NCBI GenBank assembly: GCA_033182465.1
Contig: CP137323.1
Location: 248,001-312,000, forward strand
DNA from: Sanghuangporus weigelae
Taxonomy: Eukaryota > Basidiomycota > Agaricomycetes > Hymenochaetales > Hymenochaetaceae
DNA length: 64,000 nucleotides
Reading direction: 5' to 3'
Part shown: positions 1-64,000 of the stretch, piece after piece
How the letters are laid out: each line of letters begins with the position of its first letter
Numbering within the stretch: the stretch's first letter is position 1
The notes under the pieces: generated by a model
What the model saw: the letters and a program-made list of their open reading frames with translations, nothing else
What the model was told of the DNA's origin: nothing
Database searches by the model: none
Made by a program: the position numbers and the translations under genes

Positions 1-1787
1 GCTGTCGCCGACATGTCCTACTGTCTGACAACATCTCCTGAGTCATCTGGGTCGCCAAGGGCCGCTGCCGGAGCGCCCAGGTGAAATCTGAGAGCGGCAA
101 TGTGAGGGGGGCATCCAATAGCATGAAATATCGAGTATCTGCAATAATACAGGCGCCAGCGGAGTTGGGCTCGGCGGCGCAAGTCGGCGGCTTAGCACGC
201 CAACGTACCACATGCCTACCTTCCATACATGGTCTAATGGGGGCCGCCGCATTGGGGGGAAGTCGGGAAATGTCGGAGCCGATGATCGGAGACTAATATT
301 GCGTATATGAGACAAGGGGCGCATCAGTCAATGTCCCTGAGGTGTCTGATGCATCAGTGGCACTCAATACAGAGTGTGGGCAATCCCTAGTGACTAATAT
401 GAGTGGCTGGAGCGGCAGTGCTGCAGGGGACTGCTGGATCAGCACCAGATACGTTGTAATGAGACATGTAAGCACATATAACAATACATAACTCTCTAGG
501 CAATGGGGGACTGCTTGGTAAGCTGTAGGAGGTGTCGGCAAAGGTACCTGAGGATGTCTGAGTGTCCGCCGCATCAATCGGCGCCATGGGGGGCTGACTC
601 GGAGGCATCTAGAGTCGCCGCAAGGCTGTATGTATGGTAAATTGTAAGATCGGCAGCCTGTAGTCACCGAGGGATGTGTCCTATAGTGCCTGGTGCTGGG
701 TAGGAGTCGTCGGCAGACCTGTCTGAGTGTCGGAGAGCCATTGAAGGATCGATCTGGGCCTTAGGAGGGCGCCGCAGTATAGTACATATGCTGGAATCGG
801 TGGAAACGTGCTCAAATGGTGTCTCGAGTGCAGTAGGAGTATGCCCTCACACTCTGAGGTGTAGGCGGCACTGGGATATGGTATCTGTAGTGGGAGGGAG
901 TCATAGTATGAGTGTACTGGCACAGGAGGGGCCAGTGCACTACACCGCCAGCAGAACTTATGCAGTTCATGATATGCCTTGGACCATACACTACACCAAC
1001 CCGACACCTTAACACTGACATGCGAGTTATGCTTACACTTACTAGACCTCGAGATGAATTCCGAAGAGTCACATACCGAGCAGCCTACATCGCTCCAAGA
1101 GCAAAGATGCCACTCAATGACGGCAATAACATTGTTATGGAGTACTGACAATGGAGCATTCCATATTGGAACACCACCTCTATTGTCTCAGTCAGCAACT
1201 CCACAGAATTCTGTCATAGTGGAGACGACCTTAAAAAGATTGGAGCAGAGTGGAGCGAAGCACAGCAGGATGACAAAGGAACAGATGTAATGGTGGAGAA
1301 AGGTGGAGTAAAGTGGAGACAGGATGAGTAAGAAATAGGATAGAAAATGGAATATCTGGGAGCATAAATAGCTGTAGGATTAGGCCCTCATTTCCCCATC
1401 TTTCGATCCTCTTAACACATGGTGTAAAGTCCTAACCAGGCTATTACTATGTACTTTGTACTATCATGCCTCTTGGAAATCCCAATCTGCTTTTACTCTT
1501 ACCTCATATCTGAAAGTATCTCTAACTCGGACCACAACTAGGAAGGTTAGTAAAGGGACCACGTGGTACAGCTAGATGTGGGGTAGATAAGATCACCTCT
1601 GCACAACACACCGCTGCTTAGGCAAAAGGATCAAACCGGTGTAACCCCAGGCCTACTCCCTAACACCTCAGCAACTTCAGGATCAGTGACAATGCACTAA
1701 TGTAAGCACTAGGTCCTGGTGAAGTCTTGACATTTAGTGATAACTTCAGCGCATTCCATACCCAAGGGGGAAAACTCTTAACTTCTC
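1..1787. other. gene-free stretch, no gene recognised
   Basis: No open frame here resembles a known protein and no chain of exons could be built. The first ~1.2 kb is rich in recurring words of the type CTGAG(N)TGTC and GCCGC, which may be a decayed short-period repeat. A TATA-like ATAAATAG occurs near 1365, but no gene follows it that I can support. This could be decayed transposon sequence. Confidence 0.4.
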
Positions 1788-2250
1788 ATGGAAGAGCAGA
1801 TTAGGTACATACATCTTTTGTTATCTTTGCAAGTTGCAATTGTTTTCGCCTGGTGCTTCTGCCATAAGTTTATTGCCTCAGGAAACTCCAAGCAGCTCTA
1901 TGACCTAATTACAAATACACACACACCAAATCTCAATGATTTTTACAGACTGTTCCTCATCCTTGAGATGGACTACTATGGGAGTGAAAAGTGTGCTCTG
2001 CTCTTTGACCAACCAAATGTTTCACTAACCAGTGGCTCCAGTACTATTGGTAGTTCCAATACATTGAACATCTTTCTTGATCTGATAAATTGGGTTGAGA
2101 ATGGTCAGGCACCAGATGGCATGGTTAGTGTATTGATAGATGGGACAACTTTCCACACACAGTGTTGCTACCTAATAAGAAGTCAGTAGAATGGAAGCAA
2201 ATGGTTTTGTACAAATTTCTGAAAACAAGCATTTTTTTGAAGTCAAAATA
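1788..2250 (+). pseudogene. decayed 3' fragment of a tannase/feruloyl esterase gene
   Basis: The translation matches the last exon of the intact tannase-family gene at 8168-9949: NSKQLYDLI against NSKRLYDLV, DFYRLFLI in both, and DLINWVE followed by APD in both. The region that carries the catalytic His-Cys pair in the intact gene (GMGHCFGG) reads EMDYYGSE here, so both residues are lost. Upstream of about 1875 the frame reads through intron-like sequence ending in a plausible acceptor, so the open frame starts artificially. There is no exon 1, no signal peptide and no catalytic Cys-Ser pair. It lies on the opposite strand to the intact gene. A non-functional duplicate remnant is the best reading; function is very unlikely. 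Confidence 0.8.
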
Positions 2251-2389
2251 TGGCATGTTTTCCCCTTGCTGTGTTGCATCTCTGATATTTATGATGCTAT
2301 CTCTCTGAGCAAACCTTCAAAACAGGATTGACCATATCGCAATCATCGCCAAAAAGGTGTATCTTATGGACCAACTATCAAGAGGCAAG

Positions 2390-3243
2390 AAATATGATTC
2401 TACATGAGTAGACCTACATGCTTCCATACCTATTCGAGTGCAAATTCTCCAAGAAACCTGGGAACAAAATGACCTCAAGAACAAATGTTTTTTACGAGCA
2501 AATTATTTTATCGAAAATACCCAAACGATACTCTAACTTGACAGCTACAATCCTGCCCCCAGCCTCTCTTACAAGGTCCGCTCCGTTCATGCCTGCAATA
2601 CTGAGTTTTACATAGCTATAGAAACATATAAGGAAGTCATAAGTATTCTAGTAATGGTAGCTTCAATCACGACCAACTCATTCTCCACCATGAATCCAGT
2701 ACACAATTGGCATTTTCGGGTTCTGATTAATCTTCTCGAAGACATGAACGCTAATAAGTCTCAGTCGAAATCAGACACCGAGCATCTGATATAATTTACT
2801 AACTTAAAGAATAGGCAGTCCTCGACGATTGAGCTACAGTGCAAACGAGTTGAGTTGGCCTGGTTCTGGAAAGATTCTATGATTCTAGTTCCATCTCCCG
2901 CAGATGGGCATGCTGCAGGTTGTTTCTGGCTAGTTGCACACCCAAACTACGCATATGCGGTGGTAGCGCAGGTAATTGACAACGGAGCAAGCCTTGATCA
3001 AAGGTGGTTGTTTATTTACTTATTTTTTAAGTCGTCCCAAGAAATGTAATTCTTTTGCTCACCGATTGGGGGAGCGGCATAACGAATGCCAAAAAAGTTT
3101 ATGATTCCCGATGTGGAGTTGAAGTTCCGTTGATAGATGGCATATCCAAGGTCAACGAGTTGAGGAAACCCAGCTCTCACAGAAGAAACGTATCCCAGAC
3201 TCAGGGAAAATGGAATTGACTTTACTGCCTGACTCCAGCGCAT
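2390..3243 (-). pseudogene. decayed 5' half of a type-B carboxylesterase gene
   Basis: This copy runs parallel to the intact carboxylesterase at 3661-6029. The N-terminus (FPQLVDLGYAIYQ, FFGIRYAAPP) and the stretch around GMNGADLVREAG in the intact gene are clearly recognisable. Signs of decay: the oxyanion-hole HGGG reads HGGE, intron borders used by the intact gene are lost or altered, and homology fades near 2400, before the catalytic serine exon. A tandem duplication with later decay explains it. The 417 bp between it and the intact gene's stop shows nothing further that I can identify. Confidence 0.8.
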
Positions 3244-3660
3244 TGCGGTTGGGGATCAGATGAGAGCACTAGCTTCATTTTCTACTCCTGTAGCCGTACG
3301 TGGAAGGTGTCGTGCGCTCGAGCGAGAATAACAACGGTACCAGAAATAAAGAACAATAAACAATATCTGCCGCGCAGAACTGCCGAATAGGAGGCAGACA
3401 TCACTGTGCAAGAATATCTTGTATATGTGAATTTGATGGAGATGTATGGCAGGCACGCTTGAGAGACGAATTCCAGTAGAATAGCATGCAATCAATGTCC
3501 GGAGAGTCAGTTAAATCCTCCGGGTAGGTACTGGATGAGCATTGGTAACTATGGAATCAACTGCTTCAAATGAGTAGTGCTCGCGGATGTGACATAAATT
3601 GACGAGTCGGACCAGCGAGAGCCTAAGAACTCCATTGGGTGTTTCTGCACAGATCTGAAC

Positions 3661-6029
3661 CTATTGAGGAATAGAGGGAGCTACCGACTCCCAAAAACTG
3701 CATCGCTGGAGAAGACCAGAGTCCGTCGTAAACGGCCTAACATCTGCCTGGAAGTCCTCCGTCCTATTGAACAGCATCTCGGTGTTCCCACTGTTGAAGA
3801 CACTCCAGGTCGGAGTAATATCATCAGCCACGGGATGCATATTCGGGTCACCGAACTTGACGAAAGCCATAAATGATCCTGCGAAGGATGCAGAGAACTG
3901 TGCGTTTTGGAACGGGGGCCCCCTGGAAATTGATGATGTTATCAGAAAGATCATGATGCGTTCATGAAAACCTACGTGGTTCCTGGGAAATAGTACGCGA
4001 CGTCGTTGCCGTGCTGGCCGGGTGGTATTGCAAAAAGTCCCTATACACTACCAGTCACTTCAATTACTGGAGAAGTAAATGATTACAAATACCTTATGGG
4101 AACGGCCGGGAAAAGCGTTAAGGAGTCTATAAGTCGGACAAATGAAGATAGCTGGAACAAACAGTATAAGACACTGAGCCAAAGTACATTATAAGCCTCT
4201 CACATTCTCCCATGATGGCTATCGCTTGGTCGTTGACACTCTCTAGACCAATGTTCTCGTAGTTCTGCACTGCCATTTGGATTTGATCATCATCGAACAA
4301 CGGGAACAGCTGAGTAACGTAGTCTATGAGTGTTATCTCTGAGGAGAAGTTAGAGTTGACGAAGATCCCGCCCTCAAACGTATTGGTCATGGCCACAAAA
4401 CTGTTCTGATTTGTTACAAAATGAGATAAAATGTTGCCCAAACACATGAAATAGGTTACCTACCGCATTGAGGGTACCTCGCTCTATAGTCACAATAGGT
4501 CTTTCAACGATAAAATCTCCGTCAACGACTGGTACCATGACGAAAGTTCCGAAGAAACCAGATTCATTCACTTCTACGTTTGCTCCTTCAAGCGTCGCAG
4601 CGTCGACATTTACGAGACATTGGAATGTATCTGTGGCGTTGCTACATCTAAATAAAGTCCGATTAAACCACATCATAACACTTCATATATTCAGCACACT
4701 CACCCTGTGAGCTGCACGACCTCTGAGTAAAGTTTCTTGGATCAAGCAGTAAATACTAGCTAGATCATGACGATATTCAGTTGCTCACCTCAGGCACAGG
4801 GTCGTCGAAGTTATACTGAGACGGCAAGAATGTTGAGCTCGTCGTGGCTTGATGAAATAGGGGAGGTTGAGTGTTACCACCGTGAGCAACTAGATGCTGC
4901 AGCACAGATCCAGCACCTCATCGTTACTCCGCCGTTAGCAAAAGAGCTCTTGTAAACACAGAAATCAATAGGGGCCTACCAGCCGACTCTCCCCAGATGG
5001 TAACTTGATTCGGGTCCCCACCGAATAAATGGATCTTAAGAAGAAAGACACAGACTAAATAACTTATCTGGTGTCTATAAACTAGTATGCTTACAAACTG
5101 CTGTATCCACTGAAGCGCAAATTGTTGATCAACTTGGACAAGATCAGCTCATATAAAGACTTCGCGAATACAAAGACTCACGTAAACCGGCATTCAATGC
5201 TCCGTTCTTCTTAACCTCTGCGCCAGGTAGGAAGCCTGGGAACAGCACAACATCAGAGGTAGATTTGCCTCAAATGATTCATCTTTCGCACCAAAGACTC
5301 CTAGACGGTATTCCAACTCGACAGCGACTACTCCGCCTCCTGCTTCTCTTACAAGATCCGCCCCATTCATACCTGCTGTGCTAAGCGCGACATAGCTGAG
5401 GCAGTCGAAATGGTCATCCCTTTGCGCTTATCTCAGTATTACGGGTTGACTTACCCACCGCCATGGATCCAGAACACGACCGGCATTCTGGCAATTGGAT
5501 TGATCGGACCAGAGACATGTACACTGCTCAAAAGAGGTAAGGCGAGCTTTTCCCAACGTGCCTAAAATAAAACTGACTTCAGGAACAGACAGTCCTCAAT
5601 TAAATGAGGAACAATTTGTCGACGCGTATTTGTAGATTGGCGTGTGTCGGAAGACAGATCACGGAAGGGCGTCGCGATCTGATTCCCCTGGCCGGCAGAG
5701 GGACATGCTGGAGGCTGTGTATTGGCTAGTTGTACGCCTAAAGAGCGCATATTTGGAGGCGCTGCTGGCTTTTGGAAGCGAAGCTCGCCTAGAAAGTGCG
5801 AGACGAATGAAGAGATCAGCGATATTCATGTTTCACTTGCAGAGACTAGCTGACCTGTTGGTGGAGAAGCGTAGCGGATGCTGAAGAAATCCGTTACGTT
5901 CGAAGTGGAGTTGAATGTTCCTTGGTACAGTGCATATCCAAGATCGACAATTTGAGGAGAATCGGCGAGAACAGGAGAAAACAGACCAACCACGAGGAGT
6001 AACACGCTCAACGCTTGGAAGTAGAACAT
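3661..6029 (-). CDS. secreted type-B carboxylesterase (lipase/cholinesterase-like family)
   Basis: Hydrolyses carboxylic esters outside the cell; the exact substrate is not readable. The start gives a hydrophobic signal peptide (MFYFQALSVLLLVVGLFSPVLA) followed by the family N-terminus VDLGYALYQG...IRYASPPTG. Splicing by eye gives about a dozen exons in one continuous frame. It contains EDCLFLNV, the oxyanion hole HGGG at about residue 149, the nucleophile elbow GESAG with Ser near residue 234, and the catalytic His in GQHGNDVAYYF near the C-terminus. The length, roughly 540 residues, is normal for the family. Introns are mostly 50-60 bp, with one or two small exons. A damaged paralogue lies just downstream and a tannase-family gene upstream, which suggests a local set of secreted esterases. 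Splice positions are hand-derived, so small exon errors are possible. Confidence 0.88.
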
Positions 6030-7091
6030 TGTCGACGATGCCCAGGTCTCAAGGAGAAAGAAACACTACTGCCTTTTGTACTGCTGGTGCACGCTGTTGA
6101 TCGGGTGACCGGCGCATGATGAGAACTGATGCAGATACGCTTGGTAGCAGAGAGATGCGTAATGACCAGCAACTTGCTATCTTTAAGCTCTTATTCGCAT
6201 GGTACGGAGGCAGAAAGCCGTTATTGATTGGTTTAAGCGACAGGAATGACTTCTCCGGTGAAAACGTTTGAAGAGCGCATCTGGCTTTCGAGGAGCAGCC
6301 AATAGGAAGATGCTCTCAGCCCCGATCAAGATCACAGGGTACTCTGAAATATTCCGGGTGGGATAGAGGAATGCTAGATTCCACGTATTGACGATAATTA
6401 TATCCTGCAGCTTGGAGAGAATTAACTGTACGTCTCGTTGTATTGTTTCAGCCTCTGGAGAGAAGGATGACTGTAGACGATGGAAATTTACCAAGTTTAA
6501 CCCTTTTGGAGCTTGCTACTGAAATGGAAGATATATGGCCTGCAGCTGAGTCCATGAGTACTACTTGCTTCCTTATCCGTCAAATCTTCCCTCCTGAGTC
6601 CTGAGAAGTTGCGAGTTCTAGAGCGAGTCGGACGCTGGCACCTGTAGATGGGACAATAACGATTTCCCTTCAAGAGTCTTTTCATCAGCAGTAGATTTAT
6701 TCAAGACCGTTCGAATAAGACCGTTCGAATATCAGAGGATAAGGATACTCTTGACTTGACACACGAAACGGTAAAAAAGTCCTTATGTAACGGCCTCCGA
6801 TAATCACTGACGTAACTATTCCTTTTACGTCGATGCGCACGAATATATTTGTGATCGATCAAGCTCTCTCTCAGCTCTGGTCGTTCATTCATTTTATTAG
6901 CTACAAAAGACTTCTTCAGGTCTGTATTTATCTGCTGCGCCCATGCATCAATTCTCTTGCGAATAATCTTGTATCTAGAGGAAACATCACGAGGGAAAAA
7001 GGAAGAAGCACCTCTAACCGAAACGCTGCTTAGGCGAACGCTTCGGCTCTTCAAGTACCACCAGACCAATCGGCACAGGCCCACACGATGT
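6030..7091. other. intergenic, no gene recognised
   Basis: Lies between the carboxylesterase start and the profilin stop. Short open frames occur on the minus strand but none resembles a known protein or joins into a plausible gene. It should hold the carboxylesterase promoter and the profilin 3' UTR. Confidence 0.4.
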
Positions 7092-7782
7092 CTAGTAATT
7101 GACTGATTTGAGGTAATCCGCGAGCTTCTCGACGACGGTCGTCGCTTCTCCGGCCTGCACTGGTGCAGCATATTCTGTGACGAGCACAGCCTGATTCGTC
7201 TTCACCAGCACGCACCCGTCCGCCTATATATAACAAAAGGTGAAATCCGTAAAGATATGTGCATTCATGTTACGCAATCAGGTCGATAAAGTGAATGTTA
7301 TCAGCTTGAGTGAGCTCCAGAAGAGGATAGACAGACGTACACCCTTCTTCCCATACACATGCTGGTCAGTAGCCTGCAAAGTGAAGAATTTCTGTCCCGC
7401 AAGCTTGATGCCATGTGCTTGCGTTTCTGATGGATTCGTGAACGCGTTGATTGCAGCTTTTTGTTCGTCTGCCGTTAGCTGTGCCGGATGCATCATCGAA
7501 TAAACGAGCAATCGGGTGAGAAAATTCATGAAAAACCGGGTCAGACAATGGGCAACGGAAGCACAGAAACAACCAAGCACATACGTTGTAACCCGCTGAT
7601 GCTGCCCATACACCTCCTTGCAGACCGAGAATAGCAGCTTTCGAGATCCTGCCAGTTCCAACAAGGTTGTCGTCAACGTATGCTAATCCACATTGTATCG
7701 CAGCACAGACAGGAGTGTTGGCTTGGTAAGTATATGCGCATTCTTCCATCCACGGATGGCCTACTGACCTTGCCAAGACATA
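7092..7782 (-). CDS. PFY1: profilin
   Basis: Profilin binds actin monomers, poly-proline ligands and phosphoinositides and controls actin assembly in the cytoplasm. Four exons splice to about 126 residues, the normal size. Exon 1 encodes only MSWQ plus one base, a typical tiny first exon. Exon 2 gives AYVDDNLVGTGRISKAAILG...GVWAASAGYN, exon 3 LTADEQKAAI...GIKLAGQKFFTL...VYGKKG, and exon 4 ADGCVLVKT...GEATTVVEKLADYLKSVNY. The N-terminal W...Y and the C-terminal helix, which form the poly-proline groove in known profilins, are present. All three introns have GT...AG borders. Nothing odd is seen. It sits between two secreted esterase genes without functional connection. Identification is strong from whole-length resemblance. 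Confidence 0.95.
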
Positions 7783-8167
7783 CTCTTTCTTAGCTAGCAG
7801 ATGATTAGGTGAAGATGAGTAGAAAGTCCAAAGACGATGGTCGAGAAAGCACAGCTTCGTGAAGGTAAAGAGAAGGACAGACTCGATGCAGAGATCTTGA
7901 TAGTCATCTTTCAGCCACCTGTAATAGGTAACCTGAGTCACGTGAACTTGCGAGTCTGCATTTTTACTATATTTTGTTACTAAATAAATTATGATTTATT
8001 TTGTGCCGAACTCGCCGCGATTTTATCTCAACGGTCATTATTCATACTGACACTAACATCCGGATCTACAACATAAGTCTGGGGGCATTTCTTTCCGTAA
8101 AAAATAGATAAACCACTAAAATAGGGGAACATATTTAAGACATCTCATTCAACGGGGACGTCAGCCC
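7783..8167. other. intergenic, profilin promoter side
   Basis: AT-rich 385-bp gap between the profilin start and the tannase stop; no coding signal seen. It should hold the profilin promoter and the tannase 3' UTR. Confidence 0.4.
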
Positions 8168-9949
8168 TCATGAAGATCCATCAATAGGGACGCAAGTGTA
8201 TTCGCTCCCATTCCAAACGCTTCTCTGTGGGTAGCGACAATGAGTACGGAAGATTGTTCCGTCCGATGAAACACCCGTTATCGTGTCGGGAGCCCCGTCA
8301 CCCTCGACCCAGTTGATCAGATCGTTCCAAATATCTGTTGCCTGGCGCGTCGTGACATTCGTGCCGGTGCCGTTGGTAGATCCAGCTTGTGGTTGAGGTA
8401 TCGTTCCGTTTTCTTGGCCAAAGTTAACCGCACCTCTTCCACCGAAGCAGTGACCCATTCCAGGAATGAGGAAGAGTCTGTAGAAGTCATCGAGGTTCGA
8501 TTCTCCAAGTGTGTTCGCAACAAGATCATACAAGCGTTTTGAGTTAAGGCCAGAGATAATCTGAACAAGAGAAGATAAGAGAACATGAATTCTTCATAAC
8601 TGGACGGGAACATACGGGGTCAGCTCGTCCGTGGTATGTGATGAGTTTACCACCACGTTCGCGGAATGCAGAAAGGTCACCGCTCCAGGTCGAGATGTTG
8701 CCCGGATCAAGAGCATCCATTTCATAAATGTCATTGATCCCGAACTGACCGTAGTCGAAATTCACATCATTGGTAACGACATAACGCATCCAATCCTGAT
8801 TTTCAAGATTCGTCAATCTAGCAGCAGAAAGAGTAAAAATACAGACAGAGGCCTTACGTATGGGTAACTGAAAGGCACTCCACTGAATATCAGATCCGCA
8901 CCCATACTGGATTCGGCTCCAGGCTCGTAGCGAGGGTACAAGAGCGTGTTGTTGTTTCCGTACAATGGAGCATATATAAGACGGAGTGCTTCGACTTGTT
9001 CCATCGTAACGCAACTATCTGTGCTGTTTGAAGCTGAGCTGCAGAGTAACTGTTCTGGCCTGAATTGGCAATCGTCCGGTTCCGTTATGATGCCGTCGAC
9101 AACGCCGTCGAAGCCGTCGCATTGATTGAATATCTCCTGGGAGATTACGTTCCAGAGATCGCTCGGGATAAAGCTGGCACTAGTGTTTCCGGGCGCTCCG
9201 ATGAACCGCTGGAGCATGGCGCCCCATCCAGTCAAATGGTTGAAATTCGTTGCTGGAGAGCCTGCCAAGATACCGTCGAAGTCTTCTGGGTAATGTAAGG
9301 CGGCATAAATTCCTTGTCTACCTCCCGTCGAGCATCCCACGTAATATGAACTATTCTGAGACTGCCCATAGTAGGTGCTAACGAGTTGCTTGCCGACAAG
9401 TGTCTCTGTGTGGACAGCCCGGGAGGTGAAATCCGCAAGAACCTCCGTATTGTTCGCGAAGTATACACCGGTATCACCATCATGGCCATTGTTCGACGCG
9501 ATGGCTGCAAAACCCTTAGAACTCCCGGTATGGAGATTGTCATAGTCAATGCCTGAGAAATCAAATGTCAAAAAGTATCGCGTCCAATAGTAAGCATAAG
9601 TAAACGCACATCCACCGAGACCACCATTCCCGAGGGCAACAAACCTCTGATTCCAATCGTCCGGTAACCACGCTTCGCCAGTGATAGCAGAGATATCGGA
9701 TGTGTTCACCACATATTGTATGCGGCACAAAGACACGTTCACCGTTGCTTGTGTTTCGCAAGTACCGAGCGTGCTCACGGTCGCTGGGCTATCGTAGTAC
9801 GTGGCATTCAGAACGGTCGTGTTGAGGCTCGAGAACTCGGTGGTGGCCAAGGCAGTGCAAGCTGTCGAGTTAGCTGCCTGCGCACCGGTTGCGAGCAGCC
9901 CCAGCACGACGCCGATGAAAGTTGACAGACGAAGACAGATTTTGGACAT
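8168..9949 (-). CDS. secreted tannase / feruloyl esterase family protein
   Basis: Hydrolyses ester bonds of phenolic acids (galloyl or feruloyl esters) in plant material; which of the two cannot be told from sequence alone. A clear signal peptide ends near residue 25 (LLATGAQA). Three exons (9949-8858, 8795-8616, 8560-8168) give 554 residues, usual for the family. The catalytic Cys-Ser pair sits in YVGCSTGGRQG (residues 206-207), the Asp in HGRADP near 423, and the His-Cys pair in PGMGHCFGG (461-462). This is the CS-D-HC arrangement, with a disulphide holding the triad, known for this family. Several N-x-S/T sites fit secretion. The exon 1-2 junction was chosen because it restores YPYDWMRYVV; a nearer acceptor leads at once to a stop. 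A decayed 3' copy lies at 1788-2250. Confidence 0.93.
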
Positions 9950-9987
9950 TTCCGACTAGTCTGTCCAAAACGCAAGGACCCCCTGCA

Positions 9988-9996
9988 GTATTTAAA
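9988..9996 (-). promoter_or_regulatory. TATA-like box of the tannase gene
   Basis: TTTAAATAC on the minus strand, about 40 bp upstream of the start codon at 9949. The position would place transcription start very close to the ATG, giving a short 5' UTR. Based on motif and spacing only. Confidence 0.35.
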
Positions 9997-11985
9997 GCGA
10001 TGCATCGTCGTGCCGTGCTAGCGACGGCCCCCGCTGTAATATATTTCAGACAAAAGATTCTTGCGGCCAGAAGCGACATCTTGCTTCTGCGCGGATCCTG
10101 TGACGGCAAAATTTGCGATGCGATGAAACAAAAATGGGTGATGTTGCGACGGCCGATCGTGACGGTCAAACTTGAGTCAACAACGCGACGCGCGTCGGTC
10201 CCGTGTTCTCGGCACGTGTACTGACAAAGCCTGTCGAGCAATGAGCTGAACTTGTATCCGCTACTTGATGCCATCATTTATCAACAAATCTGATCCATCT
10301 CACAAATTCCAATCCAGAGTCATTTCCTCTTTTCGATTCTCCCTCGCGCAATCACAAGTCGGCGATTTAAGAATGCTTCCATTTCTCTCTCTAATTACTC
10401 CCGTGGTCAGGCGATACGGTAAGCGGTTTGCACGCATGCGATCTTTCCGGTCCCGATATTCTTTGAGACTCAACGCATGCTGCGCAGCAATGCCCCCATT
10501 TTCAGTTCCTTCTCCACTGTGCTCTGATGGGCTCCTCTGCGCTTCGGATGGTTCTATACATGCTGCGTCGTCGTTCGGAATATGAATTAGGATTATTCTC
10601 GAGCCACGGCTCAGAGTACCGTTCATATTCATGATATTGCTTCTACTGTAGCACAGCACACTTCTTTGCGGTGCCATTCTAAACCATGGCTCCCATACTA
10701 TTCGGACTGTCTATCCAACGAGTATTTGTACCCGTAGTCCTTCTTCTGGCGACTCAATATGTTCCAGGGCGTATTCGGCGAAATGCGCAAGACATGACAA
10801 TTAATTTGTTCATGTCTTTTCTCACCTACGGTCGTCTGGAGTAGCCTACTCCAGATAAACCACCCCGATGTGTTAAAGACTCGCTAATTGCAAGACATGA
10901 AACCATTGGCCATCACTTTTTTGCAACATATTTTCCAGATCGGAATGCAGTGGCTGTTTGCGGACGTCGCGTAAGTGATTGGGCCGTTGTTACATTCGGA
11001 CTTCAATGCACGGTATCTCCTCGTAGTTCGAGTTTTCAAAGAAGAACCGCCGGGACCCACCATGCACGACGATCTTCTTCATTGCCACTAGTACTGTGTA
11101 GATAACTCAGGATCGATCATTATCAGCGCAGCCATGCTCAGATACTCGGATGAAGTCCTTCACTTTCCATCCAGCAGACTCGACATTCATACCTGTTATT
11201 TAAACATCATACGGAGGGGTGCGAACCAATGGACGGGTACAGATGAAATATGTTGCGCATAGCCAGCCGTGTCTGAAACAACATATTCGTCAGTATCCAT
11301 GCGGTTTAGAATCGCTTGTTTCACAGAGAACTCATAGGATCCCGCATGCAGACAGCAAATCCAATGTTATGGCAATACAGTATACGGAGGCATTGGTCAT
11401 GTATCCTGACTGAGAATCCCGTCAGACCGACAAACCAGCCTCATACATGTAAATCTTTTTTGCCGCGCTAATTGGGCCTTTTCTTTACAGATTCTGTCAC
11501 ATTCTGAAGGGAAATGTTCTCTGCTGCTGTGCTCTCATCTTTAGAGCCCTGTGCATGGTTTATACCAGTGGAGGGTCTAAGGATGGGTTTCGTCTTTGCC
11601 CGTGGCATTTTTCAAACGTTCTCTCGCGTTTGGTTCTATCCTCTCACTCAAGCCATATTACTTCGCTTACTCGTCCTGCACAGGAATTACTCAGAAGGCG
11701 AGGCATTACCAACGTGTCCATCATGATAGAAAGCAAAACAGCCCTCTCCCTTTCTCTTCTTCCAACCACCACCATCTCTGTCTTCCAAGTGAGGGCATCG
11801 ACTTAGGTGGCACCACGGCGATAAGTAGCATATCGAGCTTAACAGGTATGCTGAGCCTGGGAACATCGCCCGCTACAAACGAGCTCTCAACTGAGCCTAA
11901 CAACTGGTACTTAAGTAATGCACATATCTTCCCATGTTGAGTCGCTTACTGATGACAAATGTCAGGGATCTACTGATAGTACCCG
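9997..11985. other. gene-free stretch of about 2 kb
   Basis: No recognisable protein on either strand. A minus-strand open frame of about 125 codons at 10300-10677 and one at 9870-10277 overlapping the tannase start have no features I can name. The right end grades into the N-terminal part of the decayed CHAT-TPR gene. Confidence 0.4.
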
Positions 11986-13221
11986 TCAAGCCGGATCCGT
12001 TTCGAAGAATCAGGAAATCGAGAAGACTGACTTAGCTATTTCTTCCAAAAAAACTGCACCAGACTCTTATTATGATGATCATCCTGAGCGCCGCGTAGAA
12101 CTGCTTTGGCTTGCCCATTTCCTTTACACGCGACACGAGCGATGGCAGGAAGTTGACGATCTGGAGAGAGCATAATACTAACTAGGTCGTGGCGCGCTGG
12201 AGCTTCGACCCGAGGGTCATCCCCATCGTTCTCTGCCGTTGTCCAATCTTTCGAACAGCCCCAGGAAGTGCTTTGAGCATGGAGGGAGGACAGAGGATCT
12301 CGATGAAGTCATCTCGATGGGACGTGCCGCATTGGAGCCTAAAGGGTCACGCGTATCGTCCTTTGTAAGTATCTCTGGACAATCTTGCGACTAGCCTTAG
12401 CACGCGCTTTCGGCACGGTGGGAGGATGGGGGATCTCAAGGAAGCCACGTGCCGCGCTCGAGCTTCGACTGGAGGGTCAAGCGTATCGTTCTTTGTTGCC
12501 GGCCAAATTTGCAAGCAACCTTGTGACGCGCTTTGAACACAGCTGGAGACTGGAGCATATCGAGGAAACCATTTCGCTGCAACGCATCGCGCTGGAGCCC
12601 GAACTGGAGGGCAGCTCGTATCGTTCTTTGTCTCCCTCTGATCGATCTTGCCGACTTTGGACGGGCAGATGGTTTTGAGGCATCCGTCCAATCTTTGTCT
12701 CTTTGAGGCTTGCTGCCTTTCACCGGTTCTCGAGCTTTACAACTCGACTTGAGGCTGCATACGGGTGGACGACAATGACTCGATCTCATGTTCACAATAC
12801 CCTCATTGGAGCTCATAGAACTGCTATGTCTCTCTTTCAGCGTGCAAGCTCGTTAGGGACTCGTGAGAACACCTTGGCTTCAGGAACAAAGTGTGATCGA
12901 TGAGGCATTGGCACATGTGCGATGATTGTCGGAAGAGCAGGAAGCATTGATAAACGACATACGTCGAATACCTGGATACGATACGAAGACTTCCTCAAGA
13001 CCAAAACGTTCGACGCTATACGGCAAGCAGCCGCGGTGGGACCCGTCATTGCGCTTAACCACTCCAAGTACAGATGCGACGCATTGATAGTTCTCACGCG
13101 CGAGAATGATCCGTGTGTCTGTGTTCCACTGGACACATCCTTTTGTACCGATGCCATTGATTTGTACGAGGAGTTCATACGAATTCGCCGAACATTTGGG
13201 GTTGGTTCGGGCGAGTATGAC

Positions 13222-13226
13222 GAGGT
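13222..13226. repeat. target site duplication GAGGT of the Copia element
   Basis: GAGGT directly precedes the left LTR and is repeated at 20567-20571 directly after the right LTR. Five base pairs is the normal duplication length for Copia elements. The two copies mark the exact insertion point inside the CHAT pseudogene. Confidence 0.95.
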
Positions 13227-13771
13227 TGTGAGCGAGGAGACGAGCACGCAAAGGAACACTATAACAAATGTATTCTCAGTAGATTGCGAGCAGCGCAATC
13301 GTCTGAGTAGCATACCTATAACAAATGTATTCTACCAGAGAATGTATGTAAATAAAGTACAGGACAAAAGAGAAAAGTGGTCGAAGCTCACCTCAGTAGA
13401 TTGCGAGCAGCGCAATCGTCTGAGGGTATTGCTGAATGAGATGCAACACTTTTATACTACAATAAGGGGTTTTTGTGGAACTGAATGGTTTCGAGTACCA
13501 AGCATAAAAGAGACACAAACATCAATTCAAAAGCGTAACCGGGGGATAGAAAACTATCCAAGAATGAATAAACAGTAAGGGTAAACACAAGTTCGAGAAA
13601 GATAAGCTCGGGCGAGACATTCAGCCACGAGCGGTGTCCAATAACTATGGAGAATGCCTCGTGCCCTCGAGACGAGGGCTGTGAGTCCGTAACCTCGGTG
13701 GTTCCCGCCGATCCGAGGTTAATCACGCTCGGGTATCCCCCCGGGATACTTCGCCGGATTGTGCTCCAACA
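13227..13771 (-). repeat. 3' LTR of the Copia element
   Basis: 545 bp, starting TGTGAGCGAGG and ending CTCCAACA on the plus strand. The same length and, as far as compared, the same sequence as the copy at 20022-20566. A purine tract (GAGGGGGAG on the minus strand) lies directly inside it, as expected for plus-strand priming. Confidence 0.95.
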
Positions 13772-13778
13772 CTCCCCC

Positions 13779-15099
13779 TCAATCCGAGCGAAGTCCTAGT
13801 CTCGACGCAAAATGTTTTATCTTGAAGGACGGTAGCGGTTTGATGAGTGCATCAGCCACCATGTCGCCCGTAGGACAGTAGACAACTCGGATAGAGCCCT
13901 GTTCGACGATCCAGCGAATGAAATGATACCTTATGTCAATATGTTTCGTCCTCGCGTGGTACTGATGGTCTTTTGTGAGTGCAATGGCTGATTGGTTGTC
14001 AAGAAATAGAGGTGTCGGCTCAATCAACGGTTCGAATATTTGTCCAATGAGTTGGCGGAGCCAGAGCGCCTCCTTTGCGGCATGAGTCGCCGCAACGTAT
14101 TCACTCTCTGTTGTGGAGAGTGAGACAATTTCCTGCTGTTTTGAGTACCACGAAACGGCTCCCCCATCAATCAGGAACGCATTTCCTGATATTGCACGCC
14201 TATCCTCCTGCATGCTTCCATCTGCGTCCGAAAATCCAACCAGGCCGCTGGAGTCGACCTCTACAATCCCGTACGTTAATTTGTAGTCATAGGTTTTCTT
14301 CAAATACCTGAAGACACGTTCCACCGCCCTCCAGTGAGTAATTCCGGGATTCTTTGAGAAACGAGACAAAAGAGTCACAGCAAAAGCGATATCTGGCCGA
14401 GTGGCTACTGCAGCATACATTAGAGATCCCAAGGCCTCACGATAGGGCAGGAGCTTCATTTGAGCGATCTCCTGGGCAGTCTGGGGACATTGCGAGCTGT
14501 CCAATTTGACGTTCGGGTCCATGGGCGAGGTAAGTTCCCCGGCCAGATGAAAACCAAATTTTTGTAGTACGGAATTAATGTAGGTAGACTGAGAGAGGGA
14601 GACCGTCCTCAGTTCCCGGTTTCGTTTGATTTGGATGCCTAGGAGCCAGTGGACAGGACCAAGGTCAGTGATTTTGACGTATTTCGAGAAACTCGATTTG
14701 AATTCGTCGATCAGCGCGGATCGACTGGCCGCTAAGGTACAATCGTCAACGGACACAGCCACTACCATCAGATCCGGCAGTAAGGAGCGGAAATAAATGG
14801 CTTGATCGACGTCGCACCGCTTAAAGCCGAGACGATCGACCATAATCCAGGTGAATTTTTGATACCATCTTCGTCCTGACTGCTTTAGTCCGTATAGTGT
14901 CTTCCTCAACCTGAGTACTTTTCCCTCTGTTCCTATTGGTTTGTACCCTGGTGGATGGTGCATATACACGATCTCGTTCGCTTCCAACTCTCCATTTAGG
15001 TATGCGCTCTTCACATCGATTTGATCGATCTCAAGGTCTAAACGGGCCGCTATTGCCAGGATTGTGCGAATCGAAGCAAGTTTCGCGACGGGAGCATAT
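13779..15099 (-). CDS. Copia pol part: reverse transcriptase and RNase H
   Basis: Contains the reverse transcriptase core (QIDVKSAYLNGELE, the LYGLKQSGRRWYQ region, and a VSVDD catalytic box) and the C-terminal RNase H domain (GFSDADGSMQEDRRAISG, STTESEYVAATHAAKEALW, HIDIRYHFIRW). This part is divided from the upstream part of pol by the nested unit at 15105-16643. Treated as a fossil part of the element, not a host gene. Confidence 0.93.
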
Positions 15100-15104
15100 G
15101 TGTC

Positions 15105-16643
15105 TGTTACGAAAATTGTGGTTATCTAATACGGCGTGGGCTAAATTTTACACACCGAGTTGCGATGCCAAATCAAGACTATTTCGAAAGGCTACTACGG
15201 CAGAACAGTGGTGGCGACTCAAGAGTAGCAAACCACGGATCGTCTGGAGAAGACACGGAGGACTCTAATGGTTTGCAATTAGGACTAACTAATATGCACA
15301 TTGGACATACTCCACCGCCGGAACGCAGTCTGGCGGCGATGGAAGAAAGGAATGTCGCAAGGTATACGGAACTCCTGCAACGAAGACATTATCGGCGTGG
15401 TGCAACTAGAAGATTTGTACACGAGAGCTTGGTGTGCGCCAATTGTTACTTGGCCTACCAACGAAGCTGGGTACTGGCGGAATGGCTCATGAAGAACTTC
15501 ACGGAACGGTTAGTGTCAAGGGAAGCAGCCGATGTCAAGATTCGGCATAAGCCCGGACCCTCGGAACGAACAGAAGACCAACCATTACCGAACCGCGGAA
15601 TGAGCGCATACGACCATGAGGTATCCATATGGCTTAGTGATAGGGATGTCTATGCATTGAAGGTCGGCGTGCGAGCTTGGATCAATCAGCATCGTCACCA
15701 GACCTTGTGCAGTCACACGGCAGTGGAAGTAGATTGGCCAGTTTACAAGCGGCCACCTTCGGACATTGAACATCTTACGGAAGAAGCGATAGAACGCTTG
15801 ATGCAGGCTTGGCGGGCGTCAGAGCCAGGGGTAATTACAGTTGACGAGTGGAATGGCCGCGAGCACTTTGGACAGAGGCTACGGCTAACCACGGGCCCAG
15901 GACTACAACTATCGGACATCGAAGTCGCGGCGAGGCACAGAAGGAGTGTAGCGGAGTACACTCATGCGCCGAGAGAAGATCGGCAAGCTCTGCCGATCTC
16001 TAACCCTGATATCACTATCTCCCCCATGATCGAGTATTAAGCGGCAGAAGCTCGGCCCGGAAACGGAGCGCCAGAGAAGCGATAGCTTGGCAACTATCAT
16101 GAGAACCCGTCTGGGAACGGAGAAGGATCGCGGGGTAGAGATAAGGAGAAATTTACATGTGATAACGATGGCAGATCGGAGGAAGCACGGAAGAAGCTTC
16201 TCGAAGCATCGGGGTAGTAGGACTCAAACAAACCCTCCTAATATGGTAGAAGTATTGTGATTCAACACTAGAGGAAAGTATCGGTGTTGGCACCAGAGTA
16301 GAGTACTGGTGTCAGAGAAAACATATTGTCTAGACCAATAGCGAGGCTGTAGTCGGTAGTAATAGGTAGTCGGTACTATTTAGTAAATAGGTTATTTAAG
16401 GGCCAGCTGAGCGGGGCATTGTCCCTCAGCAAAATTATTTTGTACTCTCAATCGAAAACTGTACCCTTTGATTGAAACCCTGTTCTACTACTGAGGTCAA
16501 GCTTGAGCCTATCGCTCGCTTCTAAAGTAGTACATCTATAACCTTCGTTCCATCTCCAATCAATTATCATCAGAAGGAATAAGCAGGGACTTGTTCCGGT
16601 ACGCTTAGACTAGCCACCTCGTCTAAAAACACTGGTCCTAACA
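15105..16643 (+). mobile_element. nested LTR-like unit of unknown family inside Copia pol
   Basis: A 1539-bp unit starting TGTTACGAAAAT and ending CCTAACA, with GTGTC directly on both sides (15100-15104 and 16644-16648). TG...CA ends and a 5-bp duplication are the marks of integrase-mediated LTR element insertion. I see no pair of terminal repeats inside it. It therefore looks like a solo LTR of unusual length or a non-autonomous element. A TATA-like TTATTTAAG near 16391, about 250 bp before the right end, fits the U3/R layout of an LTR read on the plus strand. It carries one long open frame (15165-16040). It must be younger than the Copia copy it interrupts. Confidence 0.75.
15165..16040 (+). 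CDS. 291-residue open frame inside the nested unit, function unknown
   Basis: I do not recognise this protein. It begins with ATG about 60 bp inside the unit and runs uninterrupted for 291 codons. The product is charged, rich in Arg, Glu and His. It has two Cys close together (CANCY) but no complete zinc-knuckle pattern, and no reverse transcriptase, integrase or protease signature. If the unit is a solo LTR, the frame lies in its U3 part, an unusual place for a gene. It could be a gag-like protein of a non-autonomous element, a captured gene or a chance frame. The undamaged length argues mildly against chance, but recent insertion would also explain why it is still open. Confidence 0.4.
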   Translation: MPNQDYFERLLRQNSGGDSRVANHGSSGEDTEDSNGLQLGLTNMHIGHTPPPERSLAAMEERNVARYTELLQRRHYRRGATRRFVHESLVCANCYLAYQRSWVLAEWLMKNFTERLVSREAADVKIRHKPGPSERTEDQPLPNRGMSAYDHEVSIWLSDRDVYALKVGVRAWINQHRHQTLCSHTAVEVDWPVYKRPPSDIEHLTEEAIERLMQAWRASEPGVITVDEWNGREHFGQRLRLTTGPGLQLSDIEVAARHRRSVAEYTHAPREDRQALPISNPDITISPMIEY

Positions 16644-16648
16644 GTGTC

Positions 16649-18964
16649 GAAGTAGTCGATTCCCTCAACCTGGCTGAACCCCTGTGCCACCAGACGGGCC
16701 TTCCTCCGCACAATACTCCCAGCTGAGTCCCTTTTTATCTTAAATACCCACTTTGATCCGACAACATTCGCCCCCACAGGCGGTTTCTCCAGGACCCAGG
16801 TATTGGCTGCGCGCAGCGCGCCCAATTCCTCCTGGATGGCCCTTTCCCACTCGCTCCATTCAGGGAGGCTTCGTGCCTCCTGGATGGTCGCCGGCTCAAG
16901 CCCTTCCAGCTCGCTCGTGGCAGCCACAAGGTCGTACTCCTCATCGTAATCGTCCAGGACTGTTTCCGCAGCTTCAATATCCCTGGGAGCTATGTTCATG
17001 CCCTTCGGAATGGTTCCATCGCGTTTCCAATGAGTCTGGGCGCCTTCACCGGCCGTGATTCGTCTCAAGTAGGCCGATGGTGCATTGCTGCGGGACGACC
17101 TGCGTAATGACGCAGAGTTGTCAGTGATTGTCTCTTGGTGAGTGATGTTCGGTTCGGAGGGTTCGGTAGTAGGCGGCTGACCGACAGGGGCAGGTGGCTG
17201 AGGGAGCGTCTCGACCATGGGAGTGGACTGGACCGCAGCAGGTGATTCAGCCCGAGATAAAATTTTGGACGTGCTGCGGGAGGAGGAATGACTGGGGGAC
17301 CCCTCCTTAGGGGCTATCGGCACTGACGGCTCGCCTGGAGTACCGTCATCTAATTCCTCCCCCTCGAGCCGATCAGTGATCGTACTAGGTGAGAAGTACA
17401 CGCTCCTTTCCACACTGATACTCTTTGTTTCGGGCCAGTAAATTCGTTGGCCGTTTGAAGAGTCGTCAAAACCTAGCCAGCGGCCTTCACGAGCTCGTCC
17501 AGATAGTTTAGGGCCACTCGGATCGTGTACCCAACATTTGGTACCGAACTCCCGTATTCCTGTAACGTCGGGTTTCTCTTTCACTAGAGCTTCCCATGGT
17601 GTCTTATCGCCCAAAACGCGCGTGGGGAGTCTATTCTTTAGATAGACGGCATGCCTAGCTGCCTCAGCCCAGAGTGTTTTGGGTAGGCCGCTGGCATGCA
17701 ACATGGCACGTACACGCTCCAGGATCGTCCTGTTGAGTCTTTCGGCCACTCCATTATGCTCGGGGGTATCATGGACGGTGAGTTTCTGTTCGATTCCCTT
17801 GTTTTTCAGGTAATCAACGAAATCGTTACTCATATATTCTCCACCCCGGTCCGTATGCAGAACGCGGATCTTCGTACCATGTTGGGTGTTCACCCAGGCC
17901 TCAAACTTCTTGAATGCATCTGGTACGTCCGATTTCCGCTTTAGGAGGTATATTTTGCTGATTCGCGTCGCATCATCCGTGAAGCTGACAAAATAATGCC
18001 TCCCACCAAGGGATCGAGTAGGGGAGGGCCCCCAAACATCGGAATGGATCTCCGTACCGAAATCGCGTGCTCTGGGATTGCATTTTTCCTTTGCAATAGG
18101 ACTGCGAGTAATTTTACCATACGCGCAACTTTCACAGAAACTAGGCCCAGTGTCCATTTGAGTGAGACAAAAACCCGTCACGATGCCTTTCGTGATGATG
18201 TCCGCGGCGGTTCGGGGGGATATGTGTCCCATGCGTGCGTGGATTTCCATAGCAGTGAGCTTCTCCTCGGTGCTGTTTATTTCGTCTCGTTCCTCATTGT
18301 GCGCTGACTTCGATACAAATTTGTAGAGTCCCTTAGGGGATCTAGCAACCTCACCAACTTGAGAACCAAGTTTGTCGAACAAACGGCACTTTCCATCCCG
18401 AAATACAACCATTAGGCCTGCAGCATCAAGCGCGCCGACGGAGATCAAGGTATAATTCACTTCGGGAGAATACAGGACATTGGTGAGTAACATGGCACTT
18501 GAGCACCTGGGCAACTGAACTTCCAGCTCCCCCTGACCTGTCGCATGAAACACCTGCCGATTCGCGGCCCTCAGGGCCTTCGGCTGGATGTCTGCGAGCT
18601 TCGCAAAGTCATCCCGGTATGGGGAGATATGCCTCGTCGACCCGGAGTCGATTATCACTCGCCTTTCGCAATTTGCGACCTCTTCTGGGCGAACTACTGT
18701 CGCCGCAGTCTCGGTATCAGACTCATCCTGCTCAGATTCATCGTCGGTGAGTCCTTGCTCCTCATCCTCATCACTGATCTCTATCAATGAAGGAGACGTT
18801 ATCATCTTCGTCATCGAGTGCGAACATGCCGGCGGACAGATCCCAATCATCAAAGTCGAGATCTTCAGAATTAGAAGTTCTTGCTTGACCTTCTCGGTCC
18901 AGCACTTCATCATCGTCATCATCTGACCAGTCCCAGGCCGCATTTGCACAATCCCAAACCCCAT
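16649..18964 (-). CDS. Copia pol part: protease, integrase and start of reverse transcriptase
   Basis: Shows the aspartic protease motif IIDSGSTRH, the pre-integrase region (HARMGH with a later CESCAYGK), the integrase core (HSDVWGP, FVSFTDDATR, LHTDRGGEY, HNGVAERLNRT), a Ser/Pro-rich linker and the start of reverse transcriptase (WSEWERAIQEELGAL, VVGSKWVFKIK). Its first part overlaps the end of gag in another frame, an arrangement known in this family, where a frame change during translation gives the fused product. Recorded as part of the element only. Confidence 0.93.
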
Positions 18965-19943
18965 CGGAGTCTGAGTCGAAAGTGACGTTCGCCGAGTCTT
19001 TCGGCTTTCCAGGCTGACTATTGCCTGGTTTCGGTGAGTTTCCTGCTAGCTTAGGGCATCTCGACTGAAAATGTCCTGGTTGTCCGCAGTTGTAACAGGT
19101 TCGTTGCTCCCTGGGCACGAACTTGCGCTTTCCTTTCGAGAATCGAGGAGGGCGAGACGAATTTGGAATCAATGCAAGGGCTTCGTCCTTGGGCTGCTTA
19201 TTTGCCTTGCCAAAACCGTGTCTATCATTTCTCTTCGTCTTCTTCATGCGCTCAGCCTCCTCCACAATGATGTGAATCAGGATCTCCGGATCCACGTACT
19301 TCATTGCTTCAAGCTGCTCGACCGTGGGCGGTGTGGGACTCACAGAAGCGAAGTTACGTGCTGCAAGTGCAGCAGAAGCCAGCTGAGTGGATGCGAAGTT
19401 GCTGAGGTATCTGGGGAGGCTGGAGATGATAGTCGAACGGTAGTCCGAGTCAGTGACAGTGACTCCGGACTGGGCAAGCGTCTGACGCTTGGTTCGAAGG
19501 TCGTTCAGGAACTCACGAATGTCCCCTCCTTCGGGGAGCTTTGATTCTAGGAACTCGGCGCGCAGAGAGGTCTGCGCATACACGGACTTCTCAGTGTACT
19601 CGCGGGTGACGGCATTCCATTTTTCGGCGCACGTTTCGAAACGAGTGACACTCACGAGTGTGGAGTCTGGGAGTCTTTGGGACAAAAGGTACAGTCCTAT
19701 GTCTTCGTCCTTCTGCCAAGCGTCCTGATCCGTATTAGACTGATCCAGTACTTCTGCGGGGATAGGCTCGTCTTCATCGACGTCTGCCAACTCAGGGCGG
19801 GGCTTCGAACCATCGAAATGCCCCCACTTGCCCTTGGCCTTCACGGCCAACTGGAAACGTATTGAAAATAGTAACCAGTTCTTTCCACTGGGATCAAGCG
19901 TCGGAACAGACGTAGGAAGGGTGTCATGGGACTGCGTAGACAT
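18771..19943 (-). CDS. Copia gag
   Basis: A 390-residue capsid-type protein. It begins MSTQSHDTLPTSVPTLD and has the Gag region around WNAVTREYTEKSVYAQTSLR. A basic linker leads to one CCHC zinc knuckle (CYNCGQPGHFQSRC), and the tail is very acidic. Size and order are normal for a Copia gag. It lies directly after the 5' LTR and primer site. Confidence 0.93.
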   Translation of the reverse strand: MSTQSHDTLPTSVPTLDPSGKNWLLFSIRFQLAVKAKGKWGHFDGSKPRPELADVDEDEPIPAEVLDQSNTDQDAWQKDEDIGLYLLSQRLPDSTLVSVTRFETCAEKWNAVTREYTEKSVYAQTSLRAEFLESKLPEGGDIREFLNDLRTKRQTLAQSGVTVTDSDYRSTIISSLPRYLSNFASTQLASAALAARNFASVSPTPPTVEQLEAMKYVDPEILIHIIVEEAERMKKTKRNDRHGFGKANKQPKDEALALIPNSSRPPRFSKGKRKFVPREQRTCYNCGQPGHFQSRCPKLAGNSPKPGNSQPGKPKDSANVTFDSDSDGVWDCANAAWDWSDDDDDEVLDREGQARTSNSEDLDFDDWDLSAGMFALDDEDDNVSFIDRDQ

Positions 19944-20009
19944 GATCTAATATACTCGCTTTGCAGGTCAAAAAAGACTGATCAATATTTGAGCACAGCC
20001 GGTCAAGCA

Positions 20010-20021
20010 AGGCTCATAACC
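20010..20021 (-). other. Copia primer binding site (initiator tRNA-Met anticodon region)
   Basis: The minus strand reads GGTTATGAGCCT directly inside the 5' LTR. Its complement, GGCTCATAACC, is the anticodon stem-loop sequence of fungal initiator tRNA-Met. Priming from the internal half of that tRNA is known for Drosophila copia and related elements. Confidence 0.8.
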
Positions 20022-20566
20022 TGTGAGCGAGGAGACGAGCACGCAAAGGAACACTATAACAAATGTATTCTCAGTAGATTGCGAGCAGCGCAATCGTCTG
20101 AGTAGCATACCTATAACAAATGTATTCTACCAGAGAATGTATGTAAATAAAGTACAGGACAAAAGAGAAAAGTGGTCGAAGCTCACCTCAGTAGATTGCG
20201 AGCAGCGCAATCGTCTGAGGGTATTGCTGAATGAGATGCAACACTTTTATACTACAATAAGGGGTTTTTGTGGAACTGAATGGTTTCGAGTACCAAGCAT
20301 AAAAGAGACACAAACATCAATTCAAAAGCGTAACCGGGGGATAGAAAACTATCCAAGAATGAATAAACAGTAAGGGTAAACACAAGTTCGAGAAAGATAA
20401 GCTCGGGCGAGACATTCAGCCACGAGCGGTGTCCAATAACTATGGAGAATGCCTCGTGCCCTCGAGACGAGGGCTGTGAGTCCGTAACCTCGGTGGTTCC
20501 CGCCGATCCGAGGTTAATCACGCTCGGGTATCCCCCCGGGATACTTCGCCGGATTGTGCTCCAACA
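20022..20566 (-). repeat. 5' LTR of the Copia element
   Basis: 545 bp, the same length as the copy at 13227-13771 and identical wherever I compared. It holds the element promoter on the minus strand and is followed outside by the GAGGT target repeat. Confidence 0.95.
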
Positions 20567-21412
20567 GAGGTGCTTCCACGAGTAATGAAGATGCTGTGGG
20601 TTAAAGTCGTCTCCAAAGCCGTCCAAAAGCTTATAGAACTCGAGATCGGGGAGGGATCGCGCATTTGGTGATGTCCTACCTTAGTGCTCTCTGTCTTCGC
20701 TTTCCCCACCGCAGGTCCGTATAAAGGCTGGGACGGCAGCATCAAGTACCTCCTGGATGCCTACACCTCGTCCTACTCTCCGATTCTGACGTCCCTAATC
20801 AATGCACGATCTGGTGTCCAAATGGGCGGTGGAAGGATGCTCTTCGTCGCCGGCACGAAACTTCCTTTGACCGAGTAATGAGTGGACATAAATACAATTC
20901 GCCGCTTCAAGCACCTCCTTGGTAAACGCGCAAGTCCAGACATCGTACTCAGACAGCATCAGAAGGCGAACTGGGTGCATTCTGTGTGCCTCGGGTTTCT
21001 GGCTAAGGAGCCCTTCAAGTCCTTTCTCAAGATTTCTGGAGGCCGGCTCACGTCGCTGGGCATCGCGCGAGCCAACCTTCCGAATGCAGAATTTGCATTT
21101 CTTTCGGCTTGCCATACTGCGGAATAAGGCCCTCATTCCGCAGTGGATGAAGTACTGCGCGTAGCAGTGGGTATGCAGTTCTGCGGGTTCGAGAGTGTGG
21201 TCGGCACGATGTGGAAGTTACGTGACGAGGACGGACCTTTCCCTTCTAGTGCTGTTTATAGAAGAGGAAGGGAAGATTAGATTCAAGAGGGCTGCCGGGG
21301 TCGTGCGTCGAGCCACATTGAGCCTGAGGGTGAGGGGTATGTGGAGCCAAATGACGGGGAGGTGGATGTTATGGCCGAGCGATGGGTCAACCTTGTGCAG
21401 ATAGGAGCCTAA

Positions 21413-22560
21413 CTCGACTACGGAAAACGATATGGTATAGGCCTTTCACTTGGTGGACTTCATCTGTCCTTTCATTTCATAAGCACGAGATTACAGCGCG
21501 TACTTCATTATCCTTTCTGTCCATAGGTTCAGTTCCGATTTCTGATTGGTTAGTATTCTTGTACGATTTCATTTAATTTCATATTGTACTCATATTGTAC
21601 TCGTGTATATGTACAATGAGTGTAAAAAGTACATAATCGAACTCGAGAACGCGGACGAAGAGATGTAATCAGTGAATCAGTCGGCCAGCCTGAGTTCCGA
21701 TCCACGCCACCTTCTTGAATGTCCTAAATCTCTTCCAGTTTGTTGACCCTGGAGAGATGGCGACTATTGCTAATACTGACTGAAGTTACATGTATTTTGG
21801 GAACGGGCGCCACTTGCTTAGTCCTTGATGAGCTGAGAGCTCGGCATCACGACTACCGCACGGTAGTACTACATAAAGAAAGAACTGAAATCACAGTAGT
21901 GATAGAACCCGTATAGTACCTAAGCTGTGCGGGCGCAAGAGGGTGCAAGCCGTCATTCTGCATGTAGGTGTAGTCAATGAGTCTACTAAATGTGATGTTC
22001 AATATCAATATCTAACAGAAACATGACCATCTACTGATCCAGCTTTATATGGGTACACTAGTATTAAAGTAAGTCGGAAGGACCTTACATATAGCCTGTA
22101 TGAGGCGACAGATAAAAGCTAAAACAGGGAAGGGCATGTTTTTGACTGAATTGGAACGAAATGCGAGCAGCGAGCCAAGACTGAGACGAGATGATCGGCC
22201 TCGCAGAGGAATATTCCGGCAGAATTTCAATGCTTTTTCCAATAGCATAGAAAGTAAAAATTATGATAATAATGAGAGAAGTTATATAAGACACGTTCAT
22301 CCCATGGTCCACACACATTGGCTCGGAACGAATAGATGAAGGGTTGGACACGACACGAGACAGCCAAGCTAGATCATTACGTAACAATATAAGAATGTGA
22401 CAATTATGTGACATCTGCTGGATAAGGTGAGGAGCGTGACAACCGGTCTGTTGGGCTGTCTTTCTCTTCTTTCTTCTCATCCTCCTCGTCGTTCTCCACA
22501 CACCTCTCTCGTCGTTGCTTACGACGACCGACACAACTTCATCGACGACGGGTTAGATTT
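21413..22560. other. intergenic, no gene recognised
   Basis: Between the end of the CHAT pseudogene and the 5' UTR of the FHA-RING gene. No protein-like frame or RNA gene was identified. Confidence 0.4.
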
Positions 22561-22585
22561 GACTGATTGACTGATCGACTGATCG
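22561..22585 (+). repeat. short tandem repeat in the 5' leader of the Dma1-like gene
   Basis: Three near-perfect copies of GACTGATT/C in a row, about 65 bp upstream of the start codon. It is a simple repeat in the probable 5' UTR; no function is claimed. Confidence 0.6.
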
Positions 22586-22648
22586 AGCAGCCACCACTAG
22601 CCACGCGCCGCCGCTTATTTGCAAGCCAGCCTTCTACTTGTGTGCAGC

Positions 22649-24927
22649 ATGGATCCGGTAGGTGCGCCGCTGCCCAACGACGTGCACAATAATGCGACAC
22701 ATCGCCAGTCAATCCTTGGCTCTTTCCTCCGCGTCAGGCCCCGTGGCACTTCTCAGTCTCACCAGAATCCAGGTTCATTCGGTCTTCAGATCGACCACGA
22801 CAACGCTAGCGCCAACCCACCGCAACAGGCGCTCTCAGACCACGCTCTTGCTGCTAACATCACGAACGGTTCCAATAACGGCACCAACAACGCCAACAAC
22901 ATGCCGATTCAACCTCCCTCTCCTGGTGGAGCAGTGGGTTATCGTCGACGACCTGCTGTAGGCGGCGCCGGGGGTGCACTCCAGCCGTCAAACAGCGGTG
23001 CAGCGCATACATTCGGTATTAGTATCTCTCCGTCATCATCGGCCAACGTTTCCATGCACGGGTTCTCTCAAATTCTGCGCCGCCGTCGGTCTGCTAACGG
23101 TGCGCTAAACTCGAGCTCTGCGAACCCGTCGACGAACTCTCCCATAGACCCAAATGCTCCCACGTCCGCTTTACCCGTGCGCAACAATGGTGCTCAGTCT
23201 GGGGTACACGCCCCACTACCATCAAACGCGTCCCCCAACCCAAACGCTCGCTGCCATCGCATTCGCCTCGTTCCTCATCTTGATTCTACTCGTTCACTGC
23301 ATTTTGAGCCTATCTGTCGCGATGTGCGCGAGGGTGATGCTGCACTCCGCATTGGCCGTTTCACTGACCGTTCTGGCATGGGCGTCGCAGCGTTGAATGC
23401 TCAGAACACCAACAAACTCGCTTTCAAGAGCAAAGTCGTCAGTCGCGCCCATGCTGAGGTGTGGTGTGAACCCGGTGGGAAATTTTACATCAGGGACACC
23501 AAATCCTCTTCTGGCACGTTCCTCAATCACATCAGGTTGTCTGCTCCCAACACCGACTCGAAGCCCTTCCCTATCAAGGACGGAGATGTCCTGCAGCTGG
23601 GTGTTGATTATCAGGGAGGGACGGAAGAAATATACAAGTGTGTGAAGATGCGCATCGAGCTTGGACGCGAGTGGCAATCTCAGCCGAATGCGTTCAAGTA
23701 TGTCGTTTGTTTCACATCTTTCTTATATCACGTTTATTAATTATTGCACTTGGGTAAAGCACGAATGCATTAAAGCAACTAAAAGCCTTATCTACGCAAC
23801 CCTTCACAAACCAACCAGGAACCGGACCGAAGGTCTCGCTCGCCAAGTCAGGCATTCCGGACTGCTGCATCTGCTTGTTTGGTGTGACGGTCCACCAAGC
23901 ACTCTTTATCGCGCCCTGTTCGCATGTGTTTCATTACAAGTGCATCAGACCTATGCTCTTGATGCACCATCCTGGCTTTTCGTGCCCGCTGTGCAGGACA
24001 TTCGCGAATTTGGAAGAAGATGTAGAGATTGATATAGAAGAGCAGGAGATGGGTCAAGATGTCGATACGGAGGATGGAACAGGTGGATCATCTGGCGAAG
24101 GAGTGGGTCCCGTCGTGCCGCCGAGAACGGCAGGAACAACTGTAAGCGCCAGAGCGAACGCAATGGATGTAGATGCGCCGGTTAACATGACCGCTACTCC
24201 AAGTGTTGCAAATGATGTAGTTGCTGCCGGTGCAGAGACAGAGGTGGAGCGCGATTACGCACCATACAGCGTGAGGCGCCGAAACATCAACAATAACGAT
24301 ACCAATTTCACTAATGGCAACGTGATCCTGAATATGAATCCACATGATCCGCGATTCGGCTCTCATTCCGTGTCTCCAGTTCGAGAGATAGAAGGCGTAC
24401 CGGAGGATGCGGATGAGTATCTCTCTGCTGTTTCGGACGACTATAACGTTCAACATTTTGAAATTGATCACGAAGAGACGGATGATGTTTATCCTCTTCC
24501 TGCGCTACCCGTGCCTATGCCAAGTGGGGCGCTACCTATTCCTTCAAACTCCTCTTCTTCTGCCTTTGGCCCGTCGAACAACCCTGCGGCTTCTGCTCCT
24601 GCGCAGATGCAGGGGATGGCGATTCGGAGGCCAATGAGTGTGCCAATTCAATCTCCTGGTGCCGTCCAAAATCTGCAAGCTCAAGCGCAACAGGAAGGGG
24701 GAGGAGGATTTCGAAGGATGACACCTTCAGATGATGCGATGAGTGATGAAGACGGCGATGGTGATGGCGAAGGCGAAGATGACCTGATTAGCGCAGTGAG
24801 GAGGGGTATGGGTGCCAGTATCGGTATGACCGTCGGGGGTGGAGATGGGAATGCGAGTGGATCGAGTGCGGGTGAGGTCGGGGGTGAGGGAATGCTTGGC
24901 GGGGTTGGAGAGAAGAGGAAACGGTGA
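22649..24927 (+). CDS. dma1: FHA-RING ubiquitin ligase, Dma1/Chf type
   Basis: Dma1-type proteins are E3 ubiquitin ligases that bind phosphothreonine through an FHA domain and act in the mitotic checkpoint and septation control. Two exons (22649-23697 and 23760-24927), joined over a 62-bp intron, give 738 residues. The Ser/Asn-rich N-terminal 200 residues are followed by the FHA domain (about 215-340: LRIGRFTDRS, SRAHAEVW, SSSGTFLNHIRLS). A linker with the ALKQLKAL pattern leads to a C3H2C3-like RING at about 385-430 (CCICLF, PCSHVFHYKCIRP, CPLCRTF). The tail beyond is long, acidic and Ser/Pro-rich, longer than in yeast homologues. The ATG at 22649 was chosen because the frame further upstream has no earlier ATG. 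Confidence 0.9.
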
Positions 24928-27327
24928 GATGAGCGAGATGGCATCGTGTTTTTTGGCGTTTGGGTTATACTTCGGGTTTGTCTGTGCGCTAGCTTGCGAT
25001 TCCTCGCTCTTTAATCATTTTTTTGCTTCGCAGTTGGCAATCATGAGTTATCAGTCAACGATTCTGTTTTACGATCCCCCCCTATCCCCACTCCTCTTCC
25101 GGGGTGTTTCGTCTTGTCTCCTGGTGTCCCACTGCATAGTTTTTCTTCTTTGGTAAAGCTTTTCCTGCATCGCTCGCGCTTTTCAATGCTGTCAATCCTT
25201 CCTCCATCCTTTCATTACGTCGCGATGCATTAACAACACCCATCATGCCTGAGTAGTCTTATCCGAAACTTCAACCCCTCAATCCTCGATACAAATTCTC
25301 GTTTTCCCTTCTTCCCTTCATCTCGATCCCCCGCGCGCGCGAGCATATTTAGTCTTCAGTCCTTTCTTTGCTATTTCTTCGTTTCTTTGTTTTATATTAC
25401 TGGTCTGGTACACACACAAGTTCACACGCGAATTTCAATTTTTCCCCCTTCCTCCTATCTAATCTAATCCGATCCAACCCAACCCTATTCCACTCTTGAA
25501 GTTGAGCTACAACTTGAAATTAAGTATTCGTGCTATTAAGTCGAGAATGGGGATGCGATCTGTTTTCTTTGCTTGTTGGATAAGGGCGCTGTGCATAATC
25601 TTTGAGCCTGGACCATGCATCCACAGCGGCCGCATCACCCTGGGCCCGGCTTGTGTTACAATTCGTCCATGACCGGAATCAAGTTCTTTTCTTGATTTAC
25701 ATGTAAGTGATAGGGCCTTGAACTGTCAATTTCAACAAGTAATATTTTCTTGCTGGGATTGCTGTCGGCTTTGACCGTGATGCGATCAAATAGATCATTT
25801 TCGGCTGAGTATTCCCGATCGGCTTGTAATTTTATATTATTTTCCTTCTGCGCATTCCACCCGTGCTTCACCATTATTTTCCTTCACTCAAGTTCCATTG
25901 AAAGTAGTGCTATGCTCACACCAGACTGTGTCTTGACACTTCACTATGTAAAAAGGGCGCGTCGCTTGTCATGACTCAGAGATCATCTTGTCGCGTTTTT
26001 GTTACTGAAGGTTCGTTAGGATACAAAGCATACACAAAGCATAGACCTGTATCAATCAGTATCGGTAAGTGGTACGATTCATTGTCATGGTTGTACGTAC
26101 TTGAGACTGATATGTAGAACAGGAGCCATACCATAATACGAAGTATCTGATCTTCTAGTTTGTCAAATTCACATTCACATACAAATTATAACCTGCGATA
26201 TGCTTGCTCCGACCGAAGGGACGAACACAAGGCAACAGGAGAGTATGACAGCAAACGTGCGCTCAAAAGGAAATTTATCTACAGATTCATCTGGTTCCCT
26301 TCCTTTGTCAGGATGGACTACAGCACCGAGAGGAAGAAACAGGACAACTGCTTGCCTTTTTCCTATTCCAGTCGCTCGAAGAACCCATAAAAGTATTTAT
26401 TTCATTCGAGAACGCCCTCGGCTTCCTCATGCATTGTCGTCCTTCGCGAGATTTGTGCTTCGTTCACATTGGATCTGCCCCAAAGGAAAAGAAAAAGGTC
26501 CATAGACCGCGGCCGGTTTCTTCTCTGGCTCTGCCGAAACGAGAGAAGTGATTATTGGAGGATCAATCAATATCCTCGACGATTCCATCCCAATGGCCAT
26601 TCGGATTCACGATACCGAGATCTGCCTTTACATCTGCGCTAGCATCTCGTTCTCATTACTCATCTCATAATTAATCTAGTATCAAGCAGGTGCCCCTCAT
26701 AGGTTCAAATGTATAGAGAGATTATCTCCGCGTAGATGTCCATTCGTCCTCGGGCTTCTGACTCTCACGAGGACCAGAATCTATCCTGCTGACGCTGATA
26801 TGGATGAAATCAGTCTTCCCGCTACGTTTATTATCCACTCGCCATTGACAATACTAATACCGTTCCGGGTCGGACCTGATACTTGATACGATAAGTCAGG
26901 GCAATACTTGGCACTGCTGGAATTGGGCATACTACGGTTGATCGCGTACCTCGGTGCTTGACTGACGAACTTGGTCATATGCAGTTCTGCTGGTGTTCGG
27001 CGGTATAAAGCCTACATACATATACTATGCCCGAGTCCGAATCTTCCTGGTAGCTTCAAGATCGTCCTTTCTCCTCCTGGACTTCTTGTTCTTTTCGAAA
27101 TCAAGTGCAAATCGTGCGAGATACTCGCTTTACTCCCACTAGGATTTTCTCCTGGGTTCTCTGGTGTTCTCCTTCCTAGCTTCTACGCGTATACAGTGCC
27201 TGGTCATACACACGTACGTCTTTTCTCGGCCGCATTGACTCCCGGCATCTAGTCATCTCTATCTCTTCTCTGTCTCCTCTATAATTTACCTTCTCGAATC
27301 TCATCGAGTGCGAACCGAATCGTAAAC
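24928..27327. other. 2.4-kb gene-free stretch
   Basis: The first ~600 bp is CT-rich and probably 3' UTR of the FHA-RING gene. No coding exon chain could be supported in the rest. The last few hundred bases are pyrimidine-rich and should contain the promoter of the dehydrogenase gene. Small open frames at 25656-25874 (minus) and 26160-26505 (plus) look like chance. Confidence 0.4.
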
Positions 27328-29095
27328 ATGAAGAACACCACCCACGAGTCTTCCACCGCGGGCGCTGTTCTTAATGCATATACTGGATCTTCCATTGGTC
27401 CCGAAATCTCCTCGCAATCTGCTTACAAGCCTTCTACATCCACATCCTCGCCACTATCAAAACATGCCTTCCCCTCTGCAGTTTCTTCTCCTACCGGTAA
27501 TGCACGCGTCGCGCTCATCACAGGAGCCGCGCAAGGCATCGGGCGGGGTGTCGCCCTCCGATTCGCACGAGATGGATATAAAGTCGCTATTTGCGACTTG
27601 CCGAGTCAAAGCGAGAAGCTTCAAGAGCTCAAACTCGAGATTCATCTTTTTGAGTCCGGGAGGAGCCAGAGTCTTGGAGAAGAAGGGGGGGAAGGGAGGG
27701 AAAAGGAGAAGGAAAGAGAGGAGAGAGTTACAATGTTATTTGCGGACGTGAGTAAGGAGGAAGATGTCAGGGTCATGGTGGAGGGGTGTGTGAGCGCTTT
27801 CGGCGGTTTGGACGTCGTGAGTCCTTAAACCTTTTCTCTCTATCTGAACTCTTGTTAAATTGATGTGTAGATGGTTGCAAACGCTGGTATAGCCATCTAC
27901 AAACCTCTCCTCGAACGTCAGTACGGTCACCTTGATTGACTTATTGAATACTCATAAGTCTTTTAAATCTACCGCAATACCTTCCTCAACTCGTCGGTGA
28001 TTCCCACTGAACACCAAGCAGTACCTGTAGAAGAGTTCGACAGTGTCGTAGCCGTGAACCTACGCGGAGCAATGTTGTGCTACAAATATGCCGCACAGCA
28101 GATGGTCAAGCAAGGCCGGGCCGGAAGAATTATTGGTCCGTGCCTGTCCTTCCTTTCACTCCTAGTCGCCGTTCACCTATTTCCGAGCCGATGTGGCTGA
28201 TGAGTTTTACCTATTTCTATCTATAGGTGCTTCATCGATGTATGGGAAAGCTGGTAAGTGCGGAAGATCAGCATCTCGACGTCTTTCCATGCAAGTGATC
28301 CACTGTACGCTTTCAACTCACCAGGTGCACCGAACCTGGCCGGGTATTCAGCGTCCAAGTTTGGCATTCGCGGGTTGACACACACGGCTGGTACGTTCAT
28401 ACCCACACGACATCAAATTCCGTATTCCCTCTATAATTGACGTACAATGCACTGTGGCGTCAATCGTTTCTTCGTTCCTGTATTGGATAATTGGTTGATG
28501 AAGCATTGGAATGGGGCAAGTACGGCATTACAGTAAACGCATATGCCCCAGCGGGGATTAGGACACCCATGTGTGAGTTTTTCTCTAATGAGATGGCTGG
28601 AAGGCGAACCCGAACACTTACTGATGATGTGAGTTACAGTGGAAGATTACGATGATCGACTTACTTTAACAAACGGGATGAAGAAGGGTGAATTCTTAGA
28701 ACACGTAAGTGCCATTAGTCCTCTTCATCGGTCATAGCTCTCTGTCGACTCTTGGATCTTCACTTGCTATTACCTTTGTGTTTCGCTTGAACTGACAGTG
28801 AACTGGAAAACAGATAGAGAACCGGACAGCAGTCGGTTACCTCGGAGGACCGACGGAAGTCGCTTCGCTCGTTTCGTATCTAGCGTCGCCTGACGCACAC
28901 TTCATTACAGGTATGCATGCCTTTTCTTTCGAAATCTGCTGTACTGGGCACACTGGTGCTGACGATAATGTCTCTCAAATTCTGATGTTGTTTCAACTCG
29001 GCAGGGCAAACGGTGAGTTTTAAAAAGGCTCCAAGGATGTAGCGAGTCCGATGTTTTGTTAGATCTCTGTGGATGGTGGTTCCTTCGTCGACTAA
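27328..29095 (+). CDS. classical short-chain dehydrogenase/reductase
   Basis: An NAD(P)-dependent oxidoreductase of the SDR family, of the type often annotated as diacetyl/acetoin reductase; the substrate cannot be read from sequence. About eight exons splice in frame. The dinucleotide motif TGAAQGIG lies near residue 65. Further motifs are NAGIAIYKPL, VNLRGAMLCYKYAAQQM, the catalytic YSASKFGIRGL (Tyr and Lys), APAGIRTPM and the C-terminal GQTISVDGGSF. Odd points: a Ser/Thr-rich extension of about 60 residues before the Rossmann fold, and a very charged Glu/Lys/Arg insertion near residues 115-130. An organelle-targeting role for the extension is possible but not shown. The stop lies 107 bp from the stop of the convergent epimerase gene. 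Confidence 0.88.
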
Positions 29096-29202
29096 CGCGT
29101 CTGCATATGCAACTCATACACGATCAAGCGGAGGGAAGTTTATTGATACAAAACCTGTCGGTCTTTATTACATATACGGATTATCTTCATTTTCCAACTT
29201 CT

Positions 29203-30364
29203 TCAGAGCTTTTGTGTTGTGTTCGTAGGGAGCTCGACGATCTGCTCGTAGCCGGGGTACTCGGGAAGGTTCAACTCGTACTTCTGTTCAAGAGTCCTGT
29301 TTGGGCCATGTAGTTTCGTCAGTAAGCAGAAAGGCAAAGAATGAGCTGAGCGGAAGAGATTCCGAAGAACTCGATACGTACTTCGGGACGAACCTCCCTC
29401 CTAAGAAATGTCTTCCTTTGAAGTCTTTTGCGCCTAACTTTGGTGCAGTCAAGCTAACGAGAACATCGGGTTCCAGTCCCTCAAAAGTCGTCTCTTCCTC
29501 TTTCACTTCACTCTCGCCGTCAACCTTCTTGACACTGAATGGTATCTTTCCTTTCTCGACATCCCATCCACTCGGAATGTCAACGCTCACTATCGGCTTG
29601 CAGGATTTTGCGAGCAAAGGCAAAACTGCGTCGAACGGAGCGCGAACGGGAGGAGAGAAGGAAAAGCCGAAGATTGCATCGAGAATGACATCAGAGACCG
29701 ATAGTGCTTGGAAAAGCTCGTTGGTTGTTGAAGGAAGCGATGGAATGAGCATATTATTGCACTGTATTTGCAGACGCTAAGAGTAGGACATGAATCGTGA
29801 GATTACTCAGTAAGTCAAAAGCAATGACCTACATACTTTGTATATATCTTTGTTCCCAGGCTATTGGATGATAGCCTCAGTGGACGGGTTTCATGGAGGT
29901 AAGCGCTACATTACGCACTTTTGGCATGTACAGGGTCGGTTTGTACCCAAATTGTGCTGAGCATAGCTTTTTTGTTAGCGAGTGATGACAGTGCAAGTTG
30001 TTGGCATATCTCACCAAGGTGACGGGCAGCGACAAGACCATCGCCTCCCTGGTTGCCAGGTCCACAGCAAACGAGGACACGAGAGTGCGTCGCTTTCGGA
30101 TACACCTTCGCAAGCGTCTGAGCACACGCAAGACCCGCAAGTTCCATCAACTTTCAATTCATAAAAGCACCGCATATTTGACGTGAATATTCTGAGCGAA
30201 CAGAAGAGAAGTCGTGCTCACTTGGTCAATGCTAAAAGCGCCCGCTGCACCCATGAGCTCCTCATCGATCTTGCGTGTCCAGTCAACATCTAGCTTATAA
30301 ACGGCTTCAGAGGGGGGATGCCTACTTGCTGAGCAAGTTTTGCTGTCAGGTATCGTAGAGACAT
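29203..30364 (-). CDS. NAXE: NAD(P)H-hydrate epimerase (YjeF_N family)
   Basis: Repairs damaged NAD(P)HX by interconverting its R and S forms, working with the separate NAD(P)HX dehydratase. Splicing gives [13 protein letters not shown], then [29 protein letters not shown], the Gly-rich [70 protein letters not shown] and [11 protein letters not shown]. All are hallmarks of the family (GNNGGDG-like loop and DIPSGW). Two splicing oddities: an apparent 32-bp intron after exon 1 and an 11-nt microexon at 29837-29847 needed to keep frame and restore YKRLQIQC. It is convergent with the dehydrogenase gene and divergent from the DUF6533 gene. Confidence 0.9.
29837..29847 (-). other. predicted 11-nt microexon of the epimerase gene
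   Basis: The minus-strand sequence ATATATACAAA is bounded by an AG acceptor and a GT donor. Including it, with the previous exon ending after one base of a codon, gives HIYKRLQIQC, which resembles the conserved Y-x-R-L-x-x-Q-C segment of the family. Skipping it loses the Tyr-Lys of that segment. Confidence 0.5.
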
Positions 30365-30946
30365 GGTGGTAATAACTGAGAGAATCAACAAGAGAAATTC
30401 CATTCCATAAGTAGAAATCTAAACGTCATACAAGTCGCGTGATTGACAAAATTCATTGCTTCTTTCTTGTTCGCAGCGCAGCTTTGCTTCAAAGTCTGGA
30501 GCCCGAATGATATCTTTGTTCTGCCTTAAAGAATAGCATGGTCTCAAGGGTACCAGCTACGGTAAATCATTGCTTTGTCTCGTCGACAGAATACTACGAG
30601 TGATGACACGGGAGCTCTTTCACTGTTTGTCGTTTCTCATTTGATACCCCGTATCTAGGAGGCTTCTATTGTTGGGCCTTGCAGTGTCACCTCATGTGCA
30701 TAACTCATTGAGCGTTGGGGAGAATGTCGCGGTGTCGTCAGATGGAGTGATGCGGTGGTGTTCGTCCGCGTTTAGAAGCAGCATTTCTATGCTGCTTGTA
30801 TTTCTCTATCAGAGCGCGCTGATATCATGCTTCTGAATTCACGGGATATTCCTTATATTATTCAACAGTCGTTTAACCCCGTTCTCTGTCTCGATCCTAG
30901 TTGGCTTTGCATCTCTCCCGCGGTCGATCTGAGGAACCCTCAGTAG

Positions 30947-32627
30947 ATGGCTCATTCCAACATATCATTTCCACGCTTAGAGCAGAACATAATGTCGAAC
31001 CAGAACCAAGTGGAGCAAGAAATTCTTAAAAACGTGAGTTACGATGTTTTCTTTTTTTTCTTTCAGGTTTTGGCTCATTATATACCAAGTATGACATAGC
31101 TGCATCTGCAGCCTTACTCGTGAGGGACCTTTGATGTACTCCTTTTTCACGTCTCATCCTCTGGAAAGTTTTACGATTATCTTCTTACCTTCGAGTCCGA
31201 GAGATACTTGATATGGCCTTCAAGATTAACGGCTGTCAAAATCGCATTCATAGTTAATCGCTACCTTCCTTTCATTACTGTGGGTGGCATGACAACTGGT
31301 GCGAGAACTATTGCTATCATTACTTCAAAGAGCACTGAAAACTTTTCACAAGTCATCGCTTTATCTCGTCTGATAAAGGATGATCATGTCCGTAATATCA
31401 ACCACTTTCTAATCAAATACTGAACCTTGATTTCACGATGGTAGTTCTGCGTAATTGGAACCTTGCTTTTCGACAGTCCGTCGAAGTCACCGTGTCTATT
31501 TTCGGTCTTAACAACTCATAATGGCTTAATAGGCATTGTATTCCTGGGCTACACGGTAGCAGAATGTGCATCAATGACTTTCTCATGACAGACTTTCCTC
31601 CGGCTGATCACGTCACTTTAGCTATGCTCTACGTAAGAGCCTATGCATTGTGGGGCTGCAAGCGCCGTATCGCTATTATCCTTTGCCTTGTCTTCTTGGT
31701 GAGTAGTGGTTGAGTACAATTTGATTTCTCTCTCTGAATGTTGGACTTTAGGTGTTGCTTGCGTTAGAAACAACTTTTGTCTCTCTCTTTCTCCGATCAG
31801 TGGATGGTCTGCATGGCTCTCTTGACTCTTGACACATTGTACTTGGGCTGACTTCTTTCCGTTAGACTTCGACTTATCTTCCGCTCATACTGGTTGTCAT
31901 ATCGAGTACAGAAATAATGTAGTGTGGATTTCCGTGGTAGTCCTCATGACCTCCGAAACTTGTAAGTTCTGGACCGACATCTCTATCAGTGTCTCCTAAC
32001 CCACCGAATAGTCATATTAGCCGTTCTTTTACTCAGATACCGTAAGATGAACTTAGCAATCCAATTATTATCTTGTCCCAGCCAAATGAACTTCTTTGCA
32101 ATTAGGATTTCTAAGAGGTTCAAATATCGTACATATGATACTGACTGATGGTGAGTGGGACACAAATGCAATTGGAAACAAGCTCTGACAGCTGGCAGGC
32201 ATAACTTACTACATATTTGTTTTGGGTGAGATTTGGTCTTAGTGTTCATTGCTCTTCCATCCATTGGCTTACGATAATACTCAAGCATCATCCGCGGTGA
32301 ACATTGTACTTCTTCTAGGATTGAGCACCTCATCGAACTTCCTAATGTAAGCCTGTAATTATCCCTTCCGCTAACCACACTCTGAGTCCCGATTCTCAAA
32401 GAACTCAAGGGACTCTCCACAGCATATTCAGCAGCCGTTTACTATTGCATATTCGAGGTGCATATCAATCAGTATCGATTACTTTGAGGACTGTAACTGC
32501 AAACGTCAATACAGAGGCACGGTATAATTCCTCTGAAATTGTATCTACACTCCGAGCTGCGCCTGGACCAGACGTACAAGGGCAGGACTGCATTGACTTT
32601 CCGAGTGGTGACCGGGAAGAGAATTAG
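30947..32627 (+). CDS. DUF6533 family multi-pass membrane protein
   Basis: Belongs to the large basidiomycete family of seven-helix-type membrane proteins with an N-terminal DUF6533 domain; molecular function unknown. Readable pieces in order: YDIAASAALL joined to FYDYLLTFESERYLIWPSR, then KIAFIVNRYLPFIT, GIVFLGYTVAECASM and MLYVRAYALWGCKRR, followed by further hydrophobic segments. The pattern D-Y-L-L-T-F-E-x-E...I-W-P-S and Y-A-L-W-G is the family signature. Start (ATG at 30947 or 30991) and the small central and C-terminal exons are uncertain; the last frame ends at 32627 in a hydrophilic tail. It could be damaged in the central exons, which I could not fully resolve. It is divergent from the epimerase, with about 580 bp between starts. 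Confidence 0.65.
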
Positions 32628-33639
32628 GGTATTGATCAGCTTGGGCTATCGGGATCGAGACACAAGAATGCTGTATAGTGGCGGCCCGGGATTATGACTC
32701 GCTTGACTTCCTTCTATCATTGACTGCAGTAATTTATACGGTTACTTCCCGTACGAATCGAGATATAAACTGATTCGGTCTTGTTATTCCTATTACGCTG
32801 TACTAGTTCTGACTGCGGATCTTTCTCGATTTATCTCACTCTCTCACAGACACTTTTACATGAAGCGAGTTGGTTTACGTGGGGATCTATCTTCCCCCAA
32901 GTAACTCAACTGCACCGGTCTCATCCACATCTTTCCGTAGAAAGCGATCGTTGTTACGCTGCACGCTCGAAATCGAGCCTTAACTGGTGAACCTTCAAGG
33001 GCCTGAGCTAGGAACTCTGCCGAAGACTCTCCCTCCTGATGTCTGACAGTAAAAGATGCATTAGCTCGGTTTACGGTCAAATAATAATCGTAGTGCCACA
33101 GTTCTCGCAATGTTGCTCAGCATTACCTAGTAAGGCTCCTTCAGCGCCACCTATGTCCCTTGGAGTATTGTCGTCTCTTCAAGCTAATTCATATGTATCT
33201 TCGGCATCTTGCGCGTTCCTTGAACCCGGCCATCTCTACCTGGTAGGTGGGAAGACCTGCATCGCAAGATAATATCTCTATCATACAGTGCGTAATCAAA
33301 CTGAAGACTAGATTCGTTTCCATCATCGCTTTCAGTTGTCAGCTGTTGGTTTGATCGGAATGAAGTTTTCTTATCAATGTTTCACCCTGTCCCTTTATAT
33401 GGCCGCCTCTGCTGCTCGTAAAGCCCGAACCTGAGTGACCTGTTATACCTTGCAGAATATCCACCTCCGAGGTAGAGAAGAGCATCCAAACCATAACGGA
33501 AGAGGTTAATTTCATGCATGTAGGTCACGCACGATCTTTCTGGGCGGTGCTAATTTGTTCTTTGTAGTCCACTATGACTTCAATCTTGGGCTTTTTTTTA
33601 CGGGTGAGACTTTCATGGCAATTTTACATTGCGGCCTGA
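32628..33639. other. intergenic, no gene recognised
   Basis: No supported coding region. A minus-strand frame at 32856-33110 and a plus-strand frame at 33039-33272 overlap in opposite directions, and neither resembles a known protein. Confidence 0.35.
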
Positions 33640-33992
33640 TCCAGTGGCACTACATTGCACCGCGCGCGCAACTACCCTTTTCTCGATTTCGGAATAAGTG
33701 GTCGGATCTGAGTCAGGTTCCGGGTTTAGCTCAAACAAATTACAATTCTAATTCATCTCCTTCACGTTCATGATGGACCAAATAATGATCGACCTTCGCA
33801 ATCATCTCCATAGAATCCCAGTTCCTTTTAATGGGGAACGTAGTCTTCAGCTTCTTCAAGTAGTCGATTTCCATCTCGAGCTTCTATGGGTGCTTTGCCA
33901 AGAAAAGCCGCAATCTTATGCAGAGCGAGTATGCTCGGCACGGTTTCTGCATCGTATTCGATGACAATGCGCCTTGGGATACCGAAAGACAT
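33640..33992 (-). pseudogene. decayed fragment of an epoxide hydrolase gene
   Basis: The minus strand begins MSFGIPRRIVIEYDAETV, matching MAFGVPRRIEVKYDAQTV of the intact gene at 34848-36458. Further along, a stretch matching the STYSEIEKRL region of the intact gene follows directly. The segment between these (oxyanion hole and nucleophile exons) is missing or unrecognisable. A deleted, frame-broken tandem copy is the simplest reading. Confidence 0.75.
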
Positions 33993-34847
33993 AGCAGAAA
34001 GGATTATTTGGAGCCGGAAAGTTGAGAGCCGCTAGAACTTTTCTATCCATCTGCGTTGAACACACCATACAAACGAGCGAGTTCCATCTCATTAAGAGAT
34101 GGAAGCAGGTTATAACCGATAGGATTCATCTTCCGGGGATTATAAAACACAGAGGGCAAGTCTCAAGAAATGCACACGATGGTCTGAGTCAATTCGACTC
34201 GGAGCCGTTAATCCTGCTATTTCTACTTCACGAATGTCAATTATGTCAAGATGAGCAAGTAACAAACGTTACCTCCCGCGATAATTGCTAATTGATGGTC
34301 GGTCATCGATCACATTGTTGCACGGTGCTAAAGATCAAGTGGCGTGAGGACACAAGTAGCCCAACGTCTCATGTGCGGTCAAATGGTTAACCATGTATAA
34401 AAACAAGAAAAGGGACGTTTGGAGCCGACTGTTTCAATAAGGCGAACCGCTCAAGGCCACGCAAATTTGGGAGAATGGCAGCGGAAAGAAGAGAGAATGC
34501 GTTTACCGTCGCGACTCGCCGAAGGCTCCATTACGACATCTGAACCCCTCCTTGTTTGCCTTGTGCAATGTCGGAGGTCATCTCAGCTTGTTCAGAGGGG
34601 TGGTATTCGGAAACTCAAAGTAATTCTGGGAGGAAGCTGGGCAAAACTTAAGGGCCTTGGTACTTTCTGTTTCTGTCTAACCATGTATCTAAGCGGTTGC
34701 TTTAAAAATCAGGTATGTTGAACATGTACACCTTAAAATACATTACTCGTTAAAACGGGAGGAAAGTTGGAGGAGAAATGGTCGGACATTTATTGTTCTT
34801 GTATCTTTGATAACCGTTTATCTGTCACAGTAGTCAGGTCTACTCAG
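33993..34847. other. intergenic between epoxide hydrolase copy and gene
   Basis: No recognisable gene. A plus-strand frame of 100 codons at 34419-34721 has no features I can name. It probably contains the 3' UTR of the epoxide hydrolase. Confidence 0.35.
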
Positions 34848-36458
34848 TTATGCACGCGGCCAATGTTCCCCAAAGAACTCTTGCAGGTCGTCAATGAACT
34901 CAGAAGGACTATCAAGAGCGGGAAAGTGTCCTCCGCTAAAATGTTCTGAAGGCGCGTAATGAAGATCAACGGAGTCAAGATCAACGCAAAGACGAATCTT
35001 CACCTTTGTAATAGACCAATGGACCGAATTTGGCAGTGTCATGTCTGGATGCTCCCCCAATCTCAAACGGCTGTCAAAATCGTCAGAAATAGACTCGATT
35101 GACTTCGAAAAGCGGTGGACGAACGTACGAAGGCAGATAACCCAAAATTAGTCTTCAAAATCCATTTGTTTTCGTCATGAGGAGACATGAGTTCTGCACG
35201 CAGCTTCTGGGCCTGGTACAGGAAAGCATGCGACAAACAATCAATTTGCGATTAATCATGACGCATGCCTTGAACACGTAATTAATCGAAACCACGAACC
35301 TGGTTGTAGATCATGACGGACGTGGCAAACGAGCCACTTAGGTAGTAGAGGGCAACTGTATCAAGTATGTCCCACGGATTGATACGATCAGGATCTGACC
35401 AATCATGGATCTTCTCGCCAATGTAGGCTAGCATTGCGAGCGGAGAAGAGGCAATCGCGCATCCGATCGTAAATGGCTGGAATGAGATACGTTAGTCGCG
35501 AATCTCCATCTTTATCGCGAGACGAAGTCGCTCACTTTTGTTCTTTGAATTTCGAAATATCCCGATCCGGTGCTTTTGAGTTCCATGCCACGCGCAACGA
35601 GTCTTTTCTCGATTTCGGAATATGTAGAGGGATCCGAACCGGGCTCGGGTGCTTGCCTGAACATATTATAGTGCATGGCTAGGACCGATTCAGGGAAGAG
35701 ACATCCCATGAGTCGTAAAATAGCACATCCCTCAAGTTACAGGAAGAATCGTAAGCCCAAGTCAACACTTGATATGAGAAGCGCTTTACCCAGTCACCGC
35801 CTTGTCCCGCATAGTTCTCATAGCCGAGTACCGAAGTCATAAGTCCGTGGTAGACCTTCGCAATATCAATCAAGTCCCAGTCAAAACGCCTCGGAAGCGT
35901 TGATAAGAAAAATCCTGGAATCGATGGGACAACTACATGGAATCTTATTGATTGGAGAATCTTGAGTTCAAAACCTTATCTGGAAGAAAGCCGTACTTAC
36001 GCTGGAAGATCAAGAGAAGTTGGGTTCACCAATGGTTCGATGACCTTGTGGAAATCAAAGAACGTTCCTTTGTTCTGTAGTCAGACGTCAACGAGAATGT
36101 TGAACGACTAGCGAGACGAACCGGGCCACCCATGACAAAGAATCAAGGGGATCGCGTCGCTGCGCTGACTCTTTACGTGAAGATAGTGGAGGTCGAACGC
36201 ATCCTCTTCATGTTCATAATGAACTAAAAAGTTATCGAACTTCGCGATCTTCTTGCCCAGAAAATCCCATTTCCATTCGGTGAGGAACGTAGTCTTCAGT
36301 TTCTTCAAATAATCAATCTCCATTCCGAGCTTCCACGGCTCTGCAGCGTCGACGGGTGCTTTGTCAGGAAGAGGTGCAGCTTTGAGTAGAGTAAGCATAT
36401 TCTGTACAGTCTGCGCATCGTATTTGACTTCAATGCGTCTTGGTACACCGAAAGCCAT
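34848..36458 (-). CDS. epoxide hydrolase (EHN domain plus alpha/beta hydrolase fold)
   Basis: Opens epoxides to diols; fungal members act in detoxification and secondary metabolism. Exon 1 encodes the N-terminal EHN domain, including the segment WKWDFLGKKIAKFDNFLVHYE, and ends at the oxyanion motif HGWPGS (His109). The next exons give FHVVVPSIPGF, the nucleophile elbow GQGGDW (Asp) and a lid segment with STYSEIEKRLVARG and STGSGYFEIQ (a lid tyrosine). A membrane-proximal segment with DPDRINPWDILDTVALYYLSGS follows. The catalytic His lies in HFSGGHFPALDSP, and the protein ends HWPRA. Length and order fit the microsomal-type family. Borders of the internal exons between about 35100 and 35500 are uncertain. 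A decayed copy lies immediately downstream. Confidence 0.85.
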
Positions 36459-37652
36459 GGTGGAAAATCAATAATAAAGTGACGCTGTAAAGGTCAGTTC
36501 TCAACGATGGCCACGACATTCACACGCTGGCTCACCGTATAGGCACGATCTAAAACGTTGACATTGAAAAAGCAGAGGCATGTCATTCCTATTTATTGTG
36601 GATGTGGATATGTTTCGGGCCCGAGATTAGTAAGACAAGACGCGCTGACCTGGGCGCATCAAAAGATAGTTCAAAGGAAAGGATTACACGACATTCGAGT
36701 CACGATATTCAGCGATGAGAAGAAAACTTACTCTACTATCAAAAACCATGTCTTTCAATAAATAATGTCACACGTTCAGGTTCCTTAGATATTAGATAAT
36801 GAATTCCTTGATTCTTGGCGAAATCCGGCGGAGATCTTGCCAGTCGTCCACTGGTGACAAGAAGTCAAGTTGCTTTGTGACGGTACAATTGCATGAATCA
36901 CGGAATTCGATTCTACTATGGATGTTGCGAAGGCGGAGCTTCATTATGATGGGAATAATCAGGAGGATGTTTTGGTAATTTGGCAGAATACTCTCCACCG
37001 TCATCTTGATACTCGACCCATGAAGTAGACAACTGTGGAGCAAACTGACACTGGTTCATGTGCCAAGAGTTTTTTTTTTTCCGAGCTACCCGAGCGAGCT
37101 GGGACTAGCTCAGGCAACTTCAGGACGAACGAATCATATGATGAGGTAGAGAAAGAGAAGGCCGCTCTAACTTGAAACGAGTAGTCTGATACCGGCTGCT
37201 AGAGTAATCGTCAAGAGTGGAGATAGAAAGGAGGATAAAGTCGCGAGAGTACACAAGGGAGAACCCATATGATCAAGGGGATTGGGTAGGAACTGTGATC
37301 AAAATACCAAATAGCAAATGGTAGAAAAGAAGTGATGGTTCCGACAATCCAGAGGGTCAGATAGCAGTGTCCGTAGAAATGAAAATCAGTCTCGTCGGTA
37401 CAAAAGTGTTACAATCCGCGGCAAGCAGCCTTTTATTTTACAATAGTCGTTTCTGCGGCTTTGTGACCCCCCAAAAAGAAGACAGAATGCATCGGCTGCA
37501 AAACAAATTCGGAGTTATAACCTCGAAAGTTCCATAAGATAGGTTGATATCGTACGCTCTGCACGTTACAAGTCTTCTTACGCAGTTTACCCGCCCTCAC
37601 AGCAGAACTCCGCAGCGGAAGGCCGACAGACTGCGTGAGGGCATGATGTAAA
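36459..37652. other. intergenic, no gene recognised
   Basis: Holds the epoxide hydrolase promoter and the 3' UTR of the UBR7-like gene. A 13-base T run lies near 37069. No coding chain was supported. Confidence 0.4.
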
Positions 37653-39360
37653 GTCATCGTTCGCTGGTCTGGGCTCGCTGTGACGCCCTCTTCTCCTCAA
37701 AGAACATCCGGATATCCGATTCACTGACTATCTTCCCCTCCTGAGCAAAAGGGCGCAGGTACGAAAGAAGATCGTCCCTGGTTTAGTATTTGGTCAGAAG
37801 AGTACGAATAAGATAGAATTATAGCCAAGATAACGCTGCTCAAAGAGTGGGGACCGCATGCCCGAGCAAATTGAGATTGGCGGGACGACGTACCGCATCT
37901 CATTAAAAGCCCGGATACCATCGATGGCACGGTCCCGTGGGAGAGCCTGAAGTGCACGCAGTCCTAGCTCTTCCAGCGAGAAACCTAATGAGCAGAGAAA
38001 CGAGTTTATCTATCCAAGCTCGCATAATCTGATGAGGGCATACCTGAGTCAGGATCTTCGGGTGGCTCGTATGTTTCCTCCTCCTCAAGAAGACATGGGT
38101 GTTTCCTTAGTGGTAAGAGACACTATAGAGAGAGCAAAAACAACGGCAATCGTGGACAATTCCAATTCCATGTGAAGATAGAAGCCAGTCGATAACAAAG
38201 TTGAGCAGTAGAGTTCAATACTTACCTCATTACATTGACACCACCGTGATCTCCAACCGTCTGTAAGGAACACATCTCCAGCACCAAGATCATAATTCGG
38301 AGGATTGGAAGAAATAGAAGACAGAATTTCAAGTGCCTTTTTTGGCTGTTGCGGAGCAATGCAGGCTGATTTTGCAAATGGAGCTTCATTTACTGATCCA
38401 CTAGCTTGGCCTGTAGAATCCGTCCGAGGACGTTTAGCATGTGTCCCCTCGGACGTCCCAGCAACGGCATGGTCCAGAGTTCTCTTGTTTCCAACAGCGT
38501 TGGTATGGTTGGTTCCGGACTCCGATAGGTTGCCTCCGATACCTAGGTCGGGATTTTTGCCGATTTCCACCTCGATATCCTCGGAGGAACGTCCGATTGG
38601 GACCCAAGAAGCATGCACGTCATTCCGAACCACCATGATCATGCCTTCAGTACCTGCCCAACGTCGATGAGTTGGGTTGGACAGGACGCATGAACGACAA
38701 ATTAACGTATCATAATCATCTTCCGTAAGGAGCGGTGGAGGTAGGCCAGAAGAAGATACCTCGGATGCTGCCTCGTTTGCCTCGGTGTTCAGTTCGGAGT
38801 TGTGCACGGTTTTAGCTGAGGCACCCTCGGATTTCGATGCAGAGTCTTGAGGAGGTCTCTCGCGTAAGTTTAGACATGACTCGTGAAACCAGTCCTAAGG
38901 TAAGAGATTGAACACGACCCGAAAGGAATATCTGGATAGAATCAAAAAAATTCACCTCACACACCAAGCATTGTATCATCGTTTCTTGCTCCTGCTTCGC
39001 ATCGTATGGCCTCCCACACCGACAAAAGACGCCCTGAAAGTTTTGCCCATAGGTGTTTTCAGAGTTCTCCACTTCACACGTCTTGTGAAGCGTACAAGGG
39101 TGTCGCATGGCATTGGTCGGACAATCGCACCGAAAGTGGCGCTTTGGGAAAAGCTCGACCTGCTCATGATCGGTATGGCATGCTATAGAGCAAGCGGAAC
39201 AGATTCCACGCCCCTCCGCACACGTAAGGCAGAGATACACAGCCTGGCGTATGTAACCTAAGGAGTAGGTACAAGCGCTGAACTGGTGTGGGAATGCCTC
39301 AGCAGCTTCACTGATCAGGCGCTGCTGAGATGCCAGTATCGCAGATAGCGGTTCGGCCAT
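37653..39360 (-). CDS. UBR7: UBR7-like ubiquitin ligase (UBR box and PHD-type finger)
   Basis: UBR7-type proteins carry a UBR zinc box and a PHD-like finger and are linked to histone H2B ubiquitylation in animals. The ATG at 39360 gives MAEPLSAILASQQ. Then comes the UBR box: CTYSLGYIRQAVYLCLTC, GICSACSIACHTDHEQVELF, RHFRCDCPT. Next is the PHD-like finger with FCRCGRPYD, MIQCLVCE and, in the next exon, DWFHESCLNLRERP. Farther on are CRSCVLSN and DVFLTDGWRSRWCQC, family features towards the C-terminus, after a disordered Ser/Thr-rich stretch. The last exon ends DIRMFFEEKRASQRAQTSER. About five exons. Whole-length order matches the family well; the physiological substrate in fungi is not readable. 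Confidence 0.9.
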
Positions 39361-40145
39361 ATGTTTCTAACCAGCGAAAATTTGCACGTTTCACGATAAT
39401 CGATCTTAGAATTTGGCGCATGAAGGTCGTGTTAGCCACATTCCACCTCGAGCAAGCCAAGAACTATTCACCGGAGTCTGTTTCCACTCTTTCACAGTCA
39501 GTTCAAGAAGGGAGTATTTCCGGAATCTCCCATTCCCAAGCATCAGCTTCACTAGACTCGATCGAGTGCTAGATAAAGACCTTCCTCACCTGATTGTAGT
39601 GATGGTTCGTGACCAACCGTGGCGCGACGCGCTCTGCGACACGTGATGAACATTTCGATCGCAGTTCTAATTTCTCGCCGCTTAATAAGACGCCTACACC
39701 TTCCCGAGGATGAAGTTCAAGCCTTAGCAATTCGATTTAGAACTTAAATCCGACATGCAGCTAGAAGCTTTGTGACGAGAGAACTTGTCTTGCTGGGAGA
39801 CCAGTAATGTTATAATTTTGTCACTTCTTCTGAGTCTCGGACGAATGCTGTCGATTCGCGAAGCCTTGCCGAAGGTGGTTCTCAAGCGTTTATTCATAGT
39901 TAGCTACGGAGTATTATGTACAATGCAGAAATATTAGTTTATAGCATACGCGAAGTCAGGAAAGTTGGATTCTGTTGAGCTAGAAATACATTTCAAGTTG
40001 AAGGCGAAAGTGGTTGAAGTATAAATTGAGGTGATGAAAAGGTCGAGCGAGACTTGTCTTAAAGATTTGGTTGTCGAAAATAACGATACGAGCTATATGG
40101 AAGCTTCCGAGCGGCTGACATTCTGCATTTTCTTCCTCGACCGTG
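39361..40145. other. intergenic, no gene recognised
   Basis: Between the UBR7-like start and the P450 stop. It should hold the UBR7-like promoter and the P450 3' UTR; no other feature seen. Confidence 0.4.
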
Positions 40146-42565
40146 TCAGATCCTCGAAACCCAGAGCGGCAATTGCGGCGTCTGCGTCTCTGCTCCCTTG
40201 ACTGCGGGAGTTTGAATTCCTCCGAGGTTCCATACAACTGTCTTGTCTGTGGGAAGCTCGAACCTGAAGTGCTTGACTAGCACTGCTAGAATCATCTCTG
40301 CAACCGAAGCAAATGACATTAGCATAAATTATAGAATAGAAGTAAGAAGCACGAACTCATTTCGAGCTCAGCATACTTGAAGCCACTAGAGAATAGCTTT
40401 TGGTCAGCATCTAATCAAAGTTCAGAGGCGGGAACTTCTCAGCGTACATGCATGATCTTGGACCGGCACTGAAGGTCATCCTAATTATCATAGTTTAGAA
40501 CAAGACAATAACCACCGGTGTCAAAGAAACGTACAAGGAAGAGTATACACCGGCAATATGTGCATCCGCAACGGTCTTTGGAAGCGGAGAAGTCCAACGT
40601 TCAGGTCTCCACTCCTCTGCATCCGCGCCCCACACGGACTTCAGGCGATTTGTAGCTCCAAAGGCCACAATAAGATTCTGGCCCTTGCGGATGCAGAGGT
40701 GGTCCATTTCAGATTGACCGTCCTCGGACTTGACAGGCACGCCGAGAGGAAGTATGACGTCCTTCCGTGCCCTGGCGTATTTCATATCCACAGACTTTAA
40801 TGAACAAGATGGACATGGAGTGCAGAAGCACTCACGTTCTAGCCATGAAATTGATCGGCGGGTGTCTGTTACGACGCGAGGTATGATCAACGTTCGTCAC
40901 GAATGGAATGGAAAGGAGCGGACATACACTCGTAAAGTCTCACGACACACGGCATCGAGGTATGGAAGAGCCATCAGGTCATCATAAGAAACCTCGTCCC
41001 GATCTACAATGCCCGAAGCAACGACTTCTCGCCGGAGCTTCTCTTGCTCGGTCGTATTCATTGCCAGACAGTGTAAAGCCCGCGACAAGGCACTGGAAGT
41101 CGTGTCATGTCCGGCGAACATAAAAGTACTTCGAGCATCATAGTCAGCGCGGTCAAATGGATTTCGGAAGAGATCATAGTCCACCCACCTCATTTGAGCA
41201 ATTAGCTCCTCCTCCGGAAGGCGGTCGCCATCTGCCGCGGATACGTTTGCCTTCACTATAAGTTTTTCATCAGCAAATGAGGCTCCAATTGCGGGTAATT
41301 AAAGCGGCTCACGCAGGATGCTCATAACGTCCTTTCCTTCTCCAAGTTGTTTGAGCACCGTCTCGTCTCCCATCCGCAACGCTTCAAGTTTCTGCCGATA
41401 GATCCTGTTCGACGTCTCGGTCATGACGTCAACAGTCTGCTTGACCTTCTGCAGATCCGGTGATGGTGTAAGCTCGAGGAGCAATCGTCGGAACGCTGGC
41501 GGTCCCATTTTTCTGAAAATCGGAACAAACATCCGGAACATGCTAAGCCGAAAGGCACATGGACTATGCAGGATCAAATCAACGAAGAAATCGTTTCATA
41601 TGAGTGAGGTTGGTAGTATTGAGCTCTGATCGACTTACATTAGGTTCTTGATGGACTTCCCGTACTCGGTGATCGCCATTGGATCAGGCACAAGTGGGTC
41701 AATTGACGTGCCGAGTCCGCCGGTTCCAATGATCTCAAGTGCAGCGCGGGACATCCACATTAGCATGTCGAGTTCTTGCGGACCCCCTTTTGTTTGGATC
41801 AATATCGCGTCCCTTAACTGATATGAACGGCAACATTAGAATCCGCTTTAGCAACGTAATATAAGAAGCGCCGACCTTTTGTATGACCGAGTAAAATAAC
41901 GGAGTTAGGTTCCGGATGTTCTTGATCGAGAAGACGGGGTTGAGCATTCTGCGCTGCTTCCGATGATGGTCTCCTACGATCATGTGGTGTTACTGATCTC
42001 TCTTGTAACACTGGACGGATCAGGAGTTTACCTATCGTTGACAGAAGGCCTGGGCCGAAGACTAACATGTTTCCGCTGTTGTGACACTATGTAAGTCCTC
42101 GGAAATGAACGTATATCGAAGAACATACTCGGTATACCATGTCGTCTCCTCATATATCGACGCGTCCTTTACCAACACATGGTACATCGCTTTCGGGTCG
42201 CAAACGTAGACTTGATGACACTAGCAATAAAAGATTGATTCATGTTAGTGGATTGTATCACCCCGCTAGTCTCGTAAAAGAATAATTACTCCTAAAAGGC
42301 CATGAACCTTTATCGCTCCACCGTACTTTCCAACGAGCTCACGATGATAGCGCCATCCATCACGAGCATAAATTTGTCCGAGGTTGCCTGGAGCGTCATC
42401 AGCGAGAGATTAACGAACAAAGAATGTGCTTGACTGACCCCGCCAGAACGAAACACTTGAAGGCCCATTAAGGTATCGAACACTCGAGGTATATCTCCTC
42501 CACAGGAAGACAGCTGGGACTGCGAGTATGCATAGGATGACAGTCTGTAAAGCGAGAGATAGCAT
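40146..42565 (-). CDS. cytochrome P450 monooxygenase
   Basis: A haem-thiolate monooxygenase anchored in the endoplasmic reticulum by an N-terminal helix (MLSLALQTVILCILAVPAVF). Many exons. Landmarks in order: the DHHRKQRRMLNPVFS region (helix C), the oxygen-binding I-helix AGHDTTSSALSRAL, the K-helix ETLR, the PERW region (EEWRPERW), and the haem loop FSAGPRSCIGFKYAELEM with the cysteine ligand. The haem loop is assembled across an intron, and the last exon ends with PQLPLWVSRI. About 500-540 residues, normal size. The CYP family number cannot be assigned by eye. A TATA-like box lies about 45 bp upstream of the start. It lies near a urea transporter and an epoxide hydrolase without forming an obvious cluster. 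Confidence 0.9.
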
Positions 42566-42605
42566 GGTGAAAAGTCGAACACTTCAATCCAAATAGCTCC
42601 TCCCG

Positions 42606-42615
42606 CTTTATATAG
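42606..42615 (-). promoter_or_regulatory. TATA box of the P450 gene
   Basis: CTATATAAAG on the minus strand, about 41-50 bp upstream of the P450 start codon at 42565. Good match to a TATA element, with the spacing of a short leader. Confidence 0.5.
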
Positions 42616-44367
42616 TTTTCCAGGACGTTTCATTTAATGAGACGCGTAATTCAGATTGGGATAAGCCCCAACAGTGCGTCCCCAGCCGGCCTCTCGTAAT
42701 TGCCCCGATGAATAACACAAACGCATCCGTCTGGCGGGATCATCGAGATTCGCGGAGATTCACAGCGATCGAGTTTCCCGTTCCTGCACCTTGTATGGGT
42801 AAACCAAATCGGCGAGTTACCGGAACCATCTCTTTGCTCTGCATTCTCTGGTTCAGTCAACGTTCTTGGCCAGGTGGTCCGACCCTCCCCTGGAAAATTG
42901 AATGCTCCAACGGGATTCTGTCGTTAAGCCCGAGGAGACCAGGTACCAAGAAATATTTCGTATTTGTATAACTAAGTCACAAAGGTAGGGCCACCCAATC
43001 CAACAATGTCGACGCCGCAGTCGTAGAAGCCCGGTCGAATAATGGGGAACAGCCCTGGCAGAAGAACGCTTCTGGATGCTAGTCCCGAACTTGAGCCAAC
43101 GCTTCACAGCCGTGTCAAGCCAGGCTTCTCTTCGAAGACAGTCTCTCCGCGGTAGGCCAGATATAGGACTTTTTTTCCAGCTAAATGACCCGTGCTGATG
43201 CTGATTGCATCGGAGGCTGGTCTGACACGCTCGCATGCCGCGATACGGATACTGATAGGTAAAACATGACCGAACAGGCTCGTTGAGATCGTATTGGGGC
43301 AACTGTCATTCGTTCGTACCCGGACGAAATCTGAAATCAAATCTTGAATGATGGTTATTCAGTCAAAAGAATTGTGCGGTCAAAATGGCGAATTACTCAA
43401 CACAACAGCCCAATAACAATAGAATTATCCGCGCCTGCAGGGCCAAAAGAAGTTTGTTCCTTCCGGGGAGGAGACGCTCGGCGATAGATGCAAAACAGTA
43501 ACTACTGCAGAAACCGCAAAATGATTTCCTCACGAATTGCGATTCCCAGATGCAAAAATAGTGAACTCGAGATTCAACACGATCTCGAAACGAATCCCAA
43601 ATCAAATGCAAACAGGATGAAATTCGGCCTCTGTATGGATGGTCATGTTCTTGTCGAGACGCAGAATGGACACCTGGTTGTGGTTGGTGACGACGACGCC
43701 AGCAACGTCTAACCGACGATCTCTCGATTACTAAAGATGGCTAGTGATCTACGCGATCTACACTCAAACCCTCCGGTCGCCAGATCCCATACAGCTGGTT
43801 CTCGAAGACCGGCATGCGAATGACTGCTCAGAAAAGCTACCGTTGTTCTTGCAATAAACATTCGTTAAAATGGGATGACATGCTATTTTGTCTATTCCGA
43901 GCGCGGTTAGCAAGATAGGGCGACAAGATATTCGGCAGCTAGTTCTAACTATAAAAAATTGGTGAAACATATCAAATCTAGACACATTGTCTGCATCATA
44001 TATCTACTATCTCCGTTCTATTTCCTTACTATTGCTTCCCGTCAATGCGTAACAGTTCGCCAAGCTCACGAAAACACACCTACAGGTGCACATTATCCTT
44101 CATCCCGAGGGGATCTCGGATTCCTATGGCGGTGCACTGGACTCGCCGTCTATGCCCTTCGCGGAAGGCGACACGTATTTACCCTTTCCTCCGAAGACAT
44201 CCTGCGGGATGCACGATCATGCAGGGATCGGATGATAATGGTAAAGAAACCACACGAGGACCATAAGAAGCGGAACGTGGATTCAAATATGCGTTGAGTG
44301 CACATGCAACACGTCAAGACGGTCAAGCAATCCACAGGAGATGCGCGTTGAAAAGCGGAAGCGGGAC
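42616..44367. other. intergenic with a possible unidentified minus-strand gene (42651-43611)
   Basis: Most of this stretch shows nothing. Between 43611 and 42651 the minus strand has a run of protein-like pieces separated by candidate introns. These include a hydrophobic LLLALQARIILLLLGCC, then FEEKPGLTRL, FPIIRPGFYDCGVDIVGLGGP and AFNFPGEG. I could not build a single frame nor recognise a family. It could be a real small gene, a decayed one or chance. Confidence 0.25.
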
Positions 44368-47300
44368 TCAATTGACGTAAAGACGGTCACGTGTAGATAG
44401 AATACGAACCTTGATGACGCCCTTCGAAACCATGAGGAGTGCCTCGCGGCTCTCATACAGCGGATAGATCACGACAGTGAAGGCTGAACAGAACGTCCAA
44501 ATGATTCCGATGATGACCCAGGCTTCCAGCCCACGCACGCCATATATCGTCTGCGCGAAGAAAAGCGGCAGAGGAATGAGGATGATCATTATCACGAGCT
44601 GCATAATTTTTTTTTTTTCAAATTCCGTTGAAGTGCGGTTGGGGAAGCAAGACGCACCAGGGTAAGAGATGCCCATGCTGCGAACCGAAAAGCAGATTTG
44701 AGACCTGCTCTTTCGAGCTCGCGTATGTCCGTCAGGCCGGTAACTTGTTCGCGTTCGAAGATGCTCTGTACTTCGACTGGAGATGGTATCTGCGATTTTT
44801 CGTCGCCGTACCCTTCTTTGTCGTTGTTCTGTTCCCGTACACCAGGTTCTTCGTCCCGCTCGTGGACATGCTGTAAAGGAGCGGTATTAATCGCGCGTGT
44901 AACATCAAAATCGAAGCTGTCTGGGAACTGTTCGGACAGTTAACAAAAATATTGCAATAAGTACAATCAGTGAGATCGTGACGAACGTACAAGCAGAGAG
45001 GAGCTAACGGCCACGATGCCTCCGACACCGATAGAAGCAAGGTTCCCTGCCAACATTTCGTAATCGCCACCGCTTGTCTGATTATGTTGTTCGAATGCCG
45101 TAAGCACGTAATCAATAATTCAGGCGCTTCCAAGAGAGCATAAGCTTACCGCTACGGTAATGACACTATCATTCAGAGTTGCAGTCGTTACAAGCCATGC
45201 GATAATTCCCGCACAGAAGCCCGCGACAGCGCCTGCAGTGCATCCGATCTTGTTCGCCTTGCTCCAGGTAATACATAGTGCTCCAGGAAATACTGCCGAC
45301 CCTAGGATGACACCCATGAACGTCTGGTGATAAACATTATTTTAGTAAGTCCGACGGCGCCCGTGCATCATGCAACTTGTTTAAACAGTAAAACCACGAC
45401 GTACATATAGCCATCCCATAGACACTCCAATATAATAGAAGATAAGTCCGGCAAGACCCATGACAAGCGCATACAACGCGACCTGTAATGAGAATCCTAT
45501 TCGTATCTTACCGCGGAAGGGAAAACTGATTTCATCAAGACGCACCATCCAATGAGAAACGAGGGAAATCTGAGCCTCTGTCGCATGCGGATTGACGTAT
45601 TTCTGTTTCGCGCGTTCGCACCAGTTTGGAATGTAAAAAGATGCGATTGCGGTAATATATCATCGTTAGACCAATATCCCGGTTTCCAACGAACACGAAC
45701 AATTGCATGTGCGCGCGATACGGACTTACCTTGTATACATCATAAGTTAGAATGGAGGAGACAGCGATGAGCTCGGCGGACGTTGCACTCGTGACTGCCA
45801 AGAAGAGGAGCACCAGCATCGCAGCCGCACCAGACTTGCCGAGAAGTGCAGCTGCCGCGGAGGGCGCGGGCAAGCCAGCGGATATGTCAGCAGCACTAAG
45901 AACGCGCATATCCGGATCACCCTGAAGGGCAACAGCCGCGAGACCCATTGTGGTCGCAAACATGAAAGGAATCGCGAACCTGTATTGATCGTTTCAAGAT
46001 TCCTGTTCGAGTATGTCTGAATTAACACTTACCAGGCAAGGCCACCGAGCAGGTACGCCTTGACACAAGTTGCCGGACGACTCGCAATCGCCCGCTGCCA
46101 ATACGCTTGATCGTTGAACACCGTCGCAAAGTTACCAACGATATTGATAACACCGAAAATCAATCCGTTCTTTGATCGCATAGTCAGATACGAGCCTCCC
46201 GCGTTGCCTGGAACGGGCGCTCGCTCAGATGCGGCCGTCAGAAGGGCATGCATATTTTCGATTGAGCCAATCTTCGAAGACGTCGCGTAGACAGTAAATA
46301 CAAATGTTAAGATGATCCCGAACAAAACTGTTGTATGTGTACTGTTGGCCGGTTGAGCGAGCATCCAAGATAGAGAGTAGGGGAATCATACTAATCGCAT
46401 AGCAAAGTTGCTCGCATGCCTCCAGCAATAACATAAATCGCGACTCCGAGAGGAATGAGGAAACATGCCTATAATTCATAACAGCAAGTAAGAAATAGAA
46501 AGTACGCCGATACGCAACTGCGAGTAACGTACCGCGATGGTGTGCATTCCAGTCAGATCTGTAACGGTAGCAGACCCTCCGAGAATAAGCATGGATGACA
46601 CGATGATGTTGGTTGCGAGCCCTAATGAAATTCTGTCTAATCAATCTTTGGAGAAACGTTTAAGCCAGCTTTTACCGAAGAACATGAAAACCACATGTGC
46701 CACAGTCCCCCATCGCGTACCAATGATCTCCAGGTAAGTATGTGCATTTGGCGCATTCAATTTCATCTTTGCCGCAAGCTAGCCAAATGGGAACATTGAT
46801 ACGATACGAATTGGAGAAAAGCCAAACAAGTTTATCAGAAAGATTGCGGATTGAGCCGAATGAATATCATAACGTACTTGCGCAAAAAGCAAAACCTGGA
46901 TAGTTGCTCCCGCACCATACCACCACGGTCCGGAAATGCCGTATCTATAAGCAACTGCACTAGATTGTAGCTATACAAAATGCCATTAATCAGTGCCTTA
47001 AGACTCGTACACTTGGCTCAAAATCTTCGTGCGTCGGTCAGACTGGGGACCGACCAGTAGCTCTCGGACATTCGCGCATTCGTACGCTTCCCGATAGGAT
47101 GTTGTTTAAACACATATGGTGAAATGGCACTTACTAGCGTTGCCGCCCATGTCCATGCCGATACAATACCGGACGCGATTAGTCCGGGCTTCACGCTGCG
47201 TGAAGCACTACTGAACTCCTCATTGTTTGACGGCTTGAAGGGAGTATACCGGGCCTGAACAGCAGTGAGGCCGATCATGAGAGCGCTGAAGAATAATCCG

Positions 47301-47462
47301 ATTCCTATCGGACATTTGAGAGCAGATCTAACGAAATTTCTCAATAGCTTTGCCTACCAACAACTGGGGGTCCTCATTAATGCGGGTTGACGTCCTTAGA
47401 AAGAAGCACTCACCAACTCCATATCCGGCTCCTTGAGGAAGTACAGTCGATACATCTGACAT
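44368..47462 (-). CDS. DUR3: DUR3-type urea/polyamine transporter (SSS family)
   Basis: Takes up urea (and polyamines in yeast) across the plasma membrane. It belongs to the sodium:solute symporter family. The start [16 protein letters not shown] is the typical DUR3 beginning and is split by an intron directly after. Later exons give [32 protein letters not shown], the membrane segment [20 protein letters not shown] with [10 protein letters not shown], and [22 protein letters not shown] late hydrophilic loop with ERDEEPGV follows, and the C-terminal helices are [16 protein letters not shown] and [23 protein letters not shown]. About fifteen membrane helices would be expected; I saw most of them spread over ten or more exons. 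The protein ends TRDRLYVN at 44368. In fungi such genes are usually under nitrogen control; no GATA-site analysis was attempted. Confidence 0.92.
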
Positions 47463-48397
47463 TGCGGGCGATATGTCCGAGCTTCCTCTTTCTTCAACTC
47501 AATTTGCGCGTCTTGACGGTCAAGAAGAAAGGAAGAAGAACGCGCTCGGTGTTGAAGAAGCAGCCGCCCATCTTAAGTCTGTTTAGTCGGCGCCCTGGCT
47601 TTGATGTCCTTATCTTCTTCCACCCGATAGCCTTCAAGCTACAGGGCGATAAGGCGGTGGCGTTTGATATCACCCGCTCCGCAGGATAACCTCCGCAGGA
47701 TAACGTACGCAATCAACACTTTGCTGCTGAAAGTCTTGGGTTGTAAGACCGACACGAAAGCTTAATCGCGTCGGGATTCTCTGTTCATTGAGTAGAACCT
47801 CGCGAGCCTAACATCACTCAAACAACGGAAAAACCACAATAAACCGGTGGGTGCAAAAGTTGGAGGTCGGTTTGCTTCTGGAAAATTTCTTTTTCTTCCG
47901 TCTTGAACACGTGCTTATCTGCATCACGTGTAAGTATATAGCAGAGCAGAAAAAGGCCGGCCGAAAAAGCAGCTGAGATTCTACCATTATCGGAGTCTTG
48001 GCTGACTGACAGGTTGCTCAATGAATTGTTTATCCGCGATAACTTGTTTGATTTCATCTAGAATCGAGATAAGAATCTACATGTACCACACCGTGGTCTG
48101 TGCATTATATTATCGTAAAAACGCGATTCCAGAAATTTGATAAAAGGAAAATCTCCAAGATGAAGCGAACCAGTGCAATAGAGTAGCTGTACAGGAATGT
48201 CGCTTCCTTGATTCGAAGGAATATCAAATCAAAGTGTACCTTCATCTCATTCGTTCTCGTAGAAATCAAGTGGATTGAAAGTGTTTTTAATTGACTCATG
48301 AGTCCTTAAGACACGTAAAATATCTATCAGCAATTACGAAGCTGTCTGGACTATCGTATTGTGAGATATTACAACTAGAGAAGCTCGTTTTGGAAGA
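47463..48397. other. intergenic, DUR3 promoter side
   Basis: No gene recognised. A duplicated phrase CCGCAGGATAAC occurs twice at about 47680-47705. The right end meets the Copia relic. Confidence 0.4.
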
Positions 48398-48570
48398 AGG
48401 CTCATAACCTGAAAGCGAAGGGACGAGCATGCAATATAACACTAACACAAATGTATATTCTCAGCAGATTGCAAATAGGCGTCAAGACGTTGTCGGAAAA
48501 CAACAAGAATGGACTAGTTCTAGACAAGAGAAGATACCTTTGTTAGAGTATTGAAGAAGGGTCCATCAGC
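48398..48570 (-). mobile_element. degenerate Copia LTR relic with primer-site remnant
   Basis: AGGCTCATAACC at 48398-48409 equals the primer-site segment at 20010-20021. It is followed by sequence clearly related to the start of the 545-bp LTR (GCGAAGG, GACGAGCA, CAAATGTATATTCTCAG, GATTGCAAATAG). Similarity fades after about 170 bp. Same orientation as the large element. It is an old, heavily diverged and incomplete copy of the same or a close family. Confidence 0.65.
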
Positions 48571-49179
48571 AGTCGGGTCGCATTGACCCTGAGGATCGGA
48601 TCCGCGATAGTCTAAACCTGAAACTTTGCCTCCTCTCAGAGTTGACCGACTCATAAAGGTTGGACATTGCATATCCGCGAGGCGTTGAGCTGCATTTCTC
48701 AAAGCAAGAACGACTCACGAGTAATCAGAAGCTAAGAAGAACGCTTGAGTGAGATTCAAGCAACGTGTGTGGTCCTTCCGAGAGCTTCAACTCATCATGC
48801 GCCCTGCCCAAAATGCATGTAACTTCAGCCTGAGACACGAGTTCATCTCTCTCGGCAGGTGGACAGACTTGTGAAGAGATATAGGGCATCGAGAAGGTGG
48901 AGTGGAATTGGGACTCGAGCTCAACTGATTCATGGATTCCATCTCTCTCCTTTTTGTTCTCGTGCCGTACATATGTATATCGTTCTCATGTTCGATTGTG
49001 TATTTTTACACGCGTTGCACACACAAGTATATGGAATGTAGCGAAACAGTACTATAAGAATACCAACCAATCTGAAAGCAGAATTGATCCTATGGACAGA
49101 AAAGACATCGAAACACGCGCTGTTCACCCGCTATGGAATAAACTAAGTGAAGGGAGTGCATCGGTTTGGGCGTTCGTAC
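48571..49179. other. intergenic, no gene recognised
   Basis: Lies between the Copia relic and the CHAT frame; probably its 3' flank. Nothing identified. Confidence 0.35.
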
Positions 49180-50736
49180 TTAGGCACCTATATGCACAAG
49201 GTTGACCCATCGCTCGGCCATAATATCCGCATCTTTCTCTGTTCCCATATCCCCGCTCTCCCTCAAAGACAAGACAGCTTGACGAACAGCCTCAGCAGCC
49301 CTCTTGAATCTAAACTCCCCTTCCTCTAGCTCACCCATGAGGTGTCTGTAAACAGCACCAGAAAGGAAAGGTCCGTCCTTGTCAAGCAGCTTCCACATTG
49401 TCCCGACCACACTTCGGAACCCGCAGAACTGCATACCCGCTGCTAAGTGCAGTGCTTCATCCAGAACAGAGTTAGGACTTTGTTCCGCAGTATGGCAAGC
49501 TGAAAGAAATGCAAACTCTGCATTTGGAAGGTTGGCTCGCGCGATGTCCAGCAAGGTAAGTCCCCCACCAGGAAGCTTGAGAGAAGCGTTGAAGGGTTCG
49601 TCATCAAGTTGTCCATGGCACACAAAATGCACCCATCGCGCCTTTTGAAAGTGCTTGAGCACTGCTTCCGGGTTTGCAGAATCATCAAGGAGAGGATTGC
49701 AGCGACGAATTCTATTAATAGCCTTTCTTTCTTTCTCGACCGATGGAAGCTTCGTGTCAGTAACGAAGAGAATCCTTTTACCCCCAAGTTCGACACCATA
49801 TCGTGCATTGATTAGTGATGTGAGAGTCGGAGTATAGGACGAGGTATAGTCATCCAGGAGATACTTCATACTATCGTCCCAGGCTTTGTACGGACCTGCG
49901 GCGTGCAAGGGGAAGGTAGAGAGCACTGAGGTAGGACACCACCAAATGCGTGATCCCTCCTCGATCCCAAGTTCTTTCGGTTTTTTAATGACTTTGGAGA
50001 CGACTCTCTCCCACAACGTCTTCATTACTCGGCGAAGCACCTCGTCATACTCGCCGGATCCTTCTCCAAGTGTTCGGCGAATCCGTATGAGTTCCTTGTG
50101 CAGATTGATAGTATCGGTATAAAAGGCTTCGTCAAGCGGAACGCAGACACATGGATCATTCCCGCGTGCAAGAATAATCAGTGCATTGCATCTATACTCG
50201 GAGTGATTGAGAACAATGACAGGTCCTTCTGAGGCTGCTTGCTGAAAAGCGCCGAATGTTTTGGCCTTGAGGAAGTCTTCAAACCCGGGTATTCGACGAA
50301 TGTCATTAATTAATACCTCCTGTTCTTCCGACAATCGTCGCACCTGTGCCAACGTCTTGAAACGAGTTTCAGCTGCAAAAATCGCGCTCGAATCCAGCGT
50401 ACACGATTCGGTCACTGTTATAAGAGCTTCTAGTCGACGGTTACAGACCTCAAATCTTTCAGCAAGCGTTCCATCCACTCTTGAAAGCCGTTCGAGCGAG
50501 GTCCTGCACCCACGCATATGTGACCAAAGCAGTGCTCTCCCTTGCTCGAGGAACTCGATGGCCAGAGTGTATTGACCTTTGTCGACGGCATGTGAGGCCG
50601 CGTCTAACGCAAGTGACTGATAGTGACTATGATTACGGAGAAAATTGTGCTGTTCGGACAGAGTCGGTTTAACGGTGAGGGCACTGAAGGAGAGACATGA
50701 ATGCTCTATGAGCCTCAATGAGAGTGCTGTAATCAT
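49180..50736 (-). CDS. CHAT-domain half of a CHAT-TPR protein
   Basis: CHAT domains are caspase-like cysteine peptidase domains; the fungal CHAT-TPR proteins are abundant in mushrooms and their roles are mostly unknown. This open frame of 518 residues first carries helical segments (YQSLALDAASHAVDKGQYTL, FLEQGRALLWSHMRG). It then has the full CHAT domain: EDFLKAKTFGAF, GPVIVLNHSEYRCNALI, GSRIWWCPTS, the catalytic His in RWVHFVCHGQ, the catalytic Cys in FLSACHTAE, and GFRSVVGTMW. It ends AERWVNLVHIGA. The His-Cys pair is intact. The N-terminal half of the same protein lies at 50741-52551 but is not in one continuous frame with it, and the locus as a whole seems broken in about three places. 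It may be an inactive gene or a split, still-expressed CHAT unit. Confidence 0.8.
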   Translation of the reverse strand: MITALSLRLIEHSCLSFSALTVKPTLSEQHNFLRNHSHYQSLALDAASHAVDKGQYTLAIEFLEQGRALLWSHMRGCRTSLERLSRVDGTLAERFEVCNRRLEALITVTESCTLDSSAIFAAETRFKTLAQVRRLSEEQEVLINDIRRIPGFEDFLKAKTFGAFQQAASEGPVIVLNHSEYRCNALIILARGNDPCVCVPLDEAFYTDTINLHKELIRIRRTLGEGSGEYDEVLRRVMKTLWERVVSKVIKKPKELGIEEGSRIWWCPTSVLSTFPLHAAGPYKAWDDSMKYLLDDYTSSYTPTLTSLINARYGVELGGKRILFVTDTKLPSVEKERKAINRIRRCNPLLDDSANPEAVLKHFQKARWVHFVCHGQLDDEPFNASLKLPGGGLTLLDIARANLPNAEFAFLSACHTAEQSPNSVLDEALHLAAGMQFCGFRSVVGTMWKLLDKDGPFLSGAVYRHLMGELEEGEFRFKRAAEAVRQAVLSLRESGDMGTEKDADIMAERWVNLVHIGA

Positions 50737-50740
50737 AAGA

Positions 50741-52551
50741 TCAAGTCATTGACGTCCACTCGTGCGCAACATCAAGACGGGTTGCGATGTCGGAGAACGG
50801 ATGAAGCGTAGCAAGTCTCAAAGATTGAATGGCTTCCTCAAGATCCTCCGTCCTCCCGCCGTGCTCAAAGCGCGTCTTAAGGCAGTACGCAAGATTACCC
50901 AGCAACAAAGAACGATCCGGATATCCCTCAGGCTGAAGAGTCAGAACGGCACGTTGCATCGAAATGGCTTTCTCGAGATCCTCCATCCTCCGGACGTGCT
51001 CAAAGCGCGCCTTAAAGCTGACCGCAAGATTAGCTAATGACGAAGAACGATCCGGGTGACCCTCCGGTTGAAGCTCCAGTGCGGCATGATGTAGCGAGAT
51101 GGCTTCCTCGAGATCCTCCATCCTCCGATCGTGTTCAAAGCGAGCCCTAAGGCCGATCGCAAGATTGGCCAACGACAAAGAACGATCCGGATGACCCTCC
51201 GCTCGAAGTTCCAACGCCGCACGGTGCAGCGAAATGGTTTCATTGAAATCATCCATCATCCCGACGTGCTCAAAGCGAGCCCTAAGGCTGATCGCAAGAT
51301 TGGCTAACGACGAATAATGGCTCGGGTGACCCTCTAGTCGAAGCTCCAGTGCGACACGGTGCAACGATATGGCTTCCTCGAGATCCTCCATCCTCCCCTT
51401 GTGCTGGAAGCGCGTTGCAAGGTTGGTCACAAGGTTGGCCAACGACAAAGAACGAACCAGATGGCCTTCTGATCGAAGCCCCAGTGCAGCGCGATACTTT
51501 GATATGGCTTCCTCGAGATCCTCCATCCTCCCGTGCTGCTCAAAGCGTGCCCAAAGGTTGGTCGCAAGATTGGCGAATGACGAAGAACGATCTCGGTGAC
51601 CCTCTGGACAAAGCTGCCCATCCCATTGAGATGGCTTCCTCCATCCTCCCGTCATGGTGGAAGTGCGTCTTAAGGCTGGTCGCAAGATATTTGACGACCA
51701 AGAATGTTGGGGATGACCCTCTGGTAGAACCTCCAGCACGGCGCGGTGTAGCGAGATGGCTTCCTTGAGATCCTCCATCCTCCCGAGGTGCTGAAAGCGT
51801 GTCCAAAGACTGGTAGCGATATTTCCCGACGACGAAGAACGATCCGGATGACCCTCCGGTTGAAGGTCCAGCGCGGCACAGTATAGCGAGATGGCTTTCT
51901 CAAGATCCTCCGTTCTCCCGCCGTACTGGAAGCGCACCAAAAGACTGGTCGCAAGATTGGCTAAAGATAAAAAATGAGCCGGATTACCCTGTGGTCGAAG
52001 CTCGAGTACGGCGCGTTCCATCGAAACGGCTTCCTCGAGATCCCCCATCCTCCCATGGTGCTCAAAGCGCGTCGCAAGGCTGGTCGCAAGATTAGCTAAC
52101 GACGAAGAATGATGCGGATGACCCAGTGGTCGAAGCTCGAGCACGGCGCGATCCATCGAGATAGTTTCCTCGAGATCCTCCATCCGCCCATGGTGCTCAA
52201 AGCGTGTCCAAAGGCTGCTCGCAAGATTGGCCAACAACGAAGAACGATCCGGGTGACCTTCCGGTCGAAGCTCCAGAGTGGCGCGTTCTATCGAGATGGC
52301 TTCGTTGAAATCTTCCATCCTCCTGCTATGGTGGAAGTGCGTATTAGGGCTGGTCGCAAGATTGCCCAATGTCGAAGGACGACTCGGATACGGATGACCC
52401 TCCGGTCGGAACTCCAGCGCGGCACGACTATTATTGCTCTCTCCAGATCTTCAGCTTCTTGCCATCGCTCGTGTCGCGTGTAAAGAAGACAGGCGAGCCA
52501 ATGCAATATTGCATCGCGATCAGGATGCTCATCAGGACAAAAGTCCAGCAC
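50741..52551 (-). CDS. TPR-repeat half of the CHAT-TPR protein
   Basis: An open frame of 542 residues (to 52369), with the preceding N-terminal segment (HWLACLLYTRHERWQEAEDLE) in another frame up to 52551. The long frame holds eleven full copies of a 45-residue helical repeat and a partial twelfth. The consensus is of the type EDLEEAISLHRAALEL followed by RPEGHPDRSSSLANLA and a TRFEHHGRM end, with one badly aligned copy in the middle. Such repeats form a TPR-like superhelix for protein binding. High similarity between units points to recent unit duplication. The companion CHAT half follows directly. Translation into one protein is doubtful because of the breaks noted there. Confidence 0.7.
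50830..52340 (-). repeat. tandem 135-bp coding repeats
   Basis: About eleven direct copies of a 135-bp unit, each encoding one 45-residue TPR-like repeat. DNA similarity is obvious by eye (for example the recurring phrase GAGATCCTCCATCCTCC on the plus strand). Such arrays can change copy number by unequal exchange. Confidence 0.85.
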
Positions 52552-53301
52552 AGCTTGCTGGAAAGAAATAACCGAGTCAAGGTCTTCACGATTTCCGGAT
52601 TGTTCGAACCGAGACCAAGAAGATCTGTCTTGACGACTTCTACGAACTAATATCTGCCGATTAATATTGTCATCAGCCAGCGATCAACAGGCAGTATATG
52701 TGCATTGTGTACCTGTCGTAGGCGCAAGCGCTTAACTGAGAGGAATTTGGTTAGATGTGATGTTCCCAAGTTCTGCTTGACTGTTAATCTCGATATACGG
52801 CTAAGCTCGGGGGCGTCGCTTGGGTCGACGACCTCAGCTATTGTGAAGACGGAGATGGTGGTGGTTGGAAGAAAGAGGGGGAGATGGCTGGACTGCTTGC
52901 TTTATATCATGATGAACGGGTTGATGATGCACCGCCTTCCGTGCAATTCCATCCAGGACGGGTCAGCGAAGTGCTACGTAATAATCTAATTATCTACACT
53001 CCAGACATAGGCGAGAAGCACTGAATTAAAATGCCACACGGATTGTGGTAGTATCGATTTAAGTCTCTGAAGTCGTTTTTTTAGAATAGTACATCTGTGT
53101 CTGTACTAACTATGTACATACATATGTAGGTGCAGAACAAAAGAGGCTATGAACATCATGTTGGATCAGGTTGATTCGCGCCTAAACTTGGGTCACAAAC
53201 CAAAACAAAAATGAGGAAATGCGAAGATATCGCATGTCGTTAGTATGGGATAAAATCCATGGATAAAGCAAGGAATGACTCAAAACGCGTTTTGAGGAAA
53301 A
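52552..53301. other. intergenic, CHAT-TPR promoter side
   Basis: May hold a first exon of the CHAT-TPR gene, which I could not define. No other gene was recognised. The right part is the 3' flank of the HMG-box gene. Confidence 0.35.
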
Positions 53302-55539
53302 TCAAAGCATATCAAGATCCATCATACGCGCAATCGAGAGACCCGCAAGGCCCTCCCTTTTCCCCACCATACTCGAACTCGACTCAATACGAGTCAAAGA
53401 GGACGAGGAAGAAAGCTTCGTCGTAGAGTTCGGATGCCAAAGAGGCGCGTAAGGCTTCAATGCGCGTCGGATTAACTCTTGTTCTTCTTCCTCTTCGCTC
53501 CTTCTGAATCGGACGAATCCGAATTCGTCTTCGTAGAGGCTTCCTGAGACCGAGCCCGACTTGTCAGAGTCAAGGGAGAAAGAGAAGGAAAATCCCTCCA
53601 ATTCGTTGAAATCATTGTGATTACTCGCATCGTGTTCGGAATCAAGGTCTGCGGGAACGTTGACGAGGGTATCCTCCACCGCATTTTCACTCGCAGAGGA
53701 CGTCTGAGCGGAACTACTACTGGCATTGGGATTGCGGCTGGAAGGACTGGACGGGCCATCAGGGACGCGACACGTCCGGTCGACATGGACGAACGTCGGT
53801 GCATAATACGTTGTCGAAGCGAGCAAAGGGACGTATGCCTGGTTGATCGTCGCCCTCGATCTTACCGTCTTCTCAAAAGCCACCGTTTTGTTTTCTATCT
53901 CCGCCCCATCCAGAATGTGCTTTTTGTTTTCGATGAGACCGGTTGCGCGAGAGGGGGAGGAAGTACCCGAGGATTTGGAGGAGGTTCGATAGAAAACGGA
54001 AAGCAAAGGAGAAGGGGAGAAGGGAGAAGGATATGTGAATACAGGATGGGGACTCTTGCCCGACTTCGATTTGAAGTTTCGATCTGAGTGAACTCGATTG
54101 TCGGAGACCGTCTGTTTGATCGGAGACTGCATAAATAAGAAGCGATTCATCAATGAGATTTAGGACTTGAAGTATTAAACGAAACCGAGAACGCACCCGA
54201 ACGTCAATCGATTTGCTCAACGGGAGTTCCTCCTCTTCCTCCTCCTTCTCGCTATCTTCGTCACCATCATCCCCGTCAGCATCGCCAACATCGCTATCAA
54301 CATCCATATCCACATCCACGCCTATATGCATGTCGCGTCCCGCGCGCGTATATTCGACATCCTCGCTTTCAGTCTCCGTTTCTGGTGGTGGAGTAGGAGT
54401 AGGAGACGGGGAAGAAGGTTCGGGCGTCGTCTCAGGCGTAAGCGGTGCGCGCGCTCTCCTTCGTCTCTTCTTATCTCCTTTCTTTGTAGCAACCGCACCC
54501 ACCGGCCTCTTCCTCGACCCAGTGTTCTTCACCACCTTGCCCACACAATTCCGTACGTCTATCTTCTTCTCCACCCGACTCGGAATTTGGTATTTCTCAG
54601 TCGAAAGCTCCTGTTGTTGCACCTTCCTCGGTGCATACCGGTAATCAGGATACATCTCCCTATGCCTCCTCTTCTCCTCTCTCGCCATCTCCTCAAACAT
54701 CCCCCGCGTGCTCTCATCGACGCGTTTCCATATCTTCGCGATCTCGCGGGAGGCCTCGTTCTGCTGGAGTGGCGCTGAGGCTCGGGAAGTAGTAGTACAT
54801 TTTGTCGAGTTTTTCTTTGATCCTGGTCCCGTTCCTTTGGTCTTGACAAAGTTGGAGTTGGAACGCGAAGGAGAGGATGCAGAAGAGGGAGAGGAGGAGA
54901 GTAGACCGGAAGAAAGCGCCCAGGACCTAAAGAGGATAAACGCGTTCCGAGGACGTGGGATGTGCGCCGGGTTCGTACGAGGATGCGAAGGATGATTCAG
55001 CGAGATGTGCTTCCGCTTTTGTTGCTGTCTCCGTTGTTTTGGCGAAGAGAACGCTTCTGAGTCGTTTGCTTTGTGGGCAGGGTCCGACGATGCACCAGAA
55101 GGAGGAGGGAGTGAAAGACGGAGGGAAGCCGAAAGTGATTCTGGTGAAGGAAGAGAGATGGAAAGGAGAAAAGGAAGAGATTGGACGGGTGTATTGGGTG
55201 ACGGTGAGGGCGTTGGAATGGATACCGCGGTAGGCTTCGCGTCCCCGGCTTTGAGTGACGCAGACTCGTAGGAGTCGGTACTCCCATGAGATGCATGTTC
55301 CGAACGTGAACGAGAGGCATACATAGCGGCTATAGTATCACATCCTATTAGAAAAAGGATACGGCATAGGTGATCAGTTTGCTGAACAGGCTAAACTTCA
55401 GGCGCGTTGCGCTCGCACCTGATTCACTATCAACACCATCCGCTTCCAGTTGCTTTTGCATCTTGGCGAACCCGGCGGGCGCAGTCGGAGAAGAACCGGT
55501 GGTGAGCGCGACACGCATGCGAGGTATCGTCACCGACAT
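53302..55539 (-). CDS. HMG-box transcription factor with an interrupted box
   Basis: A DNA-binding nuclear protein of the sequence-specific HMG type (SOX/MATA-like: HIPRPRNAFILFRS). Three exons (55539-55419, 55344-54197, 54126-53302) give about 697 residues. The first exon rests on an in-frame splice, and the start could instead be the ATG at 55324. The HMG box begins near residue 168. After helix 1 it is interrupted by some 45 Ser/Thr/Lys-rich residues and then resumes with QNEASREIAKIWKRVDES...REEKRRHREMYPDYRYAPRK. Acidic runs (EKEEEEEE) and long Ser/Pro stretches flank it, and the protein ends SIARMMDLDML. Specific targets or a mating-type role cannot be inferred; no homeodomain or pheromone gene lies nearby. 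Confidence 0.85.
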
Positions 55540-57268
55540 TCGAGGAACTTTTGACTTGTAGGTTGAAAACTGCACAAATTTAGTGGGCCCAGAAGCAGTC
55601 TTGCGTCCGGGGAGAAAGAAGTTTGCAAGAGCGAAGGCAGAGGTGCTAGCTGAAGAAGGGTCCTAGGTTCTCGCTCGAGAGCAAGAGACCTTTATAGATA
55701 CACCACGACCTCGGGCCCGCCCTGGTCCTGGAACGGAATCAAACGACAGTCAGATCTGCAAAGGCAAGCAACTAAAAGGCAAAAGCAAACGACAATGCAT
55801 ATACATACCCAAGCGCGTCTCGACGAGATGATATAGATACACGCATTGACTCAGAGTCCAAAGGGCCTCGGGGCTTCTATAATTCATTCGCCTTAGCATC
55901 GAATTGTACCTCGATCGTCTTCGTCTCATCTCCGTCCTCGCTTAGATGGTACGGAAGAAGAAGAGAAAAAGCAAGAAGCGCCAAAGCGCACGGAGTAGAA
56001 AGAGCGAAGCTACGAAGCTACGCAGGTCAAAGCGAATCGACCCTGAGACGTCTGAGCGCCTAAGGATGGTGCACCTGGATCCTGGGCATGTGTATGTGAA
56101 TGGACCCTGCAAAAGGACAAACAGACAGATAAACAACGTGCGTTGTCCTTTAATCAAGATTCAATAATCCATGATGAGCATAACAGAAAGAGGGAAGCGG
56201 AAGAGCGAGGCCTGGGAAAAGATCTACTGCGTATAAGTGCCTTGGGAATCCTGGAAATTAAAGAGATAACACATAACCCACTGATGGTAAGTTACGACCA
56301 GCACTCAAGATTGGAACATGTTCTTGCTTTGACAGGGACGAGGGAACTTATATCTCATCAAGGAAAACCTGATCCAAAAGTATCGGACGCGTGACGACAC
56401 GAATGCAAGCATGTCCATGAGTTAGTAACACGAGTGTGCAACGAGTCAGAAAGAAAATACGAACACGAGGCAGTTCGCGTCTGCCCAGGCCAAATTAAAG
56501 GGTGAGGCATTCAGACCCTGGCTCAGGTTACAGTTGGAATACCAAAGTGTTGAAAGTAGCAAGTGACTCGGAAAAGTATATGACGACTTGGATAGAGGGC
56601 CAAACGCGAAGCCAGATGGTGACTAGAAGAGGGTGAACTACGCGAAAAAGCAGGTTGTCCAGCAATTGTTCTAACACTCAGGAAATATGTTTCCGTCGAC
56701 CAAGATTCTCAGATTGATAGACAAGCACTTCCCGATGCCGAATAGCGAACGACGAAATGGCAAGACGACAATCCTCAAAGACATGGACAGAACTAGAGCT
56801 TATTAGGCCTACAAAGGAGTAATATTACCGTTAGGTCTAATATGAATGAAGTGGAACAATACCGTACCAATTCAATATCAATTAGATATCTGAGTGCAGT
56901 CTGGTCTACACGTTGCACAAGTTAGCACTGATGAGAGCTGATAGAAAAGCCTTCATATCTCCAGCGAAGCTCATCATCGATGGTGCTCCGATCTTGAGCT
57001 CGTCGTCACTCTGAAACCGAGAATATGGTCTGCCAGTAGTGACAGACAAGAAGACCAACACAGAAACTCAGTAGTAAAAGTAAAAGAAAAATAAATAATA
57101 AATAAAAAGAATTGATTCCGGCACACGTGATCCAGTTTACTACCCGACGCGCCCTGAACGCGTTCCTCCTCGAATCCAACCGTCGACCTCAATATTTTCT
57201 TGTTTTTCTCTCATTTTTCTCTTGTTCTCCTTTTTTCATTCCTCATTTCTTGGTTATAAGCTGTTGTG
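55540..57268. other. shared upstream region of two divergent genes
   Basis: 1.7 kb between the starts of the HMG-box gene (minus) and the F-box/WD40 gene (plus). No gene seen; open frames at 55942-56167 overlap on both strands and are low-complexity. Long regulatory regions are common upstream of fungal HMG-box genes, but I identified no specific sites. Confidence 0.4.
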
Positions 57269-60200
57269 ATGGCATCGCATCAGACGCCGTCGACTGCATC
57301 GAGACGCACATCGCGTGCAGATAGTACAGTTGGTAGCGTTAGATCTGCTGCTCCGAGTATCACATCGACGCGTGTAACGAGGACGCGTACGATAAGCACG
57401 ATGAGCTCGTTATCCAAAGTAGGGACGGAAAGTAACGGCAAAATTCGTCCGCCATCTGCTGGTATCGCACGTTCGAGAAGTGTATCTGGCAGTGGAGCGT
57501 CCGATACCGCGCAATCTGAACAGTCGGAGACTGTACGCGCACCATCGCCTCCTCCTGCTGGAAATCAGACACGGTTTACGCGCACGATGAGCTTGAAGGA
57601 TGCCAAGTCTAGCTCTGGGGCGTCGAGGGCGAGCCCGAACAACAATAATCCTAATCTGAAACGAATCTCAGCGACGCGTCCATCTAGCTTTATGTCGACT
57701 TCCTCCATCTCTACTTCCTCCATCTCAGAAGCGATGGATGACGAGGATGAGGACTTGTTGTCTATATCGATGTCTATGTCGAATAGGAACCTGAAGAATG
57801 CTCGGTCGCCGGACGCGACGCCCGTCCCGTCTAATGTGAACACGAACAAGCGTCTCTCAAGCTCGATACCTAAGGCGGCTTTCAACCGGCGTACCAACTC
57901 GAGTCCAAACGTAAACATAAAGCGAAACTCTACATCACAGGCACAGGGCGTCGTGTTCCCGAGTTCGGTGCGTTCTAACACGTCTCCTGCACCCACAGCC
58001 CCGGATGGTATCTCAATCTCAACGACACCTGTGAAGTCCCCGCCGCCTGGACTTGAAGCCGGCCTGCGCTCGCGAGTCAATTCATTCAACGTCTCCCCAA
58101 CACCAGTCAAATCGAAACTCAATCCTCCCGGTGCAACTCAGCAACCGACGACGCCTTCGCCAAGTCCTGGTCGGAAGAACCAAATTCAGGGAGCAAAAAA
58201 TCTCAAGTCAAAGTCGTCCCAGATGTCGCTCTCGAGTCTGCACATGTCACCAAAGGTGAACAGTAACAACGGCTCGCCTACGAAGCAGCAGCAACAAAGT
58301 CTGTCTACGCCAAACGCGAAACGCACCCCTGGCAATTCGAAGAGCCAGCTCCACCAGACTCAGACTCCGCGTCAAGCATCCACATCTACGAATGCGACTC
58401 ACTCGACTATCGGTCCTCTCAATGGATTCAACGCGAACGCGAACGGCTCTCCGAATCGCGCGTTGCTCACTCGTCAGAGTTCTTCAATGCTCCGGGGTGG
58501 TGGAGATTCGCCGACGCGTTTCACCCCTCACTTCGAAGCTACCGAGCTTTCGTTCAACGGATCTGCTAGCGTGTGGGATGATGGCGATGGAGATGTTTCG
58601 TTTGATATGATTACGCAGACGGAGGACGGCGCTGTCGACGAGGAGGTCTGTCTTTCTCTCCAAACTCTCGTTTTAATGAGGAACGAAGTTGACTAACACT
58701 ATCCTGTTCTTCATTGCCTTTAGTTTCTCGAAGCACTTACCCACCTCAAAGACCTACACGCACACTCCATGACTCAATACCGCCGTCTCCTCGAACAAGC
58801 ACACGGAGCATCCGCAGCCCAACTGCACGCCTTACAAGCCGAACTTCGGATCCTCCGCGGCGAACTCGAGAACGAGCGTGCCCGCGTGCACGAACGCGAG
58901 ATGGAACGGGACAACTTGCTCGTCCAGCGCAAGCTCGGGAATGGCTATGGTAATCTGATAGGAAAAGGAGGAGAGGAGATGGACCTGGCTACGATTCTGC
59001 GAGGGATGGGAAGAGGAAAGTTTGATGAGATCGAGATAAGGAAGGCTGTGAAGGTTTTGAAGATGAATGATCGTGTCAAGTTGTATGTATGCGCTCAATA
59101 CTCTTTCGACCATAGTTTCTGACCTTTTGCCTCCTCCGATCTTGGTGACAAAGACTGGCGATCATCCTGGAATGTACGTTTCTTTCCTTCCGAAATCCGC
59201 TGCTCCAACAACCAACTCATTTTTTATCTTTGTTCCCAGCATGTATGCCAGGAGATATCCGCACGCAGATCGGACTCTTGGAACGATATCTCAAGAGCAC
59301 CTTTGATATCGTTGGGAACCTCGCTCCAGAGTTATCTATCAAGATATTCAAGTACCTTTCTGTGAAGGAGTTGTTATGCGTTGAGAGTGTACGTCCTTTT
59401 TTTGCGTCTCGCTTTCCTATCCCATAGCATACTCCTCTTGCTCTTGTCTCTGTTCGTCCTCGTATCTGGAATATTCTAAAAGAGCGAGAATACGGGATTC
59501 AACCGCTTATATCTGATACTGGTAGTCTGGTAGTGATACTGATACGGGCCATCCTTTCTTCTCGTCTACAGGTATCCAAAAAATGGCAAGCACTAGTACA
59601 CAACCCTGCGATATGGCGATATCACTGCCTGCTCCTGACCGCTACGGACCCCGTTCCTTTGAAGCCGCCGCCGACACCTGAAGGATGGTTCGTGTCCTTC
59701 TCTACGTTCTTTATGTTACTGATTTGTTGAATGTGTTGTCTGACTGGTTGAATTTATTATGGGCTTAAAGGGAACCGCTATATCGCTCGCTCCACCACCG
59801 AGAGGCAAACTTCCATTATGGCGTCCCGCAGACTTTGAGGTTCCTCAATGGACATACGAACTTCTGTACGACGTTGCTTTTGCGAGGTGCGTCTTCCTCT
59901 TTTTTTTATCTTCCCTCTCTCGTCAAGAAAAGGGACTGATTCCTGTCTTTATTGCTTATGCTTACTACCTTTGATGTTCTCCTTTGCTTGACGGCGATGA
60001 ATGGCGATGACGGGAATGAAGGCAAGAGGCTTATAAGCGGCTCGTATGATGAGACTATTCGGTTCTGGGATATCGAGACGGGCGAGATGAAGAAGTGTAT
60101 ACAGGTGAAGAAGCCGGTTAGTTGTATTGACTTTCTGTTGGAGGAGGGTGCGTGATCCTTGGCAATTCTGGATGCTGTTAGCTTTTGTACTGAAGCTTCT

Positions 60201-62137
60201 TGTGTTTATAGAGGTATTCGTTGCAGGATTCCATGATGTTGGGTAAGCATCGCATCCATCTTATCTCTTTCGCCTCCTGAAACTAAACCCATACGTATTA
60301 TCATCTAGACGCGTACATCTTTACTCCTCAGTAACCTACAATCCCCTCCAACAACTCGCTGGGCATCTCAACGGCATCCGCGCCGTCGCACTTTCTTCGC
60401 GTCGTCTCGTCTCAGCAGGCGCCGACAAGGCTCTTGTCTGCTGGGACTGGCGCACCGGGACCAAGATTGTGCGATTTGGGCAGCAGACGACGGTCAATAT
60501 CGGTGTGCAGATTATCAATGGTGATGCGGAGACGGGAGAGAGGATCGTTAGTGTGACGATTGATGGGATCGTCAGGGTCTTTTCTATCGGTGAGTGTTGA
60601 GATTATCAATAAAAAGTCTCTTCTGAGTAGGCTTAATTGATGCATGTTTAGCGAAACGCGAGATGATCTCGCAGTTTAAGCTTTCTGAACTTGGTGGAGG
60701 TGACCCTGTACTTAATGCGAAACTGTTCAATGTCGGTCGTGCCCCGGATAATATGCTCCAGTACGCTATATATTTCCTTGACTCGTAAGATTGTTTTCTG
60801 ATCGAGACTGCCCTGAAGATGGTTCGCAGCGAAAGGCACTCAAATGACTGTACGTTCCCTCTCTTCTCTTGATTTATTCATCCCACACTAAACATTTACC
60901 AGTGTGCAACGAAATCAATCATTCTTCACCTTCAATGGACCGAGAGTGATCAGCAACAGCAATCGGAAGAATCATCATCAATAGCAAGTCCAACTGCTGT
61001 CGACTCTTCTTCTCCAGTGTCCACCCGAGCGAGCATCAAAGGAGGCCGTCAGTCCCTCATTAGCCCTCTTGCTCGGTCAACATCCTCCTCCATTGGTGGT
61101 CCGCGCAAAAAGGTTCTTAGCATGTCTACGTCGTCACGTCCAGGCCGAATCGGTCCAAGACCATCTCTTCCTATCACACCGCTCTCCGCGTCTTCCTCCT
61201 CCCCGTTCTCCATGTCTGCCTCGTCAAGGAGCGGGTCTGCGATGGGATCGCCTGCGACTCCGCTGTTTGCGGTGAGGTTCGGGCAGGCGGCGGTGCTGAC
61301 TGCGCCGCCGAGACTTGTGGCTGTTGTGGAGACGCCGGATGTTGCGCTTGGGTGTGTGGATGCGCAGAAGAGAAGAGTCGTCACCGCCACAAGGTTTAGC
61401 AGTCGGGCGGGTGCTGATCGTCGGGTGGGTTTTATCTTACACACATTATCGTTTGTTCTGGAGCATTTGACTAAACGCTTTTTGTCGATTGATTTAGATC
61501 TTCATATCGACGCATCGCGACGACGTCCCCGAACCCGACGCTGACTCCACCCCTTCCCTCCCTCCACAACCCTCACTCGCTCCCGATGCTATCGCTACCA
61601 ATGCCAATAACAATACCAAAGAATCCGACCCAACGCAATTCAGCACGTCCATCACAGCGCTCTCCGGCGTCTGGGGCGCACTCGCCACCCTTTCCCCTCC
61701 AGACGAGGACAAAGACAAGGACATTACTTCTCCCGCAGTCTTACATTCACTTCAGCAGCAATTAGCTACGAGTGTGAAGGGCGTGTATGGAGGCTTCCCG
61801 GCGAAGTTCCAGGGCCTCGCGACACCTGCTATGAACCCGATGTCGATGCAATTGACCCATGAGGAGGTCGTTGTCGGGTGCGCGGATGGGACTATCTAGT
61901 GAGTTTTCAGTGATCCCCTTTTTTCCCCTGTTTGGTTCATTGTATGAGACGTATACTGATATGATTGGGACGTGTGACAGCGTGATGAGCTTCGTAGGGC
62001 ACGACTACCCGCTTCCTCCTCGTAAGGAGACCACCAATGATGACGATGATGACGAAGGCGAAGAGAATGAAGATGATCAGGACGAAGAAGACGATGACGG
62101 ACTTTCTCAAGCGAAGGAGGAGGAATTTGAGTTCTAG
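57269..62137 (+). CDS. long Ser-rich, coiled-coil, F-box and WD40 protein
   Basis: F-box proteins recruit substrates to SCF ubiquitin ligases, usually through a repeat domain such as WD40. The ATG at 57269 opens a Ser/Thr/Pro-rich region of about 450 residues. A helical segment follows ([37 protein letters not shown]), then [20 protein letters not shown]. Next is the F-box ([42 protein letters not shown]) and WD repeats ([48 protein letters not shown]). After a further Ser-rich stretch the protein ends in an acidic tail ([20 protein letters not shown]). The junction at 59090-59240 stays in frame through a small 20-nt exon, so I treat it as one gene. Two adjacent genes (57269-59120 and 59230-62137) remain possible. 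WD40 exons near 59740-60020 are only partly resolved. Confidence 0.75.
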
Positions 62138-62899
62138 GCTGAGCCTACATCGAGCTCGTCTCGTTACTACCTCGCTCTTGCATATCGATTGATTTGTATG
62201 TTTGTCTGTCTTTCTCTACATTTCCCTACGCTTCTTACCCTCTGGTAATTCTTTGCTATTCACATGCTATCTTCATCTTTCATGAACCAGTTCTATTCTC
62301 TTCTGGATCTCCACGAATCGCATAGGTTACGTACGTTCACGACCCCGTTCTCTTCCCCCTTTTCTTCGACTCCTCATTTCCACGTCTCGTCGCTTTGTAA
62401 AAGTACTCTAACGCCACCAAGTCAATCTTCTGGTTCTTTCTATTCTTTCTCCGTTCTTATACCTTTCCTCGTCTTCCCCCCTGTCTCTCTACCACCACCA
62501 CCTTGAGGTTGGTCTTATAGAATGTCTGTCTGTAAATAGCGTGAATATCGATATTGTACACAGGTGTACGTAAGATAGTTTTGCCGTCTCCGCTGCTAGG
62601 CACCGGAGGACAATCTGGAGTTCATTTCGGCTTGTAGATATACTATGTAGAATGTCAGAGACTGAAGGACGATGGGACCTTCCTGTCCAGCATAGAGAAA
62701 CGTACTGCGCAAATTACTATTACTATTACTATCACCGGCTCACACTTAACTAAGTGGGGACTACGGAGTAGACTAGACTCTACGAGAACCACGAACAAGA
62801 TAAGGGAAATTAGTAAAGTTAATCTATAAGTAGCTCAGTCTCTTCGAGAACGGCAGGACTCGAACAAGCAGCACTCTGTGCACATAGTCCTAAAACGAC
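62138..62899. other. intergenic between convergent genes
   Basis: Probably 3' UTRs of the F-box/WD40 gene and the methyltransferase. Pyrimidine-rich first half; a run of ATT/ACT triplets near 62715. No gene recognised. Confidence 0.4.
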
Positions 62900-64000
62900 C
62901 TAGACAGCAGCAGGAACAGCCACGATCTGCGACATCCAACTCTCCCCCGCACCGGCACCCGCGCCCGCCTCACGCTCATCTCGCGTGTGCACTTCGACGA
63001 TCTCCCACCCCGCGCGAGAAAGGAGGGAGTGGAAGTGGGGGAGCGTGCGTTCGAGGGCGTTGTGGTTCGCGAGCATCTGTCGGTAATTTTTTATATATAA
63101 TGATTAATATGATGATTGAGACGAGTTGAATGAGTTTAATGGTGAGGAGACGTACGATAAGATCGAACTTGTACGCCAGTGCGTTCGCTGCTCCCCAGTT
63201 CGGGAGGAGAGGTTCGGGCGCTTCTCTAATAATCTTCATCATGCTTTTCTTTATTTCTTTCGCGCCAGTGCGATCGTGCGTCATTTTCCTTGCATCCGCG
63301 TCCACGTCCATACTCGAGTCTCGGTCTTTGCACTCCCGACTCCGATTCCGACAAGCAGGCATCAACACGCTGTCCACAAGCACCAACCTCGTCTCCCCCC
63401 TCCCCTTCTCCTCCCCCACCGCACAGCGCAGACGCTCCAAAATCCGCAAACAATGGCTGTCTCCCCAATTATGCGCTATCATCCTCAGGAGGTACACATA
63501 AACAGCCAGCTTTCCTCCCGTATCGGATTCGGGGAAGTAGTCTCCCGGATGCGGCTGCGCCTCGAAGAAATCCTGCACTTCGAACTTCACTCGACCGGAA
63601 TAGAGCGCGGAGGGGTAATGTCTCTCCCAGAACTTCCACATACAACATCCAAAAAAAAAAAAAATCATCATCATCACTGTATTTCCGACCTTCCTAGTAT
63701 ATAGTAAATAAGAGGAGACTCACGCCGGGTGCGACGCGCACGACCTCCTCCGTATCCTGCACCACGAGCCTCAGGTGCGCGTTCGCGCGGAGGACGGGGA
63801 GCGACGCGGCGCCGACGCCGCCCCCCACGTCGACGACGACCGACCCAGGCGGGAGGGCCGTAAAGTCGAAGCCTACTCATTCATCATTAATTATTCGCTT
63901 CGTTTTTCAGTTACTGAAGGACCGGAGCGGAATTATAGATTGTTTTTGGGTATGAACGTCAACGTCACCTTTGAGTATAGCGCCCTCGCCCTCGAGCGCG
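62900..64000 (-). CDS. SAM-dependent O-methyltransferase, C-terminal part (runs off the window)
   Basis: Transfers a methyl group from S-adenosylmethionine, typically to a hydroxyl of a secondary metabolite (plant-type O-methyltransferase family 2). Visible exons in order: ALEGEGAILKG at the window edge, the SAM-binding loop PPGSVVVDVGGGVGAASLPV with LVVQDTEEVVR, then WKFWERHYPSAL. Next come DFFEAQPHPGDYFP, the catalytic-base region YLLRMIAHNWGDSHC (His) and RLVLVDSVLMP. The end is YKFDLI, QMLANHNALERTLPHFHSLL and the stop at 62900. An unusual low-complexity loop follows LVLVDSVLMPACRN (Lys/Asp-rich, about 45 residues). The intron near 63640-63720 contains an A run followed by ATC repeats. 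The N-terminal dimerisation domain lies beyond the window. Confidence 0.88.

Follow-up and report, generated by a model that had tools for sequence, protein, structure and literature searches.

A long terminal repeat of a Ty3/gypsy element in Sanghuangporus weigelae with a protein gene under purifying selection

Long terminal repeats (LTRs) are generally regarded as control regions that encode nothing, and a solo LTR as a dead footprint. A 1.54-kb unit in the window (the whole 64-kb stretch of DNA analysed, C6:248001-312000) raises the question of whether such a repeat can also be a gene. The first-pass annotation had seen in this unit TG...CA ends, an exact 5-bp repeat on both sides, a TATA-like site near 16391 and an open frame of 291 codons, with no visible LTR pair, and had left the choice between one long LTR with the frame inside its U3 and a small stand-alone element. 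It expected flanking copies in the genome, a protein search with the frame and dN/dS across copies to decide. The ends, the repeats and the frame of 291 amino acids were all confirmed: the unit begins with TGTTACGAAA at 15105 and ends with GGTCCTAACA at 16643, with GTGTC on either side (Table 1).

Table 1. Features of the unit and of the element around it, in window coordinates
Feature	Coordinates	Strand	Evidence
Target-site duplication GTGTC, left copy	15100..15104	.	Sequence read
Target-site duplication GTGTC, right copy	16644..16648	.	Sequence read
Very probable solo LTR, Ty3/gypsy chromovirus family A, 1539 bp, TGTTA...TAACA	15105..16643	+	At least 40 spanning copies, 12 pairs
U3 (boundary inferred)	15105..16427	+	Self-priming match
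U3 gene, 291 codons	15165..16040	+	Stop-free copies, dN/dS, simulation
Codons of C91-x-x-C94, possible first half of zinc site	15435..15446	+	Kept in every A and B row covering the site
Codons of H178-x-x-x-C182, possible second half of zinc site	15696..15710	+	C182 in every covering row, H178 in all but one
TATA-like site TATTTAA, putative LTR promoter	16393..16399	+	35 bp before inferred RNA start
Inferred R start, 11 nt complementary to bases just after the 5' LTR	16428..16438	+	Self-priming match
Copia element, target of the LTR insertion (context, outside the unit)	13227..20566	-	Identical LTRs, target repeat, split RVT_2

The unit as an LTR and its copies in the genome

The genome searched comprised 33.87 Mb in 13 contigs. 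The unit is single-copy within the window, and a genome DNA search with it, in which 40 of 113 candidates were scored, returned at least 44 matches. At least 40 of these span the unit at 98-100% identity (39 over bases 1-1539 and one over 3-1539), and the remaining four among the matches listed were partial, at 75-81% identity. The copies sharing this sequence are called family A below.

LTR pairing was based on a protein search of the genome with the 291-residue frame, in which 64 of 112 matches were full length (residues 1-290 or 1-291) and stop-free, 63 of them at 95-100% identity and one at 90%. These 64 frames gave 12 same-strand pairs with a spacing of 10,663-10,665 bp, so that the LTR reading held, and 40 frames had no partner. 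Two of the unpaired frames lay 12,006 bp apart with a common outer repeat, ATGTC; given this spacing and repeat, they appear to bound an enlarged element. In the paired copies that were fetched, TTATAATTTT stood directly after the 5' LTR and GGAGGAGGAA directly before the 3' LTR. An outer 5-bp repeat, compared by eye, was common to all seven pairs with both ends among the 30 fetched loci (the 12,006-bp pair included), and the two LTRs of six pairs differed at 0, 0, 2, 3, 0 and 0 of about 1540 bases. Of the 30 fetched copies, 13 were lone LTRs flanked by a perfect 5-bp target repeat.

Solo LTRs usually arise by recombination between both LTRs of one insertion. The sequence of the unit was found at both ends of full elements, and one target repeat bounds it; no long direct repeat or internal terminal-repeat pair was found inside it. 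The lack of a visible LTR pair is true of the copy at 15105-16643, other copies being paired, and it follows from this copy being a solo LTR. We are confident that the unit is a solo LTR carrying a selected U3 gene.

One full element of family A (C12:1613831-1626032, read in pieces) consisted of an LTR, a frame of about 600 codons, gag, pol, a purine tract and an LTR. With gag and pol between the LTRs of this element and with the pairs at fixed spacing, the earlier suggestion of a single long LTR spanning the whole unit was borne out. Pfam domains in gag were Retrotrans_gag and zf-CCHC, and those in pol, read in two pieces, were in order aspartyl protease, RVT_1, RNase H, Integrase_H2C2, rve, SH3_Tf2-1 and Chromo. 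Protease, reverse transcriptase, RNase H and integrase followed by a C-terminal chromodomain were thus present in the one element read, and by this domain order family A is a Ty3/gypsy chromovirus. The pre-gag frame of about 600 codons (L007:3173-4539, L078:1-931) is overlapped by a 307-codon frame and had no match in Pfam.

In Tf1, self-priming relies on a primer site that pairs with the 5' end of the RNA. In family A, the bases that directly follow the 5' LTR had an 11-nt complement at LTR position 1324, 35 bp past TATTTAA, and 13 and 10 of 2000 shuffles were as good in the two copies compared. In another LTR family of the genome, family C, a 12-nt self-priming match likewise lay 35 bp past a TATA-like site, with 3 of 2000 shuffles as good. 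We infer self-priming with an RNA start at window position 16428, downstream of the frame; U3 would then end at 16427 and contain the frame wholly, in keeping with the first-pass annotation, whose TATA-like site is the TATTTAA at 16393. No obvious promoter was seen within the LTR in the 60 bp upstream of the U3 start codon. Directly ahead of the 3' LTR, a 90-bp stretch that includes the purine tract was 97.8% identical between L006:1411-1500 and L061:2872-2961, and the stretches preceding it in L006 and L061 were 88.5% and 83% identical. The constrained 90 bp might serve expression of the U3 gene or plus-strand priming.

Selection on the 291-codon frame

When copy L001 was compared with ten diverged copies (L062-L065, L072-L077), dN/dS ranged from 0.11 to 0.30. 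The corresponding values were 0.15-0.35 against six young copies, in which changes were few, and 0.19-0.46 in twelve other family A pairs. We then placed the observed substitutions randomly among sites of the same base, with 1000 trials per comparison. The observed number of synonymous codons was not reached in any of 1000 trials in all ten L001 comparisons; among three comparisons without L001, two again gave 0 of 1000 and L064-L065 gave 11 of 1000. Stops were depleted less uniformly: in six of the ten comparisons, 0-49 of 1000 trials had as few stops as observed, and in the other four the numbers were 131 (L073), 145 (L074), 393 (L075) and 74 (L076).

Only the plus frames served as controls for this codon pattern, the three minus-strand controls being one identical frame and left out of account. 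In the U3 frame, the ratios of synonymous to non-synonymous codons were 38:30 (L062), 48:63 (L063), 50:50 (L065) and 79:63 (L064). The other two plus frames of the same copies had 8-20 synonymous to 46-119 non-synonymous codons, and the plus frames in the rest of the LTR (L062, L063, L065) had 7-19 to 37-70, so the synonymous excess was confined to the U3 frame among the plus frames tested. One stop appeared in L063 in DNA mapping, and the genome protein search listed none for this copy. The 291-codon frame is a real gene under purifying selection, as the dN/dS comparison proposed at the outset had been meant to tell.

Relatives of the gene in LTR families B and C, and features of the protein

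In the genome protein search, the family A frame also met six matches at 21-23% identity (E 1e-7 to 1e-4). One of them, L061, is a 245-codon frame that starts at base 57 of a distinct solo LTR; the A frame starts at base 61 of its own. This family B solo LTR (L061:933-2434) is 1502 bp long, has the ends TGTTAG...CTAACA and is flanked by the target repeat CCTAT, and two further single copies, L066 and L067, have the repeats CATGC and GAGTG. With its repeats (L061:928-2439), the L061 solo LTR was seen to be inserted in an old relative of family A, beside the chromodomain of that element. A candidate full-length B element on C11 (spacing 7,450 bp) was dropped because its outer flanks had no repeat, and among the B copies examined no complete element came to light.

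Neither blastn nor tblastx aligned the family A LTR with the L061 stretch at E 0.01; the link between A and B is one of gapped protein comparison, with blastp E values down to 2e-12 and genome protein searches at 2e-7 and 6e-8. The A-B alignment score was equalled by none of 300 shuffles under each of four scoring schemes. For family B, dN/dS was 0.13-0.29 between L061 and seven copies and 0.22-0.47 in 15 other pairs. Mapping of eight B copies showed stops or shifts in seven, L061 alone being free of both. On the evidence of these sequence comparisons, the B frame is a homologue of the A U3 gene, at about 22% identity, and is likewise under purifying selection.

Family C was recognised in a reverse transcriptase (RT) search at E <= 1e-30, which returned 118 matches, 19 at 95-100% identity and 99, those of family C, at 49-50%. 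Its LTR was placed at L079:1333-2849 (1517 bp), the start being set by the purine run and TG of one copy, and contains a 213-codon frame upstream of the TATA-like site (L079:1688-2329). All 150 copies of this frame that were scored, of 430 candidates, were 99-100% identical and stop-free. Comparison of L079 with six copies gave dN/dS values of 0.13-0.40, with one or two stops in five of the six, and ten other pairs gave 0.12-0.58. The 213-codon U3 frame of family C is constrained.

Whether this frame belongs with those of A and B was less clear from the scores. For B and C, the numbers of shuffles as good, of 2000, were 0 with BLOSUM45, 29 with PAM250 and 108 with BLOSUM62; under BLOSUM45, BLOSUM50 and PAM250 the B-C score exceeded those of 28 unrelated pieces, which under BLOSUM62 it did not. 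In HMMER, a B HMM scored the C frame below the best shuffles, and hhalign gave B-C a P of 0.3. Protein comparisons of the A and C frames found no similarity. An hhalign comparison of A1 with A4 was excluded from the evidence as circular, since A1 already contains B rows. We consider it quite possible, although still somewhat doubtful, that a single LTR-resident protein family is involved: the U3 gene would predate the divergence of A and C (about 50% RT identity) and have been passed down the chromovirus lineages A, B and C, each insertion would seed the gene twice, and solo LTRs would be dispersed copies able to act in trans for full elements.

Family C has, in addition, a pre-gag frame of 344 codons (L079:3249-4283). 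Its U3 frames and RT matches recur every 10,779 bp in an apparent tandem array with shared LTRs (C6:1181508-1214483), and its at least 99 near-identical RT copies point to a recent burst.

In the protein alignment of A and B, C91xxC94, N143, Y149, D159 and C182 are common to all covering rows. The CxxC...HxxxC motif (Table 1) suggests a compact zinc-binding protein. Two AlphaFold2 models, one with A placed first and one with B placed first, had mean pLDDT values of 47.7 and 64.8; in both, helices are followed by four predicted strands, a further helix and two strands. With these low-to-medium confidence models, Foldseek returned no match at E <= 0.001 in the PDB or BFVD. Pfam gave no convincing family for A (best DUF7419, E 0.05) or B (best YdjM, E 0.07) and none at E 0.001 for the C frame; the best PHROGs match, at 0.07, was unconvincing, and of 53 pattern matches in IMG/VR none was confirmed. 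A search of PDB sequences with A alone met p53 chains from E 0.005 over residues 58-147, which we took as chance because they were absent when the A+B+C profile was used.

Alternative explanations, possible role and genomic setting

Three other explanations were weighed. The frame might have arisen by chance in a long LTR and be open in most copies only through their youth; most family A copies are indeed 98-100% identical, with LTR pairs as similar as described above, so openness alone proves little, and the depletion of stops was not significant at 5% in four of the ten diverged comparisons (L073-L076). The low dN/dS across the ten diverged copies, the failure of every simulation of these ten comparisons to reach the observed synonymous number and the equivalent position of a homologous frame in LTR B all speak against it. 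This explanation is very improbable, the codon-position pattern having already refuted it unless the alignments are wrong. Equally hard to credit is a small non-autonomous element, of the TRIM kind or another, that moves on its own at 1.54 kb and has its own gene; such an element would accommodate the 40 of 64 full-length frames lacking a partner at 10.66 kb and the 13 single copies with perfect target repeats. Solo LTRs would give the same picture, however, and the sequence ends full elements with a primer site, gag, pol and a purine tract, so the stand-alone option of the first-pass annotation was not supported. The unit, in which no long direct repeat was found, also does not hold the short LTR pair, primer site and purine tract of a TRIM.

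LTR elements are known to capture genes, and the gene might instead be a host gene taken into the LTR as a passenger, of use to the host or to nobody and not to the element. In its favour, the searches linked the gene to none of the gag, pol or env families. Against it stand purifying selection within both A and B and the survival of the gene in two LTR families no longer alignable in DNA, which together argue for long use of the gene in the LTR. In addition, the matches of two genome protein searches up to E 10 look like A and B copies and their fragments, although a diverged or intron-rich host gene could escape such searches. We regard a captured passenger as improbable. The explanation we prefer, a solo LTR of a 12.2-kb Ty3/gypsy chromovirus lying in a young copia element and having in its U3 a genuine gene of the element, is on the whole very likely.

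As judged from the anatomy of the element, the genomic RNA would begin in R, leaving the 5' U3 outside the RNA and making the 3' U3 its last gene. Reverse transcription would copy U3 to both ends, so that the gene would be present twice per element and once per solo LTR. Because the gene would be missing at the 5' end of the RNA and last at its 3' end, its expression would need a subgenomic or spliced RNA or a promoter at the LTR edge; the protein might conceivably come from a subgenomic or spliced RNA reaching into the 3' LTR, or from such an edge promoter. The product may bind nucleic acid or a host protein and, as an accessory protein, support transcription or integration of the element or its escape from silencing. 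As a specific assignment, a zinc-site accessory protein with these functions is put forward tentatively and is rather doubtful; among possible roles, we think the likeliest is that of an accessory factor by which the element promotes its own transcription or integration or is protected from silencing.

MMTV sag and lentiviral nef are retroviral genes that lie in or reach into U3 and are copied to both ends by reverse transcription. Family A likewise has a selected protein gene in U3, but it is an env-less retrotransposon in a fungal host and its frame would lie wholly in U3. No convincing match appeared in Pfam, PDB sequences or Foldseek (the latter with low-to-medium confidence models), and on these searches we take the U3 gene as an analogue and not a member. 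A gene in the U3 of an LTR is thus known in retroviruses, and no report of a selected gene in a fungal LTR was recognised among the papers of one open-access library.

Family A resembles chromoviruses of the Tf1/sushi type in the order of its pol domains, with chromodomain and SH3_Tf2-1, and in a primer site able to pair with the inferred RNA start (11 nt, and 12 nt in family C). It differs from them in its 1.54-kb LTR with a selected U3 gene and in its pre-gag frame of about 600 codons. The chromodomain gypsy element crapaud of Podospora anserina has LTRs that are most variable in their 5' half; in the parts of that report consulted it is described with two ORFs, gag and pol, and no LTR gene is mentioned (PMC10787394). 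LTR retrotransposons of bdelloid rotifers have an extra ORF3, typically expressed from spliced messages, which like the U3 gene of family A is near the 3' end of the element; as far as the consulted text describes them, these ORF3s are separate genes after pol and none is placed inside the LTR, unlike the A gene (PMC5408684).

In two LTR families or more of this genome, the LTR doubles as a selected gene. Should the protein still be produced from solo LTRs, remnants of old insertions could help live copies or hold them back. Annotation in which LTRs are masked as non-coding may also overlook a class of accessory genes.

The copia element that surrounds the unit has identical LTRs of 545 bp and the target repeat GAGGT, and its RVT_2 (reverse transcriptase) domain is split by the unit into parts that match profile positions 2-55 and 84-242. 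Since the unit lies inside an element with identical LTRs, its insertion is probably young. Elsewhere in the window, a TPR-repeat frame and a CHAT-domain frame adjoin at 49180-52369 on the minus strand (region 49180-52972). DNA related to this gene region flanks the copia element at 12908-13226 and 20567-21412 (region 11660-21412), and from these two flanks the copia element seems to be inserted in a second copy of the TPR/CHAT gene. TPR, CHAT, HMG-box, FHA and tannase domains were found beside gypsy and copia elements, which fits a fungus. At 945-1665 there is an old family C LTR fragment, at 93%, that ends exactly at the 3' end of that LTR.
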